Shown piece by piece: positions 1-64,000 of a DNA stretch of 64,000 bases; the stretch's first letter is position 1; each line of letters opens with the position of its first letter. The translations under genes and the position numbers were made by a program. The notes under the pieces were generated by a model. It searched no databases. It saw only the letters and a list, made by a program, of their open reading frames with translations, and was not told where the DNA came from. The DNA comes from Streptomyces sp. QL37. GTDB taxonomy: Bacteria > Actinomycetota > Actinomycetes > Streptomycetales > Streptomycetaceae. The DNA is taken from NCBI RefSeq assembly GCF_002941025.1, contig NZ_PTJS01000001.1, forward strand, positions 5,523,472 through 5,587,471, read 5' to 3'.

Positions 1-2447
1 AGCTGGATGTGGCGTTCTACGCCTTCGACCTGCCGTGGTACCGCTTCCTGCTCGGATTCGGCTTTGCCGCGGTGGTGCTGTCGCTGATCGCGGCGGCGCT
101 GACCCACTACCTCTACGGCGGGCTGCGGATCACCAGCCCCGGCGCGCGCGCCACCGGCGCGGCGACGGGGCATCTCTCCGTGCTGCTCGGCGTCTTCGTC
201 GCGCTGAAGGCCGTGGCGTACTGGCTCGACCGGTACGGCCTGGCGGTGAAGTCCAGTGACTTCAAGGCCACGGACAACTGGACCGGTCTGCGGTACGTCG
301 ACGCCAACGCCTACCTGCCGGCGAAGACGATCCTCTTCTGCATCGCGGTCATCTGCGCCGTGCTGTTCTTCGCGACGCTCTGGCGCCGCACCTGGCAGCT
401 GCCCGTGATCGGCTTCGGCCTGATGGTGCTCTCGGCGATCCTGATCGGCGGGCTCTACCCGGCGATCGTGCAGAAGTTCCAGGTCCAGCCCAACGAGCAG
501 GCCAAGGAAGCGCCGTTCATCCAGAAGAACATCGATGCGACGCGCGACGCCTACGACATCGACGACGCGAAGGTCGACGACTACACGGGCACCAGCACGA
601 CCGACGACAGCACCAAGCTGAGGGCGAACGCCGACGCGGCCGCAAGCTACCGCGTCATGGACCCGAACGTCGTCTCGCCCGCCTTCCAGCAGCTCCAGCA
701 GAAGAGGAACTACTACCAGTTCCCCAAGACGCTGGACGTCGACCGCTACAAGGGTGAGGACGGCAAGGAGCAGGACACCGTCGTCGGCCTGCGCGAGCTG
801 AACCTCCAGGGCCTCCCCAAGAGGAACTGGATCAACGACCACTTCACGTACACCCACGGCTACGGCGCCATCGCGGCGCGGGGGACCACGACGGGCACCA
901 ACCCGGCGGGATCCCCCGACTTCACGGAGTCGGGACTGCCCACCACGGGCGAACTGGGCAAGTACGAGCAGCGGATCTACTACGGCGAGAAGACCGAGCA
1001 GTACTCCATCGTCGGCGGGCCCCAGAAGGAGCTCGACTACGAGGAGGACGGCGAGAAGACCACCAGCTACGAGGGCGACAGCGGGATCAGTCTCTCCAAC
1101 GCCTTCAACCGGGCTGCCTACGCCGTGTCGTTCAGCGAGCCGCAGATCCTGTACTCGGGAGCCATCGGCGACGGTTCGCGGATCCTCTACAACCGCACCC
1201 CCAAGGAGCGCGTCGAGGCGGTCGCGCCCTGGCTGACGATCGACGGCGACGCCTACCCGGCGGTCGTCGACGGCCGGATCCAGTGGATCGTCGACGCGTA
1301 CACCACGACCAACGGATATCCGTACGCCTCGCGTACGACGCTCGGTGACACCACGGCCGACTCGCTGACCACCAACCAGCGCGCGGTCGTCGCCCAGCAG
1401 AACCAGGTCAACTACATCCGGAATTCGGTGAAGGCCACCGTCGACGCGTACGACGGCAAGGTCAAGCTCTATGAGTGGGACACCGAGGACCCGGTGCTCA
1501 AGACGTGGCGCAAGGCGTTCCCCGGCACGGTGGAGCCCCGGGCGGACATCCCGCAGGAGCTCATGGACCACCTGCGCTACCCGCAGGATCTGTTCAAGGT
1601 CCAGCGTGAGCTGCTGACGCGGTACCACGTCGAGAACCCCGCGCAGTTCTACAGCGGCAGTGACGCGTGGCAGGTGCCGGACGACCCCACCAACAAGGAA
1701 CCCGGGTCCGTTCCGCCGTACTACCTGAGCATGAAGATGCCGGACCAGGACGGCCAGAAGTTCTCCCTGACCACGACCTTCACCCCGAAGGGGCGTCCCA
1801 ACCTGGGAGCGTTCATGGCGGTGGACGCGGACGCGGCCAGCAAGGACTACGGCACGATCAGACTCCTGAGAGTCACCAGCACGGTCAAGGGACCGGGCCA
1901 GGTGCAGAGTGAGCTCAACGGCAACGACGACGTCGCCGAGTTCGTGAGAAACCTCAAGGGCACCGACTCGGACATCGAGTACGGCAACCTGCTGACGGTT
2001 CCGCTCGACGGAGGTTTCCTCTACATCGAACCGGTGTACACGCGCGGTGGTACGCAGAATTACCCGCTGCTGCGCAAGGTCGCCGCTTCGTACGGGTCGA
2101 AGATCGTGTTCGAGAACAGTCTCGGCGAAGCGCTGAACGCCGTGTTCGGGGTCGAGGGCTCCGACACGACGACACCGCCGACCGAGCCGGACGAGCCGCC
2201 GGGTGACACCACGGAGCCCCCGGCCACCGGGGAGGCGGCTCTGAAGAAGGCCATCGCGGACGCCCAGAAGGCGTACACGGCCGGCGAGACGGCGCTCAAG
2301 GAGCAGGACTGGGAGGCCTACGGCAAGGCCCAGGCGGACCTCCAGGAGGCCCTTGAGCGGGCGGCGGCGGCTCAGCCCGACGGGGCAGGCGGCGCTTCGG
2401 CGACCGAGGGCGCCACCAAGCCGGAGGGCGACGACCAGGGCAGTTGA
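1..2447 (+). CDS. UPF0182 family integral membrane protein (5' end outside window)
   Basis: The reading frame is open from the first bases of the window and stops with TGA at 2445-2447. The first GTG (position 9) lies inside a conserved stretch of the family ([18 protein letters not shown]), so it is internal and the true start is upstream. The first 150 or so visible residues contain at least three hydrophobic membrane segments. A long hydrophilic, probably extracytoplasmic, domain follows, then an acidic low-complexity tail rich in Thr, Pro and Glu and a final Ala/Lys/Glu helix. UPF0182 proteins are large actinobacterial membrane proteins of unknown function, usually near 1000 residues, so roughly 150-200 residues are missing. 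The stop is 42 bases before an initiator tRNA. Confidence 0.9.
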
Positions 2448-2489
2448 GAAATGTTCACCCCGCGTCGTGGTACGGTTTGAACACAACGA

Positions 2490-2563
2490 CGCGGGGTGGA
2501 GCAGCTCGGTAGCTCGCTGGGCTCATAACCCAGAGGTCGCAGGTTCAAATCCTGTCCCCGCTA
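2490..2563 (+). tRNA. tRNA-fMet (initiator, anticodon CAT), copy 1
   Basis: The cloverleaf folds fully: acceptor stem CGCGGGG with CCCCGCT, anticodon loop CTCATAA, and T-arm GGTTCAAATCC. Two initiator hallmarks are visible: position 1 does not form a Watson-Crick pair with position 72 (C opposite T), and the anticodon stem carries three consecutive G-C pairs (GGG/CCC). CCA is not encoded after the discriminator A. The 74 bases are identical to the copy at 4926-4999. Confidence 0.96.
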
Positions 2564-2573
2564 CTGAAAGACG

Positions 2574-2603
2574 AAGGCCCGGATCCCTTGGGATCCGGGC
2601 CTT
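2574..2603 (+). terminator. Rho-independent terminator of tRNA-fMet copy 1
   Basis: A 13-bp perfect stem (AAGGCCCGGATCC with its complement) closes on the 4-base loop CTTG and starts 10 bases after the tRNA. No other gene ends here. Confidence 0.85.
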
Positions 2604-2774
2604 TGCCATGTCGCGGCCCTTTTCTCAAGTTGTCGGAGTGAAGTGCGGTTCGCGGGGCATGAGTTGGAGCCAGTCGTGTTTCACTTGTCTCTCTGTGGGC
2701 ATGTCGACAAAACGCCGAAGTGACTTCACTGGCCGCGGTATACCAGGTGTACGCGGGTAGCAGGTGGTGCGACG

Positions 2775-4832
2775 ATGGTATTTATGGGGGACAGGGCAAC
2801 TCTGTTGGAGACAGGGCGGTTTGTGCAGCGACGCGGCCGGACGACGGAAAACATGGCAGATGCGGCATTCGCCACTGCCCTGGCCGGGACCGCTGACATC
2901 GCCGACGGCGTCCGTGAGGACGCCGTCGTCACCATGGACACCACCACCGGCACAGCCGATGCCGTCGAGAGCGCCGAGGCGGCCGAGGGCGCGGACACGG
3001 GTGGCGCGGACACCGCGGATGGTACGGATCACGCCGACGAGACCGAGGCCCGGCACCGGCGTGCCGCGGAGGCCGGTGACACGGCGTCGATGAGCGTCCT
3101 CGGCGCTCTCCTGCTGCGCCGTGGTGATCTGGACGGCGCCGAGGTCTACCTGCGCGCGGCCACCGCCGAGGGCGACCGCGCCGCGGCCAACAACCTCGGC
3201 GTGCTCCTGCACCAGAGGGGATACGCCGACGAGGCCGCCGGATGGTGGCGCATCGCCGCCGTCGCCGGCTCCGCCGCCGCCGCGCACGCCCTCGGGCGCC
3301 ACTTCAGGGAGCGCGGGGACGAGCCCGGCGCCGAGTACTGGCTGTGCCAGTCCGCCGAGCAGGGCCACGCGCTGGGCGCGTACGCGCTGGCGGACCTGCT
3401 GGAGCACCGCGGTGACGCAGGCGCCGAGCGCTGGCTGCGCGCCGCAGCGGAACAGGGACACAGGGAGGCCGCGTACCGCCTGGCGCGGACGATCGAGCGC
3501 AACGCCGTCGGCGACGCGCACGACGCCTTCGGTCTGGGCCGCGTCGTGGGTGACGACCGCCGGGGACTGGGCGCCGACGCGCCGGTGAAGCCGGACGGGC
3601 CCGTCGCGGGCCCCGATTCCGGACGCGTCGGCGAGGCCGAGCAGTGGTACCGCCAGGCCGCGGCGCGTGGGCACCGCCGTGCCGCCCTGCACCTCGGCGC
3701 CATCCTCGAGCAGCGCGGCGAACTGAAGGAGGCCGGCCGCTGGTACCTCACCGCGGCCAAGGACGGCGAGCCCCGGGCGGCCTGTGCCCTCGGTTTCCTG
3801 CTGCGTGACGCGGGTGACGAGGAGAGCGCGGCCGTGTGGTGGCTGCGCGCCGCCCAGGACGGCGACGGCAACGCCGCCAACGCCCTGGGCGCCCTGCACG
3901 CGGCCAGGGGCGAGCAGCAGACCGCGGAACGCTGGTACCGCGCCGCCATGGACGCCGGGGACGTCAACGGCGCGTACAACCTCGGCCTGCTCTGTGCCGC
4001 CCAGGACCGGATCCCGCAGGCCGAGCAGTGGTACCGCCGGGCCGCCTACGCCGGGCACCGGGAGGCGGCGAACGCGCTGGCCGTGCTGCTGCTCCAGGCC
4101 GGGGACGCGACCGGGGCCGAGCCCTGGTTCTCCAAGGCCGCGGAGGCCGGCAGTGTGGACGCCGCCTTCAACCTCGGCATCCTGCACGCCGGACGGGACG
4201 AGGACCGCACGGCGCTCGGCTGGTACCAGCGGGCGGCGGCGGCCGGACACACCGACGCCGCGCTCCAGGTGGGCATGGCCCTGCTGCGGGACGGCGACGA
4301 GCGGCAGGCGGAGCGTCATCTGCGCTGCGCCGCGGGGGGCGGCAGCGCCGAGGCCGCCTTCCGGCTGGCGGGCGTCCTCGACCTGCGTCAGCCTGCCCCG
4401 GGGCCTCCCGCGCTCGGGGAGCAGATGCCGGAGAAGACCGAGTGCGAGGAGTGGTACGAGAGGGCGGCGGAGCAGGGCCACCGCCGTGCCCAGGTCAGGG
4501 CAGGGATGCTCGCGGCCGCGCGAGGTGACATGGCGAGTGCCGCACGCTGGTACCGCGAGGCGGCCGAGTCGGGCAGCCGCAACGGTGCCTTCAATCTCGG
4601 CCTGCTGCTCGCCCGTGAGGGCAGTGAGCGCGAGGCGGCCCTGTGGTGGAGCCGTGCCGCCAACGACGGGCACGGCCGCGCCGCGCTGCGTCTCGCGCTG
4701 CTCGCCGCCCGCCGGGGCGAGCTCACCGAGGGGCAGCGCTGGTGTGCCCGGGCGGTCGAGCTGGGGCCGGCGGAGGTGTCCGAGCGGGCCGCGCGTCTGC
4801 TGGAGGCGCTGCACCAGGAGCTCACCGCCTGA
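2775..4832 (+). CDS. Sel1-like/TPR repeat protein
   Basis: This 685-residue protein has a variable acidic N-terminus of about 90 residues, then more than a dozen Sel1-type repeats of about 36 residues. The recurring signature is A-x-x-W-Y/W-R-x-A-A-x-x-G with A-x-x-L-G. There is no signal peptide or membrane segment, so it is probably a cytoplasmic scaffold for protein contacts. I placed the start at the ATG at 2775, preceded by AGGTGG seven bases upstream; the ATG at 2784 is an alternative. The upstream gap (2604-2774) holds a TATACC box at 2739-2744 and the small inverted repeat AGTGA-CT-TCACT at 2719-2730. It is isolated between two initiator tRNA genes. The partner and pathway are unknown. 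Confidence 0.85.
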   Translation: MVFMGDRATLLETGRFVQRRGRTTENMADAAFATALAGTADIADGVREDAVVTMDTTTGTADAVESAEAAEGADTGGADTADGTDHADETEARHRRAAEAGDTASMSVLGALLLRRGDLDGAEVYLRAATAEGDRAAANNLGVLLHQRGYADEAAGWWRIAAVAGSAAAAHALGRHFRERGDEPGAEYWLCQSAEQGHALGAYALADLLEHRGDAGAERWLRAAAEQGHREAAYRLARTIERNAVGDAHDAFGLGRVVGDDRRGLGADAPVKPDGPVAGPDSGRVGEAEQWYRQAAARGHRRAALHLGAILEQRGELKEAGRWYLTAAKDGEPRAACALGFLLRDAGDEESAAVWWLRAAQDGDGNAANALGALHAARGEQQTAERWYRAAMDAGDVNGAYNLGLLCAAQDRIPQAEQWYRRAAYAGHREAANALAVLLLQAGDATGAEPWFSKAAEAGSVDAAFNLGILHAGRDEDRTALGWYQRAAAAGHTDAALQVGMALLRDGDERQAERHLRCAAGGGSAEAAFRLAGVLDLRQPAPGPPALGEQMPEKTECEEWYERAAEQGHRRAQVRAGMLAAARGDMASAARWYREAAESGSRNGAFNLGLLLAREGSEREAALWWSRAANDGHGRAALRLALLAARRGELTEGQRWCARAVELGPAEVSERAARLLEALHQELTA

Positions 4833-4881
4833 CGCCGGGCCGGCCGGTTCGTGGGTGCGCACGGGTGTCCGGCGAATGAAT

Positions 4882-4911
4882 TTGCTCCTGCCGGTGCGGG
4901 TGCCGTAGTGT
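4882..4911 (+). promoter_or_regulatory. Probable promoter of tRNA-fMet copy 2
   Basis: TTGCTC (4882-4887) and TAGTGT (4906-4911) are separated by 18 bp and end 14 bases before the mature tRNA. This is a good vegetative (HrdB-type) match. Copy 1 has only a weaker TACGGT (2471-2476) at the equivalent place. Confidence 0.6.
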
Positions 4912-4925
4912 TGCACTCACAACGA

Positions 4926-4999
4926 CGCGGGGTGGAGCAGCTCGGTAGCTCGCTGGGCTCATAACCCAGAGGTCGCAGGTTCAAATCCTGTCCCCGCTA
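4926..4999 (+). tRNA. tRNA-fMet (initiator, anticodon CAT), copy 2
   Basis: The sequence is identical to copy 1, with the same 1:72 mismatch and the same run of three G-C pairs in the anticodon stem. The identity extends a few bases on both sides (ACAACGA before, CTGAA after) but not into the promoter or terminator. Confidence 0.96.
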
Positions 5000-5004
5000 C
5001 TGAA

Positions 5005-5044
5005 GACCGAGGCCCGGATCCTTTCGAGGATCCGGGCCTCGGTC
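5005..5044 (+). terminator. Rho-independent terminator of tRNA-fMet copy 2
   Basis: A 17-bp perfect stem beginning GACCGAGGCCCGGATCC closes on a 6-base loop. It shares only the GGCCCGGATCC core with the terminator of copy 1. Confidence 0.85.
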
Positions 5045-5124
5045 GTATGCCCGTGCAAAGGTCGTCCGCTGCCCGTGCGGACGCGCCCTCCGTGCCCGGC
5101 GAAGCTCCGCCGGGCGCCGGCGGC

Positions 5125-5544
5125 TCAGGCTGTGGCGGAGCAGTTCGGACAGGTGCCGCGGTAGGTCACCTCGACGTCGGAGACGGTGAAGCCGAAGCGC
5201 TCCTCGTCGGGCAGGTCGGCCAGCGGGTTGCCGGACGGGTGGACGTCCCGGATCGCGCCGCAGCTCCCGCAGACCAGGTGGTGGTGGGGGCGGTGGGCGT
5301 TGGGGTCGTAACGCTTCGCCCGCCGGTCGGTGGTGACCTCGATGACCTCCCCGAGGGACACCATCTCGCCCAGCGTGTTGTACACGGTGGCCCGGGAGAT
5401 CTCGGGGAGCCGGTCGACGGCCCTCGCGTGGACCTCGTCCGCCGTCAGATGCACATGGTCCCCCTCGAGAACCTCGGCCACCACGCGCCGCTGTGCCGTC
5501 ATGCGCCAGCCGCGTCCACGAAGTCGTTCCAGGAGGTCACTCAT
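5125..5544 (-). CDS. catR: Fur-family peroxide-responsive repressor CatR (PerR-like)
   Basis: The 139-residue protein has an N-terminal winged helix ([22 protein letters not shown]) followed by the Fur metal-binding region. It carries the [10 protein letters not shown] motif and a second Cys pair near the C-terminus (CPNC) that would hold structural zinc. It diverges from the catalase gene, which is the known catR-catA arrangement of S. coelicolor, where CatR represses catalase until oxidised by peroxide. I chose the ATG at 5544 because it gives the usual length ([13 protein letters not shown]). The open frame runs further upstream, but that part crosses the katA promoter. Confidence 0.93.
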
Positions 5545-5605
5545 GGAGCCCAGCGTAACAGTGGAGGGGCCCGAGTCCCGAGTAGGTGTGACTTTAGATG
5601 CTTGC

Positions 5606-5633
5606 TTGACTTGGACTAAGTCCATTGTAGGAT
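5606..5633 (+). promoter_or_regulatory. katA promoter with embedded CatR-type operator
   Basis: TTGACT (5606-5611) and TAGGAT (5628-5633) are spaced by 16 bp. Between them lies the perfect palindrome TGGACT-A-AGTCCA (5612-5624). A Fur-family repressor bound there would block the spacer directly. Assignment to CatR is inferred from position and symmetry. Confidence 0.75.
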
Positions 5634-5722
5634 CATTTACGTACTGGCCAAGGACAGGCTGCGGCCGAGAAACACGCTGTGCAGGGAACGACGCTGCGCA
5701 GGACATGACGCAGGAGGCGCGC

Positions 5723-7174
5723 GTGACCCAGGGACCGCTCACCACGGAGGCCGGCGCTCCGGTGGCCGACAACCAGAACAGTGAGACCGCCGGCCCGGGC
5801 GGCCCGGTTCTCGTCCAGGACCAGGCGCTTCTCGAGAAGCTCGCCCACTTCAACCGCGAGCGCATCCCGGAGCGCGTGGTGCACGCCCGGGGGGCCGGCG
5901 CGTACGGCACGTTCACGCTGACCCGGGACGTCTCGCGGTGGACCCGGGCGAAGTTCCTCTCGGAGGTCGGCAAGCAGACCGAGACCTTCCTGCGCTTCTC
6001 CACCGTGGCGGGCAACCTCGGCTCCGCCGACGCGGCACGCGACCCCCGCGGCTGGGCGCTGAAGTTCTACACGGAAGAGGGCAACTACGACCTCGTCGGC
6101 AACAACACCCCGGTGTTCTTCATCAGGGACGCCATCAAGTTCCCCGACTTCATCCACACCCAGAAGCGCGACCCGTACACCGGCTCGCAGGAGGCGGACA
6201 ACGTCTGGGACTTCTGGGGTCTGTCGCCCGAGTCCACGCACCAGGTGACCTGGCTCTTCGGCGACCGCGGCATCCCCGCCTCGTACCGGCACATGGACGG
6301 CTTCGGCTCGCACACGTTCCAGTGGAACAACGAGGCCGGCGAGGTCTTCTGGGTCAAGTACCACTTCAAGACCGACCAGGGGATCAAGAACCTCACCACC
6401 GAGGAGGCCGTCCGCCTCTCCGGTGTGGACCCGGACAGCCACCAGCGGGACCTGCGCGAGTCCATCGAGCGCGGTGACTTCCCGTCCTGGACGGTGCAGG
6501 TCCAGATCATGCCCGCGGCGGAGGCGGCCACGTACCGCTTCAACCCGTTCGACCTGACCAAGGTCTGGCCGCACGCCGACTACCCGCCGATCGAGATCGG
6601 CAAGCTGGAGCTCAACCGCAACCCGGAGAACGTCTTCGCCGAGGTCGAGCAGTCGATCTTCAGCCCGGCGCACTTCGTGCCCGGCATCGGTCCGTCCCCC
6701 GACAAGATGCTCCAGGGCCGTCTCTTCGCATACGGCGACGCGCACCGCTACCGCGTCGGCGTCAACGCCGACCACCTGCCGGTGAACCGTCCGCACGCCA
6801 CCGAGGCGCGCACCAACAGCCGTGACGGCTACCTGTACGACGGCCGCCACAAGGGCGCGAAGAACTACGAGCCCAACAGCTTCGGTGGTCCCGCCCAGAC
6901 GGGCCGGCCGCTCTGGCAGCCCGTCCCCGTCACGGGCGGCACGGGCGGCCACGAGACGCCGCTCCACGCCGAGGACGACGACTTCGTGCAGGCCGGCAAC
7001 CTCTACCGGCTGCTGTCCGAGGACGAGAAGGTCCGGCTGATCGACAACCTCGCCGGCTTCATCTCCAAGGTCTCGCGCGACGACATCGCCGAGCGCGCGA
7101 TCGACAACTTCCGTCAGGCCGACGGAGACTTCGGCAAGCGGCTCGAGGCCGCGGTCCAGGCCCTGCGCGGCTGA
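5723..7174 (+). CDS. katA: Monofunctional haem catalase
   Basis: This 483-residue clade-3 size catalase breaks down hydrogen peroxide in the cytoplasm. Visible residues include the distal histidine in [13 protein letters not shown], the distal asparagine in GNNTPVFF and the proximal haem tyrosine in [15 protein letters not shown] placed the start at GTG 5723, five bases after a perfect AGGAGG (5712-5717). An ATG at 5707 lies before that site and is less likely. Transcription should start near 5640 from the promoter overlapping the CatR-type palindrome, so peroxide would induce it. Confidence 0.95.
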
Positions 7175-7196
7175 CACGGGGCGCTTGCCGTAGGAG

Positions 7197-7239
7197 GTGG
7201 GCCGGATTCCCGGGAGGTGCTCCCGGGGGTCCGGCCCAC
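7197..7239 (+). terminator. katA terminator
   Basis: GTGGGCCGGA and TCCGGCCCAC form the outer stem, with an inner stem CCCGGGAG/CTCCCGGG. It lies 22 bases after the katA stop. Confidence 0.8.
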
Positions 7240-7255
7240 TGTCGTCCGCGGGCCG

Positions 7256-7351
7256 GGGCGTGCCGGTCGGAGAGCTGTTTCGGCCCGGGGCGTGCTGCTC
7301 GGAGAGCCGTTTCGGTCCGGGGCGTGCCGGTCAGAGGGCCATCTCGGCCCG
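7256..7351. repeat. Three imperfect tandem 32-bp repeats
   Basis: Units begin with GGGCGTG at 7256, 7288 and 7320 and share a core close to CCGGTCGGAGAGCCGTTTCGG. The third unit contains the stop codon and last residues of the CBS-domain gene (stop at 7331), so the repeats look like copies of that gene's 3' end spread into the gap with katA. The 32-bp period is not a multiple of three. Confidence 0.75.
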
Positions 7352-7732
7352 GGAGCGCCGGGCAGGCGCCCAGCACCTGATGATGTCGCGCACGGAGACG
7401 ATGCCGACGGGACCGTCGCCGTCCAGCACGATCAGATGCCGGAAGCCGCCGTGCGTCATGGCCTCGGCGGCCTCCTGGAGGGTCCAGGCGGGGGAGGCGA
7501 AGACCACGTCGGTGGTGGTGTGGGTGGACGCGGTCTCGACATCGGGATCCAGTCCGGCGCCGACGGCGTCGAGGATGTCGCGCTCGGTGATGATGCCGAG
7601 ACCGCAGGTGTCCGGGTCGTGGACGACAGCTGCTCCGATACGGCGGGCCGACATCAGCCGGGCCGCCTGCCGGAGCGTGTGGGCCGGGCCGATGGTGAGG
7701 ACCAGGGTGCTCATGGCGTCACGGACGAGCAT
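7331..7732 (-). CDS. Paired CBS-domain protein
   Basis: The 133 residues form two CBS motifs (a Bateman module) and nothing else. The first covers roughly residues 1-55 (VRDAMST...GLGIITERDIL) and the second 65-125 (TTDVVFASPAWTLQEAA...VGIVSVRDIIR). Such proteins usually bind adenine nucleotides and regulate a partner. The ATG at 7732 has AGGAGG 11 bases upstream; a GTG at 7744 overlaps that ribosome site and is unlikely. Two direct TTCACAAG repeats lie upstream (7786-7801). Stand-alone Bateman proteins are common in Streptomyces; the target is not evident here. Confidence 0.85.
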   Translation of the reverse strand: MLVRDAMSTLVLTIGPAHTLRQAARLMSARRIGAAVVHDPDTCGLGIITERDILDAVGAGLDPDVETASTHTTTDVVFASPAWTLQEAAEAMTHGGFRHLIVLDGDGPVGIVSVRDIIRCWAPARRSRAEMAL

Positions 7733-7785
7733 GCGGGGAGCCACCTCCTTCGGGAAGCGACCTGCGAAGGGTCTTCGTGAGACAA

Positions 7786-7801
7786 TTCACAAGTTCACAA
7801 G
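7786..7801. promoter_or_regulatory. Direct repeat TTCACAAG x2 upstream of the CBS gene
   Basis: Two contiguous 8-bp copies lie about 55 bp before the CBS start. They resemble half sites of redox regulators such as Rex but are in direct, not inverted, orientation. The regulator is unknown. Confidence 0.35.
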
Positions 7802-7894
7802 TGGGGGGACTCTCAGAGTCGCACCCCGGAGGGGACTCAACAAGGGGGCGCCCGCCGGGATTGCGGGAGGTTCCTCAGCGGCCCTCGGCAGCGC

Positions 7895-8695
7895 TCAGTA
7901 GCGCTGGTTGAGATAGCCGAGCAGCTCGTGGTGGAGCAGGCCGTTGGACGCCGCCGCGTTTCCGCCGCCCGGGCCGGAGACCCCGTCCAGGCTGGTGAAC
8001 TGTCCGCCCGCCTCCTGGACGATGATCGCGTTCGCCGCCATGTCCCACAGCGAGAGCTCCGGCTCCGCGCAGATGTCCACCGAACCCTCGGCGACCATCA
8101 TGTACGGCCAGAAGTCCCCGTACCCGCGCGTGCGCCAGACGGCCCGGGTCAGATCCATGAAGCCGTCCAGGCGGCCCTGCTCCTCCCAGCCGGTCATCGA
8201 GGCGTAGGCGAACGAGGAGTCCGCGATCCGCTCGACCTTCGACACGTGCAGCCGGGTCGCCGACGTCAGGCTGCGGCCGGAGAAGGCTCCGGCCCCCTTC
8301 GCCGCCCACCAGCGGCGGTTCAGCGCCGGAGCCGACACCACACCGACCACCGGCTGGAAGCCGTCCTCGCCCGCCTCCATCAAGGAGATCAGCGTCGCCC
8401 ATACGGGGACACCCCGTACGTAGTTCTTCGTGCCGTCGATCGGGTCGACGACCCAGCGCCGGGGACCGGTGCCCTCGACTCCGAACTCCTCGCCCAGGAT
8501 CGCGTCGCGCGGACGCGCCCGGTGCAGGTGACCGCGGATCAGCTCCTCCGCGTGTTTGTCGGCCTCGCTCACCGGAGTCATGTCCGGCTTCGTCTCGACC
8601 TTGAGGTCCAGAGCCTTGAACCGGTCCATCGTCGCCGCGTCGGCGGCGTCCGCCAGTACGTGGGCCAGGCGCAGATCATCGTGGTAGTCGGGCAT
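7895..8695 (-). CDS. hisN: Inositol monophosphatase-family phosphatase, probable histidinol-phosphate phosphatase
   Basis: The 266-residue protein has the family's Mg2+-binding motifs in order: GEEFG near residue 70, WVVDPIDGTKNYVRG near 85-100 and LWDMAAN near 215. In S. coelicolor the equivalent gene in the same neighbourhood is HisN, which removes phosphate from histidinol phosphate in histidine biosynthesis. An inositol-phosphatase activity cannot be excluded from sequence alone. It stands apart from other his genes. The start is the ATG at 8695; the open frame extends upstream to a GTG at 8779 without conserved sequence. Confidence 0.85.
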   Translation of the reverse strand: MPDYHDDLRLAHVLADAADAATMDRFKALDLKVETKPDMTPVSEADKHAEELIRGHLHRARPRDAILGEEFGVEGTGPRRWVVDPIDGTKNYVRGVPVWATLISLMEAGEDGFQPVVGVVSAPALNRRWWAAKGAGAFSGRSLTSATRLHVSKVERIADSSFAYASMTGWEEQGRLDGFMDLTRAVWRTRGYGDFWPYMMVAEGSVDICAEPELSLWDMAANAIIVQEAGGQFTSLDGVSGPGGGNAAASNGLLHHELLGYLNQRY

Positions 8696-8845
8696 GCGGT
8701 CACAGTATCCACCGCCACCTGCCCGGGCTACACGGCCCCGTGCGGGGCGCCGGCCCCCTCCCGGACGTTCCGCGTGCACGGACCCTTGACAGTGCCCCTG
8801 GGCGCCTCAACTCTGATGCGCAGGTCCCCGGCGTGGGAGGCGACG

Positions 8846-9418
8846 ATGCCATCGGCGCGAGAAGCACTGCTGGACTCCGCACACTCGGCGCTCTCCACCC
8901 TGCCGTGGACGGCCGTGCGCATGGTCGACGTGGCGGCCCGGGCAGGGGTCTCCCGGCAGACCCTCTACAACGAGTTCGGCAGCAAGGACGGTCTGGCCCG
9001 CGCCCTGATCCGGCGGGCGGCCGACAGCTACCTGGCCGGTGTGGAACGGGCACTCGGCTCCGCCCGAACCCGAGGGGAGGGGCCGGCGGAACTCGCTCGC
9101 TGGACGGTCCGGGCGGCCCGCGCCGACGTCCTGGTCAAGGCCCTGGTCACAGGCGTCTGGGGGGAGCACCTGCCCTGCCCGGGGGCCCTTGCCGCCGGGC
9201 GGCGCACCGACGCGGCGCTGCCCACGCCCACCGAGCTGCTCACGTTCGTCAGGGACCGGGCCGTGGCGGCGCTGGAGGGAGGGCCCTCGCCGCGCGACCC
9301 CGCGGAGCTGGAGCTGAGCTGCGAGATCGCGCTCCGGCTCGCCGTCTCCTACACGCTGGTGCCGGCGCCGGCACTCAGTGCGCGGAACCGGACAGCTGCA
9401 GACCGATCACACCGATGA
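8846..9418 (+). CDS. TetR-family transcriptional regulator
   Basis: The 190-residue protein has a TetR N-terminal helix-turn-helix at about residues 20-60 (VRMVDVAARAGVSRQTLYNEFGSKDGLARA) and a variable ligand domain. The ATG at 8846 follows GGGAGG by five bases. Its 3' end overlaps the end of the convergent SMR transporter gene by 44 bases, a close partnership often seen between a regulator and the exporter it controls. No operator could be identified with confidence. Confidence 0.88.
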   Translation: MPSAREALLDSAHSALSTLPWTAVRMVDVAARAGVSRQTLYNEFGSKDGLARALIRRAADSYLAGVERALGSARTRGEGPAELARWTVRAARADVLVKALVTGVWGEHLPCPGALAAGRRTDAALPTPTELLTFVRDRAVAALEGGPSPRDPAELELSCEIALRLAVSYTLVPAPALSARNRTAADRSHR

Positions 9419-9698
9419 TCACCAGCGAGATCGACACGAGCTTGAGAGCCGAGACCACGTCGTCGAGGAAGACCATCCCGTAGATCGCCGTCCCCGCCGC
9501 TCCGATGCCCGTCCACACCGCGTACGCCGGGCCGACATCGAGCTTCTTGAGGGCCAGCGTCAGCAGGCCGAAGCTGCCGAGGGCGAACGCGCAGAACGCG
9601 ATCGTCGGCCAGAGCCGGGTGAATCCGTGCGAAAGCTTCAGGCACACGGCGAAGCCGGTCTCGAGCAGTCCAGCGACCACGACCAGCAACCACGCCAT
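9375..9698 (-). CDS. sugE: Small multidrug resistance family exporter, SugE/Gdx type
   Basis: The 107-residue protein has four membrane helices and the conserved membrane glutamate at position 13 (GLLETGFAV). The GPAYAVWTGIGAAGTAIYG segment is typical of the SugE/Gdx branch, whose members export guanidinium; QacE-like cation export is the alternative. SMR proteins act as dual-topology dimers. The ATG at 9698 has GGGAGG nine bases upstream. I looked for guanidine riboswitches before it and found none convincing. Confidence 0.87.
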   Translation of the reverse strand: MAWLLVVVAGLLETGFAVCLKLSHGFTRLWPTIAFCAFALGSFGLLTLALKKLDVGPAYAVWTGIGAAGTAIYGMVFLDDVVSALKLVSISLVIIGVIGLQLSGSAH

Positions 9699-9802
9699 CG
9701 TCAGGTGCCTCCCACGTAGGTGACGCTTCGTCTCGCTTGCGCGATTATGCCCTTACCAACCCTGGGAGCCCGCAAACGTGCGCGGGTCGGCGGCGCCGTG
9801 GC

Positions 9803-10819
9803 TCAGTCGCCCTCGCGCCGCTCCCGGGTCGCCAGCAGCCTCCGCAGCGAGTCGAGCCGCGCCGGATCGGCGTGACCCTCCGCGACCCACGCGTCCAGGG
9901 CGCACTCCGGCTCGTGGCCGTCGTGGGTGCAGCCGCGCGGACAGTTCTCCGTGCCCGGCTGAAGATCCGGGAAGGCGTTGATCACCCGGGAGGGGTCGAC
10001 GTGGTGCAACCCGAACGACCGTACGCCCGGAGTGTCGACCACCCAGCCGCGGCCGTCCGGCAGCGGCAGCGCGAGCGCCGACGTGGTGGTGTGCCGGCCG
10101 CGCCCCGTGACGGCGTTGACCACCCCGGTCGTCCGCCGCCGGTCCTTCGGCACCAGCGCGTTGACGAGCGTGGTCTTGCCGACCCCGGAGTGGCCGACGA
10201 AGGCGGTCACCCGGTCGTTCAGCAGCTCCCGTACCTGCTCGGCGGCGTCCCCGTTCTCCAGCTCCTCGCGGCTGGTCACGACGTACGGGACGCCCAGCGG
10301 GGTGTACGCCTCCAGGAGCTTGTCCGCCGAGGCCAGGTCTGACTTCGTCAGCACCAGGAGCGGGGTGAGCCCGCCGTCGTACGCCGCCACCAGACAGCGG
10401 TCGATCATGCGGGGGCGGGGCTCCGGGTCGGCGAGCGCGGTGACGATCGCCAGCTGGTCGGCGTTGGCGACGACCACTCGCTCGAACGGGTCGTCGTCGT
10501 CCGCCGTGCGGCGGAGCACCGACGTGCGCGCACCGATCCGGACGATGCGCGCCAGGGTGTCCTTGGCGCCGGAGAGGTCACCCACCAGGGAGACCCGGTC
10601 GCCCACGACGGCGGCCTTGCGGCCGAGTTCGCGGGCCTTCATGGCCGTCACCGTACGGTCCTCGACCAGGCAGGTGAGCCTGCCCCGGTCGACGGTGAGG
10701 ACCATGCCGTCCTGGGCGTCCTCGTGCTTGGGACGTGTGTGCGTACGGGGCCGGTTGCCCTTGGGGTTGGGGCGGACGCGGATGTCGTCCTCGTCGGGGT
10801 TCTTCCCGTAACGGCGCAT
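9803..10819 (-). CDS. rsgA: Ribosome small-subunit-dependent GTPase A
   Basis: This 338-residue circularly permuted GTPase checks late 30S assembly. An OB-fold precedes the G domain, whose motifs come in permuted order: LTKSDL (G4) near residue 160, GHSGVGKTTLVNAL (G1) near 220 and DTPGV (G3) near 265. The C-terminal zinc knuckle is CPRGCTHDGHEPEC. The start codon lies four bases after the aroA stop (TGAGGACATG), so translation is probably coupled. The extended Arg-rich N-terminus is usual for actinobacteria. Confidence 0.95.
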   Translation of the reverse strand: MRRYGKNPDEDDIRVRPNPKGNRPRTHTRPKHEDAQDGMVLTVDRGRLTCLVEDRTVTAMKARELGRKAAVVGDRVSLVGDLSGAKDTLARIVRIGARTSVLRRTADDDDPFERVVVANADQLAIVTALADPEPRPRMIDRCLVAAYDGGLTPLLVLTKSDLASADKLLEAYTPLGVPYVVTSREELENGDAAEQVRELLNDRVTAFVGHSGVGKTTLVNALVPKDRRRTTGVVNAVTGRGRHTTTSALALPLPDGRGWVVDTPGVRSFGLHHVDPSRVINAFPDLQPGTENCPRGCTHDGHEPECALDAWVAEGHADPARLDSLRRLLATRERREGD

Positions 10820-10823
10820 GTCC

Positions 10824-12203
10824 TCAGACCCCGCGCCCGCCGGCCGGTGCGCCGAGCGCCCCGGCCGAGACGCCGACGGCGCCGGAGGGCTCTCCGAGCA
10901 TGCCGGTCCACATGTCGGGGAAGTCCGGCAGGGTCTTGGCCGTCGTGCCGACGTTCTCGATCTCCACCCCGGCGACGGCGAGGCCGATGATCGCGCCGGC
11001 CGTCGCCATGCGGTGGTCGTCGTACGTGTGGAAGATGCCGCCGTGCAGCGGACGGGGGCTGATGCGCAGGCCGTCGGCGGTCTCCGTGACGTCGCCGCCG
11101 AGTGCGTTGATCTCCTTGGTGAGCGCCGCCAGCCGGTCCGTCTCGTGCAGCCGCAGGTGGGCCACGCCGCTCAGGGTGGACGGGGAGTCCGCGAGGGCGG
11201 CGAGGGCCGCGATGCCCGGGGTCAGCTCACCGACCTCGCCCAGGTCGACGTCGATGCCGTGGACCGAGCCCGAGCCCGTGAAGGTCAGGCCGCGCTCGGT
11301 CAGCTCGCACGCGCCACCCATTGCGGTGAAGATCTCGCGCAGCGCGTCACCCGGCTGGGTGGTCCGCAGCGGCCAGTCGGGGATGGTGACCCGGCCCCCG
11401 GTCACCAGCGCGGCGGCCAGGAACGGCTGGGCGTTGGAGAGGTCCGGCTCGACGGTCAGGTCGCGGCCCAGCAGTGCGGAGGGGGAGACCCGCCAGACGT
11501 TCGGCTCGCCGCCCGACTCCGGCTCGTCGACCTGGGCGCCGACCGAACGGAGCATGTCGACGGTCATCCGGATGTGGGGCATCGAGGGCAGCGCCGAGCC
11601 CGTGTGGCGCACCTCCACGCCCTGGTTGAACCGGGGCGCGGACAGCAGCAGGGCGGAGACGAACTGGGAGGACGAGGAGGCGTCGATGGACACCGGCCCG
11701 CCGTCCAGCGCGCCCGCCCCGTGCACGGTCAGCGGCAGGGTCCCCCGGCCGTCGTCGTCGATCCGGGCGCCCAGGGACTTCAGCGCGCCGATCACGCCGT
11801 GCAGGGGGCGCTCGTACGACCGCGGGTCCCCGTCGAAGTGGACGGGGCCGTCCGCGAGGCAGGCCACGGGCGGCAGGAACCGCATCACCGTTCCCGCGTT
11901 GCCGACGTCCACCCGCGCCGGGCCGTGCAGGCCGGCGGGGATGACCCGCCAGGCCTCGCCCGAGCCGTCCGGGCCCACGCCCTCCTCGATGCCGACGCCC
12001 ATCGCGCGGAGCGCCTGGGCCATCAGGAGGGTGTCGCGGGAGCGCAGCGGGCGGCGCAGCCAGCCCGGCTCGGAGGAGAGCGAGGCGAGGACGAGGGCGC
12101 GATTGGTGACCGACTTCGATCCGGGCACGGTGACGGTCGCGTCGACGGCCCCGGTCGCTCGGGGGGCGGGCCAGAGGGCGGGGTGCACGGAACTTTCGGT
12201 CAT
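10824..12203 (-). CDS. aroA: 3-phosphoshikimate 1-carboxyvinyltransferase (EPSP synthase)
   Basis: This 459-residue shikimate-pathway enzyme joins phosphoenolpyruvate to shikimate 3-phosphate. The N-terminal substrate motif [16 protein letters not shown] and the later [16 protein letters not shown] segment are clear. The ATG at 12203 (MTESSVHP) gives the expected N-terminus; a GTG at 12212 is in frame, and neither has a strong ribosome site. It is the first gene of an aroA-rsgA operon, and the same gene pair is seen in other streptomycetes. Confidence 0.93.
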
Positions 12204-12317
12204 GCCCCTCACTTTAGTGGCTCAGCGCAATCCCAGATCCTGAACAAAAGGGACGAAATCAGGGCGTAATACAAGGGTGATAGGGGCGGGTTCCCGACCG
12301 GACCCGATCGGGCGTCC

Positions 12318-13031
12318 TCACAGCCCGAGGAGCCAGCGCCCGCCGCCGATCAGCGAGCAGAGCGACACGGCGTGGAAGAGGAAGAGCCAGATCGCGGCCG
12401 GTGCGTGCGTCAGCCGGGCGAGCTGGTCGGCGTCGGAGTCGGGGGCACCGCCGTACCTGCGCTTGGACTGCAGCTCGAACGCCGGGCGCACGCCGCCGAG
12501 CAGCAGGAACCAGACCACGGTGTACGCGAAGGCCGACTGGACGTCGGCCGAGGTCAGCCAGGACACCAGCAGGAAGGTCGTACCCGTGAGGATGACCGTC
12601 AGCGCGCCGTACAGATTGCGGATCATCACCAGCATCACCGCCAGGAGCGCCGTCGCCAGCCACAGGAGCAGCGTGATCCGGCCGTTGGTCAGCAGCCAGG
12701 CTCCGCCGAGGCCGAGCAGCGGTGGTGCCGTGTAGCCCGCCGCCGCCGTGAGGATCATGCCGATGCCGGTGGGCTTGCCGCGGCTGACGGTGAGGCCGCT
12801 CGTGTCCGAGTGCAGCCGGATGCCGGACAGCTGGCGTCCGGTGAGCAGGGCGACCAGGCCGTGCCCTCCCTCGTGCGCGATGGTGATCGCGTTGCGTGAG
12901 AGCCGCCATATGAGGTTCGGGACCACCGCGACGAGCGCCGCCGTGGCCGTGACGACCACCAGCCACTGCTCGGGCGCGGGCTGGGTTCCGAAGACGCGAT
13001 CCCACAGATCGCCGAGGTCGGTGCTGTCCAT
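12318..13031 (-). CDS. M50B-type membrane zinc metallopeptidase-like protein
   Basis: The 237-residue, mostly hydrophobic protein carries HEGGH (an HExxH site) at about residue 55, next to ISRNAITIA-like sequence, and has six or so membrane segments. Peptidase M50B-like proteins of this kind are related to site-2 proteases; substrates are unknown. AAGGAG lies 11 bases before the ATG at 13031. It diverges from the SRAP gene with only 75 bp between starts. Confidence 0.75.
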   Translation of the reverse strand: MDSTDLGDLWDRVFGTQPAPEQWLVVVTATAALVAVVPNLIWRLSRNAITIAHEGGHGLVALLTGRQLSGIRLHSDTSGLTVSRGKPTGIGMILTAAAGYTAPPLLGLGGAWLLTNGRITLLLWLATALLAVMLVMIRNLYGALTVILTGTTFLLVSWLTSADVQSAFAYTVVWFLLLGGVRPAFELQSKRRYGGAPDSDADQLARLTHAPAAIWLFLFHAVSLCSLIGGGRWLLGL

Positions 13032-13106
13032 GGTGCGGGCGGCTCCTTGAGGTGCTCGAGGGAATCGGCATCCACTCGACTGGCGGGTCGTGGCAGTCTG
13101 GCAGTT

Positions 13107-13922
13107 ATGTGCGGACGGTATGCAGCGAGCCGGCGGCCGGAAGATCTGGCCGGGCTCTTCGGCGTGGAGAAATGGGAACCCACGGAGACCTTGGAGCCCG
13201 ACTGGAACGTCGCGCCGACCAAGGAGGTCTACGCGGTTCTGGACCGTCCTGTTAAGGACGCGGACGATCAGCGGCCGGTTCGCCAGCTGCGCGCCCTGAA
13301 ATGGGGACTCGTGCCGTCCTGGTCGAAGTCGCCGGAGGGCGGCGCCCGCATGATCAACGCCCGCGCGGAGACCGTCCACGAGAAGCCGTCCTTCCGCCGC
13401 CCCTTCGTGTCGAGGCGCTGCATCCTGCCCGCCGACGGCTACTACGAGTGGGTCACGGGTGCCGACGAGCGCCGGCTGGAGGAGAAGGGGAAGAAGAAGC
13501 GGCCCCGCAAGCAGCCGTACTTCGTGACGCCCGCCGACGGCTCCGTCTTCGCCATGGCCGGCCTGTACGAGTTCTGGCGCGACCGGACCCTCCCCGACGA
13601 CCACCCGGGCGCGTGGTGGGTGACCTGCTCGGTGATCACCACCGAGGCCGAGACGGCCCCTCTCGCCGTCGCCCCCGCCGAGGGACCCGCGTCGCTCTCC
13701 GACATCCACCCCCGGATGCCGCTGATGCTGACCCCGGACCGCTGGGACGACTGGCTCGACCCCTCGCGCACCGGCGTCGAGGAGCTGAAGGCACTGCTGG
13801 AGCCGCCCCCCGGCGGGCTGATGCGGGCCTATCCGGTGGCCACCGACGTCAGCAACGTCCGCAACAACGGCCCGGAACTCCTGGAGGAGCTGGCCGCGCC
13901 GGAGGAGAGCACGCTCTTCTGA
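13107..13922 (+). CDS. SRAP-domain protein (HMCES/YedK family)
   Basis: The 271-residue protein begins with the family's catalytic Cys at position 2 (MCGRYA), which becomes the N-terminal nucleophile after Met removal and crosslinks to abasic sites in single-stranded DNA. WGLVPSW, NARAET, the YYEW glutamate and DIHPRMP histidine are all present. A lysine-rich insert (EEKGKKKRPRK) may contact DNA. There is no obvious ribosome site; CAGTCT seven bases before the ATG suggests a possible leaderless message. It is followed after nine bases by a hydrolase gene, probably cotranscribed. Confidence 0.9.
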   Translation: MCGRYAASRRPEDLAGLFGVEKWEPTETLEPDWNVAPTKEVYAVLDRPVKDADDQRPVRQLRALKWGLVPSWSKSPEGGARMINARAETVHEKPSFRRPFVSRRCILPADGYYEWVTGADERRLEEKGKKKRPRKQPYFVTPADGSVFAMAGLYEFWRDRTLPDDHPGAWWVTCSVITTEAETAPLAVAPAEGPASLSDIHPRMPLMLTPDRWDDWLDPSRTGVEELKALLEPPPGGLMRAYPVATDVSNVRNNGPELLEELAAPEESTLF

Positions 13923-13931
13923 CCCGGCAGG

Positions 13932-14594
13932 ATGGGTGCCGTGAGCCGTACTACAGCGACAGAGCGGAAGACCGAGAGCGTCGGCACGGACGCCGGTGAG
14001 GCCAGGATCACCTGGCTCCCCGCGAAGAAGGCCCGCCTCGTGCTCGCCGTCGGCCACGGCGCCGGCGGCGGCATCGAGGCCCGCGACCTCCAGGCACTGG
14101 CCGCCGTGCTGCCGGGCCGCCGGGTGACCGTGGCCCTGGTGGAGCAGCCCTGGCGGGTGGCGGGGAAGAAGCTGGCGCCCGCTCCCCGGACCCTGGACAC
14201 CGGCTGGAGGGGCCTGTGGCCCGCCCTGAAGGCCCCGGGGCTTCCCGTCGTCTCCGGGGGACGCAGCGCGGGGGCCCGGGTCGCCTGCCGTACGGCGGTG
14301 GAGCTCGGCGCCCGCGCGGTGCTCGCCCTGAGCTTCCCGCTGCACCCTCCGGGCAGGCCGGAGAAGTCCCGCGCGGACGAGCTCCTCGGCACGGGCGTCC
14401 CCGCCCTCGTGGTGCAGGGCGGCCGCGACCCGTTCGGACGGCCGGAGGAGTTCCCTCCGGGGGAGCACGGCCTCGTCGAGGTGCCGTACGCGGATCATGG
14501 CTTCGCCGTACCGAAGAAGGCGCCGCTGACCCAGGATCAGGCGATGGACCTCCTCGCCGGTGCGGTGGCCGGGTGGCTGGACGGCCTCGCCTGA
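13932..14594 (+). CDS. Alpha/beta-hydrolase family protein (KANL3/Tex30 type)
   Basis: The 220-residue protein has the small alpha/beta-hydrolase layout: an oxyanion motif GHGAGGG near residue 42, a nucleophile elbow GGRSAGAR near 110, an aspartate in GGRDPFG near 160 and a catalytic-type histidine in YADHGF near 190. Members of this family are poorly characterised. The start may be the ATG at 13932 or the GTG at 13941. It sits between the SRAP gene and sigR. Confidence 0.75.
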
Positions 14595-14636
14595 CGACGT
14601 CGTTTCCCTCACACTCCCGGCGTGCGCCCGGGCACT

Positions 14637-14663
14637 GGGAATGCGCCGTGCGGGGCGGCTGTT
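14637..14663 (+). promoter_or_regulatory. SigR-dependent autoregulatory promoter of sigR
   Basis: GGGAAT (14637-14642), exactly 18 bases, then GTT (14661-14663) match the established SigR consensus GGAAT-N18-GTT. It lies about 240 bp before the short SigR start, as expected for the induced promoter of sigR-rsrA. Confidence 0.85.
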
Positions 14664-14899
14664 GTGGCTGGTGTCGGTACAGCAACGTCGTACGTGGAGA
14701 GGGAGTCCGTCGCATGGGTTCGACCATCTGCCCGAGCCGCTCGAACACCGCAGAACTGGAGTGGACGGTGCTTCACGCGGCCAAGAGCACTCCGGCGCGC
14801 GCCCCGGGCGGAGCTGATCGACAGCCCGCCGGGAAGCAAGGTCGACTATTCTCCGATGCGAGCGGGTCCGGTTTCGGCTCCGCCACATCGTTGGAGGAG

Positions 14900-15556
14900 G
14901 TGGGTCCGGTCACTGGGACCGACACAGGGACCGACGACGGCCGTGCGCAGGAGACGACTGCCGAGCGCAACGCGCGCTTCGAGCGGGACGCCCTGGGATA
15001 TCTGGACCAGATGTACTCGGCCGCCCTGCGCATGACGCGCAACCCCGCGGATGCCGAGGACCTGGTGCAGGAGACGTACGCGAAGGCGTACGGGTCCTTC
15101 CACCAGTTCCGTGAGGGCACGAACCTCAAGGCGTGGATGTACCGCATTCTCACCAACACCTTCATCAACTCGTACCGCAAGAAGCAGCGCGAACCCCAGC
15201 GGAGCGCCGCCGAGGAGATCGAGGACTGGCAGCTGGCGCGTGCGGAGTCGCACATGTCGACCGGTCTGCGTTCGGCGGAGTCCCAGGCGCTCGACCACCT
15301 GCCGGACTCCGACGTGAAGTCCGCGCTGCAGTCGATCCCCGAAGAGTTCCGCATCGCCGTGTATCTCGCCGATGTAGAGGGCTTTGCCTACAAGGAGATC
15401 GCGGACATCATGGGGACACCCATCGGTACGGTGATGTCCCGGCTGCACCGGGGACGCCGTCAGCTGCGCGGCATGCTGGAGGACTACGCGCGTGAGCGCG
15501 GGCTCGTCCCGGCCGGAGCCGGTGAGTCGGACGACAGGAAAGGCTCGGCCTCATGA
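14900..15556 (+). CDS. sigR: ECF sigma factor SigR (thiol-oxidative stress)
   Basis: The 218-residue short form starts at GTG 14900, directly after a GGAGGAG stretch, and shows sigma region 2 ([19 protein letters not shown]...[19 protein letters not shown]) and region 4 ([42 protein letters not shown]). It directs transcription of thioredoxin, mycothiol and proteolysis genes in streptomycetes. The frame continues open upstream past an ATG at 14714, giving 62 extra residues. This fits the longer, unstable isoform known from S. coelicolor that is made from the induced transcript. The stop overlaps the rsrA start (ATGA). Confidence 0.95.
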
Positions 15557-15867
15557 GCTGCGGAGAGCCGCACGAGACGGACTGCTCAGAGGTTCTCGAT
15601 CATCTCTACGAGTTTCTCGACCATGAGATGCCCGAGGGCGACTGCACCAAATTCGAGGTGCACTTCGAGGAGTGCTCCCCGTGCCTGGAGAAGTACGGCC
15701 TGGAGCAGGCCGTGAAGAAGCTGGTCAAGCGCTGCTGCGGACAGGACGACGTCCCGGCCGACCTGCGCTCGAAGGTGATGGGGCGGATCGACCTGATCCG
15801 TTCGGGGCACGCCGTGCCCGAGCAGGACGTGTCCGTGGGCGCCGAACGTCCGGCCACCGCCGAGTGA
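15553..15867 (+). CDS. rsrA: Zinc redox-sensitive anti-sigma factor RsrA
   Basis: This 104-residue ZAS-family protein holds SigR inactive when reduced and releases it when disulfides form. Cys3, His7, Cys11, Cys31, His37, Cys41, Cys44 and the Cys61-Cys62 pair occupy the same positions as in the S. coelicolor protein, including the H-x3-C-x2-C motif. It starts inside the sigR stop (ATGA), so the two proteins are made in coupled amounts. Confidence 0.97.
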
Positions 15868-16006
15868 CGGCTCTCCACCGGCGCGCCGCGCGCTGAACCC
15901 CGGTCGTGTCACCCGAATGTGCTAATCCGGTCCGTTCGGGCCCCGTTCGACCCCCAACTCGCTAGCCTGGCGCCTCCATTGACCAGGCTGGGGGCGGGCG
16001 GTTCGG

Positions 16007-17392
16007 GTGAGGGGCACACCGGGGGCGGCACGCCTCCACATCCTGAGCGCGGCGGTCGCCGCTGTACTCTGCGTCCTTCCCGCGCTGTCCCCGGGGGCGG
16101 CCACGCCCTGGGGCACGCTCGCGCTCCTCGCCACCCTCTACCTGGCCTGTGAACTTCCGGGCCGCTGCCCCTTCTTCGGCAGCTCCGTGCCGGTCGGTGC
16201 CGGATCGTTCTTTCCCCTGCTGCTCGCCGCGGCGTTCCTGCTGCCTCCGTCCGCCGCCGCACTCGTCGCCGTGCCCGGCGCGCTCGCGGGCCGGGTGGAG
16301 CGCCCGCCCGCCACGGCCCGCCGTGTCTGGCGGGCCGCACAGCTCGCGCTGACCGTGGGGGCCGCCTCGTGGGCGTACGCGCGTCTGGGCGGCCCCGCGA
16401 CGCTCGGCGGGGCCTCGGGCGGGGCTGCGCCGGATCTTCCCTACGCCCTCCTCCCGGCCTGCGCGGCGGCTCTCGTCTTCAGTCTGGTGCTGGCCGCGCT
16501 GGACGGCTCGATCCTCGTCACGGCCGAGCGCGTGGCCGTCCGGCACGCCTGGCGCGGGCTGCCGGCCCGCTCCGTGGGGCCGCACCTGGTGCACGCGCTC
16601 GCGGGGCTGATGATGGCCGTCCTGTGGCACAGCTCGTACGGTCCGCTGTCCGCGCTGGTCGTCCTGCTGCCGATGTACATCTCCTGCTGGGTCTTCGCGC
16701 AGTACCACCGCCAGCACGCCGCTCACCGTGCCACCATCAGGGCGCTCGTCCAGGCCGTCGACATCAAGGACGGCTACACCCGGGGGCACAGCGAGCGGGT
16801 CGGCCGTGCCTCCGAGCTGATCGCCCGTGAACTGGGCATGGAGGAGGACCGGATGGAAGCGCTCCGCTTCGCCGGCATCCTGCACGACGTCGGCAAACTC
16901 GGTGTCCCGACCAGGGTCCTGCGCAAGGACGGGCCGCTCACCCCGGAGGAGCGCCGCGTCATCGAACTGCACCCGGAGTACGGCCACGAGATCGTCCGGG
17001 GCATCGGCTTCCTGGACGAGGCGCGCGCCGCGATCCTGCACCACCACGAGCGGCTCGACGGCAGCGGCTATCCGTACGGCCTCGCCGGGGACCGCATCCC
17101 CGAGTTCGCCCGGGTGGTCGCCGTCGCGGACGCCTTCGACGCGATGACCTCGACGCGCTCCTACCGGCGCGGGCGGCCCGTCCCCGTCGCCGTGGAGGAG
17201 CTGAAGCGCTGCGCCGGAAGCCAGTTCGACCCGCGCATGGTCCACGCGCTCGCGCGCGCCCTGGAGCGCCACGGCTGGTCGGCCGCGGCCAACACGGTCA
17301 CCTCGGAGGAGGAGCCGGCCGGGCTGCCGCGGCAGCGGGCGGGGGCGCGGCCGCCCGCCACGGGGTCGCACCGGCCCGGGCGGACCCGGTGA
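16007..17392 (+). CDS. Membrane HD-GYP domain protein
   Basis: The 461-residue protein has an N-terminal half with about six membrane helices and a C-terminal HD-GYP domain from about residue 245. Catalytic landmarks are intact: GHSERV, LHDVGKLG, HPEYGHEIV, HHHERLDGSGYPYG and VADAFDAM. HD-GYP proteins hydrolyse cyclic di-GMP or related dinucleotides, and in Streptomyces cyclic di-GMP controls development. The start is the GTG at 16007, without a clear ribosome site. The GTG of the next gene overlaps its stop (GTGA), and that neighbour is a degenerate relative. Confidence 0.88.
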   Translation: MRGTPGAARLHILSAAVAAVLCVLPALSPGAATPWGTLALLATLYLACELPGRCPFFGSSVPVGAGSFFPLLLAAAFLLPPSAAALVAVPGALAGRVERPPATARRVWRAAQLALTVGAASWAYARLGGPATLGGASGGAAPDLPYALLPACAAALVFSLVLAALDGSILVTAERVAVRHAWRGLPARSVGPHLVHALAGLMMAVLWHSSYGPLSALVVLLPMYISCWVFAQYHRQHAAHRATIRALVQAVDIKDGYTRGHSERVGRASELIARELGMEEDRMEALRFAGILHDVGKLGVPTRVLRKDGPLTPEERRVIELHPEYGHEIVRGIGFLDEARAAILHHHERLDGSGYPYGLAGDRIPEFARVVAVADAFDAMTSTRSYRRGRPVPVAVEELKRCAGSQFDPRMVHALARALERHGWSAAANTVTSEEEPAGLPRQRAGARPPATGSHRPGRTR

Positions 17393-18636
17393 ACCCGCTC
17401 CACCCGTCGCCGGCCGCCCTCGCGGTCCGTGGCGCCGCACTGGTCCTCGCGGCCGTGGCGCTCGGCCACACCCTGTGGAACGGCGTCGTCGAGCCCGGCC
17501 ACGCCCTCGCCTTCGGAGTCCTGGTCACCGTGGGTGAGCTGGCCCGCTGGGGCGCCCTGCCGGGTGAGCGGGAGCCCGCCCCGCTGGGAGCGGCCGGGGC
17601 GCTGGCGTACGCGCTGCTCGGGCGCAGCGCCGGGCAGGAGACCGCGCACGGCGTGCTCCAGGTGATCACCGTCGTCGTGGCGGCCCAGCTGCTCGCCTCC
17701 GTGCCCCACATGGCGCGGGGCAGCGGCCCGGGGCCCGACCGGGCGGCCCGCCGTGTGCTGGCCGTGGCCTTCGCCGCAGTGTGCTTCCAGCCGCTCCACC
17801 ACGCGGGGCTGTCGGAGCGCTGGTTCGGCGAGGGACCGTACTTCGCACTCTTCCTGCTCGTGCTGCTGGTGCTCACCGCCCTCTGCGACGCCGTCCTCGC
17901 GGCTCTCACGGCCGGGACCTCCCGTCCGTACGGGCCGCAGCTCCGCGACGAACTCCGCGCGCTCAGCGGAATCGGCTCCGCGGTCTGCGCGACCGGTGCC
18001 GTGATGGCGCTCGGGGTGGCCGTCGCGGGGCTGTGGGCCCTGCCCGTCCTGTGCGTGCCGCTGCTGCTCACCCAGGTGTCGTTCCGCAGGTACGCCGCGG
18101 TCCGTACGACCTACCGGCAGACCATCGCGTCGCTGGCCCGGTCCACGGAGATCGCGGGCTACACCCCGCACGGGCACGCCCGCAGGGTGGCGGGGCTCTC
18201 GACGGCCGTCGGGCACGAGCTGGGTCTCACCGGCCCCGAGCTGACGGTGCTGGAGTACGCGGCGCTCATGCACGACATCGGGCAGCTCTCGCTGGTCGAC
18301 CCGGTGGCGGACGGAGCGACGGCCGTCCTCCCGGCTGCCGAGCAGCGCAGGATCGCGCTGCTGGGAGGGGCGGTGGTCCGTCAGACCGGCGTGGACCCCG
18401 CGGTCGCCGTGGTGGTGGAGCAGCAGGCGGATCCTTACCGGGAACAGCAGACCTCCGCGAGGATCGTCCGGGCGGTCAACGCGTACGACGACCTGTGCGG
18501 GGAAGGCGTCAAGGGGTCCCTGCGGGCCCTGGAGCAGCTCAGGCTCGGCACCGGCCGCGACTACCAGCCACAGGTGGTGGAGGCGCTGGCCCGAGTCCTG
18601 GCGCGGGGCGGTCCGGCCCCGGCCGGGGCGGGGTAA
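17389..18636 (+). CDS. Membrane HD-domain protein, degenerate HD-GYP relative
   Basis: This 415-residue protein has the same plan as its upstream neighbour: about six membrane helices, then an HD domain. GHARRV, MHDIGQL and AYDDL are kept. The HHxxxDGxGYP block is replaced by EQQADPYREQQ, so the metal site is incomplete and dinucleotide hydrolysis is doubtful. It overlaps the upstream stop by four bases (GTGA), suggesting coupled synthesis and perhaps a regulatory or heteromeric role. Confidence 0.75.
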   Translation: MNPLHPSPAALAVRGAALVLAAVALGHTLWNGVVEPGHALAFGVLVTVGELARWGALPGEREPAPLGAAGALAYALLGRSAGQETAHGVLQVITVVVAAQLLASVPHMARGSGPGPDRAARRVLAVAFAAVCFQPLHHAGLSERWFGEGPYFALFLLVLLVLTALCDAVLAALTAGTSRPYGPQLRDELRALSGIGSAVCATGAVMALGVAVAGLWALPVLCVPLLLTQVSFRRYAAVRTTYRQTIASLARSTEIAGYTPHGHARRVAGLSTAVGHELGLTGPELTVLEYAALMHDIGQLSLVDPVADGATAVLPAAEQRRIALLGGAVVRQTGVDPAVAVVVEQQADPYREQQTSARIVRAVNAYDDLCGEGVKGSLRALEQLRLGTGRDYQPQVVEALARVLARGGPAPAGAG

Positions 18637-18726
18637 CCCATGGGTAATGAGCGAGCGTCGGGCCGGGCATGGTTGGATGCGAAGAGAGCGGAAAACGAGG
18701 GTGTCCAGTCGGGACAGGCGGGAATC

Positions 18727-19719
18727 GTGAGGATCTTCGGGAAGGTACGGCATCGGCCGTCCGCCTCTTGGCGGCAGGCCACGGACCGCGCGTTCACGCT
18801 GATCGGCGACGGCCGGTACGAGGACGCGGGGGCGCTGCTGACGCGCGCGGCGGACCTGGAGCCCTGGCTCTCCGAGTCCTGGTTCAATCTGGCGCTGCTG
18901 CACAAGTTCCGGCACGACTGGGAACAGGCGAGGGCCGCCGGCCTGCGCGCCGTCGCCCTGCTCGACCGGGAGTCCGGGGCCCCGGACTGGTGGAACGTCG
19001 GGATCGCCGCCACGGCGCTGCAGGACTGGCCGCTGGCACGCCGGGCCTGGCAGGCCTACGGGCTGCGGGTGCCGGGCAGCGGCCAGCACGGCGCGGCGGC
19101 CAACAGCGAGCCCACGGGCATGGAGCTGGGCAGCGCGGCGGTGCGTCTCTCGCCCGAGGGCGAGGCCGAGGTCGTCTGGGGCCGCAGGCTGGACCCCGCC
19201 CGGCTGGAGGTGCTGTCGATCCCCCTGCCGTCCTCGGGGCGGCGCTGGGGCGAGGTCGTCCTGCACGACGGGGTGCCGAACGGCGAGCGGGTCACGGCGG
19301 CCGGGCCGTCGTACCCGGTCTTCGACGAGATCGAGCTGTGGGCGCCCTCACCCGTACCCACCTGGGTGGTCCTCCTGGAGGCCGCCACCGAGGCCGACCG
19401 GGACGCGCTGGAGAAGCTCGCCTCGGACGCCGGATTCGCCGCCGAGGACTGGTCGTCATCCGTGCGGCTGCTCTGCCGCGCGTGTTCGGAGAGCCGGATG
19501 GAGAGCGACGAGGGGGACGGCGAGCACCTGGACCCGCACGACCACAGTGAGCCGGGCCACCCCGGGCCCCTCGGCCACCGCACCGCCGGTGACCTGTGGG
19601 TGCCGGAGCGTGAGTGCGGCATAGCGGCCCCGGCCGGGCTGGTGCGCGGTCTGCTGGACGGCTGGGTGGCGGACAGTCCGGACAGCCGCGAGTGGCGGGA
19701 TCTGGAAGAAGTCTGCTGA
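18727..19719 (+). CDS. Conserved TPR-containing hypothetical protein
   Basis: The 330-residue product starts at GTG 18727 (MRIFGKVRHR); an in-frame ATG at 18640 would add 29 less conserved-looking residues. Residues 15-115 contain about three TPR-like helical pairs (LIGDGRYEDAGALLTRAADLEPW, WFNLALL, WWNVGIAA). The rest is a mixed domain with a Cys pair (LLCRAC) and a His/Asp-rich stretch (HLDPHDHSEPGHPGPLGHR) that could bind metal. It lies 81 bases before def. I do not know its function; similar proteins occur beside def in other Streptomyces. Confidence 0.75.
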   Translation: MRIFGKVRHRPSASWRQATDRAFTLIGDGRYEDAGALLTRAADLEPWLSESWFNLALLHKFRHDWEQARAAGLRAVALLDRESGAPDWWNVGIAATALQDWPLARRAWQAYGLRVPGSGQHGAAANSEPTGMELGSAAVRLSPEGEAEVVWGRRLDPARLEVLSIPLPSSGRRWGEVVLHDGVPNGERVTAAGPSYPVFDEIELWAPSPVPTWVVLLEAATEADRDALEKLASDAGFAAEDWSSSVRLLCRACSESRMESDEGDGEHLDPHDHSEPGHPGPLGHRTAGDLWVPERECGIAAPAGLVRGLLDGWVADSPDSREWRDLEEVC

Positions 19720-19800
19720 TTCGTGCCCGTAGGCTGTACGGGCACCGATTCCGGTGCGGGTACTCACGGGTTCAGGGTTGCAGGAAGGCGAACGGCGGAC

Positions 19801-20439
19801 ATGTCGCAGCAGGAGACGGACGAGCAGACCGGTGTGGACGACGAGGGATTCCTCGTGGACACCGAGGACTGCGAGGCGCGCGAGGCGGCGCACCGAGAGC
19901 GCGGCACGTCCCGCCCCATCACGGTGGTCGGCAACCCGGTTCTGCACAAGGAGTGTGCCGACGTCACGGAGTTCGACGACGAGCTGGCGCGGCTGATCGA
20001 CGACATGTTCGCCAGCCAGCGGACCGCGCAGGGCGTGGGCCTCGCGGCGAACCAGATCGGCGTGGACCGCAAGGTCTTCGTCTACGACTGCCCGGACGAC
20101 GACGGCGTCCGCCACGTCGGCGCGATCTGCAACCCGGTGCTGGAGGACCTGGCGCCGGAGCTGCGCAACCTCGACGACTCCAGCGAGGGCTGCCTCTCCG
20201 TGCCCACGGCGTACGCCGCGCTCGCGCGCCCCGACTACGCGGTCGTGCGCGGTCAGGACGCCCAGGGCAACGCGGTGAAGGTCCGGGGGAGCGGCTACTT
20301 CGCGCGCTGCCTCCAGCACGAGACGGACCACCTGTACGGCTACCTCTACATCGACCGGCTCTCGAAGCGTGATCGCAAGGCGGCGCTGAAGGAGATGGCC
20401 GAGGGCACCCCGCGCTACGAGGTCGTCCCCAACGACTGA
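19801..20439 (+). CDS. def: Peptide deformylase
   Basis: This 212-residue enzyme removes the formyl group from nascent proteins. All three motifs are present: [10 protein letters not shown] near residue 80, EGCLS near 135 with the metal-binding Cys, and QHETDHL near 178 with both histidines and the catalytic Glu. It has a roughly 35-residue acidic N-terminal extension. The ATG at 19801 was chosen as the first Met after a GGAAGG site; the frame is open further upstream. A strong hairpin follows the stop. Confidence 0.93.
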
Positions 20440-20456
20440 CTCACCCTTCCGGTCAC

Positions 20457-20494
20457 GGAGGAGGGCCCCGCCGCCGCAGGCTGGGCCCTCCTCC
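20457..20494 (+). terminator. def terminator
   Basis: A 12-bp perfect stem, GGAGGAGGGCCC (20457-20468) with its complement (20483-20494). Confidence 0.8.
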
Positions 20495-20628
20495 GCGTCC
20501 GGGGGTGCGGACGGACGGAAGGGCTTCGTCAACCAGCGTTCTCCGTCGCGTAGTTGACGCGCGTCGACCCGTCCGCCAGGCTCGTCCCCACGCCACACCT
20601 CTCCACCCCACCGTGCAGGGAGACCCCC

Positions 20629-21366
20629 ATGCTCAGACGTACCGCACATCTGCTTCTCGGCCTTGTCATGACCATGGCCTTCGCCATCGGCGGTGCCGTC
20701 CTCACCGCGGGCACCGCGCAGGCCGACGGCTGTTTCACCTGGACCCGCACCCTGTCCTCCGGCGCCACGGGCAACGACGTCACCCAGCTCCAGATCCGGG
20801 TGGCCGGCTACCCGGGGTACAACTCCGTGCTGGCCGTCGACGGCTCCTACGGCCCCGCCACCAAGGCCGCGGTCCAGCGCTTCCAGTCCGCGTACGGCCT
20901 CGCCGCCGACGGCATCGCCGGGCCGGCCACGCAGGCGAAGCTCTACGCGCTCCAGGACGACGACTGCACCCCCGTCAACTTCACCTATCCCGAGCTCAAC
21001 ACGTGCAACAGCACCTGGGCGGGCGGTGCGGTCGCCGCGGGTACGGCCAAGGCCAACGCCCTGAGCAGCATGTGGAAGCTCCAGGCCCTTCGGCACGCAC
21101 TGGGCGACCAGCCCCTCCGGGTCACCAGCGGCTTCCGTTCCACGTCCTGCAACTCGGCGGTCGGCGGAGCCACGAACAGCCGCCATCTCTACGGTGACGC
21201 CGTCGACCTCGGCGCCGGGCCGCACTCCTTGTGCACCATCGCCAAGCAGGCCCGCAACCACGGCTTCCGGGGGATTCTGGGCCCGGGCTACGCCGGCCAC
21301 AGCGACCACATCCACGTGAACCAGGGGCCGAACCACTTCTGGTCCGCCTCGCAGTGCGGCATCTGA
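20629..21366 (+). CDS. Secreted zinc D-Ala-D-Ala carboxypeptidase (M15) with peptidoglycan-binding domain
   Basis: The 245-residue precursor has a Sec signal peptide of about 32 residues ending TAQA. A PG_binding_1 domain follows at about 35-105 (VDGSYGPATKAAVQRFQSAYGL), then an M15 peptidase domain. The zinc ligands are in SRHLYGDAVDLG (His, Asp) and HSDHIHVN (His), with several Cys likely in disulfides. It resembles the exported DD-carboxypeptidase of Streptomyces albus G and should trim peptidoglycan stem peptides outside the cell. GGGAG lies upstream of the ATG at 20629. Confidence 0.88.
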   Translation: MLRRTAHLLLGLVMTMAFAIGGAVLTAGTAQADGCFTWTRTLSSGATGNDVTQLQIRVAGYPGYNSVLAVDGSYGPATKAAVQRFQSAYGLAADGIAGPATQAKLYALQDDDCTPVNFTYPELNTCNSTWAGGAVAAGTAKANALSSMWKLQALRHALGDQPLRVTSGFRSTSCNSAVGGATNSRHLYGDAVDLGAGPHSLCTIAKQARNHGFRGILGPGYAGHSDHIHVNQGPNHFWSASQCGI

Positions 21367-21398
21367 GCGCACGCACGCGGTGACCGCACCTCGCGCGG

Positions 21399-21435
21399 GG
21401 AGCCCCGTCCGGGACACACATCCGGACGGGGCTCC
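21399..21435. terminator. Bidirectional terminator
   Basis: A 14-bp perfect stem, GGAGCCCCGTCCGG (21399-21412) with its complement (21422-21435), lies between the convergent ends of the carboxypeptidase and hexosaminidase genes. Confidence 0.8.
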
Positions 21436-21458
21436 GTCGTGACGGGGGAGCGGGGACG

Positions 21459-23375
21459 TCAGGCGGTACGGGCCCGCAAGGGGGTCCCTCGCACCGTCTG
21501 GACGGCGGCGCCGTCGGACGTCCGCTCCGTGAGCCTCAGCTGCGAGACGGCGTTACGCAGGATCAGTGATCCCGCCGCGGGGTCCAGCTGCCAGCGCTGG
21601 GTGCGCGCGGCCGCCGAGCAGGTCCCGAGCGAGAGCTCCGCACCCACCTCCAGCGGCGCGCCCAGGTACTTCTTGCCGCGCGTGGCGTCCAGGCACAGGC
21701 CGCTCGCCGTGGACCGGACCGTGTAGTAGCCGTCGTCGGTCGCCGTCAGCGTCCAGGTGGCGTCGCCGCCCCCGGCCAGCCCGACTCCGGCGTCCGGCGC
21801 CGGGGCCAGTGACTTCCGGCCCGCGGTCAGCCGGTAGGTACCGTCGGGGAGCGGGGTGCGGTCCGTGTTCGACCAGCCGGGGGCGTGGCCCGCCTTCCGC
21901 GCCAGGGCTTCGAAACCGGCATACGTCTCGCTGGGCTTCGGGCCGCCCCAGGTGGCCTGGGCGATGAAGCGCAACGGCATGAAGGTCTTCTCCTCGACCT
22001 CGTTCTCCGTCTCGGCCGACGCGGTGTCCGGCCACAGGCTGATCTTGGCGCCGGTGAGGTTGTCGGCGCCGGCGGCCAGCGTCTCCCCCTCGAAGCGCAG
22101 CGGCGTCCAGTCGCTCTCGTACAGCTTCTGGGTCTGCGTGGTGTACCCGCCGCGCACCAGGTACAGCGCGTAGGCCGAGTTCATGACCGGGCGGCCCTCG
22201 GCGAGCAGGGCCGACGGCTGCTGGACGGCGCCGCCGCCGAGCCAGTGCTCGACGGTGACGTCACGGTCCAGCGGGACGACGGTGTTCCAGCCCAGCAGTC
22301 CGTCGTTCCAGATGCGCAGGGACCGGCCGTCGGCCTTCACATGTGCGTTGACCTGGTTGATGAAGTCGACGAACAGGTCGTCCGGGGTGGCGGCCGCACC
22401 GAACTTCGCGACCGCCGCGGACCCGAGCTGCGGATAGTCGGGGTAGGAGGAGCCGAGCATGTACTCGTCCGCGCCCATGTGCCAGACGTCGCCGCCCCAC
22501 ACGTCGAGCGCCTCGTCGACCAGCGAGGTGTAGTACTCCAGAGCCTCGGGCCGGGAGATGTCGAGCCTGGGCGGGGAGGCGGCCCCGGAGCTGTCGTGGA
22601 GCTGGAGCTCCGGGTGGTTCTCCAGATAGGTGTCCATGTGGCCCGGGGAGTTGATCTCCGGGACCAGCTCGATGTGGTACTTCTTCGCCATCGCGACCAG
22701 GGTGCGGACCTGGTCCTTGGTGTAGTAGCCCCAGAACGCCGACTCCGGGTCGACGTCGCTCCTGACCTTGGCCTCGATCCACAGCTGGTTGAGCTTCTGG
22801 GACGCCATGTCCTTCATCAGCCGCTCGAACCACGGGATGGAGACGTTGATGTAGCAGGCGCAGACACCGACCCCGCGCTCCCGGTAGGCGGGCACGTCGG
22901 TCGCCGAGCCCCGGGTGGCGCGGCCGTCGTCGTTGAGCAGCTGGAGGACCGTCCGGGTTCCGTAGAACACACCGGTCGAGGTCGCGCCCGTGACGGTGAC
23001 CCGGTCGCCCACCACCAGCCGGTAGCCCTCCGGGCCAAGTTCGTCCTTCAGGGACGGATCCTGGCGGAGGACGATGTCGCCGCGGCGGCCCGCACCGGCG
23101 GCGACCGGTGGCCGCGCCGTCAGCTCACCCGCGAAACGGCGGGCGTCGGCGGCCGTGCGGGCGTCGGTTCTGCCCTGCGTGACGATCCGGGCCCGGTCCG
23201 TGAGGGTGAACTCCCCCTCGCCGCCCTGCCAGCCACGCAGGGTGGGCAGCACCTGGGGCGGAGGGGCGGCGGCCGGGCCCTCCTCGGCCACCGCGCTCTG
23301 CCAGGGCAGCAGTGCGGCGACGAGCGCGGCCACCACCGCCACGGCGGTCCTGCGTCCTGCCTTGTGTATGTCCAT
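21459..23375 (-). CDS. Secreted beta-N-acetylhexosaminidase (GH20) with ricin-type lectin domain
   Basis: The 638-residue precursor has a signal peptide (about 31 residues, ending AVA). A GH20b-like N-terminal domain leads into the GH20 barrel, with the catalytic Asp-Glu pair in WHMGADEYM and the substrate segment LVPEINSPGHM. The C-terminal 130 residues look like a ricin-type beta-trefoil (GLCLDATRG, QRWQLDPAAGSLILRN), likely binding glycans. It would release N-acetylglucosamine from chitin fragments or glycoconjugates outside the cell, feeding the Das system encoded 9 kb away. The ATG at 23375 is preferred over 23387. No dre operator was found upstream. Confidence 0.88.
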   Translation of the reverse strand: MDIHKAGRRTAVAVVAALVAALLPWQSAVAEEGPAAAPPPQVLPTLRGWQGGEGEFTLTDRARIVTQGRTDARTAADARRFAGELTARPPVAAGAGRRGDIVLRQDPSLKDELGPEGYRLVVGDRVTVTGATSTGVFYGTRTVLQLLNDDGRATRGSATDVPAYRERGVGVCACYINVSIPWFERLMKDMASQKLNQLWIEAKVRSDVDPESAFWGYYTKDQVRTLVAMAKKYHIELVPEINSPGHMDTYLENHPELQLHDSSGAASPPRLDISRPEALEYYTSLVDEALDVWGGDVWHMGADEYMLGSSYPDYPQLGSAAVAKFGAAATPDDLFVDFINQVNAHVKADGRSLRIWNDGLLGWNTVVPLDRDVTVEHWLGGGAVQQPSALLAEGRPVMNSAYALYLVRGGYTTQTQKLYESDWTPLRFEGETLAAGADNLTGAKISLWPDTASAETENEVEEKTFMPLRFIAQATWGGPKPSETYAGFEALARKAGHAPGWSNTDRTPLPDGTYRLTAGRKSLAPAPDAGVGLAGGGDATWTLTATDDGYYTVRSTASGLCLDATRGKKYLGAPLEVGAELSLGTCSAAARTQRWQLDPAAGSLILRNAVSQLRLTERTSDGAAVQTVRGTPLRARTA

Positions 23376-23466
23376 GCCACAGACCATCGTCCGCCGCCCG
23401 GGGGCAGTCCATGGACGGGCCGGGGCGGTGCTTGGACAATCGGCCGGACGCGGGATCGCGTACGCG

Positions 23467-24441
23467 TCAGGCGACTTCCGGCACCAGGGTCGGACCGCGG
23501 AAGGTGCGGCGGTAGGCGTTGGGGGTGGTGCCCAGCGAACGTACGAACTGATGGCGCAGCGCCGCCGCGTTCCCGAATCCGGTCCGGCCCGCGATCATGT
23601 CCATGGTCTCGTCCGAGGTCTCCAGCAGGTGCTGCGCCAGCAGCACGCGCTGCCGGAGCAGCCAGCGGTACGGCGTCGTGCCGGTCTCCTGCTGGAAGCG
23701 GCGGGCGAAGGTCCGCGGTGACATGTGGGTCTGGGCGGCCAGCTGTTCGACGGTCATCTCCTGGTCGAGGTGGCGCTCCATCCAGGCGAGCGTCTCGCCG
23801 ACCGTGTCGCACCGGGTGCGGGGGAGCGGACGCTTGATGTACTGCGCCTGGCCGCCGTCCCGGTGCGGGGGGACCACCATGCGGCGCGCCAGGGCGTTCG
23901 CGACGGCCGGGCCGTGTGCCTGGCGAACCAGGTGCAGTGCGGCGTCGATGCCCGCGGCCGTGCCCGCCGAGGTGATGACCGGCCCCGCGTCCACGTAGAG
24001 CACGTCCGGCTCCACGCACGCCTTCGGGAAGCGGCGGGCCAGTTCGTCGGAGTGCCGCCAGTGCGTGGTGCAGCGGCGGCCGTCGAGCAGCCCGGCGGCG
24101 CCGAGGACGAAGGCGCCGGAGCAGACGCTCAGCACCCGGGCGCCACGCTCCACGGCCCGGCGCAGGGCGTCGAGGACCTCCTCGGGGTATTCCCGGTCGA
24201 TGAAGTGGCCCCCGGCGGGGACGGCGATGAGGTCGGCCTCCTCCAGGCGCTCCGGTCCGTGCGGGATGCCGAGGGTGAACCCGGCGTGGGTCCGCAGGAC
24301 CGGGCCTTCCGCGGACACGACGGCGAAGTCGTGCACAGGGAGCCCGTCCTCGGAGCGGTCGAGGCCGAACACCTCGCACAGGACGCCGAGTTCGAAGGGG
24401 TGGACCTCGTCCATCAGCAGGACGGCGACATTGTTCAGCAT
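23467..24441 (-). CDS. nrdS: AraC-family regulator with DJ-1/PfpI-like domain, NrdS type
   Basis: This 324-residue protein fuses an N-terminal GATase1/DJ-1-like domain (residues 1-185, with VCSGAFVLGAAGLLDGR at the nucleophile-elbow position) to two AraC helix-turn-helix motifs (about 225-320, VEQLAAQTHMSPRTFARRFQQETG and MIAGRTGFGNAAALRHQF). In S. coelicolor the gene in this position is nrdS, third gene of the nrdABS operon. Here 290 bp separate it from nrdB and a small opposing gene lies in the gap, so cotranscription is less certain. The start is the ATG at 24441. Confidence 0.82.
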   Translation of the reverse strand: MLNNVAVLLMDEVHPFELGVLCEVFGLDRSEDGLPVHDFAVVSAEGPVLRTHAGFTLGIPHGPERLEEADLIAVPAGGHFIDREYPEEVLDALRRAVERGARVLSVCSGAFVLGAAGLLDGRRCTTHWRHSDELARRFPKACVEPDVLYVDAGPVITSAGTAAGIDAALHLVRQAHGPAVANALARRMVVPPHRDGGQAQYIKRPLPRTRCDTVGETLAWMERHLDQEMTVEQLAAQTHMSPRTFARRFQQETGTTPYRWLLRQRVLLAQHLLETSDETMDMIAGRTGFGNAAALRHQFVRSLGTTPNAYRRTFRGPTLVPEVA

Positions 24442-24522
24442 GACGGCAGTGTGGCAGCAATTCGATGGTGTGTGACAGTCCTGCCACTGACCGGATCCTG
24501 GCGCACGGACGACAGTAGAGCC

Positions 24523-24735
24523 ATGAACACATTCCTGAGCTACCTGGCCGTAGCCGTACTTTTCGCCCTCGTCCTGCTGCCCGCCCTCGTCGGCTTCGCA
24601 CGGGAGCGCCGGATCGACCGCGAACTGAGGGACGCGCAACGGGGCCGGGCGGACGCACCCCCGGAAACGGCAGGCGCCGCGCGGCCGCTCACGGCCACGC
24701 GGCGCCCGTACATCAGGTCCTGGGCACGGATCTAG
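24523..24735 (+). CDS. Small single-pass membrane protein
   Basis: The 70-residue product has one strong hydrophobic helix (residues 4-26, LSYLAVAVLFALVLLPALVGF) followed by a basic cytoplasmic-type tail rich in Arg. It diverges from nrdS, with 81 bp between starts, and its stop overlaps the end of nrdB by four bases. The ribosome site is weak, and I do not recognise a family. GC3 is high. It could be spurious, but the membrane helix and ATG argue for a real gene. Confidence 0.5.
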   Translation: MNTFLSYLAVAVLFALVLLPALVGFARERRIDRELRDAQRGRADAPPETAGAARPLTATRRPYIRSWARI

Positions 24736-25748
24736 AAGTCGTCGTCGAAGCCGACGGACCCCTCCACCGCCACCTGGTACGCGGAGGGGCGCCGCTCGAA
24801 GAAGTTCGTCAGCTCCTGCACCCCCTGGAGCTCCATGAACGAGAAGGGGTTCTCGGAACCGTAGAGCGCGGGGAAACCGAGCCGGGTGAGCCGCTGGTCG
24901 GCGACGCACTCCAGGTACTGGCGCATCGACTCGGTGTTCATCCCCGGCAGGCCCTCGCCGCACAGGTCGCGGCCGAACTGCAACTCCGCCTCGACGGCCT
25001 CCCGCAGCATGTCGGTGACCTGCTGCTGGAGCTCGTCGTCGAAGAGGTCCGGCTCCTCCTTGCGGACGGTGTCCACGACCTCGAAGGCGAAGTTCATGTG
25101 CATCGTCTCGTCACGGAACACCCAGTTGGTGCCCGTGGCGAGACCGTGCAGCAGACCGCGCGAGCGGAACCAGTAGACGTACGCGAACGCGCCGTAGAAG
25201 AACAGCCCCTCGATGCACGCGGCGAAGCAGATCAGGTTGAGCAGGAAGCGCCGGCGGTCCGCCTTCGTCTCCAGCCGCTCGATCTTCTCGACCGAGTCCA
25301 TCCACCGGAAGCAGAACTGCGCCTTCTCACGGATCGAGGGGATCTCCTCGACCGCGTCGAAGGCCGCCGCGCGGTCGTCCGGGTCGGGCAGATAGGTGTC
25401 GAGCAGCGTCAGATAGAACTGGACGTGCACGGCCTCCTCGAACAGCTGACGCGACAGGTAGAGCCGCGCCTCGGGCGAGTTGATGTGCTTGTAGAGCGTC
25501 AGCACCAGGTTGTTGGAGACGATCGAGTCACCCGTCGCGAAGAACGCGACCAGCCGGCCGATCATGTGCTGCTCACCGGGTGAGAGCTTGGCGAGGTCGG
25601 CGACGTCGGAGTGCAGGTCGACCTCCTCCACCGTCCAGGTGTTCTTGATCGCGTCCCGGTAGCGCTCGTAGAAGTCCGGGTAGCGCATGGGGCGCAGGGT
25701 CAGTTCGAAGCCCGGGTCGAGCAGGTTCTTGTTCTCGGACGTGGTCAT
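24732..25748 (-). CDS. nrdB: Class Ia ribonucleotide reductase small subunit
   Basis: The 338-residue protein holds the diiron centre and tyrosyl radical needed by NrdA. Metal-ligand motifs are visible: RQLFEEAVHVQFY near residue 105 (ExxH) and RDETMHMNFAFE near 195 (ExxH). The C-terminal tail ends with an acidic-aromatic sequence (FDDDF), typical of the peptide that docks on NrdA. The start overlaps the nrdA stop (TAATG). Confidence 0.94.
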   Translation of the reverse strand: MTTSENKNLLDPGFELTLRPMRYPDFYERYRDAIKNTWTVEEVDLHSDVADLAKLSPGEQHMIGRLVAFFATGDSIVSNNLVLTLYKHINSPEARLYLSRQLFEEAVHVQFYLTLLDTYLPDPDDRAAAFDAVEEIPSIREKAQFCFRWMDSVEKIERLETKADRRRFLLNLICFAACIEGLFFYGAFAYVYWFRSRGLLHGLATGTNWVFRDETMHMNFAFEVVDTVRKEEPDLFDDELQQQVTDMLREAVEAELQFGRDLCGEGLPGMNTESMRQYLECVADQRLTRLGFPALYGSENPFSFMELQGVQELTNFFERRPSAYQVAVEGSVGFDDDF

Positions 25749-28144
25749 TACTGGCAGGCCTCGCAGGACTCGGGGTTTTCGAGGGAGCAGGCGATCGCGT
25801 CCGCGTCGGGAGCCGTCGCCTGCTGTACGGGAATGGGCGCGGCGGCGGCGGCCTTGCCGGACGCCGCGCGGGCGATCCGGGTCGCCGGGCGCGACCGCAG
25901 GTAGTAGGTCGTCTTCAGCCCCTGCTTCCAGGCGTACGCGTACATCGAGGAGAGCTTGCCGATCGTCGGCGTCTCCAGGAACAGGTTGAGCGACTGGCTC
26001 TGGTCGAGGAACGGCGTACGGGCCGCAGCCATGTCGATCAGGCCGCGCTGCGGGATCTCCCACGCCGTGCGGTACAGCGCGCGCACGTCCTCGGGGATCC
26101 AGGCGAAGCCCTGCACGGAGCCGCTCGCCTCGCGCAGCGCCTCCCGGGTCCGCGCGTCCCAGACGCCGAGCCTCTTCAGCTCGTCGACCAGGTAGGCGTT
26201 GACCTGGAGGAACTCCCCGCTGAGCGTCTCGCGCTTGAAGAGGTTGGAGACCTGCGGCTCGATGCACTCGTACACCCCGGCGATCGAGGCGATCGTGGCC
26301 GTCGGCGCGATGGCGAGCAGCAGCGAGTTGCGCATGCCGGTCTTCGCGATCCGGGCGCGCAGCGCGTCCCAGCGCTCCGGCCAGTTCAGCTCGGTGTCGT
26401 AGTGGTCGGGGTGCAGCACGCCACGGGCGGCACGGGTCTCGGACCAGGCGGGGAGCGGCCCCGACCGCTCGGCCAGGTCGCAGGAGGACTCGTACGCGGC
26501 GAGCATGATCCGCTCGGAGATCTTCGTGGACAGCGCGCGGGCCTCGGGGGAGTCGAAGGGCAGTCGCAGCTGGAAGAAGACGTCCTGGAGGCCCATCGCG
26601 CCCAGGCCCACCGGGCGCCAGCGGGCGTTGGAGCGGCCGGCCTGCTCGGTCGGGTAGAAGTTGATGTCCACCACGCGGTCGAGGAAGGTCACCGCCGTGC
26701 GGACGGTGGCGTCCAGCCGCTCCCAGTCGATGGTGCCGTCGGCGACGAACGCGCCCAGGTTGACCGACCCGAGGTTGCAGACGGCCGTCTCGCCGTCGTC
26801 GGTGACTTCGAGGATCTCCGTGCACAGATTCGAGGAGTGCACGACACGGCCTGGCTCGGCCGTCTGGTTCGCCGTGCGGTTGGAGGCGTCCTTGAACGTC
26901 ATCCAGCCCTGCCCGGTCTGGGCGAGGGTCCGCATCATCCTGCCGTACAGCTCACGGGCCGGCAGCGTCTTGCGGGCCAGCCCCTTGGCCTCGGCCGCGC
27001 GGTAGGCCGCGTCGAACTCGTCGCCCCACAGGTCCACGAGTTCGGGGGCGTCGGCCGGGGAGAACAGCGACCACTCCGTGTCCGCGTCGACGCGGCGCAT
27101 GAACTCGTCGGGGATCCAGTGCGCCAGGTTGAGGTTGTGCGTACGCCGCTGGTCCTCGCCCGTGTTGTCGCGCAGCTCCAGGAACTCCTCGATGTCCGCG
27201 TGCCACGTCTCCAGGTAGACGGCCGCGGCGCCCTTGCGCCGGCCGCCCTGGTTCACCGCGGCGACCGAGGCGTCGAGCGTCTTCAGGAACGGCACGATGC
27301 CGTTGGAGTGCCCGTTCGTCCCGCGGATGAGCGAACCCCGGGCGCGGATGCGGGAGTACGAGAGCCCGATGCCGCCCGCGTGCTTGGAGAGGCGCGCCAC
27401 CTGGTGGTAGCGGTCGTAGATCGAGTCCAGCTCGTCCAGCGGCGAGTCCAGCAGGTAGCAGGACGACATCTGGGGGTGGCGGGTGCCGGAGTTGAAGAGG
27501 GTGGGGGAGGAGGGCAGATAGTCGAGCCGGTTCATCAGGCCGTACAGCGCGGCCACTTCCTCCAGAGCCCGCTCGGAGGTGTCCTCGGCGAGGCCGGCGG
27601 CGACGCGCAGCATGAAGTGCTGCGGGGTCTCGACGACGTCGCGGGTGAGCGGGTGGCGCAGCAGGTACCGGCTGTGCAGCGTCCGAAGCCCGAAGTAGCC
27701 GAAGCGGTCGTCGGCGCCGTCGGCGAGCGCCTGGTCGACCAGCGCGTCGAGGGCGGCGGCGTGCAGCGTGACGAACTCGGCCGTACGGTCCGCGATCAGG
27801 CCCTCGCGATGTCCGACGGCGACCGACGCGGAGAAGGAGACGGCGCCCTGGCCGACGGCCTCGTCCGCGATGGCCCGGGTGAGGAGCCGGGCGGCGAGCC
27901 GGGAGTAGGCGGGGTCCTCGGAGATCAGGCCGGCGGCGGCCTCGGTGGCCAGCGAGCGCAGCTCGGCCTCGTCCGACCTGGCGTTGCGGCCGCGCAGTGC
28001 GGCGGCGGCCACCCGTCCGGGATCGGTGTCGGGCAGATCGGCGGTGAGGCCGGTCAGGGTCCGCAGCAGTGCGGTCCCGGGCGCGTCGGTCGTGCGGCCT
28101 TCGGATTCCGTGACTGAAGCCGGGTCGGCTGGCGCGATGGTCAC
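25748..28144 (-). CDS. nrdA: Class Ia ribonucleotide reductase large subunit
   Basis: This 798-residue catalytic subunit makes deoxyribonucleotides aerobically. Active-site cysteines are seen in SSCYLL, NLCTEI and ECIEP, with the redox-relay pair at the extreme C-terminus (ESCEACQ). An ATP-cone-like N-terminal region precedes the catalytic barrel. The GTG at 28144 has GAGGGA eight bases upstream. The 5' leader contains a cobalamin riboswitch. The known logic in Streptomyces is that B12 switches off this enzyme when the B12-dependent class II enzyme can work. Confidence 0.94.
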   Translation of the reverse strand: MTIAPADPASVTESEGRTTDAPGTALLRTLTGLTADLPDTDPGRVAAAALRGRNARSDEAELRSLATEAAAGLISEDPAYSRLAARLLTRAIADEAVGQGAVSFSASVAVGHREGLIADRTAEFVTLHAAALDALVDQALADGADDRFGYFGLRTLHSRYLLRHPLTRDVVETPQHFMLRVAAGLAEDTSERALEEVAALYGLMNRLDYLPSSPTLFNSGTRHPQMSSCYLLDSPLDELDSIYDRYHQVARLSKHAGGIGLSYSRIRARGSLIRGTNGHSNGIVPFLKTLDASVAAVNQGGRRKGAAAVYLETWHADIEEFLELRDNTGEDQRRTHNLNLAHWIPDEFMRRVDADTEWSLFSPADAPELVDLWGDEFDAAYRAAEAKGLARKTLPARELYGRMMRTLAQTGQGWMTFKDASNRTANQTAEPGRVVHSSNLCTEILEVTDDGETAVCNLGSVNLGAFVADGTIDWERLDATVRTAVTFLDRVVDINFYPTEQAGRSNARWRPVGLGAMGLQDVFFQLRLPFDSPEARALSTKISERIMLAAYESSCDLAERSGPLPAWSETRAARGVLHPDHYDTELNWPERWDALRARIAKTGMRNSLLLAIAPTATIASIAGVYECIEPQVSNLFKRETLSGEFLQVNAYLVDELKRLGVWDARTREALREASGSVQGFAWIPEDVRALYRTAWEIPQRGLIDMAAARTPFLDQSQSLNLFLETPTIGKLSSMYAYAWKQGLKTTYYLRSRPATRIARAASGKAAAAAPIPVQQATAPDADAIACSLENPESCEACQ

Positions 28145-28289
28145 TGGGGCTATCCCTCGCTCGGCTCGGGGCCTGCGGGAGCGGGGCAGCCGGGCACGGC
28201 GGCGCCCGGGGAAGGGCAGCACGGCGCGCGGCGTCCACCGGCCCTCCGCGGGGCCCGGACGTATCGGCGCCCGGTTCGGTCGAGCCGGG

Positions 28290-28403
28290 CGCACTGTCGA
28301 CAGGTCTTCGGACTTCGGGGTGCGCGAAACACACCGATCACACCGTTGCGGGACAGTTCCGGATTCTCACCGGATTCCCCTGCGGCGACAGCGAGGTCGA
28401 GCA
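28290..28403 (-). promoter_or_regulatory. Cobalamin (B12) riboswitch of nrdAB
   Basis: On the minus strand the conserved core is complete: GGGAATCCGGTGAGAATCC, then GGAACTGTCCCGCAACGG (28343-28380), and downstream AGTCCGAAGACCTG (28301-28314). A terminal stem involves CTGTCGACAG (28294-28303). Between it and the GTG lie about 150 GC-rich bases able to form expression-platform hairpins. A riboswitch on nrdABS is established for S. coelicolor. Confidence 0.93.
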
Positions 28404-28446
28404 TACATGTGGGGGCTGCCGATTGAAGAAGCCCCCACATCTTGTG
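28402..28446 (-). promoter_or_regulatory. Hairpin and probable tandem NrdR boxes before nrdA
   Basis: An 11-bp stem, ATGTGGGGGCT (28407-28417) with AGCCCCCACAT (28430-28440), follows the acetyltransferase stop and can terminate it. The same arms carry two NrdR-box-like cores on the minus strand, CACAAGATGTGG (28435-28446) and CCCACATGTATG (28402-28413), about 32 bp apart. TATGCT overlapping the second could be the nrd -10. NrdR assignment is inference from the known consensus. Confidence 0.6.
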
Positions 28447-28456
28447 TCGTACAGGG

Positions 28457-28957
28457 TCAGAGCTCCAGACGGAACGTCAGGAGCGCGAGGCCCGGCAGCG
28501 GGTACCAGTCCCGCTCCGGAGTCTGTACGAAGCCGAGGCGGCGGTATATCCGATGGGCGCCCAGCATGGCCGGGGCCGTCGACAGGACGATCCCCGAGAC
28601 GCCCTCGGCAGCCCGTGCCCGCTCGACACAAGCCCGTACGAGCGCCTCGCCCGCGCCTCGCCCACGGGCCTCCGGAGAGACGGCCAGCATCCGGAACTCG
28701 GCCTCGTCCTCCCCGGCGATGTCCGCCCACGGGCTGCCGGGCGCGACGTAGGTGACACCACCCAGCAACCGGCCGTCGGCGTCCAGCGCGACCAGCACCT
28801 CGGCCTCGGCGGCCCGCCGTCCGACCGCGCGGAGCTGTTCCAGGTAGGGGTCCTCGGCGCCGAGGTCCAGGAGTCCGTCGCCCAGATACGCCTGTGCGGT
28901 GATCTCGCCCAGCTCCTCGAACCGGGCGGGCGAAGCCGGCCTGATCGATACGTCCAT
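28457..28957 (-). CDS. GNAT-family N-acetyltransferase
   Basis: The 166-residue GNAT has the acetyl-CoA site around residues 92-106 (MLAVSPEARGRGAGEALV) and the C-terminal motif YRRLGFVQTP. The substrate is unknown. It is transcribed toward nrdA and ends 11 bases before the hairpin that separates it from the nrd leader. Confidence 0.88.
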   Translation of the reverse strand: MDVSIRPASPARFEELGEITAQAYLGDGLLDLGAEDPYLEQLRAVGRRAAEAEVLVALDADGRLLGGVTYVAPGSPWADIAGEDEAEFRMLAVSPEARGRGAGEALVRACVERARAAEGVSGIVLSTAPAMLGAHRIYRRLGFVQTPERDWYPLPGLALLTFRLEL

Positions 28958-29041
28958 GGGCGGCAGTCTGCCCCAGGGGCCGGGTGCGGCGCCCCCGGTT
29001 GCGGAGGCTCCCGGGCCCGGGGGCCGGTCCTGACACGACTC

Positions 29042-29070
29042 CGTCCCGGCAGGGAGGCCCTGCCGGGACG
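29042..29070 (-). terminator. Terminator of the symporter operon
   Basis: A 13-bp perfect stem (CGTCCCGGCAGGG with its complement) closes on a 3-base loop, 31 bases after the symporter stop. Confidence 0.8.
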
Positions 29071-29101
29071 GACGTCTTGCGCCGGGGCGACCGCTGTGGG
29101 G

Positions 29102-30766
29102 TCAGTGGCCGCCGGGTGCGCCCGCCGTGGCCGGCGGGAGCTCCACCTTGACGCCGGGGTCGCCCGCGTCCGCCGTGTAGTCCGACGGGGAGGTCTCGTC
29201 CACCCCGGCCGGCGCCTTCACCGCGTTGAGGACGACGGTCAGCACGAGCACGACGACGACGTTCAGCACGAACGCGGTGAGACCGATGTAGCCGATCTCG
29301 CCGATGCCCGGGATCTCCTTGGAGGACCCGCCGAAGTGCTTCTGGGTCGGGCTGGCGACGCCGTAGGCGGCCACCGTGCCGTAGATCATGCCGACGGCCC
29401 AGCCGGCGATCAGGGCCCAGCGGTGGAACCACCGGGTGAACAGGCCGCCCACCAGGGCCGGCATCGTCTGGAGGATCCAGATGCCGCCGAGCAGCTGGAA
29501 GTTGATCGCGACCGTCTTGTCCATGGTGAGGACGAAGGCGAGTGCGCCGACCTTGACCAGCAGCGAGACCAGCTTGGAGACCTTGGTCTCCTGGGCAGGG
29601 GTCGCGTCGGGCTTGATGAAGTCCTTGTAGATGTTGCGGGTGAAGAGGTTCGCGGCGGCGATCGACATGATCGCGGCCGGGACCAGGGCGCCGATCCCGA
29701 TCGCGGCGAAGGCCACGCCCGCGAACCAGTCCGGGAACATGTTCTCGAAGAGCTGCGGAATGGCGAGCTGGCCGTTGTCCACCTTGATCCCGGCGGCGAT
29801 CGCCATGAACCCGAGCAGGGCCAGCAGACCCAGCATCAGCGAGTACAGCGGCAGGATCGTGGTGTTGCGCCGGATCACCTCACGGCTGCGGCTGGAGAGC
29901 GTCGCCGTGATCGAGTGCGGGTACATGAAGAGGGCCAGCGCCGAGCCCAGGGCGAGCGTGGCGTACACCCACTGGCCGGAGGCGCCGGGTGCGAGCCCCG
30001 CCACCGGTTTGCCGGCCGCCTCGTTGGCGGCGGAGAACTTCTCGCCGGCCGCGGCGAAGATGTCGTCGAACCCGCCCAGCTTGATCGGGATGTAGATGAT
30101 CGCCACCGCGATGACCAGGTAGATCAGCCCGTCCTTGACGAACGCGATCAGCGCCGGCGCGCGCAGCCCCGAGGAGTACGTGTACGCGGCGAGGACGGCG
30201 AAGGCGATGAGCAGCGGCAGGTCCTTGATGAACCAGTGCGTGTTCTCGCCGCCGCCGACGCCCATGACGTCCAGGACCGCCTGGATGCCGACCAGCTGGA
30301 GCGCGATGTACGGCATCGTGGCGAGGATGCCGGTGACGGCGACCGCCAGCGAGAGCCCCTTCGAGCCGAAGCGGCCACGGACGAAGTCCGAGGTGGTGAC
30401 GTAGCCGTGCTTGTGCGACACCGACCAGAGGCGCGGCAGGAAGGTGAAGATCAGCGGGTACACGAGGATCGTGTAGGGGACGGCGAAGAAGCCGGCCGCG
30501 CCCGCCGCGTAGACCGCCGCCGGCACCGCGACGAAGGTGTACGCGGTGTAGAGGTCGCCGCCGAGCAGGAACCAGGTGACCCAGGTGCCGAACGACCGGC
30601 CGCCCAGGCCCCATTCGTCGAGGCTGGCCTCGTTCTCGGCCTTGCGCCAGCGCGCGGCCATGAAACCGATGACCGTGACGGCCAGGAAGAAGAAGATGAA
30701 TACGGCGAGTGCGATGCCGTTCACGCCGCCCTCGGCGGCTGCCACGCTGTTCAAGCCGTCCTTCAT
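29102..30766 (-). CDS. Sodium:solute symporter, monocarboxylate (MctP-like) type
   Basis: The 554-residue protein has 13 or so membrane helices and sodium:solute symporter signatures (DLYTAYTFVAVPAAVYAAG near residue 70, FMYPHSITATLSSRS near 275). The closest characterised relatives move small monocarboxylates such as acetate, pyruvate or lactate. It is preceded by a DUF3311 gene whose end overlaps its start, the usual small partner of this transporter group. Substrate assignment is inferred. Confidence 0.85.
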   Translation of the reverse strand: MKDGLNSVAAAEGGVNGIALAVFIFFFLAVTVIGFMAARWRKAENEASLDEWGLGGRSFGTWVTWFLLGGDLYTAYTFVAVPAAVYAAGAAGFFAVPYTILVYPLIFTFLPRLWSVSHKHGYVTTSDFVRGRFGSKGLSLAVAVTGILATMPYIALQLVGIQAVLDVMGVGGGENTHWFIKDLPLLIAFAVLAAYTYSSGLRAPALIAFVKDGLIYLVIAVAIIYIPIKLGGFDDIFAAAGEKFSAANEAAGKPVAGLAPGASGQWVYATLALGSALALFMYPHSITATLSSRSREVIRRNTTILPLYSLMLGLLALLGFMAIAAGIKVDNGQLAIPQLFENMFPDWFAGVAFAAIGIGALVPAAIMSIAAANLFTRNIYKDFIKPDATPAQETKVSKLVSLLVKVGALAFVLTMDKTVAINFQLLGGIWILQTMPALVGGLFTRWFHRWALIAGWAVGMIYGTVAAYGVASPTQKHFGGSSKEIPGIGEIGYIGLTAFVLNVVVVLVLTVVLNAVKAPAGVDETSPSDYTADAGDPGVKVELPPATAGAPGGH

Positions 30767-31026
30767 GCTGACGCACCCCCCTTGCGGGCGCGCTGGTCAC
30801 GCTGCCACAGCTTGTACGCGATCATGGTGAGAGCGGTCGAGACGAGCACCCACAGCATCTGGTACCAGTAGAAGAACGGGATGCCTATGAAGGTCGGATC
30901 GACCTTCGCGTACGACCCGACCCAGAGCATCGCCACGAACGGAGCGATCAGGCAGAGCCCGATGACCACCCTCATGGGTGTCACCGTCGGCGCTGTTGGT
31001 GGGTTCGCATCGTTTTCTTCCGGCAT
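30763..31026 (-). CDS. DUF3311 small membrane protein
   Basis: The 87-residue protein has two membrane helices (IGLCLIAPFVAMLWVGSYA and FFYWYQMLWVLVSTALTMIAY). DUF3311 proteins almost always precede a sodium:solute symporter gene, as here, with a four-base overlap. It is probably an accessory subunit or assembly factor. Confidence 0.88.
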   Translation of the reverse strand: MPEENDANPPTAPTVTPMRVVIGLCLIAPFVAMLWVGSYAKVDPTFIGIPFFYWYQMLWVLVSTALTMIAYKLWQRDQRARKGGASA

Positions 31027-31151
31027 GTGGCGACTCCGTCCCCTCGCTGATCACCTGGTGTAATGCGCAGGAAATCTAAGCGACTGCTCCGTCCACCGTC
31101 ACCCCCCGTCCGCATTGCGGTCCTGCAACGGTCCGGTGTCGCCCGAAATGC

Positions 31152-31181
31152 CTGATCCCCCTGCGTGTGCAGGGGGATCAG
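31152..31181 (-). terminator. dasR terminator
   Basis: A 13-bp perfect stem (CTGATCCCCCTGC with its complement) closes on the loop GTGT, 33 bases after the dasR stop. Confidence 0.85.
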
Positions 31182-31213
31182 AGGTGTCGGGGCCCTGAAG
31201 GTGCTCAGTCTGC

Positions 31214-31978
31214 TCAGTCCGTGGGACGCTTCAGACGGGCGACGAACTTGTACCGGTCGCCCCGGTACACCGAGCGCACCCACTCCACCGGTTCGCCGCC
31301 TCCGTCGATCGAATGCCGGGACAGCATGAGCATCGGGAGGCCGACGTCCGTGCCGAGCAGTCCCGCCTCGCGCGGCGTGGCGAGCGAGGTCTCGATCGTC
31401 TCCTCGGCCTCGGCGAGCCGGACGTCGTAGACCTCGGCCAGAGCGGTGTAGAGCGAGGTGTACTTCACCAGTGAACGGCGCAGCGCGGGAAAGCGTTTGG
31501 CCGAGAGGTGGGTGGTCTCGATGGCCATCGGTTCACCGCTGGCGAGCCGGAGCCGCTCGATACGCAGCACCCGTCCGCCCGTCGTGATGTCCAGCAGCCC
31601 GGCGAGCGTGTCGTCCGCCGTGACGTAGCCGATGTCCAGCAGCTGGGAGGTGGGTTCCAGCCCCTGGGCGCGCATGTCCTCGGTGTACGAGGTGAGTTGC
31701 AGGGCCTGGGAGACCTTCGGCTTGGCGACGAAGGTGCCCTTGCCCTGGATGCGCTCCAGCCGGCCCTCGACCACCAGCTCCTGGAGGGCCTGACGCACCG
31801 TGGTGCGCGAGGTGTCGAACTCCGCCGCCAGGGTCCGCTCGGGCGGCACCGGGGTGCCGGGCGGCATGGTGTCCGTCATTTCGAGGAGATGGCGCTTGAG
31901 CCGGTAGTACTTCGGGACGCGTGCCGTGCGCGCCCCCGCACCGGTCTCGCTCGTACTGCTGCCCCCGTCGGCACCCAT
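31214..31978 (-). CDS. dasR: GntR/HutC-family repressor DasR
   Basis: This 254-residue regulator has a GntR winged helix ([39 protein letters not shown], residues 45-90) and a UTRA ligand domain. The start at ATG 31978, with GGAAGG six bases upstream, gives exactly the length of S. coelicolor DasR; a GTG at 32014 with GGAGGA is possible. DasR senses glucosamine-6-phosphate and represses chitin and GlcNAc uptake genes and antibiotic clusters. It diverges from dasA around dre operators that may also control dasR itself. Confidence 0.95.
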
Positions 31979-32135
31979 GGCCCGCCTTCCCGACTGCTGC
32001 GTTGCTGCCGTCACCGGCTCCTCCGTCTGTCGCGGCTCACATGGTGGCACGGTCCGGTCACGGGTCGTCGCCCTCCCTCAGGTGTCGGTCCGATAACGGA
32101 CGCGAGTGCACTTCTTATACACCCTTGACACCCCT

Positions 32136-32175
32136 AAAGGTCTAGGCCAAGCTCCCGGTACTGGTCTAAACCATT
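32136..32175. promoter_or_regulatory. Two dre operators in the dasR-dasA intergenic region
   Basis: ACTGGTCTAAACCATT (32160-32175) matches the DasR-responsive element consensus ACTGGTCTAGACCACT closely. AAAGGTCTAGGCCAAG (32136-32151) is a second, weaker copy 24 bp away. A TTGACA box lies at 32125-32130. GACCAGG at 32180 adds a half site. Confidence 0.85.
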
Positions 32176-32264
32176 AAAGACCAGGTCCCAGACCCACAGG
32201 TAGCGCCAGGCGTACGTCTTCGCGGTGGGCGGGGGGTTGCTGGTATCCCTGAGGAGGGTGTGGC

Positions 32265-33563
32265 ATGAAGCGCAAGCTCATAGCGGCAGTAGGCGTCGCA
32301 GCGATGATGACCGGAATCGCGGCGTGTGGTGGGGACAGCGGTGACAACGCTTCGAAGGACCCGAAGGACCGTACCGAGAGCCTGACGGTCTGGCTCATGG
32401 TCGACGCGCAGAGCACCTGGCCGGAACTGGTCAAGGACGTCAACGCGCAGTTCAAGAAGAAGTACCCGAAGGTCAAGGTCGACGTCCAGTACCAGCAGTG
32501 GGCGGACAAGGCCAAGAAGCTCGACACGGCGCTCGGTGGTGACAAGTTCCCGGACGTCGTCGAGCTCGGCAACACCGAGACGATGCAGTACATCCTCAAC
32601 GGCGCGCTGGCCGAGATCGACCCCAAGAAGTATGACAACTCGGATACCTGGATCAAGGGTCTGAAGGACACCTGTACTTTCGAGGGCAAGCAGTTCTGCG
32701 TGCCGTACTACGCGGGCGCCCGTGTCGCGGTCTACAACAAGGACATGCTCAAGAAGGGCACCGGCAGCGACGCCCTCCCGCAGACCGAGGACGAGATGCT
32801 CGCCGCACTCGACAAGGTCTCCGCCGAATACGGCAAGAAGGACAAGCGCTTCTCCGCCCTCTACCTGCCGGGCCGTTACTGGTACGCGGCCATGTCCTAC
32901 GTCGCGGGCTACGGCGGCTCCATCGCCGAGTACGACGAGGGCGCGAAGGAGTGGAAGGGCAACCTCTCCTCGCCCGAGTCCCAGAAGGGCATCGAGCACT
33001 TCGTCAACCTGGTCAAGAAGTACAACAAGGCGGACCAGACCAAGGACGAGCAGGACCACGCCAACGTCATGGCCAACGAGAAGGCGGCCCTGATCTACGG
33101 CAACGGCTGGGAGGCCGGTTCCGTCGTCGACGGCGCCAACAACGGCAACCCGAAGCTCGAAGGCAAGATCGGCACGGCCGGTATGCCCGGCCCGAACGGC
33201 AAGGCCCTCCCGTCCTTCATCGGCGGTTCGGACCTCGCGGTGACCGCCAAGTCCAAGGTCACCGACCTGGGCGAGGAGTGGGTCTCGCTCTTCACCAGCG
33301 AGAAGTCGCAGGAGGTGCTCGCCGCGAAGAACATCCTCCCGAACAACGAGAAGCAGCTCGAGCCGCTGAAGTCCAAGCCGGAGACGGCCGCCGTCGCCAA
33401 CGCGGTGCCGGACGCCTGGTTCACGCCGATCGCACCGGGCTGGACCTCCATCGAGAAGGAGGAGGTCCTGGAGAACATGCTTCTGGAGATCCTCAAGGGC
33501 GGTTCGGTGGCCGACGCTGCCAAGAAGGCCGACGACAAGATCAACGAGCTGATCAACAAGTAG
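32265..33563 (+). CDS. dasA: Chitobiose/GlcNAc-oligomer-binding lipoprotein DasA
   Basis: The 432-residue solute-binding protein of an ABC importer has a lipoprotein signal peptide with lipobox GIAAC (Cys21), followed by a flexible linker and the two-lobed sugar-binding fold. It is first gene of dasABC, with dre operators upstream. In S. coelicolor DasA binds N,N'-diacetylchitobiose. A stable hairpin after the stop separates it from dasB. Confidence 0.94.
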   Translation: MKRKLIAAVGVAAMMTGIAACGGDSGDNASKDPKDRTESLTVWLMVDAQSTWPELVKDVNAQFKKKYPKVKVDVQYQQWADKAKKLDTALGGDKFPDVVELGNTETMQYILNGALAEIDPKKYDNSDTWIKGLKDTCTFEGKQFCVPYYAGARVAVYNKDMLKKGTGSDALPQTEDEMLAALDKVSAEYGKKDKRFSALYLPGRYWYAAMSYVAGYGGSIAEYDEGAKEWKGNLSSPESQKGIEHFVNLVKKYNKADQTKDEQDHANVMANEKAALIYGNGWEAGSVVDGANNGNPKLEGKIGTAGMPGPNGKALPSFIGGSDLAVTAKSKVTDLGEEWVSLFTSEKSQEVLAAKNILPNNEKQLEPLKSKPETAAVANAVPDAWFTPIAPGWTSIEKEEVLENMLLEILKGGSVADAAKKADDKINELINK

Positions 33564-33585
33564 TCCCCGGGCCTTCGGCTCTCCA

Positions 33586-33617
33586 GGCGGGGGTCCGGCG
33601 AACACCGGGCCCCCGCC
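33586..33617 (+). terminator. dasA-dasB intergenic hairpin (attenuator or mRNA stabiliser)
   Basis: GGCGGGGGTCCGG (33586-33598) pairs with CCGGGCCCCCGCC (33605-33617), with one G-T pair, and is followed by ATTTTCT. It would raise binding-protein levels relative to the permeases, as is usual in ABC sugar operons. Confidence 0.65.
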
Positions 33618-33688
33618 CCCATTTTCTCAGGTAGAACGCCGTGATTCCCGGGTGCAGACCCCCGGAATCCCGATGGAAGGTCAGTCAC

Positions 33689-34705
33689 GTGACTGCTGCC
33701 GACACCAAGGCCGCCGGTCCACCGGTCCCCGTACCGAGTGTCCCGGAGAAGACCGGGACCTCGCCCTCAGAGCAGGAGACCGCCGGGCCGCGCCCGAAGA
33801 AGCGGCGGAAGAAGGGGGAACTCCTCCCCTACCTCCTGATCCTGCCGGCGATCCTGGCGATCGCCGCCGTCTACGTCTACCCGCTGGTCAAGACCGTGAT
33901 CATGTCCTTCCAGGACCTGGGACGGGCGGCCCTCTGGGGCAACGGCGAGGCCCCGTGGGTCGGCTTCGAGCAGTTCACCAACATCCTGGGGGACCCGGAG
34001 TTCTGGTCGGTCGTCGGGAGAACCGTCGTCTTCATGACCGTGTGCGTCGTGCTGACCATGGGCCTCGGCCTGCTCATCGCCCTGATGATGCTGAAGGTCT
34101 CCACCTGGGTGCGGCTCGTCCTCACGGTGGCGCTGATCGCCGCCTGGTCCATGCCGCTCATGGTCGCCGCGTCGGTCTTCCGCTGGCTCTCCGACTCCGA
34201 CTACGGCCTGATCAACACGCTGCTCGCCGACATCACGGGCGACGAGGACCGGTGGCTCGGCCACAACTGGTTCCTCGATCCCTGGCAGGGCTTCGGCATC
34301 ATCACGCTGCTGGTCGTCTGGGGCGCCATCCCGTTCGTCGTGATCACGATGTACGCGGCCCTCACCCAGGTCCCCAAGGAGCTGGAGGAGGCGGCCGCCC
34401 TCGACGGAGCCACCGCGTTCGGCGTCTACCGCTACGTGACCTGGCCCGTCATCAAGCCGGTCTTCACCATGGTCGCCACGCTCTCGGTCATCTGGGACTT
34501 CAACGTGTTCGGCCAGATCTGGCTGCTGCGCGGCAACAAGCCCGAGCCCGAGTACGAGACCCTCGGCCTCTACTCCTTCTCCAAGGCGTTCGAGTCCACC
34601 TCCTTCAGCCAGGGCAGCGCGATCGCACTGATCACCGTCCTGATGCTCTCCGGCGTCGCCGTGTACTACCTGCGCCAGCTGATCAAGACGGGAGAGGTCG
34701 AATGA
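33689..34705 (+). CDS. dasB: ABC sugar transporter permease DasB
   Basis: This 338-residue permease has a hydrophilic N-terminus of about 45 residues, six membrane helices and the EAA loop (EEAAALDGATAFGVYRYVTWPVIKP) that docks on the ATPase. The GTG at 33689 has GGAAGG eight bases upstream. The stop overlaps the dasC start (ATGA). No ATPase gene is nearby; in Streptomyces the shared MsiK ATPase, encoded elsewhere, energises Das. Confidence 0.94.
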   Translation: MTAADTKAAGPPVPVPSVPEKTGTSPSEQETAGPRPKKRRKKGELLPYLLILPAILAIAAVYVYPLVKTVIMSFQDLGRAALWGNGEAPWVGFEQFTNILGDPEFWSVVGRTVVFMTVCVVLTMGLGLLIALMMLKVSTWVRLVLTVALIAAWSMPLMVAASVFRWLSDSDYGLINTLLADITGDEDRWLGHNWFLDPWQGFGIITLLVVWGAIPFVVITMYAALTQVPKELEEAAALDGATAFGVYRYVTWPVIKPVFTMVATLSVIWDFNVFGQIWLLRGNKPEPEYETLGLYSFSKAFESTSFSQGSAIALITVLMLSGVAVYYLRQLIKTGEVE

Positions 34706-35574
34706 GCGCCTCCACGCCCACGAACGCGCCGGCCCAGGTCCTGCGGCCCGACCGCAAGAGGAACCGCCTCGGCTACAACATCCTGGCGCTGGTCACGGCC
34801 GGGCTCATGGCCTTCCCCGTCTACTGGCTGATCGTCAGCTCGCTGCGGCCCAACCACGAGATCCGGTCCTACGACCAGACCCTGTGGCCCTCCTCCCTCA
34901 CCTTCGACAACTTCGCGCGCGCGGTGAAGCAGGACAACTTCTCCACCGCCATCCAGTCGAGCCTCATCGTCTCGGTCACGGCCGTCGTCGGCGGCATGAT
35001 CATCGCGACCCTCGCGGCGCTCGCCATCGGACGCTTCCGCTTCTTCGGGCGGAAGGCACTGATGATGGTCATGATCCTGGTCCAGATGCTGCCCCCGACC
35101 GCGATGCTGATCCCGATCTACCTCCAGCTCAACGCGCTGGGAGGCATCGACGAGTACTGGGGACTCATCGTCGTCTACCTGGTGTCCACGCTGCCCTTCG
35201 CGACCATCATGATCCGCGGATTCGTGATCAACATCCCCGTGGAGCTCGAGGAGTCCGCGATGGTGGACGGCTGCACCCGCATGCAGGCCTTCCGCCGGGT
35301 CATCTTCCCGCTGCTGGCACCGGGGCTCGCGGCCGCCTCCATCTTCGCGCTGGTCAACGCCTGGAACGAGTACCTGTTCGCCTACATCCTGATCAACGAC
35401 AACTCCAAGTACACGCTCAACGTGTGGCTGATGACCTTCACGACGGAGCGCGGAACGGACTACGGCGCGCTGATGGCGGCCTCCACACTCATCTCCATCC
35501 CGGTCGTCATCTTCTTCATGATCATCCAGGGGAAGATGGCTACGGGGCTCACCTCCGGCGCCGTGAAGGGATAA
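34702..35574 (+). CDS. dasC: ABC sugar transporter permease DasC
   Basis: The 290-residue second permease has six membrane helices and the EAA loop ELEESAMVDGCTRMQAFRRVIFPLLAPG. It is translationally coupled to dasB and followed after nine bases by dasD. Confidence 0.94.
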   Translation: MSASTPTNAPAQVLRPDRKRNRLGYNILALVTAGLMAFPVYWLIVSSLRPNHEIRSYDQTLWPSSLTFDNFARAVKQDNFSTAIQSSLIVSVTAVVGGMIIATLAALAIGRFRFFGRKALMMVMILVQMLPPTAMLIPIYLQLNALGGIDEYWGLIVVYLVSTLPFATIMIRGFVINIPVELEESAMVDGCTRMQAFRRVIFPLLAPGLAAASIFALVNAWNEYLFAYILINDNSKYTLNVWLMTFTTERGTDYGALMAASTLISIPVVIFFMIIQGKMATGLTSGAVKG

Positions 35575-35583
35575 CGCAGCCCC

Positions 35584-37107
35584 ATGACCACCCTCGTATC
35601 CACCACGGACACCGTCACGCGTGACGCCCTCGCCGTGCTCCAGCCCGGCTTCACCGGGACGACCGCCCCGGACTGGCTGCTGCGCAGGGTCGGGGAAGGC
35701 CTGGCCTCCGTCGGGCTGTTCGGCCGGAACATCCATTCGCCCGAGCAGCTCTCCGCGCTCACCGCCCGGCTGCGCTCCGAGCGGGACGACGTACTCGTCG
35801 CGATCGACGAGGAGGGCGGCGACGTCACCCGGCTGGAGGTCCGCAACGGCTCGTCCTTCCCCGGCAACCTCGCTCTCGGCTCCGTCGACGACACCGACCT
35901 GACCAGGGCCGTAGCCCGGGAGCTCGGCCGCCGGCTGGCCGAGTGCGGGGTCAACCTCAACTGGGCGCCGTCCGCCGACGTCAACTCCAATCCGGGCAAC
36001 CCGGTCATCGGCGTACGCTCCTTCGGCGCCGGCACCGGGCTCGTCGCCCGCCACACCGCCGCGTACGTCGAGGGCCTCCAGTCCGCCGGCGTCGCGGCGT
36101 GCACCAAGCACTTCCCCGGGCACGGCGACACGGCGGTCGACTCGCACCACTCGCTGCCCCGCATCGATGTGGACTTGGACACCCTGCACGCCCGTGAGCT
36201 GGTGCCTTTCCGGGCGGCCATCGCAGCGGGTTCCAAATCAGTGATGAGCGCACATATCCTGCTTCCCGCACTCGACCCGACCCGGCCCGCGACTCTGAGC
36301 CCCCAGATCCTCACCGGTCTGCTGCGCGAGGAGCTGGGCTTCGACGGGCTGATCGTCACCGACGGCATGGAGATGGACGCCATCGCCGGCACGTACGGCA
36401 TCGAGCGCGGATCCGTCCTCGCGATCGCCGCGGGCGCCGACGCCATCTGCGTCGGCGGCGGGCTGGCCGACGAGGACACCGTGCTGCGGCTGCGCGACGC
36501 GCTGGTCACGGCGGTGCGGACCGGTGAACTGCCCGAGGAGCGGCTGGCCGACGCCGCCGCACGTGTACGGGCCCTCGCGTCCTGGACGCAGGGGGCCAGG
36601 GGGGCTGCCTCGGAGCCGGGCGCGGACACGCAGGAGGGGACCGCGCCCGGCCCCGGAGCCGACATCGGGCTGGTCGCTGCCCGGCGGGCCGTGACGGTCA
36701 CGGGCGCCGCCGAGCCCCTGCGCGAGCCGGCCTACGTCGCGGCCCTCACCCCGGTCGCCAACATCGCGGTCGGCGACGAGACCCCGTGGGGCGTCGCGGC
36801 CGAGCTGGCCCGGATCCTGCCCGGCACGGAGACGGACACCTACAGCACCGCGAGCGCCTCGCCGGCCGCCGAGGTGCTGAGGGCGGCGGGGGAGCGGCGC
36901 ATCGTCGCCGTCGTCCGTGACGTCCACCGGCACGCGTGGATGCGGGACGCGCTGGACGCCGTGCTGGCCGCCCGTCCCGACACGGTCGTGGTCGAGATGG
37001 GCCTGCCCTACGCGCCGCCCCGAGGCGCCCTGCACATCGCCACGCACGGCGCTGCGCGGGTCTGCGGGGTCGCGGCCGCGGAGGCGCTGACGGGCACGGG
37101 GCCCTGA
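35584..37107 (+). CDS. dasD: GH3 beta-N-acetylglucosaminidase DasD
   Basis: The 507-residue protein has no signal peptide, so it should cleave imported chitobiose in the cytoplasm. GH3 motifs are clear: KHFPGHGDTAVDSHHSLP with the NagZ-type Asp/His loop, and the nucleophile aspartate in VTDGMEMDAI. A second alpha/beta domain fills the C-terminal third. It is the last gene of dasABCD, followed by a strong bidirectional terminator. Confidence 0.92.
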   Translation: MTTLVSTTDTVTRDALAVLQPGFTGTTAPDWLLRRVGEGLASVGLFGRNIHSPEQLSALTARLRSERDDVLVAIDEEGGDVTRLEVRNGSSFPGNLALGSVDDTDLTRAVARELGRRLAECGVNLNWAPSADVNSNPGNPVIGVRSFGAGTGLVARHTAAYVEGLQSAGVAACTKHFPGHGDTAVDSHHSLPRIDVDLDTLHARELVPFRAAIAAGSKSVMSAHILLPALDPTRPATLSPQILTGLLREELGFDGLIVTDGMEMDAIAGTYGIERGSVLAIAAGADAICVGGGLADEDTVLRLRDALVTAVRTGELPEERLADAAARVRALASWTQGARGAASEPGADTQEGTAPGPGADIGLVAARRAVTVTGAAEPLREPAYVAALTPVANIAVGDETPWGVAAELARILPGTETDTYSTASASPAAEVLRAAGERRIVAVVRDVHRHAWMRDALDAVLAARPDTVVVEMGLPYAPPRGALHIATHGAARVCGVAAAEALTGTGP

Positions 37108-37120
37108 GCACGGGGAGCGA

Positions 37121-37165
37121 CGCGTGAGGGCCGGGTCACCGTCACAGGTGCCCGGCCCTCACGCG
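37121..37165. terminator. Bidirectional terminator between dasD and nagB
   Basis: A 15-bp perfect stem, CGCGTGAGGGCCGGG (37121-37135) with its complement (37151-37165), serves both convergent genes. Confidence 0.85.
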
Positions 37166-37173
37166 TACGGGGT

Positions 37174-37959
37174 CTACAGGCCCTGCCACCGCGGCTTCGC
37201 CGCATATGTGGCGCGGAAGTAGTCCGCCAGTTTCAGCTTGGACGCCGCCGCCTCGTCGACCACCACCGTGGCGTGCCGGTGCAGCTGGAGCGCCGAGGCC
37301 GGCACGACCGAGGCGACCGGGCCCTCGACCGTCCGGGCGACCGCGTCGGCCTTGCCCTCGCCGGTGGCGAGGAGGATCGGGTGGCGCGACTCCAGGATCG
37401 TGCCGATGCCCTGGGTGATGACGTGGCGGGGCACCTGCTCGATGTCGTCGTCGAAGAAGCGCGCGTTGTCGATCCGCGTCTGCTCGGTCAGCGTCTTGAT
37501 GCGGGTGCGGGAGGCGAGCGAGGAACAGGGCTCGTTGAAGCCGATGTGCCCGTCGGTGCCGATGCCGAGCAGCTGGAGGTCTACGCCGCCCGCCTCGGCG
37601 AGAGCCTTGTCGTACTCCTCGCAGGCCGCCTGGACGTCCTCGGCGGTGCCGTCGGGGCCCATGAAGGACTTCTCGGACAGGCCGAGCGGTTCGACGACCT
37701 CGCGCAGCACGACCGAGCGGTACGACTCGGGGTGGCCCGCGGGCAGCCCGACGTACTCGTCGAGCTGGCAGATGCGGGCGCGCGAGGCGTCCACGGCCCC
37801 GGCGCGGACCTTCGCGGTGAGGGCCTGGTAGATGGGCAGCGGGGTCGAGCCGGTGGCCACGCCGAGCAGGGCGTCGGGCTTGCTGCTCAGCAGGGACGCG
37901 ATGGCCTCCGCGATCAGTTCGCCGCCTGCTGTGGCGTCCGGGACGATGACAACTTCCAC
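37174..37959 (-). CDS. nagB: Glucosamine-6-phosphate deaminase
   Basis: This 261-residue enzyme converts glucosamine-6-phosphate to fructose-6-phosphate and ammonia, and so removes DasR's effector. Family motifs are present: GVATGSTPLPIY, LDEYVGLP with the catalytic Asp, GIGTDGHIGFNEP and LATGEGKADAV. A dre operator lies just upstream of its ATG at 37959. Confidence 0.95.
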   Translation of the reverse strand: MEVVIVPDATAGGELIAEAIASLLSSKPDALLGVATGSTPLPIYQALTAKVRAGAVDASRARICQLDEYVGLPAGHPESYRSVVLREVVEPLGLSEKSFMGPDGTAEDVQAACEEYDKALAEAGGVDLQLLGIGTDGHIGFNEPCSSLASRTRIKTLTEQTRIDNARFFDDDIEQVPRHVITQGIGTILESRHPILLATGEGKADAVARTVEGPVASVVPASALQLHRHATVVVDEAAASKLKLADYFRATYAAKPRWQGL

Positions 37960-37991
37960 GCTGTGCCTGCCGATCTGGAGAGTGGCTTCAT

Positions 37992-38007
37992 GTGGTATAG
38001 ACCAATC
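37992..38007 (-). promoter_or_regulatory. dre operator of nagB
   Basis: The core TGGTATAGACCA (37993-38004) differs from the TGGTCTAGACCA core of the DasR element by one base and lies about 35 bp before the nagB start. A dre upstream of nagB is known in S. coelicolor. Confidence 0.8.
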
Positions 38008-38041
38008 TGGAAGTCAATCTAGCAGAACGGCGCGGCCGTGA

Positions 38042-38523
38042 GGTGAACCGTCCGCCTGTGGGTCACTGGTTGTCGCCCTGTCGGCGGACCGTTCGGGCCG
38101 CGGGGGAGTGCCCGGAAACAGTGGGAGGGAAGCCCCCGGAAACACCCGCGGGCCGCGGCGCCGGGACGGGACCCTCAGCCCGTCCGGCACCGCAGCCCGG
38201 AGCGCGGGCCTGCCTTTCGGAACGGGCCGGGCTCGCGCGCCCCGGCACGCACATCTGTGGCGGTGTCGTCGGTCGCCGACGCTCCGCGTCGACTCCCTCC
38301 TCCGCCTTGCAGCTGCACGCACCGGATTCGCTCGCCGATCCGGCCTGTTCCAAAAGGCAGGCCCTGCCTGGCCGGCGGTGTGCGGTGCCTCCGGCCACTG
38401 GAGGCACCGGCGCAGTCAGGGCAGAGAGCGCCGGTTACCTCGATCCGCTCTCCTGTGCGGGGAGAGCGGAGGTCTGTCTCGTAGGGGACACGCCTGAACG
38501 TAGTCACCCCTACGTGGTGCATT
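38042..38523. other. Gene-poor 480-bp stretch with inverted repeats
   Basis: Several overlapping open frames exist on both strands, but none has a recognisable product or a clear ribosome site. The stretch holds a 25-bp inverted repeat (listed separately) and a 9-bp perfect hairpin, GGTGCCTCC (38384-38392) with GGAGGCACC (38400-38408). Confidence 0.5.
38206..38364. repeat. 25-bp imperfect inverted repeat, arms 109 bp apart
   Basis: The arm at 38206-38230 (GGGCCTGCCTTTCGGAACGG and five more bases) and the reverse complement of 38340-38364 match at 23 of 25 positions. The enclosed 109 bp encode nothing recognised. Confidence 0.7.
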
Positions 38524-38539
38524 GTGGACTAGACCAATA
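38524..38539. promoter_or_regulatory. dre-like site upstream of the sensor kinase gene
   Basis: The core TGGACTAGACCA (38525-38536) differs from TGGTCTAGACCA by one base. It lies about 120 bp before the kinase start and 565 bp from nagB. Confidence 0.5.
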
Positions 38540-38657
38540 GTCTCTGTCCATCCGTGTGCGCGGACAATCTCCCGTCCGCGCACGCGCTCCCACAGTGTCA
38601 CGTATCCGGGGACCGAACGGTTCGGAACCTCTTCGTCTGCACGGGTACGCTCGCCAT

Positions 38658-40133
38658 GTGCCCTCCATGAACGACCTCGTCCGCCAGCACACAGCCCTGA
38701 GTGACACCGACCTCGAGTGGCTCCATCTGCTGGTCTCGGAGTGGCAGCTGCTCTCCGACCTGTCCTTCGCCGACCTCGTCCTGTGGGTGCCCACCCGCGA
38801 CGGGGCCCGCTATGTGTCCGTCGCGCAGATGCGGCCCAACACCGGCCCCACCTCCTACCAGGACGACATGGTCGGACACCTCGTGCCGCGCGGCCGTCGT
38901 CCGCTGCTCGACGCCGCCCTGGACGAGGGCCGCATCGTGCGCGAGGGGGATCCGGAGTGGCGGGAGGAAGTGCCCGTCCGGGTCGAGTCGATCCCCGTAC
39001 GGAGAGAGGGCCGGATCCTCGGGGTCATCGCCCGCAACACCAACCTGCTCACCGTGCGCACGCCGTCGAGGCTGGAGCTCACCTACCTCCAGTCGGCCTC
39101 CGATCTGGCCCAGATGATCGCCGCGGGTTCCTTCCCGTTCCCCGGCCAGCAGGTCGACATGGACGCGTCGCCGCGCGTCGGTGACGGGCTGATCAGGCTC
39201 GACGCCGACGGCATCGTGCAGTACGCCAGCCCCAACGGCCTCTCCGCCTACCACCGGCTCGGCCTGGCCTCGGACCTCGTCGGCCACAACCTCGGCGCGA
39301 CGACCGCCGAACTGGCTCCGTCGCGCGGTCCGGTGGACGAGGCCCTGGTCAAGGTGGCGAGCGGATACGCGCCCCGGGAGTTCGAGGTCGAGGGAGCCGG
39401 CGGGGTCATCCAGCTGCGTGCGATCCCGCTCAAGCCCAAGGGGGTACGCATCGGTTCGCTGGTGCTGCTCCGTGACGTCACGGAACTGCGGCGCCGTGAG
39501 CGGGAATTGATCACCAAGGACGCCACCATCCGGGAGATCCACCACCGGGTGAAGAACAACCTCCAGACCGTGGCCGCCCTGTTGCGGCTCCAGGCGCGCC
39601 GGATGGACTCCGAGCGGGGCAGGGAGGCGCTCAACGAGGCGGTGCGGCGCGTCGGTTCGATCGCCATCGTCCATGAGACGCTGTCCCAGAATCTGGACGA
39701 GCGGGTCGAGTTCGACGAGATCGCCGACCGGGTGATCGCGATGGTCGCGGAGATCTCGCCCGGAAAGGTCACCTGCCGGCGGACGGGGCGCTTCGGGATT
39801 CTCGACGCGGAGGTGGCCACCCCGCTCTCGATGGTGCTGACCGAGGTGCTGCAGAACGCCCTGGAGCACGCGTTCACCGTGGCCGAGCAGGGCACGGTGG
39901 AGGTCTCCGCGGTGCGCGGCGGCTCACCGGCCGAGGGCCGGCTGCTGATCACCGTGACGGACGACGGGCGCGGGCTGCCCGAGGGGTTCGACCCGCAGCG
40001 CGCCGGCAATCTGGGACTGCAGATCGTGCGGACCCTGGTGGAGGGCGAGCTGGGCGGCACCTTCGGCATGGTCCCGGCCCCGGTGCGCGGTACCCAGGTG
40101 GTGCTCGACATCCCCGTACAGAACGACAAGTAG
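38658..40133 (+). CDS. PdtaS-like sensor histidine kinase
   Basis: The 491-residue soluble kinase has an N-terminal GAF-like domain (residues 1-150), a PAS domain (about 170-285), a HisKA_2 dimerisation domain with the phospho-acceptor in REIHHRVKNNLQTVAALLRLQARR, and an HATPase domain (NALEHAF, DDGRGLP, GNLGLQIV). Relatives such as mycobacterial PdtaS phosphorylate an antitermination regulator (PdtaR), which is not adjacent here. A TACGCT box (38646-38651) places the start of transcription at or next to GTG 38658, suggesting a leaderless message; ATG 38667 is the alternative. Confidence 0.87.
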   Translation: MPSMNDLVRQHTALSDTDLEWLHLLVSEWQLLSDLSFADLVLWVPTRDGARYVSVAQMRPNTGPTSYQDDMVGHLVPRGRRPLLDAALDEGRIVREGDPEWREEVPVRVESIPVRREGRILGVIARNTNLLTVRTPSRLELTYLQSASDLAQMIAAGSFPFPGQQVDMDASPRVGDGLIRLDADGIVQYASPNGLSAYHRLGLASDLVGHNLGATTAELAPSRGPVDEALVKVASGYAPREFEVEGAGGVIQLRAIPLKPKGVRIGSLVLLRDVTELRRRERELITKDATIREIHHRVKNNLQTVAALLRLQARRMDSERGREALNEAVRRVGSIAIVHETLSQNLDERVEFDEIADRVIAMVAEISPGKVTCRRTGRFGILDAEVATPLSMVLTEVLQNALEHAFTVAEQGTVEVSAVRGGSPAEGRLLITVTDDGRGLPEGFDPQRAGNLGLQIVRTLVEGELGGTFGMVPAPVRGTQVVLDIPVQNDK

Positions 40134-40152
40134 CGCGGCGGCCGCCGCACAG

Positions 40153-40190
40153 CAGTGGGCCCGGACCGTGGTAACGGTCCGGGCCCACTG
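40153..40190. terminator. Bidirectional terminator between kinase and wblE
   Basis: A 17-bp perfect stem, CAGTGGGCCCGGACCGT (40153-40169) with its complement (40174-40190), closes on the loop GGTA. Confidence 0.85.
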
Positions 40191-40306
40191 CGTGGTGCTC
40201 ACGGTGCGATGCGCTTCGGGGGTACTGCGCGCTGCGACTCGAAGGCGGGGCTGTGCGTACGCTCTGTACGCGCCGCCTGGCTGAGGCTCGTTGTGGGGGG
40301 CGTCGG

Positions 40307-40564
40307 TCAGGCGCTGGCGTTACGCGCCCGGTTGCGAGCGGCGCGGCGCTTCATTGCGCGGCGCTCGTCCTCGCTGAGGCCACCCCAGACGCCGGAGTCC
40401 TGGCCGGACTCGAGCGCCCACTGCAGGCACTGCTCCATGACGGGGCAGCGACGGCAGACGGCCTTGGCTTCCTCGATCTGCAGCAGCGCAGGACCGGTGT
40501 TGCCGATGGGGAAGAACAGCTCGGGGTCTTCCTCACGACAAACGGCGTTGTGACGCCAGTCCAT
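40307..40564 (-). CDS. wblE: WhiB-family iron-sulfur protein WblE
   Basis: The 85-residue Wbl protein has the four cluster ligands Cys9, Cys37, Cys40 and Cys46, the GVWGG turn and a basic Arg-rich tail for DNA contact. Size and sequence (MDWRHNAVCREEDPELFFP) fit WblE, the counterpart of mycobacterial WhiB1, an essential NO-sensitive regulator that contacts the principal sigma factor. AAGGAG lies upstream of the ATG at 40564. Confidence 0.93.
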   Translation of the reverse strand: MDWRHNAVCREEDPELFFPIGNTGPALLQIEEAKAVCRRCPVMEQCLQWALESGQDSGVWGGLSEDERRAMKRRAARNRARNASA

Positions 40565-40884
40565 GGCTGCTACCTCTCCTTGGTATTACATGCTGGTGCT
40601 TGTGAATGTGAACGCTTTCACGAATCCCCCCGCAGACGAAGGTCCGACGCCCAGATGAACTGGATGTGGTCCTGTTGTGGTGAGGAGGGGTTCTGGCTCT
40701 CACTGGAGGCCGATGCTGCGGGCCGTCCCGATCGCCATGTAGAGATTCGCAAACCTCGGCGACGGATACAACCCCTTCTGGAAAGTTTTTTTTGATTCCT
40801 CGGTGTCGACTAGGTCACAGCCGTACTTCTAAGGGGTGGGGGCCAGCCCAAACGTTCGAGTTAAAGGACTTTCGCCCCTTCCAC
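40565..40884. other. 320-bp intergenic leader of wblE
   Basis: No gene is visible. On the minus strand TTGTAT, 17 bases, then GAATCT is a candidate wblE promoter (about 40748-40776). A run of eight A on that strand (40785-40792) stands out in this GC-rich DNA. The promoter position implies a 5' leader of roughly 180 bases. Confidence 0.45.
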
Positions 40885-41853
40885 TCACACAATCACACGC
40901 AGTGCACGGCGTACGCCTGTGAACGTCACGCTCGTGCGCAGTCCCAGGTGGTCACCGTCCATCTGGAAGGGCAGTGGGGCCTTGGAATGCAAGGTGAAGT
41001 CCGTGAGGTCGTGCAGGGACACGGCGTGCTTGCCGTGCGGGCCTCTCTCAGGGCTCGAAGTGAGCAGCTGAGTGGCGTACCGGGTCACGGCGGGGGTGGA
41101 GAGACGCTTCAGGCCGAGGACGTCCAGGGCGGTGTCGAAGGACGCCTTCGGAGAGGCGTATATCGGGCGGTTCCCCAGGTAGGTCCAGGGTGCGGTGTTG
41201 CAGATTATCGACAGTGCGAGGTCGGTGACCGGGTCCCGGCCGGGGACCTCCAGCGTGATCATGCCGTTGCGTCGGTGCGGGTCGTCCATGAACTGCCGGA
41301 GCACCTGGCGTACGTACAGCGCATGGGTCGAACGCTTGCCCCGCTCGCGTTTCTGTTCGACCCGGCCGATGACGCCCGCGTCGAAACCGAGCCCCGCGCA
41401 GAAGGTGAACCACCGGCCGGGAACGGCCTCGTCCGCGGTGCCCGGGGTGCCGGCCGCCAGGCCGAGCCCGACTGTGCGCTCGCTGCGGGCCTCGAGGGCG
41501 TCGAGGATGGCACCCGTCGCCTCCACGGCGTCGTTCGGGATGCCCAGGGCCCGGGCGAAGACGTTGGTGGAACCGCCGGGGACCACGGCGAGGCTCGGCA
41601 GGCCCTCGGGGTCCGGGCCGTCGTGGAGCAGTCCGTTGACCACCTCGTTGACCGTGCCGTCGCCTCCGAGCGCGACCACCAGGTCGATGTCGTCGGAGTC
41701 GGCTGCCCGTCGCCCCAGGTCCCGGGCGTGCCCTCGGTACTCCGTGGTCACGGCCTCGATCTTCATCTCGCTCGCCAGAGCGTGGATCAGCACGTCACGC
41801 GTACGCGCGCTGGTAGTGGTGGCAGCTGGGTTGACCACGAGAAGTGCGCGCAT
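40885..41853 (-). CDS. Diacylglycerol kinase family lipid kinase
   Basis: This 322-residue DagK/YegS-type enzyme has the nucleotide motif GGDGTVNEVVNGLL near residue 63 and PGGSTNVFARALGIP near 92, with a C-terminal beta-sandwich. It probably phosphorylates diacylglycerol or a related lipid at the membrane. On the minus strand TACCCT sits seven bases before the ATG at 41853, with no ribosome site between, so the message is probably leaderless. Confidence 0.88.
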   Translation of the reverse strand: MRALLVVNPAATTTSARTRDVLIHALASEMKIEAVTTEYRGHARDLGRRAADSDDIDLVVALGGDGTVNEVVNGLLHDGPDPEGLPSLAVVPGGSTNVFARALGIPNDAVEATGAILDALEARSERTVGLGLAAGTPGTADEAVPGRWFTFCAGLGFDAGVIGRVEQKRERGKRSTHALYVRQVLRQFMDDPHRRNGMITLEVPGRDPVTDLALSIICNTAPWTYLGNRPIYASPKASFDTALDVLGLKRLSTPAVTRYATQLLTSSPERGPHGKHAVSLHDLTDFTLHSKAPLPFQMDGDHLGLRTSVTFTGVRRALRVIV

Positions 41854-42002
41854 GCCCGCCAGGGTACCTACCGCGCGGTACCGCCCTGAAGTCCCGATCC
41901 GCCGGGTCCGCGGGCGGTCACGCAGCGTGATCCGCCCACCGTGCCGTGTGCGCCCGCGCCCCGGCTTCGCGTTCGAGGGGCCGGGATGCGAATCTGAAAG
42001 GC

Positions 42003-42455
42003 GTGAGCACTCAGCAGAACACGCCCTCTCCCTCGCCCGCGGCCGGCCAGGAGAAGCCGGGGCGGATCGCCGCACTGGCCGCACTCAACGCGCTCGAAGG
42101 CGCGGCGCTCGCCGTCGGCGGGATCTACATGCTGGCCGTCGGGCTGTTCGGCAGGCCCGACAGCATCCAGCAGGCCGAGATGGGCGGACTCACACTGGTG
42201 GCGCTCGGCCTGATCCCGCTGTTCGCCGCCCGTGGACTGCTGCGGCGCCGCAGCTGGAGCCGGGGCCCCGCTCTCATCACCCAGCTCATGGCGCTGCCGG
42301 TGGCCTGGACGCTGCTGCGGGCCCAGGGGGGTCTGATCCCGGCGGGCATCGCCCTCGCGGCGGTCGCCGTGACGGCGCTCGTGCTGCTGTTCGACCCCGC
42401 GACGACCGAGGCGCTGGGCATCCGCCGGGGGCCGCGGACGACCCCCGACGCCTGA
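42003..42455 (+). CDS. Hypothetical four-helix membrane protein
   Basis: The 150-residue protein has a polar N-terminus, then four hydrophobic helices (for example ALAVGGIYMLAVGLFG and GIALAAVAVTALVLLF). It is conserved in streptomycetes as an integral membrane protein of unknown role. GAATCT seven bases before GTG 42003 again suggests a leaderless message. It converges on the sigma factor gene. Confidence 0.75.
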   Translation: MSTQQNTPSPSPAAGQEKPGRIAALAALNALEGAALAVGGIYMLAVGLFGRPDSIQQAEMGGLTLVALGLIPLFAARGLLRRRSWSRGPALITQLMALPVAWTLLRAQGGLIPAGIALAAVAVTALVLLFDPATTEALGIRRGPRTTPDA

Positions 42456-42511
42456 CCTGCGGCCGCGCGGCCCGTTCCGGCCGGCCGTCACGGCTCTCCA
42501 CCCCGGGGCGG

Positions 42512-43465
42512 CTACTCCTCCACGAGCAGCCGCTCGCGCAACTGCGCCAGTGTGCGGGCCAGGAGGCGGGAGACGTGCATCTGAGAGATGCCGACCTCCT
42601 GTGCGATCTGGGACTGGGTCATGTTGCCGAAGAAGCGCAGCAGCAGGATCCGCTTCTCGCGCGGCGGGAGGTCTTCCAGCAGCGGCTTGAGCGACTCGCG
42701 GTACTCGACGCCCTCCAGGGCCTCGTCCTCGGATCCCAGCGTGTCCGCGACCGCCGGCGACTCGTCGTCCGTGTCCGGGACGTCGAGCGAGAGGGTGCTG
42801 TAGGCATTGGCCGATTCCAGCCCCTCCAGGACCTCCTCCTCGGAGATGCCCAGACGCTCCGCCAGCTCGTGCACGGTCGGGGAGCGGCCGTGCTGCTGCG
42901 ACAGCTCGGCGGTGGCCGTGGTCAGCGACAGCCGCAGCTCCTGGAGGCGCCTCGGGACCCGAACCGCCCACCCCTTGTCCCGGAAGTGGCGCTTGATCTC
43001 ACCGACGACCGTGGGGGTCGCGTACGTCGAGAACTCGACGCCGCGGTCCGGGTCGAACCGGTCGACCGACTTGATCAGACCGATCGTGGCGACCTGCGTG
43101 AGGTCGTCCAGCGGTTCGCCGCGGTTGCGGAATCTGCGGGCCAGGTGCTCCACGAGCGGCAGATGCATCCGCACCAGCCGGTTGCGCAGCTCGGCCTTCT
43201 CCGCCGAGCCGTCGGGAAGCTCCCGGAGCTCGATGAAGAGCGCCCGTGCCCCGCTGCGGTCATGTGGATCGTGGTGCCCGTGCTCGCTCATCCGGCCCGC
43301 CCGCTCCGTCTGCGACTGCTCCGCCGCGGCCGGACGGTCCTGCGCTCCGTCCGTCCCGTCCTCCGGATGCGGCCGGGCCTGCTGCTCCGGAAGGGCGGCC
43401 GGGCGCACCGGCTCCGACCGGATCGTCTCGTCCCGCACAGGACCGTCCCCGTTCCCGTCGCTCAC
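42512..43465 (-). CDS. sigH: Stress/development sigma factor of the SigB/SigF/SigH group
   Basis: The 317-residue sigma factor has region 2 (RRFRNRGEPLDDLTQVATIGLIKSVDRFDPDRG), region 3 (RRLQELRLSLTTATAELSQQHGRSPTVHELAERLG) and region 4 (LPPREKRILLLRFFGNMTQSQIAQEVGISQMHVSRLLARTL). A 58-residue Pro/Glu-rich N-terminal extension precedes the core; an internal ATG at 43291 would give a 259-residue form. In S. coelicolor SigH is known in several N-terminal forms. The GTG at 43465 overlaps the anti-sigma stop (GTGA). SigH is inferred from the gene pair and its neighbours. Confidence 0.85.
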   Translation of the reverse strand: MSDGNGDGPVRDETIRSEPVRPAALPEQQARPHPEDGTDGAQDRPAAAEQSQTERAGRMSEHGHHDPHDRSGARALFIELRELPDGSAEKAELRNRLVRMHLPLVEHLARRFRNRGEPLDDLTQVATIGLIKSVDRFDPDRGVEFSTYATPTVVGEIKRHFRDKGWAVRVPRRLQELRLSLTTATAELSQQHGRSPTVHELAERLGISEEEVLEGLESANAYSTLSLDVPDTDDESPAVADTLGSEDEALEGVEYRESLKPLLEDLPPREKRILLLRFFGNMTQSQIAQEVGISQMHVSRLLARTLAQLRERLLVEE

Positions 43466-43875
43466 GCCGGCCCGGGTCCCGCGCCGCGCTGTTTGTAGAG
43501 GCTGATGCTGACCGTACGGTCGTCGGCGACCGTGGAGTCGACCTTGCCGGCCAGTGCGGAGAGCACCGTCCAGGCGAAGGTGTCGCGCTCGGGGGCGCGG
43601 CCGTCCGTCGTGGGGGCCGAGACGGTCACCTCGAGGGAATCGCCGACGAGTCGGAAGACGCAGCTGAGGACGGAGCCGGGCACGGCCTGCTGGAGCAGGA
43701 TCGCGCAGGCCTCGTCGACCGCGATGCGAAGATCCTCGATCTCGTCGAGAGTGAAGTCCAAGCGCGCTGCGAGGCCGGCCGTGGCCGTACGCAGCACCGA
43801 CAGGTAGGCACCCGCAGCGGGCAGCCGGACCTCTACGAAGTCCTGGTTCCCGGGCTCGCCTGCGATCTGGGACAC
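43462..43875 (-). CDS. Serine-kinase-type anti-sigma factor (RsbW/PrsH-UshX-like)
   Basis: This 137-residue HATPase-type protein has the N-box LRIAVDEACAIL and a degenerate G region. Such proteins hold SigB-group sigma factors inactive and are countered by anti-anti-sigma factors. The GTG at 43875 has GGAGG five bases upstream; a TTG at 43887 is less likely. It is translationally coupled to the sigma gene, matching the PrsH/UshX-SigH pair of S. coelicolor. Confidence 0.85.
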   Translation of the reverse strand: MSQIAGEPGNQDFVEVRLPAAGAYLSVLRTATAGLAARLDFTLDEIEDLRIAVDEACAILLQQAVPGSVLSCVFRLVGDSLEVTVSAPTTDGRAPERDTFAWTVLSALAGKVDSTVADDRTVSISLYKQRGAGPGPA

Positions 43876-44105
43876 CCTCACCTCCAAGGTGGCACAAACT
43901 CGTTCGAGGCTCCGGGACGGGTGCCCGGGGCCATGCGGACCGTCGTCGGTTCTGTGGTTCGGCGACGCTGTCGCGACCCATGATGCCGTGTCGCCGAGAC
44001 CGCAAGCCGCTGATTACTCATGGTAGGCATATGAGCACACACAGTGGCTAGGGGTCTGCGGCGGTCAATTGCGAAGAACCGGCGCCGGTTTGACGTACCC
44101 AGACG
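43876..44105. other. Upstream region of the anti-sigma/sigma operon
   Basis: No gene is evident. The inverted repeat CTCAT-N9-ATGAG (44017-44035) lies about 140 bp before the operon, and promoter elements for the minus strand are likely here, but I could not fix them. Confidence 0.4.
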
Positions 44106-44366
44106 TCAGACGATCGAACCGTCCACGAAGCACCAGCGCCAGCTCTCCGCGCATTCGAAGCTGCGCATCACCGGGTGACCGGTCGCCTCGAAGTGTGCCG
44201 TCGCGTGCTTCAGCGGCGAGGAATCGCAGCACCCGACGTGGCCGCAGACGAGGCAGAGCCGCAGCTGCACGGGGTGGGTGCCGGCCGCCAGACACTCGGG
44301 ACAGGTGTCGCTGAGCGGGGCGGGCTCGGGGCGCGGCAGTTCGGATACGTGGAGGCACTCACTCAT
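44106..44366 (-). CDS. UBP-type zinc-finger protein
   Basis: The 86-residue protein is a complete ZnF-UBP domain: CPEC, CLVCGHVGCCDSS, then the histidines in LKHATAHFEATGHPV, ending near ESWRWCFVD. In eukaryotes this fold binds the ubiquitin C-terminus; in actinobacteria the ligand is unknown. It diverges from the Na+/H+ antiporter with 53 bp between starts. A longer start is possible (44429, which would overlap the antiporter). Confidence 0.85.
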   Translation of the reverse strand: MSECLHVSELPRPEPAPLSDTCPECLAAGTHPVQLRLCLVCGHVGCCDSSPLKHATAHFEATGHPVMRSFECAESWRWCFVDGSIV

Positions 44367-44419
44367 GATTGCCACGTTACGACGGGTGAGGTCGTTACGT
44401 CGGATGTAAGGACAGTGAT

Positions 44420-46021
44420 ATGGACGCATTGCCGCTGGTGGCACTCGTCGCGGCAAGCGCGGCGGTCGCGGGGGCCGCCCGCCGGACACCGGTGCCCCCG
44501 CCGCTTCTGCTGGTCGCCGCCGGTCTGCTGGCGTCGTATCTGCCGGGAGTGCCGAGTTACACGCTGGACGCGCACATCGTGCTGCCGCTCCTCCTGCCGC
44601 CGTTGCTGTACACGGCGGCGGTCGACAGCTCGTACCTCGACCTGCGGGCCAATCTGCGGCCGGTCGCCCTGCTCTCCGTGGGGTACGTGCTCTTCGCGAC
44701 GGTGGCCGTGGGGTGGCTGGCCTATCTCCTCGTCCCGGACCTGCCGCTCACCGCCGCGCTGGTGCTCGGCGCGGTGGTCGCCCCGCCGGACGCCGTCACG
44801 GCCGCGGCGATCGCGCGCAGGGTGGGACTGCCGGCCCGGGTCACCACGATCCTGCAGGGCGAGTCCCTGGTGAACGACGCCACCGCGATCACCGCCTTCA
44901 AGGTGGCGCTCGCGGCGGCCGTCGGCGAGGGCATGAGCTGGGGCGCCGGAATCGGGGAATTCGTGCTGGCGTCGGTCGGGGGCATCGGTGTGGGTCTGCT
45001 GCTGATGGTGCCGCTGCACTGGCTGCGTACGCACCTCAAGGAGGCGTTGCTCCAGAACACCCTGTCGCTGCTGATCCCTTTCGTCGCCTACGCGGCCGCG
45101 GAGCGGGTGCACGCCTCCGGGGTGCTCGCCGTCGTGGTCGTCGCGCTCTACCTGGGACACCGCTCCTGGCAGGTCGACTTCGCGACGCGGCTCCAGGAGG
45201 CGGCGGTCTGGAAGATGGTCGCGTTCGTCCTGGAGTCCGCGGTCTTCGCCCTGATCGGGTTGCAGCTGCCCTTCGTGCTCCGGGGGCTCGGTTCCTACAG
45301 CGTGTCCGAGGCCTTCGGGTACGCGGTCCTCGTGTTCGTGGCCGTGGTCGTGGTGCGCTTCGTCTGGGTGTACCCGGCGACCTACCTGCCGCACTGGCTC
45401 TCCGGACGCATCAGGGAGCGCGAGGGGGAGCTCTCCTGGAGCTCGCCCCTGATCGTCGGGTGGGCCGGGATGCGGGGCGTCGTCTCGCTCGCCATCGCCT
45501 TCTCGATCCCCATGGTCACGCACGACGGGGAGGACTTCCCCGCGCGCAACCTGGTGCTCTTCCTGACCTTCACGACCGTCATCGGAACACTGGTCGTCCA
45601 GGGGCTGAGCCTGCCCCTCCTGGTGCGCGTGCTGAAGCTGCCCAGGCGCAGCGAGCGGGCCGCGACGCTGGCCGAGGCGCAGGCACAGAACGAGGCGTCC
45701 ACGGCCGCCGACGCCTCGCTGGAGGCGCTGCTGGCCGATCCGCGCAACGCACTGCCCGACCCCCTCGTCCAGCGGCTGCGCGCCGTCATGGAGCGGCGCC
45801 GCAACGCGGTCTGGGAGAGGCTCGGCGCGGCCAATCCGGTCACCGGGGAATCGGCGGACGAGACCTACCGGAGGCTGGCGAGGGACATGATCGCCGCGGA
45901 GCGGGAGGTCTTCGTACGCCTCAGGGACGAGCGGCGGATCGACGACGAGATGCTGCGTGTCCTGCTGCGGCGCCTGGACCTGGAGGAGGCCGCCGCCTAC
46001 CGGGAGTCGGACGGCGCGTGA
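44420..46021 (+). CDS. CPA1-family Na+/H+ antiporter
   Basis: The 533-residue antiporter has 12 or so membrane helices, the ion-binding segment LVNDATAITAFKVAL near residue 155 and GWAGMRGVVSLAIAFSIP near 350. A cytoplasmic tail of about 125 residues follows. It extrudes Na+ or K+ for pH and salt balance. Its stop codon directly abuts the stop of the convergent PLP gene. Confidence 0.92.
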   Translation: MDALPLVALVAASAAVAGAARRTPVPPPLLLVAAGLLASYLPGVPSYTLDAHIVLPLLLPPLLYTAAVDSSYLDLRANLRPVALLSVGYVLFATVAVGWLAYLLVPDLPLTAALVLGAVVAPPDAVTAAAIARRVGLPARVTTILQGESLVNDATAITAFKVALAAAVGEGMSWGAGIGEFVLASVGGIGVGLLLMVPLHWLRTHLKEALLQNTLSLLIPFVAYAAAERVHASGVLAVVVVALYLGHRSWQVDFATRLQEAAVWKMVAFVLESAVFALIGLQLPFVLRGLGSYSVSEAFGYAVLVFVAVVVVRFVWVYPATYLPHWLSGRIREREGELSWSSPLIVGWAGMRGVVSLAIAFSIPMVTHDGEDFPARNLVLFLTFTTVIGTLVVQGLSLPLLVRVLKLPRRSERAATLAEAQAQNEASTAADASLEALLADPRNALPDPLVQRLRAVMERRRNAVWERLGAANPVTGESADETYRRLARDMIAAEREVFVRLRDERRIDDEMLRVLLRRLDLEEAAAYRESDGA

Positions 46022-46930
46022 TCACGCCCCGGGCGGTTCCGGCCGGCCCGTGACGACCGCGGTGACCGTGGATCCTGGAGCGAAGGCGCCCTCCCCGGCC
46101 AGCACCGTCAGCCCGTACAGGAGTTTGGCCACGTAGAGCCGCTCCACGGGCAGGCCGTGGCGGTCCTCGAAGTCGTCGGCGAAGGCGTGGAGTTCCGGGG
46201 TGGTGCGGGCGTACCCGCCGAAGTGGAAACGTTCGTCCAGGGACCACTGCCCGGTGGGGGCGCCGAAGGCCTCCCGCTGCAGATCGCGCACCGCCGCGCC
46301 CAGGAAGCCGCCACGCAGGACGGGGATGCCCAGGGCACGCTGTCCGTGGCCGAGTCCGGCGGCCAGCCCCGCGAGGGTGCCGCCGGTGCCGCAGGCGACG
46401 GCCACCGTGCCGGTCCGGCCGAGCAGCTCCCGGCCGAGCTCTGTGCAGCCCTGTGCGGCGAGCGCGTTGCTGCCACCCTCCGGGATGACCACACACTCCC
46501 CGAAGAGGCTCAGCAGGCCGTCCAGGACGCCGGGAGTGGCCTTCGCGCGGTAGGTCGCCCGGTCCACGAAGTGCAGACGCATGCCGTCGGCCGCACATCG
46601 CGCGAGCGAGGGGTTCAGCGGGCGGGCCGCCAGCTCGTCGCCCCGTACGACGCCGACGGTGGGGAAGCCCAGCAGGCGTCCGGCGGCGGCCGTCGCCCGG
46701 AGGTGGTTCGAGTAGGCGCCGCCGAAGGTCAGCACGGTACGGCCGGCGGCGGCCCGGAGGTTGAGGGCCAGTTTGCGCCACTTGTTGCCCGGCAGGTCCG
46801 GGTGGATCAGGTCGTCGCGCTTGAGGAGCAGCGTCACGCCGCGCCGCGCGAAGCGCTCGTCCTCGGCCGGCCGCAGAGGTGAGGGGAGCACCGGCCGCAG
46901 GCGGGAGAGGTCGAGCTCTTCGTCGGTCAT
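46022..46930 (-). CDS. PLP-dependent enzyme, ACC deaminase/D-cysteine desulfhydrase family
   Basis: The 302-residue fold-type II enzyme has the PLP lysine in LPGNKWRKL, followed by TFGGAYSNHLRATAAAG and the glycine-rich phosphate loop ACGTGGTLAGLAAGLG. D-cysteine desulfhydrase or ACC deaminase are the usual activities; the active-site pattern does not let me choose. Confidence 0.85.
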   Translation of the reverse strand: MTDEELDLSRLRPVLPSPLRPAEDERFARRGVTLLLKRDDLIHPDLPGNKWRKLALNLRAAAGRTVLTFGGAYSNHLRATAAAGRLLGFPTVGVVRGDELAARPLNPSLARCAADGMRLHFVDRATYRAKATPGVLDGLLSLFGECVVIPEGGSNALAAQGCTELGRELLGRTGTVAVACGTGGTLAGLAAGLGHGQRALGIPVLRGGFLGAAVRDLQREAFGAPTGQWSLDERFHFGGYARTTPELHAFADDFEDRHGLPVERLYVAKLLYGLTVLAGEGAFAPGSTVTAVVTGRPEPPGA

Positions 46931-46958
46931 GCCCTCATTGTCCGCCGCCCCGGAACCC

Positions 46959-47549
46959 CTACTTCAGCCGGTCGTGGATGCGGTTGCGCATCCCCGTCAT
47001 CGAGAAGCCGCGCGGGTCGACCTTGCCGGGCTGCCACTCGAGGTGCCCGATGACCGAGGGGGCGTCCCAGCCGTGGAAGCGGCAGACCGCCGCCGCCGCC
47101 TTCTCGACGGCCTCGAGCTGGACGGCGGGCCACGGGTCCTTCCCGTCGCCGAGGTTCTCGCACTCGAAGCCGTAGAAGTGCCGGTTGCCGTCGGTGTTGG
47201 ACTCGTTGTCCGACGGCAGGCGCTTCTCGGCGACGACGGCGCGCAGGACGTCGTCGTCGCCGAGCCCGGCGTGGTTGGCGCGGCCGTAGCCGACCAGGTG
47301 GACCCGGCCGTCCTTGGCGATCACACCGTGGCAGAGGGGGCCCGGAAGCCCCGAGTAGCCGTCACGGCAGATCTCGACGGTACGGGCGGTCCCCTTCGTG
47401 ACGGTGTGGTGGATCATCACGCCGTGCACCGGCCCCCAGGGGCCCTTGTGGTTGCGGTTGTGCGTACGCCAGTCGCCCACCTGGACGACGGTGAGCCCTT
47501 CGCTCTTGAGGGCCTTGAGGAAGTTGCTGGCGGACATGGGTGAGGACAT
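46959..47549 (-). CDS. N-acetylmuramoyl-L-alanine amidase (Amidase_2/PGRP type)
   Basis: The 196-residue protein has the zinc site in MIHHTVTKGTA near residue 45 and the later ligands in NRHFYGFECEN and VIGHLEWQPGKVDPRGF. There is no signal peptide, as in phage-type endolysins. GAAGGAG lies six bases before the ATG at 47549. No other phage genes are nearby, so it is a lone chromosomal amidase. Confidence 0.85.
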   Translation of the reverse strand: MSSPMSASNFLKALKSEGLTVVQVGDWRTHNRNHKGPWGPVHGVMIHHTVTKGTARTVEICRDGYSGLPGPLCHGVIAKDGRVHLVGYGRANHAGLGDDDVLRAVVAEKRLPSDNESNTDGNRHFYGFECENLGDGKDPWPAVQLEAVEKAAAAVCRFHGWDAPSVIGHLEWQPGKVDPRGFSMTGMRNRIHDRLK

Positions 47550-47690
47550 GGCCGACTCCTTCGTTGGCGGGGGAGCGTGTCCGTACAGCGCTTGTACCGG
47601 AACACGAGGCTCCGGCAAACCTGTTCGAGCACTGTTCGCGTTGTGTGCGAGTCGATCCGGACAGCCCGCGAGTGCCCCGGGGAGCCCTGC

Positions 47691-48887
47691 TCAGTCCTGG
47701 GCGAGCCAGAGATCGGGGCCGAACACCTCGTAGTGGATGTCTGCCGACGCCACTCCCTTCGCGAGGAGTTGCGAACGGACGGCGCGCATGAAGGGCAGCG
47801 GGCCGCAGAGGTAGGCACGGGTGCCGGGGGCGACCGGGAGGCCGCTCAGGTCCACGGTGCCGGTGCGGCCGGGGGCCCGTCCGGGCTCCGGGTTCTCGTA
47901 CCAGAAGTGGGCGGTGGCTCCGGGGAGCCTGGCGGTGAGCGTCTCGTGGTCCGCGCGCAGCGCGTGGTCGGCCGGGGACCGGTCGCCGTGCACCACGGTC
48001 ACGGGCGAGCGGTGCCCCTCCTCCGCGAGGTGCTCCAGCATCGACATGATCGGGGTGCAGCCGATACCGGCCGAGGCGAGGAGCAGCGGGGCGTCGGAGC
48101 CGTCGAGCACGAGATCTCCGTACGGTGCCGAGACGCGCAGCCGGTCGCCGGCGCCCAGCCGCGCGTGCAGGTGCGCGGAGACCTCGCCCTCCGGGCCGTC
48201 CCCGCCGCGTACGCGCTTGACCGAGAAGGAGCGCAGGGCGGAGCCGGGCGCGCCGGTGAGGCTGTACTGGCGTATCTGCCGGGCGCCGTCGGGGAGTTCC
48301 ACCTGGACGGAGACGTACTGGCCCGGCCGGAAGGCGGGGGCGGGTGCGCCGTCGGAGGGGGTGACCCGGAAGGTTGCCACGTCAGGGGTGTCCTCGGTGC
48401 GGGAGACCACCGTCCATTCGCGCCAGACGTCGCCCGCCGTCACGCCCTGCTGCGCGTAGAGCCGCTCCTCGATCGCGATCAGGGCGTTGGCCATCAGCCA
48501 GTAGACCTCGTCCCAGGCCGCGGCCACCTCGGGGGTGACGGCGTCCCCGAGCACCTCGGCGATCGCGGCGAAGAGGTGGGTGTGCACGATCTCGTACTGC
48601 GGGGCGGTGATGCCGAGCGAGGCGTGTTTGTTGGCTATCCGGCTGAGCATCACGTCGGGCCGGGTGTCCGGGTGCTCGACGAGCTGGGTGGCGAAGGCGG
48701 CGATCGACCCGGCGAGCGCCTGACGCTGTGTGCCCGAAGCCTGGTTGCCCCGGTTGAACACGTCCCGGAGGAGCTCCGGGTGGGCGTCGAACAGCTTCCG
48801 GTAGAAGAGGTCCGCGATTTCCCCGATGGCGGCCCCCACGGCGGGAAGCGTGGCTCGGACGGTGACGGTCGACGTCTCGGAGAGCAT
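47691..48887 (-). CDS. hmp: Flavohaemoglobin, nitric oxide dioxygenase
   Basis: This 398-residue three-domain protein has a globin (residues 1-140, with the haem histidine in ANKHASLGI), an FAD domain (RQYSLTGAPG) and an NAD(P)H domain (GIGCTPIMSMLEHL, LCGPLPFMRAV). It oxidises NO to nitrate. AGGAG lies seven bases before the ATG at 48887. An operator matching that of nsrR sits 48 bp upstream of the start. Confidence 0.94.
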   Translation of the reverse strand: MLSETSTVTVRATLPAVGAAIGEIADLFYRKLFDAHPELLRDVFNRGNQASGTQRQALAGSIAAFATQLVEHPDTRPDVMLSRIANKHASLGITAPQYEIVHTHLFAAIAEVLGDAVTPEVAAAWDEVYWLMANALIAIEERLYAQQGVTAGDVWREWTVVSRTEDTPDVATFRVTPSDGAPAPAFRPGQYVSVQVELPDGARQIRQYSLTGAPGSALRSFSVKRVRGGDGPEGEVSAHLHARLGAGDRLRVSAPYGDLVLDGSDAPLLLASAGIGCTPIMSMLEHLAEEGHRSPVTVVHGDRSPADHALRADHETLTARLPGATAHFWYENPEPGRAPGRTGTVDLSGLPVAPGTRAYLCGPLPFMRAVRSQLLAKGVASADIHYEVFGPDLWLAQD

Positions 48888-48934
48888 CGGGTGACTCCTG
48901 GGTGTGAGGGCCGGCCGCGTGGCGGCCGGCCAGG

Positions 48935-48959
48935 TAATTGGTATATGAGATGCGCATTT
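48935..48959 (-). promoter_or_regulatory. NsrR-type operator of hmp
   Basis: TAATTGGTAT-N5-ATGCGCATTT has the same 10-5-10 layout as the nsrR site and shares the 11-base core ATATGAGATGC with it. The arms are less symmetrical than at nsrR. Confidence 0.7.
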
Positions 48960-49018
48960 TTGCCCGACGTGACCGCCCGCTGTGCGCGGTGGGGTTCGTG
49001 ACGGTGGGTGCCGACGGA

Positions 49019-49471
49019 TCAGCCGGGTGCGGGGCGGCCTCTGCTGATGCCCATCAGCAGAGGGCCGGTGGGGGAGGAGACGAGATCGCCGACCGTGAGC
49101 GGGTCCAGCGAGGCGTAGAACGCCTCCTCCGCCCGGCGCAGTGCGGAGCGGAGCAGGCAGGCGGAGCGCAGGGGGCATGGTGTGCCGCCCTCGCATTCGA
49201 CGACCTCACCCGGCCCTTCCAGCTGCCTCACCAGGGCGCCGATCGAGGCCGACCGGCCGGCGGTGGTGAGGGCGAGGCCCCCGCCCCTGCCGCGCCGCGC
49301 CTCGACCAGGCCGAGATGCTGGAGGCGGGCGACGACCTTCGCCGTGTGGGTGTACGGCACCTGCACGGTGGCCGCCACCTCCCGGGTGGTCGGTGGGTCC
49401 TCGCCCTCCGTCGTGACGGTCAGGCGCATGAGCACCCGGAGCGCCACATCGGTGAATCGCGTCAGCCGCAT
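49019..49471 (-). CDS. nsrR: Rrf2-family nitric oxide sensor NsrR
   Basis: The 150-residue Rrf2 repressor has cluster ligands Cys93, Cys99, Cys105 and Asp8 at exactly the positions known for the [4Fe-4S] NsrR of S. coelicolor. The winged helix includes YTHTAKVVARLQHLGLVEARRGRGGG. The start is the ATG at 49471. Its own promoter carries a perfect operator palindrome. In S. coelicolor NsrR represses only itself and flavohaemoglobin genes. Confidence 0.95.
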   Translation of the reverse strand: MRLTRFTDVALRVLMRLTVTTEGEDPPTTREVAATVQVPYTHTAKVVARLQHLGLVEARRGRGGGLALTTAGRSASIGALVRQLEGPGEVVECEGGTPCPLRSACLLRSALRRAEEAFYASLDPLTVGDLVSSPTGPLLMGISRGRPAPG

Positions 49472-49485
49472 GACGGCAGCGTATG

Positions 49486-49510
49486 TAAGTTGCATATGAG
49501 ATGCAACTTA
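49486..49510. promoter_or_regulatory. NsrR operator of nsrR
   Basis: A perfect palindrome, TAAGTTGCAT-N5-ATGCAACTTA, lies 15 bp before the nsrR start and about 100 bp before the divergent FAD-oxidase gene. Confidence 0.85.
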
Positions 49511-49608
49511 GGGCGCCCGTCCGCCGTGGAAGGAGCCGCGCCATCATGGGAGGTGCGGCCCCGTGACGGATGCGGGGTGCGTGTGGGCGAGAGAGGTGGT
49601 CAGCGGCA

Positions 49609-50997
49609 GTGCCGAAGCCGAACGCAGCCGACGGGATACCGGCGGACAAGGTCATCACCGACCCGGACAGCCTGGGCCGTTACGCGCACGACGAGGCGGA
49701 GTGGGCCCCGGCGGGGCAGCCCCTGGCCGTCGTGCGGCCCCAGGACACCGACGAGGTGCGGGCCGTCGTCGCGTACTGCGTCGAACACCGCATCCCGGTG
49801 ATCCCGCGCGGTGCGGGCACGGGCCTGTCGGGCGGGGCCAACGCGGTGGACGGCGCCGTCGTCCTCTCCTTCGAGGACATGAACCGGATCCTGCGCATCG
49901 ATCCGGTGGAGCGCATCGCCGTCGTCCAGCCGGGCGTCGTCAACGACGATCTGCGCGCCGCGTGTGCCGGACAGGGCCTCTGGTACCCGCCGGACCCGGC
50001 GAGCTCGCCCTGGTCGACGATCGGCGGCAACACCGCCACCAACGCGGGCGGCATGTGCTGCGTCAAGTACGGCGTGACCCGCGACTACGTGCTCGGACTC
50101 GAGGTCGTCAACGGCCTCGGCGAGACCGTGCGGGTGGGCCGGCAGACCGCGAAGGGGGTCGCCGGGTACGACCTCTGCGGCCTGTTCGTCGGCTCCGAGG
50201 GCACCCTCGGCGTGATCACCGAGATCACCGTGAAACTGCGCGGGGCGCGGCCGGCGGAACGTACCGTGGCGGGCTTCTTCGACTCCGTCGTCGCGGCCGG
50301 CGACGCGGTGAGCCGGGTGACGGCGGCGGGCATCGTGCCCTCGGCGCTCGAACTCCTCGACCGGCACTGCCTGAAGGCCGTCGACGAGTGGAAGAACATG
50401 GGCCTGTCGGCGGACGCGAACGCGATCCTGCTCGGCCGTGTGGACACCCCGGGAGCCGCGGGCGACGCCGAGGCCGAAGCCGTACGGGCCTGTTTCGCGG
50501 AGGCCGGAGCGGCCTGGGCCGAGGTCTCCACCGACCAGGCCGAGGCCGACGCCCTGTTCCAGGCCCGCCGGCTCGCCTACCCGGCGCTGGAGCGGCTGGG
50601 GCCGGTGCTCACCGAGGACGTCGTCGTGCCGCGCTCCCGGGTGCCGCAGATGCTCGCGCGCATCGAGGAGATCGCCGGCGCCCACGACGTCCTCATCGCC
50701 AACATCGCCCATGCCGGTGACGGGAACCTCCATCCCCTGATCATCACCGAACCCGGCGACGACGCCGCCAGGGCCCGCGCCCAGCTCGCCTTCGAGGACA
50801 TCCTCGACGCGGCGATCTCCTTCGGCGGCACGGTCACCGGTGAACACGGGGTGGGCCTGCTGAAGATGGGCGGCATGGACCGCGAGGTGGGCCCCGTCAA
50901 CCTCGCCATGCAGCGAGCGGTCAAGGCTGCCCTGGACCCCCACGGCATTCTCAACCCGGGCAAGGTCGTCGTGTCGGGAGCGCCGCTGGCGTACTGA
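49609..50997 (+). CDS. FAD-linked oxidase (GlcD/D-lactate dehydrogenase-like)
   Basis: The 462-residue protein has a PCMH FAD domain (PRGAGTGLSGGANA near residue 70, STIGGNTATNAGGMCCVKYG near 135, GYDLCGLFVGSEGTLG near 185) and the FAD-oxidase C-terminal domain (NIAHAGDGNLHPLI near 365, TVTGEHGVGLLK near 408). It oxidises a 2-hydroxy acid such as glycolate or D-lactate; the substrate is not resolved. The start is the GTG at 49609, with a GAGGTGG stretch upstream at longer spacing. It diverges from nsrR. Confidence 0.88.
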   Translation: MPKPNAADGIPADKVITDPDSLGRYAHDEAEWAPAGQPLAVVRPQDTDEVRAVVAYCVEHRIPVIPRGAGTGLSGGANAVDGAVVLSFEDMNRILRIDPVERIAVVQPGVVNDDLRAACAGQGLWYPPDPASSPWSTIGGNTATNAGGMCCVKYGVTRDYVLGLEVVNGLGETVRVGRQTAKGVAGYDLCGLFVGSEGTLGVITEITVKLRGARPAERTVAGFFDSVVAAGDAVSRVTAAGIVPSALELLDRHCLKAVDEWKNMGLSADANAILLGRVDTPGAAGDAEAEAVRACFAEAGAAWAEVSTDQAEADALFQARRLAYPALERLGPVLTEDVVVPRSRVPQMLARIEEIAGAHDVLIANIAHAGDGNLHPLIITEPGDDAARARAQLAFEDILDAAISFGGTVTGEHGVGLLKMGGMDREVGPVNLAMQRAVKAALDPHGILNPGKVVVSGAPLAY

Positions 50998-51007
50998 AGG
51001 ACCCGGC

Positions 51008-52018
51008 CTACCGAAGGGGTTCGCTGAGCTCGACGGCGCGCAGGGCCGCCGCGAGCGACTGCTCGTCGCCGAAGTCCACGGCCGTGTCGGTCAGCTTGAT
51101 GACGTGCTCGTCGCCGTGGGCCAGGGCACGTTCCATGACCTCTTCGGAAGTCATCCGGCCCGGCGGTACGTAGGCCACCGGGGCGTCGGGCGCGTACATG
51201 GCGGTCACCGCCGCGGACGCGGTCCAGGCGGCCTGGAGGCTCGGCACCCAAAGGGCCTCCGGGAGTGCGGGGAGGGTCCGCAGGACGGCGTTGGGGGCCG
51301 TGGCCGCGTGGACCAGCATCGTCGCCTCGCCGTGGCCGTGGGTGGCGTACCGGTGGGTGGCCGCCCGGACCAGTTCGGTGAGCCGGCGGCGGGCCTCGGC
51401 GGGGTCGGTGACCCCGGCGGCCCACACCGGCAGGCTCCTGATCCGGCCGAGCCGGTCGGAGAAGCCGCCCTCCCGTTCGCCGAGTGGCGCCACCGTGTCG
51501 AGGGCCGCGGCGGCGCTGCCGGCGCCGGGCGCGGGGGCGAGGCCGGTGACGGGGTGGTGGCGGGCCGCCCAGTAACCGAGGCCGTGGGCGAGTTCGGTGA
51601 GACGCGGTCCGGTCTCCTCGCCCGCCAGGAGCGTGCGGACCGCGTGGCCCACGCGGATCACCGGATGCGTCGCTCCGCCGTACACGCCGGGCAGGAGGCG
51701 CGGCCACCAGAGCGTGAGCACCTCGCGCCAGGGGTGGTCGGCGAGCTCCCGGCCGAAGTAGCCGATCCAGTCGGCGGCGCGGCGCGGGTCGCCGAGTGCG
51801 GAACGCCAGTCGGCGTCCGTGACCGGCTCCACGCCGGAGGGGAATTCCTCCAGCCTGGAGGCGTACAGGTCGAGCCAGCGGTGCACGGCGGACGACTGAC
51901 CGTTGGCGGCGAGGGCCTCCACGGCCATCGGGGCGTGGTTGCTGAGCCGTCCGAACCGCTCGGGGCCGGAGACGTGCAGCCGCTGGAGAGCCTCGTCGAG
52001 AGTGCCTGTCGTATCCAT
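51008..52018 (-). CDS. Questin oxidase-like protein (DUF4243)
   Basis: The 336-residue protein has family-typical segments (LSNHAPMAVEALAANG, WWPRLLPGVYGGATHPVIRVGHAVR, YATHGHGEATMLVHAATAPNAV). Fungal questin oxidase opens an anthraquinone ring; bacterial members are mostly uncharacterised. It converges on the FAD oxidase and diverges from the encapsulin gene. Confidence 0.8.
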   Translation of the reverse strand: MDTTGTLDEALQRLHVSGPERFGRLSNHAPMAVEALAANGQSSAVHRWLDLYASRLEEFPSGVEPVTDADWRSALGDPRRAADWIGYFGRELADHPWREVLTLWWPRLLPGVYGGATHPVIRVGHAVRTLLAGEETGPRLTELAHGLGYWAARHHPVTGLAPAPGAGSAAAALDTVAPLGEREGGFSDRLGRIRSLPVWAAGVTDPAEARRRLTELVRAATHRYATHGHGEATMLVHAATAPNAVLRTLPALPEALWVPSLQAAWTASAAVTAMYAPDAPVAYVPPGRMTSEEVMERALAHGDEHVIKLTDTAVDFGDEQSLAAALRAVELSEPLR

Positions 52019-52334
52019 GGCGGAAACGCTAGGCGGCTGTGCGCGGTGCCGTAACGGTCCAAGGTCCCGACCGCGGAGCGGGCTGAAGTCCTAGGTCCGG
52101 AGCCCTGGTTGCCCTGCGTCCGCAACGTCCGGCCTGGCCCGGACCCGCCTTGCCTCGCCACGTCCGCCCGGTCCCGTGTGGTTCTGCCCGGTCCGGGCTG
52201 AATGCCGGTGCCCAGGTGTGGGCAACGTTCCCGCCCCTGGCCTGAATAGTCACACTCTTTTGTGTAATAGCGCGCTGTGTCCCTGGCTGGAAGTCTTCCT
52301 CTCGCAGGTCAGCCCATGATCGAGAGGATGTCGG
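52019..52334. other. Upstream region of the encapsulin gene
   Basis: No gene is supported. An AT-richer patch near 52245-52270 contains ACAC-N6-GTGT (52252-52265) followed by TAATAG and may hold the encapsulin promoter. GAGAGG lies seven bases before the ATG at 52335. Confidence 0.4.
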
Positions 52335-53738
52335 ATGTCCGTTGGTGAAGAGGTTCGCGACACGCAGCCGCCGCAGCAGAGTCTCGGCACAGCGGCTGCG
52401 CGGAACCTCGCGACGACGACCAAGTCCGCCCCGCAGATGCAGGAGATCACCTCGCGGTGGCTGCTGCGCATGCTGCCGTGGGTGCAGGTGCAGGGCGGCA
52501 CATACCGGGTGAACCGGCGGCTGAGCTACTCCGTCGGAGACGGCAGGGTGACCTTCGTCCAGACCGGCGACCGGGTCTCGGTCATCCCCGCCGAGCTCGG
52601 AGAACTTCCGGCCCTGCGCGAATTCGGTGACGAGGAGGTACTGGCCGAGCTGGCACGCCGGTGCGAGCAGCGCGACGTCGCGGCCGGTGAAGTGCTCGTC
52701 GCGTCGGGCGAAGCGGCGGACCGGGTCCATCTGCTGGCCCACGGCAAGATCGAGAAGATCGGGACCGGGCCGTACGGCGACGAGACGGTGCTCGGTGTCC
52801 TCGCCGACGGCTCCTACTTCGGCGACCATGTCCTGCTCGACGGCGATGCCACCTGGGAGTACACGGCCCGTGCCGTGACCGCCTGCACGCTGCTGACCCT
52901 GCGCCGGTCGGACGTGCTCAACCTCGCGGCCCGGGCGGACTCGCTCCGTGACCACCTCGCGGGGCTGCTCGCCATCCCGCACCAGCGGACCAACCGCTAC
53001 GGCGAGGCCGAGATCGACCTGTCCGCGGGGCATGTGGGGGAGACCGTCGTCCCGCACACCTTCGTCGACTACGAGTCGGCGCCCCGTGAGTACGAACTGA
53101 GCGTCGCGCAGACGGTGCTGAAGGTCCACAGCAGGGTGGCCGACCTCTACAACCAGCCGATGAACCAGACCGAGCAGCAGTTGCGGCTCACGGTCGAGGC
53201 GCTGCGCGAGCGCCAGGAACACGAGCTCATCAACAACCGGGAGTTCGGCCTGCTCAACAACTGCGACTACGGGCAGCGTCTCCAGCCCCACGACGGAGCG
53301 CCCGGCCCGGACGACATGGACGAGCTCCTGTCACGCCGGCGCGGATCGAAGCTGTTCCTCGCCCACCCGCGCGCCATCGCCGCCTTCGGCCGCGAGTGCA
53401 ACAGGCGCGGCCTGGTGCCGGAGAGCGTCGAGGTCGGCGGACACCACGTGCCGGCGTGGCGAGGGGTGCCGATCTTCCCGTGCAACAAGATCCCGGTCAC
53501 CGACGCCCGCACCACATCGATCATCTGCATGAGGACCGGTGAGGAGGACCAGGGCGTCATCGGGCTCCAGCAGAGCGGCATCCCGGACGAGATCGAACCG
53601 AGCCTCTCGGTCCGCTTCATGGGTATCGACGAGCAGGCGATCATCTCCTACCTCGTGACCGCGTACTACTCCGCCGCCGTCCTCGTGCCCGACGCCCTCG
53701 GCGTCCTGGAGAACGTGGAGGTGAGCCGCTGGCGGTGA
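52335..53738 (+). CDS. Family 2B encapsulin shell protein (EshA/MMPI-like) with cyclic-nucleotide-binding-like domain
   Basis: The 467-residue protein has an N-terminal arm ([20 protein letters not shown]), an HK97-type shell fold interrupted at about residues 90-215 by a cNMP-binding-like domain ([48 protein letters not shown]), and the conserved C-terminal shell half ([62 protein letters not shown]). Family 2B encapsulins assemble into capsid-like compartments. The usual Arg of the phosphate-binding cassette is not seen in [19 protein letters not shown], so nucleotide binding is doubtful. The next gene, a polyprenyl diphosphate synthase, is the probable cargo. EshA of S. coelicolor and S. 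griseus is a relative linked to sporulation and antibiotic production. Confidence 0.88.
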
Positions 53739-53747
53739 CGCTCCCCC

Positions 53748-53776
53748 GGGTCCGGGCGGCGGGACCGCCCGGACCC
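53748..53776 (+). terminator. Hairpin between encapsulin and prenyl synthase
   Basis: A 12-bp perfect stem, GGGTCCGGGCGG (53748-53759) with CCGCCCGGACCC (53765-53776), lies 10 bases after the encapsulin stop. It could terminate most transcripts, so that shell protein is made in large excess over the enzyme. Confidence 0.65.
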
Positions 53777-53830
53777 CGGCAGGCCCGAGGCCGCGATCAA
53801 GGCGCCCCGTGGCGCCCGTAAGGAGTGACC

Positions 53831-54880
53831 GTGACCATGACCAGTACGGATGCCGCGATGGAGGGGCAGAAGGCTGCCGCGCTCCTGGAGCACACCCGCA
53901 ACGCCGTCGACCCGCACCTCCGGGCGGCCGTCGAGACGCTGCCCGGGGCGATCCGCCGCGTCGCCATGTATCACTTCGGCTGGCAGAACGCCGACGGGAC
54001 GCCCGCCTCCGGACAGGCCGGCAAGGCGATCAGACCGGCGCTCGTCCTGGCCGCCGCCCGTGCGCTGGGAGGGGACCCGGACGCGGCGATGAGGGCGGCC
54101 GTCGCCGTCGAGCTCGCGCACAACTTCACGCTGCTCCACGACGACGTCATCGACGAGGACACCACCCGGCGGCACCGGCCCACGGCCTGGGCGGTGTTCG
54201 GCGTGCCGGACGCCGTGATCACGGGGGACGCCATGCTCTCCCTCGCCCTGAGGCTGCTGGCGGACGACCCACATCCGGCATCCGCACACGCCGCGGTGCG
54301 GCTCTCCACCTGCGTCATCGAGCTCTGCGCGGGACAGCAGGCCGACTGCGCCCTGGAGGACCGTGGCCCCGACGACGTCACGCTGGACGAGTGCCTCGCC
54401 ATGGCCATGGCCAAGACGGGTGCGCTGCTCGGCTGCGCCTGCGCCCTCGGCGCGCTCTACGCAGGCGCGGGGGAGCGGGAGGTCCGTGCCATGGACGGTT
54501 TCGGCCGGGAAGCCGGCCTCGCATTCCAGCTCATCGACGATCTGATCGGGATCTGGGGGGACACGGACCGCACGGGCAAACCGGTCGGGGCGGACCTGAC
54601 CGCACACAAGAAGTCCCTTCCGGTCGTCGCGGCGCTCACCTCGGACACCCCGGCCGCCGCCGAGCTCGCCGAGCTCTACCGGGGGGCCATGAACACACCG
54701 GGGGAGGTGAGGAGTGCCGCCGACGCGGTAGACCGGGCCGGCGGGCGCGACTGGGCACAGACCGCCGCGGCCGACCGGATGGCCAGGGCGGTCCACCACC
54801 TGTCCCGCGCGGTGCCCGCGCCGGCCGACGCCGGGGACCTGCTCGCCCTGGCCGAGTTCGTCACCCGCAGAACGCACTGA
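53831..54880 (+). CDS. All-trans polyprenyl diphosphate synthase, probable encapsulin cargo
   Basis: The 349-residue enzyme has the first Asp-rich motif HDDVID at 103-108 and the second DDLIGIWGD at 236-244, plus GKAIRPAL near 64. Phe99, five residues before the first motif, is bulky, which in this family usually limits products to short chains (C10-C20). GTG 53831 has AAGGAG five bases upstream; GTG 53825 and ATG 53837 are in frame. The catalytic domain begins almost at once, so there is no long disordered N-terminal tail of the kind used for loading by some family 2 cargos. It follows the encapsulin gene by 92 bp, separated by a hairpin. Confidence 0.87.
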   Translation: MTMTSTDAAMEGQKAAALLEHTRNAVDPHLRAAVETLPGAIRRVAMYHFGWQNADGTPASGQAGKAIRPALVLAAARALGGDPDAAMRAAVAVELAHNFTLLHDDVIDEDTTRRHRPTAWAVFGVPDAVITGDAMLSLALRLLADDPHPASAHAAVRLSTCVIELCAGQQADCALEDRGPDDVTLDECLAMAMAKTGALLGCACALGALYAGAGEREVRAMDGFGREAGLAFQLIDDLIGIWGDTDRTGKPVGADLTAHKKSLPVVAALTSDTPAAAELAELYRGAMNTPGEVRSAADAVDRAGGRDWAQTAAADRMARAVHHLSRAVPAPADAGDLLALAEFVTRRTH

Positions 54881-54973
54881 ACCAGGCCGCCCGTGACCGG
54901 CCCCGAGGCCCAACTCTAGGATTCCATGCGTCGGTTGGGATCGATATTGCGGGACGAAGGGAGCGGGCCGGTC

Positions 54974-55570
54974 ATGGGCGTGCGAGTACGGCGGGCGGAC
55001 CAGCGGGACAGGGACCAGGTCGTACGGATCCTGGAGGAGGCGTTCCACCACGATCCGGTGAGCAGCTGGGTCTTTCCCGACGAGGAGCACCGGCGCGCGG
55101 TGCACGGGAGGTTCCTCGGCGTCTTCGCCGACATCACGCTGGAAGAGGGGCGTGTCGACCTGCTGGAGGACGGCACGGCGGCGGCCCTCTGGCTCTCCGT
55201 GCCGGCCGGCGAGCCGGAGGAGGACGACGAGACCCCGGCGCTCATGCGCGAGACCGCTGATCCCGACAACGAACGGGCCGAACTGGTGGGGAGGCTGACC
55301 GGTGCCGTTCACCCCCACGACCGCGCGCACGAGTACCTGCTGATGATCGGTGTCTCCCCGGAGCGCCAGGGGGAGGGGATCGGGGAGGCACTGATGAGGG
55401 GGGTCCTGGAGCGGTGCGACCAGGAGGGGACCCCCGCCTATCTGGAGGCGAGCAGCGAGCGCAGCCGGGGTCTCTACGAGCGGCTCGGCTTCACCTTCAC
55501 GGGGAGGACCGTCGACCTCCCCCAGGGCCCGCCGATGTGGCCCATGTGGCGTGAACCGCAGGCCGGATGA
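54974..55570 (+). CDS. GNAT-family N-acetyltransferase
   Basis: The 198-residue acetyltransferase has its acetyl-CoA segment at LLMIGVSPERQGEGIGEALM and the C-terminal YERLGFTFTGRTVDLP. TAGGAT at 54917-54922 could be its promoter -10, giving separate transcription from the prenyl synthase gene 93 bp upstream. ATG 54974 is preferred; ATG 54926 is in frame. The substrate is unknown. Confidence 0.82.
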   Translation: MGVRVRRADQRDRDQVVRILEEAFHHDPVSSWVFPDEEHRRAVHGRFLGVFADITLEEGRVDLLEDGTAAALWLSVPAGEPEEDDETPALMRETADPDNERAELVGRLTGAVHPHDRAHEYLLMIGVSPERQGEGIGEALMRGVLERCDQEGTPAYLEASSERSRGLYERLGFTFTGRTVDLPQGPPMWPMWREPQAG

Positions 55571-55649
55571 CCGGGTCGTCGCCACCGGAGACCCGGAAGG
55601 GGAGGGTGCCACAGGGCGTGCGCCGGGGCACGGGCTACAGTCCCTGCTC

Positions 55650-56318
55650 ATGACAGATGAGTCGTGGGCAGGCTGGTACCGGGACCGCCATGGTTCCGAG
55701 GCCGTCATTCTCACCACGGACGGACAGCAGCTCCGTATTCGCATCCGGGGCACGGACTTCGAGGGCGAGAGCTTCGACGGTCTGGGCCCCGTGACCGGTG
55801 TGCCGGTTCCGGAAGGGCTGTTCGGCCTGGTGGACGGCGTGCTCGACGACTGTGTCCTGGAGTGGGACCTCCCGCTCCCGGTCCTCGTGTCCGGGACGGT
55901 CCGCCAGGCGACGCTCAGCTGTCTGCTGTCCCTGCGCAGGGCGGATCCGGATCTGTACCTCGCCCTCCATCTGGACGGCGCGGTCTACGAGTCGAACCGC
56001 GCCGAGGGCGACTTCGCGGCCGCGCTGGCGACGGTCCAGCGGATCCTGCCGCCGGGCATGCATCTGCAGACGTGCATAGCCTGCGCCTTCTCCGACTACT
56101 TCCCGGCCCCGGTCCGGGGCCTCTCCGGCGGGCTCGCCTGCTTCCGCGGTGCGAAGGACGCCTACCGCGACGTGGCGGGCGGGGACGACGTCGCGGGCCT
56201 CTGGGACCGGCGTACGGGATTCGTCCAGGAGATATGGAGCTGCCGGGAGTTCGAACCGCGCCCGGCGCACGGCGCCGGCACGGGCCACCGGGGCGCCTTC
56301 CCGCTCGAACTCGCCTGA
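55650..56318 (+). CDS. Conserved actinobacterial hypothetical protein (DUF6304-like)
   Basis: The 222-residue protein begins MTDESWAGWYRDRHGSEAVI. It has a beta-rich N-terminal half and three cysteines, one pair in LQTCIACAFSDY. I recall this as a Streptomyces family of unknown function, probably DUF6304. TACAGT lies eight bases before the ATG at 55650 with no ribosome site, so the message is probably leaderless. No function can be assigned. Confidence 0.7.
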   Translation: MTDESWAGWYRDRHGSEAVILTTDGQQLRIRIRGTDFEGESFDGLGPVTGVPVPEGLFGLVDGVLDDCVLEWDLPLPVLVSGTVRQATLSCLLSLRRADPDLYLALHLDGAVYESNRAEGDFAAALATVQRILPPGMHLQTCIACAFSDYFPAPVRGLSGGLACFRGAKDAYRDVAGGDDVAGLWDRRTGFVQEIWSCREFEPRPAHGAGTGHRGAFPLELA

Positions 56319-56385
56319 CCCGCTGCCGGAGCCGGGGAGGCCGCCCCGCTTCCGCGGAACGGCCTCCGTGCCGGATGCCCCGGTG

Positions 56386-57060
56386 TCAGGACGTGGTGCG
56401 GGCGAGAGCCGCGAGACCGTTCTGCCAGAGGGAGTTCACCCGCGAGCGCTCCGTGGCGTTCGGGTACGCGTTCGTGCAGGACGTGCCGGGACCGCCGCCC
56501 GACATGAGCTCGCTGCACGGCCCGGTGTAGTGGTCCGGGAGCCCCAGCACGTGCCCGGTCTCATGAGCGGTGACCCGGGTCGAGTTGTACTGCTGGTTCT
56601 GGGCGTAGTCGAGGAAGATGTAGCCGCTGCCGTGCCCGTCCGTGCTCGCGTACGATCCACGGGAGTCGTTGCCCTCGCGGTAGGTGAAGTCGGCGTTCGA
56701 ACCCTCCTGCAGCTTCACGTTGCTGACCGAGCTGTTCCAGATGCTGGTGCTGCTGGCTATCTGGCTGCGGAAGCTGGGGGCGTTGGCGGTGCTGTAGACC
56801 ACGGTGACCGCCTGGGCGCCCGGGTTCGCGGCCCGCTTCTCGGCGACCGACTTCATGACGGCGTCGAGGAATGCCTTGTTCGCGGCGGCGTTCTCGCTCG
56901 AACCGGCGTACGCGGCGTAGCCGGACTGCGCCGCGGGCACGGTGGCCGTGGACGCGAGGGAGGCAGCGGCGGCGACCGCGGGGGTGGTGCCGAGCGCTGC
57001 GGCGAGGCCGAGTCCGAGACCGGCCACGGCCGACGTGACGGCTGTCCTGGGGTGTCTCAT
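56386..57060 (-). CDS. snpA: Snapalysin (M7 extracellular small neutral protease)
   Basis: The 224-residue precursor has a signal peptide (about 30 residues, ending VAA), a short propeptide and the mature M7 metalloprotease. The extended zinc site [12 protein letters not shown] (two His and Asp as third ligand) is diagnostic of snapalysin. AGGAG lies 10 bases before the ATG at 57060. It diverges from a LysR regulator, the known snpA-snpR arrangement. Confidence 0.93.
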
Positions 57061-57176
57061 GGGGGGTGTTCTCCTGCCTGTCCGAAGATCCCCGTCCGGA
57101 GACGGACGGGGAACGGGTGGGGGGTACGGCAAGAGTGTCGGGGCAGGCCGGCCCGCAGCGGATGATGTCAACCGGC

Positions 57177-57193
57177 GATAGCACCGCCCTATC
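57177..57193. promoter_or_regulatory. LysR-type operator between snpA and snpR
   Basis: GATAG-N7-CTATC (57177-57193) is a perfect inverted repeat that fits the LysR T-N11-A rule (T57179, A57191). It lies about 115-125 bp from both start codons. Confidence 0.75.
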
Positions 57194-57316
57194 CCCAGGA
57201 CAGGGAGCACACAGAATCAGCACGTGCCGGTCGCCCCGACACCCCCTGAATCGGCCCGGTTGGTGGCGGTTGGGGCATCTGGTGCTCGGCGTACGAACAG
57301 CCATACCCTCGCCGTC

Positions 57317-58270
57317 ATGGAGCTCGAGGTGAGGCACCTCAGGGCGCTCTGCGCCATCGCCGACACGGGCAGCCTGCACCAGGCCGCACGGCAGCTGGGC
57401 GTCAGCCAGCCCTCGTTGACCACCCAGCTCCAGCGGATCGAGAAGACCTTGGGCGCGGAGCTGTTCCGCCGCGGGAGGACCGGTTGCCGGCCGACCCTCC
57501 TGGGACGCTCGGTCCTCAGTCGTGCCCGCCCCCTGGTGGACGGCATGTCCGCCCTCGTCGGCGCCGCGACGGCGGAGGCCGCGGCCGCCCGGGCCGGTGG
57601 TCCCGGGCTGCGGATCGGATCCACCGCGAGCCGGGTCATCGGCGGCTGGCTGCGCGGACTGCGGGTGCGGCTGCCCGGCACCGACATCTCGCTCCGCGTC
57701 GATGTGTCGGCCCGATCGCTGCTCGGAGCGGTGGCTGCCGGCCGGCTCGACGTGGCCTTCGTTCACGAGGTGGAGGGCTGCCCGCTCGCCGTCCCGGACG
57801 GACTGGTCCAGCGCGTACTCCTGGAGCGCGAACCGCAGTTCATCTCCCTGGCCCGGGACCACCCGGCGGCCGGCCGGCCGGTGGTGGACCTCGACGACCT
57901 GGCGGGCGACCGGTGGATGGTCGACCCGTCGGTGGACGGTGAGTGGGACGGTGTGCGCCGGGTCCTCGGCGCGGCGGGACTCGACCCGCCAGTCCTGCAC
58001 GGCGACTACCTCACCGCGGCCTCCCTCGTCGTCCTCGGCGAGGCGGTCGCCCCCTGCCAGCCGACCTCCGGCCCCCGCGAGGACATGGCGATCCGCCCCC
58101 TGCGCGGCGACCCGCTGGCGGTGCGTCTGCTGCTGGTCTCGCGGCCGGGCTCGGACATCGACGCCGTGTACGAGGAACTGGAGGCGGCCTACCGCGACGC
58201 GGCACGGAGGGCCGAGGAGTACCACCGGTGGCTGCTGCGCCACCGCAGCCCTCTCGCGCACACGTCCTGA
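57317..58270 (+). CDS. snpR: LysR-family activator of snapalysin
   Basis: The 317-residue regulator has a LysR helix-turn-helix (LCAIADTGSLHQAARQLGVSQPSLTTQLQRIEKTLGAELFRR) and a periplasmic-binding-like effector domain. TACCCT seven bases before the ATG at 57317, without a ribosome site, indicates a leaderless message. In other streptomycetes the divergent LysR protein activates the protease gene. Confidence 0.9.
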   Translation: MELEVRHLRALCAIADTGSLHQAARQLGVSQPSLTTQLQRIEKTLGAELFRRGRTGCRPTLLGRSVLSRARPLVDGMSALVGAATAEAAAARAGGPGLRIGSTASRVIGGWLRGLRVRLPGTDISLRVDVSARSLLGAVAAGRLDVAFVHEVEGCPLAVPDGLVQRVLLEREPQFISLARDHPAAGRPVVDLDDLAGDRWMVDPSVDGEWDGVRRVLGAAGLDPPVLHGDYLTAASLVVLGEAVAPCQPTSGPREDMAIRPLRGDPLAVRLLLVSRPGSDIDAVYEELEAAYRDAARRAEEYHRWLLRHRSPLAHTS

Positions 58271-58342
58271 ACCGGGGAGTTCCCCGTTCTGCCGACAGCG
58301 ACGTCCGGTTTCCTCCGGCCCGCCGAACGGCACGATCACCTC

Positions 58343-59347
58343 ATGAAGCTCTTGATGCTGGGCGGTACGGAATTCGTGGGACGCGCCGTCACCGTCGCCG
58401 CCCTCGACCGCGGTTGGGAGGTCACCGTCCTCCACCGCGGCCGCCACGCGGCGCCGACCGGGGCCCGGATCCTGACCGGTGACCGGACGACGGGCGAGGC
58501 GGGCCTCGCCGCACTCGGCGACGGCGCCTGGGACCTCGTGGTCGACACCTGGAGCGGCGCTCCTTCGGCCGTGCGGGACGCCGCCCGGCTGCTGTCGGAC
58601 AGGGCCGGCCACTTCACCTACGTATCCAGCCGGTCCGTGTACGCCCACCCCGCCCCGGCCGGTCTGACGGAGGACGGACCGCTGGTGGACGGGGCTTCCG
58701 CGGACGCCGGAGCGGACGTCCCGTACGCCCTGGCCAAGCGTGGCGGGGAGCTGGCCGCGCTCGACGCCTTCGGTGACCGGGCGCTGCTCGCCAGGGCGGG
58801 GCTGATCCTCGGCCCCGGGGAGAACATCGGCCGTCTGCCGTGGTGGCTCACGCGGACGGCCCGGGGCGGAGAGGTCATCGCGCCGGGGCCGCCGGACTCC
58901 GCGCTCCAGTACATCGACGCCCGCGATCTGGCCGACTGGCTGCTGGACGCCGCAGCGGAAGGCCTGTCCGGGCCGTACAACACCGTGAGCCACCCGGGGC
59001 ACACGACCATGGGCGAGCTCCTGGACACCTGCGTCCGCGTCACCGGTTCCCGCGCCCGACTGCGCTGGACCGACCCCACGGTGCTCCTCGCGGCAGGCGT
59101 GGAGCCCTGGACGGACCTGCCGGTCTGGCTTCCCGCCGGAGAGCTCCACGACACCCTGCACCGGGGTGACGTCGCCAAGGCGCACGCCGCCGGTCTGCGC
59201 TGCAGACCCGTCGGCGAGACCGTCGCCGACACCTGGGCCTGGCTGCGCGAGCTCGGAGGGACCGCCCCGCACCGGCCGGACCGGCCCGCCGTCGGCCTCG
59301 ACGCGCGAACGGAGGCGAAGCTCCTGGCCGCGCCCGGCAGCCCTTAG
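58343..59347 (+). CDS. NAD-dependent epimerase/dehydratase family protein
   Basis: The 334-residue Rossmann-fold protein has an N-terminal dinucleotide motif (GGTEFVGRAV), YVSSRSVYAH and the YALAKRGGE catalytic Tyr-x3-Lys. ILGPGENIGRLPWWL resembles atypical extended SDRs of streptomycetes. The substrate is unknown. It is first of three tightly spaced genes. Confidence 0.83.
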   Translation: MKLLMLGGTEFVGRAVTVAALDRGWEVTVLHRGRHAAPTGARILTGDRTTGEAGLAALGDGAWDLVVDTWSGAPSAVRDAARLLSDRAGHFTYVSSRSVYAHPAPAGLTEDGPLVDGASADAGADVPYALAKRGGELAALDAFGDRALLARAGLILGPGENIGRLPWWLTRTARGGEVIAPGPPDSALQYIDARDLADWLLDAAAEGLSGPYNTVSHPGHTTMGELLDTCVRVTGSRARLRWTDPTVLLAAGVEPWTDLPVWLPAGELHDTLHRGDVAKAHAAGLRCRPVGETVADTWAWLRELGGTAPHRPDRPAVGLDARTEAKLLAAPGSP

Positions 59348-59356
59348 CGTGACCCC

Positions 59357-59710
59357 ATGACCGAACAACTGCTGCACCTCACGGAAGAGCCCCTGTGGGA
59401 GGCCGCCCGCAGAGCGGGGACGTACGAGATGTCCACCCGGGGCCGCACCCTGCGGGAGGAAGGGTTCATCCACTGCTCGCTGCCCCATCAGCTCCCCGCC
59501 GTGGCTCGGGCGTTGTACGGATCCGAGGACGACGGTCTCGTGGTCCTCGTCATCGACACCGGCCGGCTCCCGGCGCTCGTCCGCTACGAGGCGATGGAGC
59601 CCGGCGGCGAGGAGTTCCCGCACATCCACGGACCGCTTCCGGCGAGCGCGGTCGTGGAGGTGCGCCGCTGGGCCGGTCCTTTGACGGCGGGGGAGGGGGA
59701 GGCGGGATGA
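59357..59710 (+). CDS. DUF952 protein
   Basis: The 117-residue protein carries the family signature EEGFIHCSLPHQLPAVA and ends with the PHIHGPLP segment. DUF952 proteins resemble the small beta-barrel of some glutathione-S-transferase-related folds and have no known reaction. TAGCGT lies six bases before the ATG, so an internal leaderless promoter may exist. The stop overlaps the next start (ATGA). Confidence 0.85.
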   Translation: MTEQLLHLTEEPLWEAARRAGTYEMSTRGRTLREEGFIHCSLPHQLPAVARALYGSEDDGLVVLVIDTGRLPALVRYEAMEPGGEEFPHIHGPLPASAVVEVRRWAGPLTAGEGEAG

Positions 59711-60588
59711 TCAGTCCTCCCGTAGCGGTGACCGGCGCGAGCGGGTCCGTCGGCGGCCGCGTCGCCGCCCGGCTGGCCCGGACCGGCGTCCCCGTGCGCC
59801 TGCTCGGCAGGGACCCCTCACGGCTGCCGCGGCTGCCCGGCACGGTCGCCGCGCCCGCCGCGGCGTACGGAGACGGCGAGGCGATGCGCCGCGCGCTCGA
59901 CGGCGCACACACCCTGTTCCTCGTCTCGGCGCACGAGAGCCCCGGCCGGGTCACGGAGCACACCACGGCGGTGGACGCGGCCCTGGCCGCGGGCGTCGAG
60001 CGCATGGTGTACGTGTCGTTCCTCGGCGCGGCACCGGACGCGACGTTCACGTTCGCGCGCGACCACTGGCACACCGAGGCACACATCCGGATGACCGGTG
60101 TGCGCCATACCTTCCTGCGGGACAGCTGGTATCTCGCGGCGATCCCCGCGATGACGGGCGCCGACGGGGTCCTGCGCGGCCCCGCCGGCGAGGGGCGGGT
60201 GTCAGCCGTCTCGCACGACGACATCGCGGACTCGGCGTCAGCCGTCCTGCTGGACGAGGGGACCACCCACGACGGCGCGACGTACGACCTCACGGGCCCC
60301 GAGGCGCTCACCCTCGCCGACGCGGCCGACGAGCTGAGCCGGCGCACCGGCCGCACCATCCGGTACGTGGCGGAGACCAGGGAGGAGGCCTACGTCTCCC
60401 GCGCCCAGTACGGAGCCCCGGAGTGGGAAGTGGCCGGCTGGGTCACGTCGTACGAGGCGATCGCGGCGGGTGAGCTGGGGACCGTCTCGGACGCCGTCCC
60501 CACCCTCACGGGCCGGCCCGCCCAGGACCTGGCGGCCTACCTCCAGGAGAACCCGGACAGCTACAGCCACCTCCTCCCGGGCGCCTGA
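59707..60588 (+). CDS. NmrA-like NAD(P)-binding protein
   Basis: The 293-residue atypical SDR has GASGSVGGRVAARL at the N-terminus and VSFLGAAPDATFTFARDHWHTE in place of a canonical Tyr-Lys pair. Relatives are quinone reductase (QorB-like) or NmrA sensor proteins. It is translationally coupled to the DUF952 gene and followed by a long hairpin. Confidence 0.83.
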   Translation: MISPPVAVTGASGSVGGRVAARLARTGVPVRLLGRDPSRLPRLPGTVAAPAAAYGDGEAMRRALDGAHTLFLVSAHESPGRVTEHTTAVDAALAAGVERMVYVSFLGAAPDATFTFARDHWHTEAHIRMTGVRHTFLRDSWYLAAIPAMTGADGVLRGPAGEGRVSAVSHDDIADSASAVLLDEGTTHDGATYDLTGPEALTLADAADELSRRTGRTIRYVAETREEAYVSRAQYGAPEWEVAGWVTSYEAIAAGELGTVSDAVPTLTGRPAQDLAAYLQENPDSYSHLLPGA

Positions 60589-60613
60589 CACCGACGGGCC
60601 GCCCCGACAACGA

Positions 60614-60666
60614 CCGCACCCGGCCCGCCCCGACCCCTTGGCGGGGAGGCGGCGAACCGGGTGCGG
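60614..60666 (+). terminator. Terminator of the epimerase-DUF952-NmrA operon
   Basis: CCGCACCCGG (60614-60623) pairs with CCGGGTGCGG (60657-60666), with a smaller stem inside. The broken NUDIX frame begins immediately beyond it. Confidence 0.65.
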
Positions 60667-60667
60667 G

Positions 60668-60862
60668 GAGGTCCCACATCCCTTGGGCGAACTTCGCGTT
60701 CTCGCTGCGCTGGAGGAGTACGACGCGGTTGGTGGCCTTGTCGTGGACGATGACGGCCGCGACCAGCAAGGTCATCGAGTCGAGTGCCGGCTTGAGGGCC
60801 GGGGGTCGGTTGTCGGTCTGCTGGGCCACCGGGTTTCCTTCGTTGGGCGGGTTGTTGAGCAT
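60668..60862 (-). pseudogene. NUDIX hydrolase, 5' fragment
   Basis: The frame opens normally (GTG at 60829 with AAGGA, or ATG 60862) and reads as a NUDIX N-terminus (LLVAAVIVHDKATNRVVLLQRSENAKFAQGMWDLP). It then runs straight into the neighbouring operon's terminator, losing the whole NUDIX box and active site. It follows the TPR fragment by one base. Confidence 0.8.
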
Positions 60863-60863
60863 G

Positions 60864-61640
60864 TTAGGCGAGGGCCTCGCGGGCTCGGCGGGCGAGATCT
60901 GCGGCGCCGGGGACGCGGCGGCGCTGGTAGATCGCGAGCGTGGAGCGGATTGAGGTGATGGCCTTGCTCGTGCGGTCGGAGGTCATGCCTTCCATGAGGA
61001 CGAGCGCCTGGGTCCAGGCGGCGACGGCTTCGTCGGCGCGGGCTTGGGCGGCGAGGCTGTCGCCGAGGTCGGCGTGGGTGAGGGCGTGGACGCGCTTGTA
61101 CTTCTCCGGGTTCCAGCGGGTGAGCGCGTCGCGGTGCTGTTGTTCCGTGCCGACGTGGTCGGCGAGGTCGGTCAGGGTGCGGGCGGTGTGGCTGGCCACG
61201 GTGCCGGCGGCGGGGCCGCTCACGCGGGAATAGCTGGGTTGGGGGACGTCGTCTCGTAGGAGAGCGTCCTCGGCGGCGAGCAGGGCGCGTGCGGCTGACG
61301 CGCTCTCCTCCGTGGCCGCGTAGGCGCGGGCATGTGTGATGTGGAGGAGAGTCTCTGTCTGGCCGTCGACGTGGCCGAGGCCCAGGCGTAGGGCGCCTTC
61401 GACGAGATCGACGCAGTGATGGGGCTGCTTGGGGCTCAGCGCCTGGTGGGCGAGGGCGCGCATCATCCAGGCGGCGTGGCCTTGGGGGTCGGCTTCGCAG
61501 GCGAGCTGGCAGCCGACCTGGTAGTAGCGCTGGGCGGCACCCTCCTGACCGAGATCGTGGTGCTTCCACTCGGCCAAGTAGGCGAGTTCGGCGACGGCTC
61601 CGAAGGCGGCCCGGCGTAAGGAGCTGACTGTCCGACGGGA
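60864..61640 (-). pseudogene. TPR regulator, C-terminal fragment lacking its DNA-binding domain
   Basis: About 258 residues match the tetratricopeptide C-terminal part of the Streptomyces family that begins with an Xre helix-turn-helix (AVAELAYLAEWKHHDLG, RYYQVGCQLACEADPQGHAAWMMRALAHQAL, AYAATEESASAARALLAAEDAL). Upstream of about 61640 the frame passes into sequence antisense to the phosphotransferase fragment. The helix-turn-helix is missing and no start is evident. Confidence 0.75.
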
Positions 61641-61644
61641 GGAG

Positions 61645-61999
61645 GTGCGGGTGTGGTCCATGTCCGGCGTCGAGCGCGTCACCTTCCCCGACGGCTCCAC
61701 GGCCATCTTCAAGTACGCCAAGAAGCCCTTCGACAGCGAGGACCAGGCCCTTCGCCTGGCCCGCACCCTTGGCGTCCCCGTGCCCCAGCTCCACACCTCC
61801 GCCGTTCGCGACGGCTCGCTCGGCATGCTCATGGAAGACCTCGGGCAGTCGGCCCGCGATGCCGATGCCCTCGACGGCGTCGCCGCGGCGGTGGTCCTGC
61901 ACAGCACCCGTACGGCTTCCGCCCTGCCGGTACTCGATCAGGAGCGGCTGCGTACGCTGCCCGTCCGAGCGCTGGAGCATCTCGAACGGCTGCGCAGGG
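61645..61999 (+). pseudogene. Phosphotransferase (APH-like) internal fragment
   Basis: The frame reads GVERVTFPDGSTAIFKYAKKPFDSEDQALRLAR, GVPVPQLHTSAVRDGSLGMLMEDLG and ends near LEHLERLRRE. This matches the N-lobe of aminoglycoside-phosphotransferase-like proteins. The glycine-rich beginning and the entire catalytic lobe (HxD, DxD) are absent; at about 62000 it joins unrelated HAD-like sequence. Confidence 0.75.
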
Positions 62000-62005
62000 A
62001 AGCGA

Positions 62006-62163
62006 GATCACGTCGACGCGTGGCCGGGCGAAGCTCTGACCGTATGGATCGACGACGACTTCAGCAGCCTCGACTACGACTGGGCTGCGAACGCACCGCC
62101 CGGGGAGTGGCGACTCTCCTCATCGAGCCTGATCCGTACGTGGGACTGCAGCCGGACATCTGA
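62006..62163 (+). pseudogene. HAD-family protein, C-terminal fragment with frameshift
   Basis: DHVDAWPGEALTVWIDDDF reads in one frame from 62006. After DWAA the reading continues only in another frame from 62089 (ERTARGVATLLIEPDPYVGL) to a TGA at 62161-62163. One base is missing between the two halves. I recall the pattern as the C-terminus of actinobacterial HAD-like proteins. Confidence 0.6.
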
Positions 62164-62357
62164 CAGAGGCTGCGTCGTGGGTGTCTCGGGTGCCGGCGGC
62201 CGACGCCGCCTGAATGCTCCTGGCCTCGATCTCACCTTGTTGCGACCGTCGCATAGGCGGAACCAACGAGCCGTACCTCGCCTGTTGGGCCTCGGGGGTG
62301 ACTCCGTTCAGGAGCTCGGGCCGGCGGAAGGCGGGCTCTGCAGCCTGGGGCCCGGGC

Positions 62358-62669
62358 TCAATCGGGAGGCAGAGCCTCCCTCATAGCCTTCGTGGTGGCG
62401 GTCGGGTCGTAGTCCTCGGAAACGCCTTCGACCAGGATGATGTCGCCTTCGATGTGCCGTGAGCGCAGCGGTGCGATCGCCTGGTAGGCGGGTGAGTCCC
62501 ACCAGGCCCGCGCCTCGGCGATCCCGGGGAAGCAGATCACCACGACGTGTCCGGGCCAGTTGCCGCGGCCGCCGTACGGTTCGAAGGTGGCGGGTATGCG
62601 CTCGATGTATTCGACGATCTCCGGGTGTGGTGCGGCCTCTTGCAGGTGAGCTATGGCGTAGGCGGGCAC
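62358..62669 (-). CDS. DUF1330 protein with apparent internal deletion
   Basis: The 103-residue frame starts at GTG 62669, four bases after AAGGA. It reads as DUF1330 (AYAIAHLQEAAPHPEIVEYIERIPATFEPYGGR, then GNWPGHVVVICFPGIAEARAWWDSPAYQAIAPLR). The usual beta-strand block between the GGR and the GxWPG motif, about 15 residues, is missing in frame. It may be a damaged gene like its neighbours or a divergent functional one. Confidence 0.6.
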   Translation of the reverse strand: MPAYAIAHLQEAAPHPEIVEYIERIPATFEPYGGRGNWPGHVVVICFPGIAEARAWWDSPAYQAIAPLRSRHIEGDIILVEGVSEDYDPTATTKAMREALPPD

Positions 62670-62790
62670 GGAGTCCTTACGGTCGGTCGGGCTGCACGAG
62701 ACGGGCCGCACCGCTGAGCGGCAACGTGCTGAGGCGCGCCAGCGGGTGGGCGAAGTACAAGCGGCTCCAGGCAGGGCAGATCGCTGAGCG

Positions 62791-63003
62791 GTGTTCCGCA
62801 AGGAAGCCGCGTCGAAGAACCGCCTCGTCGCTCTGATCACTATCGCGCTGGGGAAGGTGGTGGCTGCCGGACTGAAGCTGCCGACGGCTTCCGCCTTCGA
62901 CACGATGACCTTCACGAGCCGCGTCGAGGTGAACACCTCGATCTGGTGCGGCATCCACGACCGGATGAGCCTTGCCGAGCGGGCAAGGATGCCGCGGCTG
63001 CCG
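62791..63003 (+). pseudogene. Tn3-family transposase fragment (DUF4158-like region)
   Basis: The plus-strand frame has almost complete GC3 and reads FRKEAASKNRLVALITIALG, then LKLPTASAFDTMTFTSRVEV, then DRMSLAERARM. This matches the pattern of the N-terminal DUF4158 domain of Tn3-type transposases. An in-frame TGA precedes it at 62785-62787 and similarity is lost after about 63003. Catalytic residues and inverted repeats are absent. Confidence 0.6.
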
Positions 63004-63082
63004 GGTCGCGGGTTGTGCCACATGATCATGGCCGTGCGGTGCCGAGTGTGGATGCGATGTGACGAGGCGCGGTGGAGGGTTG

Positions 63083-63484
63083 TCAGGCGTTCTCAGAACT
63101 GGACGGGGTGACCCACTCGACGAACTGGACGATCACGCCGTTGGGATCGGTGACCTGGAAGAGCCGCTCGCCCCAGGGTTCCTCGCGCAGAGGCATGGTG
63201 ATGTCCACGCCCTCGGCGCGCAGCCGCTTCTCCTCGTCCTCGATCCCGGCGGTGAGGGTGAAGGCGAGGATGAGGCCGGAGGCACGCTGGTCCCGCTGCT
63301 CGGGCGGCAGTATCTCGATGCCGCCGGCGAGCAGGACGATGTCGGCGGCCGCGTCCGGCCGGGAGAGCGAGGCGAAGCCGTCGGCGGCGGCCTGCTCGGT
63401 GTAGCCGAGGCGGGTGGTGAAGAACGCCTGGGAGGCGGCGACGTCGTCGACGGTGAGCGAGACGGTGGAGGCTGTGATCTGCAA
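63083..63484 (-). CDS. VOC-family (glyoxalase/extradiol dioxygenase-like) protein
   Basis: The 133-residue single VOC module has LTVDDVAASQAFFTTRLGYTE at the start and FQVTDPNGVIVQFVEW at the end, with a metal-ligand Glu in the latter. Function is unknown; such proteins include glyoxalases and resistance proteins. The start appears to be a TTG (63484), seven bases after AGGAG. It is in line with a small upstream frame and may share the promoter at 63784-63812. Confidence 0.82.
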   Translation of the reverse strand: MQITASTVSLTVDDVAASQAFFTTRLGYTEQAAADGFASLSRPDAAADIVLLAGGIEILPPEQRDQRASGLILAFTLTAGIEDEEKRLRAEGVDITMPLREEPWGERLFQVTDPNGVIVQFVEWVTPSSSENA

Positions 63485-63542
63485 GGTGATTCTCCTCTGT
63501 GGTTTCCGGGAGGCGAAGGGACGGGTGCCGGGTGGGTGCAGG

Positions 63543-63749
63543 TCAGTAGCCGGAGCGGCGCGGCAGATTGCGGGCCTTCGGGGGAACTTGGCGGGGGGGG
63601 GGGGGGGTGGCGGGGGCCATGCGGGGGAAGGCGGGGGCGGGGAACCCGGGGGCCGGGGTGCGGCTGGTGCGCTCGGTCAGGACCAGGCCGATCTTGACGG
63701 GTGCGATTCGAACGGCGACAGGGCGGAGTTCGAGCATGGGCACATCCAT
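63543..63749 (-). CDS. Small hypothetical ORF containing a proline run from a C15 tract
   Basis: The 68-residue frame starts MDVPMLELRPVAVRIAPVKI, lies just downstream of a good minus-strand promoter and ends 59 bases before the VOC gene. Its second half is Pro/Arg-rich because it reads through the 15-base homopolymer, so its C-terminus depends on the exact run length. I recognise no family. It could be a leader ORF or noise. Confidence 0.35.
   Translation of the reverse strand: MDVPMLELRPVAVRIAPVKIGLVLTERTSRTPAPGFPAPAFPRMAPATPPPPRQVPPKARNLPRRSGY
63593..63607. repeat. Homopolymer of 15 G
   Basis: An uninterrupted G15 run within a G-rich stretch, upstream of the VOC gene. Length may be uncertain from sequencing. 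Confidence 0.9.
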
Positions 63750-63783
63750 TCTTAGTTTCGTGGAAAACTTGCGACGGACGTAA

Positions 63784-63837
63784 ACTTAACCCGAACCGCA
63801 GTGGGGAGTCAACATATAAATGCCACGAGGGTAAGAT
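63784..63837. promoter_or_regulatory. Divergent promoters with overlapping -35 boxes
   Basis: Minus strand: TTGACT (63807-63812), 17 bp, TTAAGT (63784-63789), toward the small ORF and VOC gene. Plus strand: TCAACA (63809-63814), 17 bp, TAAGAT (63832-63837), six bases before the TetR ATG. A repressor bound here would control both. Confidence 0.7.
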
Positions 63838-63843
63838 TGCCTC

Positions 63844-64000
63844 ATGACTACAGACGGCACCTCGTCCGCACCCCCTGCCGGCCTGCGGGAATCGAAGAAG
63901 CAAGAGACCCGGCAGCTCATCTCCGACGTCGCCACCGGCTTGTTCCTCACCCAGGGCTTCGAGCGGACCACCATCGCCGAGATCGCCGCCGCCGCACGGG
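63844..64000 (+). CDS. TetR-family regulator (3' end outside window)
   Basis: The 52 residues visible include a typical TetR N-terminus (TRQLISDVATGLFLTQGFERTTIAEIAAAARG). TAAGAT six bases before the ATG, without a ribosome site, indicates a leaderless message. It diverges from the small ORF and VOC gene, which it may regulate. Confidence 0.85.
   Translation, partial: MTTDGTSSAPPAGLRESKKQETRQLISDVATGLFLTQGFERTTIAEIAAAAR

Follow-up and report, generated by a model that had tools for sequence, protein, structure and literature searches.

An encapsulin shell gene is paired with a polyprenyl diphosphate synthase gene

The window analysed here, a stretch of 64,000 nucleotides from Streptomyces sp. 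QL37, carries two co-directional genes separated by 86 bp, the first for an encapsulin shell protein and the second for a polyprenyl diphosphate synthase (PT). The features of the locus are the following (52383..52403 was read from the sequence itself).

52248..52268, + strand: near-invariant 21-bp element upstream of the shell gene, AGTCACACTCTTTTGTGTAAT (alignment, genome search)
52335..53738, + strand: family 2B encapsulin shell protein (EshB type), 467 aa (NF041163, PF19307)
52383..52403, + strand: N-arm motif LGTAAAR of the shell, resembling the cargo motif GxGTSAAR
52671..52934, + strand: cyclic-nucleotide-binding-like insert of the shell, residues 113-200 (PF00027, 58.6 bits)
53825..54880, + strand: all-trans polyprenyl diphosphate synthase (PT), 351 aa as listed (NF041169, PF00348)
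54926..55570, + strand: GNAT acetyltransferase, 45 bp past PT (PF00583)
42515-43465, - strand: SigB/F/G-family sigma factor (TIGR02980, 320.7 bits)
43465-43932, - strand: RsbW-like anti-sigma factor (RsbW models, below their cut-offs)

Both reading frames lay where the initial annotation had placed them, and its assignment of the 52335 gene to the family 2B shells was borne out by profile searches. The protein matched NF041163 (encap_f2b) with 776.7 bits against a cut-off of 400, and residues 216-464 matched PF19307, the SrpI-like HK97-type domain, with 462.2 bits; the PF00027 insert precedes this domain. Its best solved relatives by sequence were 9bhu, 9bix and 9bje, and it aligned with 9bhu, which we take to be the shell of the eshA-mibA-mibB (2-methylisoborneol, 2-MIB) operon, over its full length. 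The 2-MIB shell was reportedly the subject of a 2024 study. From its relatedness to the solved shells, the protein is predicted to form icosahedral particles. An AlphaFold2 model of the shell was poor (mean pLDDT 58.8), and conclusions on the shell were drawn without it. In the N-arm, residues S16, T19, A21, A22 and R23 were invariant among 24 aligned shells. A genome search returned this gene as the single 2B shell of the genome.

When PT was used as the query, a shell gene was found directly upstream of it in 77 of 80 GTDB loci, an adjacency that argues against a chance pairing. Two of these upstream shells (L065, L081) were cut by a contig end, and in the remaining three loci (L023, L026, L083) the contig stops less than 150 bases from PT. 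The conservation check proposed for the pair came out in its favor. Among the 30 PTs that scored above the NF041169 cut-off in 246 genomes of the class, 26 had a 2B shell within 1 kb; the exceptions were in G019, G141, G087 and G016. Among the matches listed at lower scores, none of 61 PTs at 400-450 bits had a 2B shell within 25 kb, and those at 250-400 bits had one within 1 kb in 6/38 cases and within 25 kb in 12/38. The pair was present in 20/22 sampled Streptomyces and is a near-core locus in this genus. Two tandem 2B shells and no PT of the NF041169 kind were seen in the Streptomyces genomes G089 and G234. No PT was found in the 3.7 kb read downstream in G251, which retains an eshB-type shell and a geosmin synthase carrying the tag, or in the stretch read in G255, which also retains the shell. 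In our genome, shell and PT probably share one transcript.

The names "family 2B encapsulin nanocompartment shell protein" and "family 2 encapsulin nanocompartment cargo protein polyprenyl transferase" were common at NCBI among the best 120 homologues of each protein. Since there is an NCBI model for each protein and a survey, used here as are all cited papers from excerpts of its text, counted 900 PT-type 2B operons, 888 of them in Actinobacteria (Andreas and Giessen 2021, PMC8346489), the pair represents an already known type. It shares with the surveyed type a 2B shell with an inserted cNMP-like domain, a polyprenyl transferase gene and its occurrence in Actinobacteria (PMC8346489). The remark that this type is little described experimentally agreed with a partial literature search, which gave no paper containing both "encapsulin" and "prenyl diphosphate synthase"; the same partial search gave a single passage for "eshB", on its expression.

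The shell gene is probably the orthologue of eshB

In Streptomyces coelicolor, eshB is SCO5249 (PMC3878966), SigH is SCO5243 and its anti-sigma factor is SCO5244. Synteny with a sigH-like sigma/anti-sigma pair makes the window shell a likely eshB orthologue: around the shell in 20 Streptomyces regions, an anti-sigma relative was found in 14 and a sigma relative in 9, both counts being lower bounds from a rough gene call that recovered PT in only 13/20. The identity with eshB (SCO5249) is therefore probable from gene order, rather than from the S. coelicolor sequence. As excerpts of two papers describe it, eshB is, like the window shell, a cyclic-nucleotide-binding-like paralogue of eshA (PMC3878966, PMC3610822). 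It is developmentally up-regulated and lies a few genes from SCO5243/5244, whereas the window shell is 8.4 kb from the matching pair and is separated from it by extra genes (flavohaemoglobin, Rrf2 regulator, FAD oxidase and questin-oxidase-like). SCO5249 transcript levels were reported at log2 2.9, 3.2 and 2.4 in the second mycelium at 24, 48 and 72 h over the first mycelium, with geoA likewise up in the second mycelium (PMC3610822), and the eshB promoter was described as up-regulated in development (PMC3878966).

PT has a short N-terminus

PT matched NF041169 (f2_encap_cargo4) with 494.3 bits (cut-off 450) and PF00348 with 197.7 bits. The listed GTG at 53825 overlaps a Shine-Dalgarno sequence, AAGGAG (53820-53825), which makes the GTG at 53831 the likelier start (349 aa); a rule-based choice of start codon also picked 53831. 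The initial annotation had described an all-trans prenyl synthase with both Asp-rich motifs and a Phe before the first. The first motif and the Phe stand, the FARM being DDVID with Phe five residues ahead of the first Asp (HNFTLLHDD), whereas the second motif is DDLIG, that is DDxxG rather than DDxxD. This form is typical of the PT family, since the pattern DDxx[x]xxGD was matched in 102/106 PT sequences (80 GTDB loci and 26 genome loci, some species being counted twice) and the fifth letter was G in all 102; four sequences were unmatched.

According to the excerpted survey, PT cargos have a disordered N-terminal region of 50-100 residues, proposed as a loading domain, and encapsulation of PT as cargo is its proposal (PMC8346489). 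Our PT differs from that operon type in having no such domain: at most 19 residues precede the fold, bounded in our genome by an in-frame stop. Similarly short N-termini were found in L018, L061, L064, L065, L077, L081 and L082. A cargo motif near the PT N-terminus was found in 0/43 and 0/111 PT sequences.

An unlinked geosmin synthase ends in an encapsulin cargo motif

The absence of a terpene cyclase is true of the window but not of the genome, which encodes a geosmin synthase 2.8 Mb from its sole 2B shell, not adjacent to it.

G000:C1:8373937-8376102: geosmin synthase (bidomain cyclase; NF041168)

It is the one geosmin synthase of the genome, in which six terpene-synthase domain matches were found, two of them in this one bidomain geosmin-synthase-type protein. 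The protein matched NF041168 (family 2 encapsulin cargo) with 1201.4 bits, just above the cut-off of 1200. Its C-terminus holds HISGPTGFGTSAARVTRLL, with the tail GPTGFGTSAAR, and between its two domains we found only a degenerate PGFGMAAA. In the excerpts of PMC8346489, GPTGLGTSAAR is the motif of encapsulin-linked geosmin-synthase-like cyclases, and 2-MIB-synthase-like cyclases carry GPTGLGT.

A DNA pattern for P[TS]G[LF]GT[AS]A matched once in the 8.8 Mb of the genome, at the tail of geosmin synthase. In six genomes the same pattern gave five matches, one each in five of them and assigned to geosmin synthase ends by coordinate comparison, against one match for the reversed control; the sixth genome, G263, has Ile at that place and no match. 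The short word [LF]GT[AS]AAR, common to the tail and the shell N-arm, is less rare, since it was encoded at four places in our genome, two of them in ORFs judged non-genes, and the reversed control had two matches. In an AlphaFold2 model of geosmin synthase (mean pLDDT 81), the tail (707-753) and the linker (328-362) fell below pLDDT 50; this is consistent with an exposed flexible tail, and as the model rests on 15 sequences the low confidence is weak evidence of disorder.

Geosmin synthase and 2B shells co-occur and cluster in some relatives

We examined 275 genomes, made up of 246 of the class and 29 further Streptomyces, and called geosmin synthase present at 950 bits or more, or as a split copy in G255. 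It was present in 80/275 genomes (52/246 of the class and 28/29 of the further Streptomyces). A 2B shell was found in 79 of these 80, although for G099 only a fragment was seen, where the contig ends; in the 80th, G019, a family 2 shell without the insert adjoins geosmin synthase. Among the 195 genomes without geosmin synthase, a 2B shell was present in four (G037, G197, G223, G130). By group (f17, f18 and f19 are group codes for relatives), 2B shells were found in 13/13 genomes with geosmin synthase and 3/8 without it in f17, 16/16 and 0/4 in f18, and 50/50 and 0/1 (G253) in Streptomyces. These counts are of related genomes, phylogenetically structured and from few families, and do not represent independent events. 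Eight genomes that passed the shell cut-off only as joined pieces skipping the insert, G019 and seven without geosmin synthase, were set aside as family 2A-like, and G190, G179 and G169 have insert-less shells below the cut-off and no geosmin synthase. Family 2 shells without the insert thus occur in at least 10 genomes that have no geosmin synthase, which counts against a geosmin compartment.

With a 4 kb limit that was set, like the loose motif pattern below, after the data had been seen, geosmin synthase lay near a 2B shell in 15/16 f18 and 10/13 f17 genomes. Within the same distance it was found in 0/22 Streptomyces, and among the 29 further ones the two genes are side by side in G255; this non-linkage in Streptomyces also counts against housing geosmin synthase in the shell. 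The three genes for shell, PT and geosmin synthase occur together on the same strand in G071, G189, G099, L356, L365 and L380, all of f17; PT is followed by geosmin synthase after 45 bp in G189 and after about 1.4 kb in G071 and G099. The last three loci came from a further search of 120 genomes of the f17 family, in which the loci of the 30 best matches were examined, 27 of them new. The C-terminal motif, by the loose pattern, was present in 27/27 of these new loci. A shell lay within about 1.5 kb in 12/27, three of which also had PT (L356, L365, L380), and the other 15 kept the motif with no shell within that distance. In the main sample the loose pattern was matched in 13/13 f17, 15/15 fetched f18 (the G056 gene, which contains a stop, was left out of the fetched set) and 1/1 f19 sequences. 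The strict pattern PTG[LFI]GTSA was matched in 4/13, 6/15 and 0/1 of these, respectively, and in 14/24 Streptomyces of the tailed group.

It had been suggested that the compartment itself makes or stores a short prenyl diphosphate. The NF041168 match, the tail motif and the short PT N-terminus speak against this, as does the fact that in some relatives geosmin synthase is encoded next to a 2B shell and a PT belonging to the same family as ours.

The arrangement resembles the GS-like 2B operons and myxobacterial geosmin clusters, where, in the excerpts available, a synthase with GPTGLGTSAAR clusters with an encapsulin (PMC8346489, PMC12224551); it differs in that the genes are linked there and unlinked in nearly all sampled Streptomyces. 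With eshA-mibA-mibB it shares, as far as the excerpted text goes, a 2B-type shell gene associated with a terpene pathway and developmental control (PMC6428758). The cyclase is part of that operon, whereas here the operon has PT only and the candidate cyclase is distant. In a quick tree, Streptomyces EshB shells grouped with other Streptomyces shells, which nearby weak cyclase matches suggest may be of the 2-MIB (EshA) type, and not with the f17 shells beside geosmin synthase.

One Streptomyces clade lacks the tail

The tail motif was absent from 26/50 Streptomyces geosmin synthases, in genomes where shell and PT are kept. Among the other 24, the loose pattern matched the tail in 21 and the strict pattern in 14, the loose-pattern misses being G143 and G257 (degenerate) and G255 (frameshifted). 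The 26 tail-less genomes, a group defined from the tail itself, formed one clade in the shell tree (SH-aLRT 99), with G247 and G265 as sister, and in the PT tree they all fell on the same side of a branch (90), both trees being quick ones with long-branch warnings.

PT start codons were chosen by rule, and on this basis 20/26 PTs of the tail-less clade had at least 35 residues ahead of the fold and that of G246 had 24, the choice being distrusted for G208, G225, G256, G261 and G268. Outside the clade, 14/17 PTs had 13-18 residues, those of G143, G247 and G265 being ambiguous or longer. It looks as if targeting may have been exchanged between geosmin synthase and PT. Since the tail-less genomes group together in both trees, the change in tail and N-terminus is one event, and we rejected it as repeated evidence. 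Shell and PT persist in this clade without the tail, so that the shell there must serve something else or use another signal, which counts against a geosmin compartment.

A geosmin compartment with an unlinked cyclase is the preferred explanation

We propose, with a probability of about 0.52, that this is the eshB locus and that its shell compartmentalises the trans-encoded geosmin synthase, loaded through its tail, with PT supplying prenyl diphosphate. The proposal draws on what was observed: which proteins the pair encodes and how widely it is conserved, the presence of one 2B shell only, the tail and how seldom its motif is encoded in the genome, the co-occurrence of geosmin synthase with 2B shells and the clusters shared in some relatives. 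EshB would form a one-component family 2B shell and PT would act as a short-chain prenyl diphosphate synthase. Geosmin synthase, encoded 2.8 Mb away, would enter the shell through its C-terminal GPTGFGTSAAR tail, and PT, inside or beside the shell, would supply farnesyl diphosphate or a longer prenyl diphosphate. Loading, the PT product and the flow of that product to geosmin synthase are inferences. Geosmin synthase as cargo of an eshB shell was not found in print in an incomplete literature search.

The substrate of geosmin synthase is FPP. PT ranked higher as a GGPP synthase (IdsB, 359.3 bits) than as an FPP synthase (152.3 bits), both below their cut-offs, and as the cyclase uses FPP this ranking counts against the geosmin compartment; FARM context and profiles together allowed no choice between FPP and GGPP as product. 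Structure 3nf2 was rejected as that of PT, since it matched an unlinked paralogue, L087, with 655.7 bits and PT with 245.2 bits.

A more specific form of the proposal, which we consider possible though on balance doubtful, is that of a split-locus compartment in which the tail mimics the shell N-arm (LGTSAAR versus LGTAAAR) and in which, in the tail-less clade, targeting would have passed to the mostly N-extended PT.

The main rival is that PT is the sole dedicated cargo, as proposed in 2021 (PMC8346489, in excerpt), so that the shell would make or channel prenyl diphosphate and the geosmin synthase tail would be a relic. The shell adjoins PT in 77/77 GTDB loci with the upstream side present, 26/30 PTs above the NF041169 cut-off lie within 1 kb of a 2B shell, and most of the 26-genome clade have longer PT N-termini. 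We nevertheless regard it as unlikely, for in our own lineage at most 19 residues precede the PT fold, with a stop setting this bound in our genome, none of the 43 and 111 PT sequences has the cargo motif near its N-terminus, and the shell is retained in G251 and G255, where the stretch examined showed no PT.

Next in order, and likewise improbable, comes co-encapsulation of PT and geosmin synthase in EshB, with PT entering by way of its folded surface, as may occur in the TC/PT operons of relatives. It would account for the shared clusters of the six f17 genomes and agrees with the 165 systems that have both enzyme types in one cluster in the excerpted survey (PMC8346489); against it, no PT loading signal was seen in the 43 and 111 PT sequences, and the same data fit a geosmin compartment with PT outside. 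That the shell has lost its enzymatic cargo in Streptomyces and now acts in development or signalling, a role suggested by older genetic work on EshA (cited titles on EshA concern ppGpp, antibiotic production and sporogenic hyphal branches), is highly improbable, given that PT stays next to the shell in 20/22 Streptomyces and that shell and geosmin synthase were both present in 28 and both absent in 1 of the further 29.

What the analysis adds is to single out geosmin synthase as a candidate cargo encoded at another locus, the pair itself being already of a known kind. Geosmin is the classic Streptomyces odorant, the smell of soil. Housing of its synthase in the eshB shell, if true, would give a role to a developmentally regulated shell and explain the retained prenyl synthase, and cargo loading in trans and the N-arm resemblance would be directly testable in laboratory strains. 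Together with the 2-MIB shell, it would mean that both earthy odorants of Streptomyces are made inside encapsulins. It would also be a warning that a cargo search by gene neighbourhood alone misses unlinked cargos.

The upstream element and neighbouring genes

The 21-bp element upstream of the shell gene had a mean column identity of 0.95, compared to 0.71 over 200 bp upstream (76 sequences), and one match in our genome when up to three mismatches were allowed. Its pattern gave 30 matches in 31 Streptomyces genomes, of which 20 precede an eshB-type shell; the reversed control gave 7. In the own-genome search it was not found at geosmin synthase, which counts against a geosmin compartment. As a BldM site it was rejected, being unlike the BldM consensus quoted in the available part of PMC4125116.

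Matches to an Rrf2/NsrR-like gene were found in 52/80 and to a flavohaemoglobin in 51/80 GTDB loci, and many of these loci have them in divergent orientation to the shell at a distance of 152-259 bp. An inverted repeat of the 11-1-11 type sits at the Rrf2/NsrR-like regulator's own promoter, and the conserved element before the shell is different, so that control of the shell by NsrR was rejected. The GNAT acetyltransferase gene downstream of PT was present in 44/80 GTDB loci and is possibly an optional member of the operon.

Genes and a conserved element around the encapsulin shell gene

The near-invariant element upstream of the family 2B shell gene and the genes on either side were compared with relatives' loci.

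47694-49495, flavohaemoglobin and Rrf2/NsrR-like regulator genes
49570-52018, genes for an FAD-linked oxidase and a questin-oxidase-like protein, flanked by the Rrf2 regulator gene and the shell gene
52248-52268, 21-bp element, nearly invariant, 5' of the shell start at a distance of about 87 bp
55551-56318, DUF6304 gene, 3' of the GNAT acetyltransferase gene

When 31 Streptomyces genomes were searched for the 21-bp element with up to three mismatches allowed, 20 had a match upstream of an eshB-type shell gene (one like that of the window). Among the 80 GTDB loci, flavohaemoglobin and Rrf2/NsrR-like regulator genes lie divergent from the shell gene in many relatives. In the window, the promoter of the regulator gene itself carries an 11-1-11 inverted repeat (about 49487-49509). 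The FAD-linked oxidase and the questin-oxidase-like gene are each matched in 7/80 of these loci, and the DUF6304 gene in 78/80, at a variable distance.

Shells beside geosmin synthase and an unlinked paralogue

In one genome (L267, G019), a family 2 shell lacking the cNMP-like insert lies about 120 bp from geosmin synthase. In another, a Streptomyces (L339, G255), a frameshifted geosmin synthase gene is divergent from an eshB-type shell gene, and the polyprenyl diphosphate synthase was not found within the 13 kb examined.

The QL37 genome also encodes an unlinked paralogue of this synthase (L087, G000:C1:894583-895596), which scores 411 bits against NF041169, below the cut-off, and of which the solved structure 3nf2 is a close relative.
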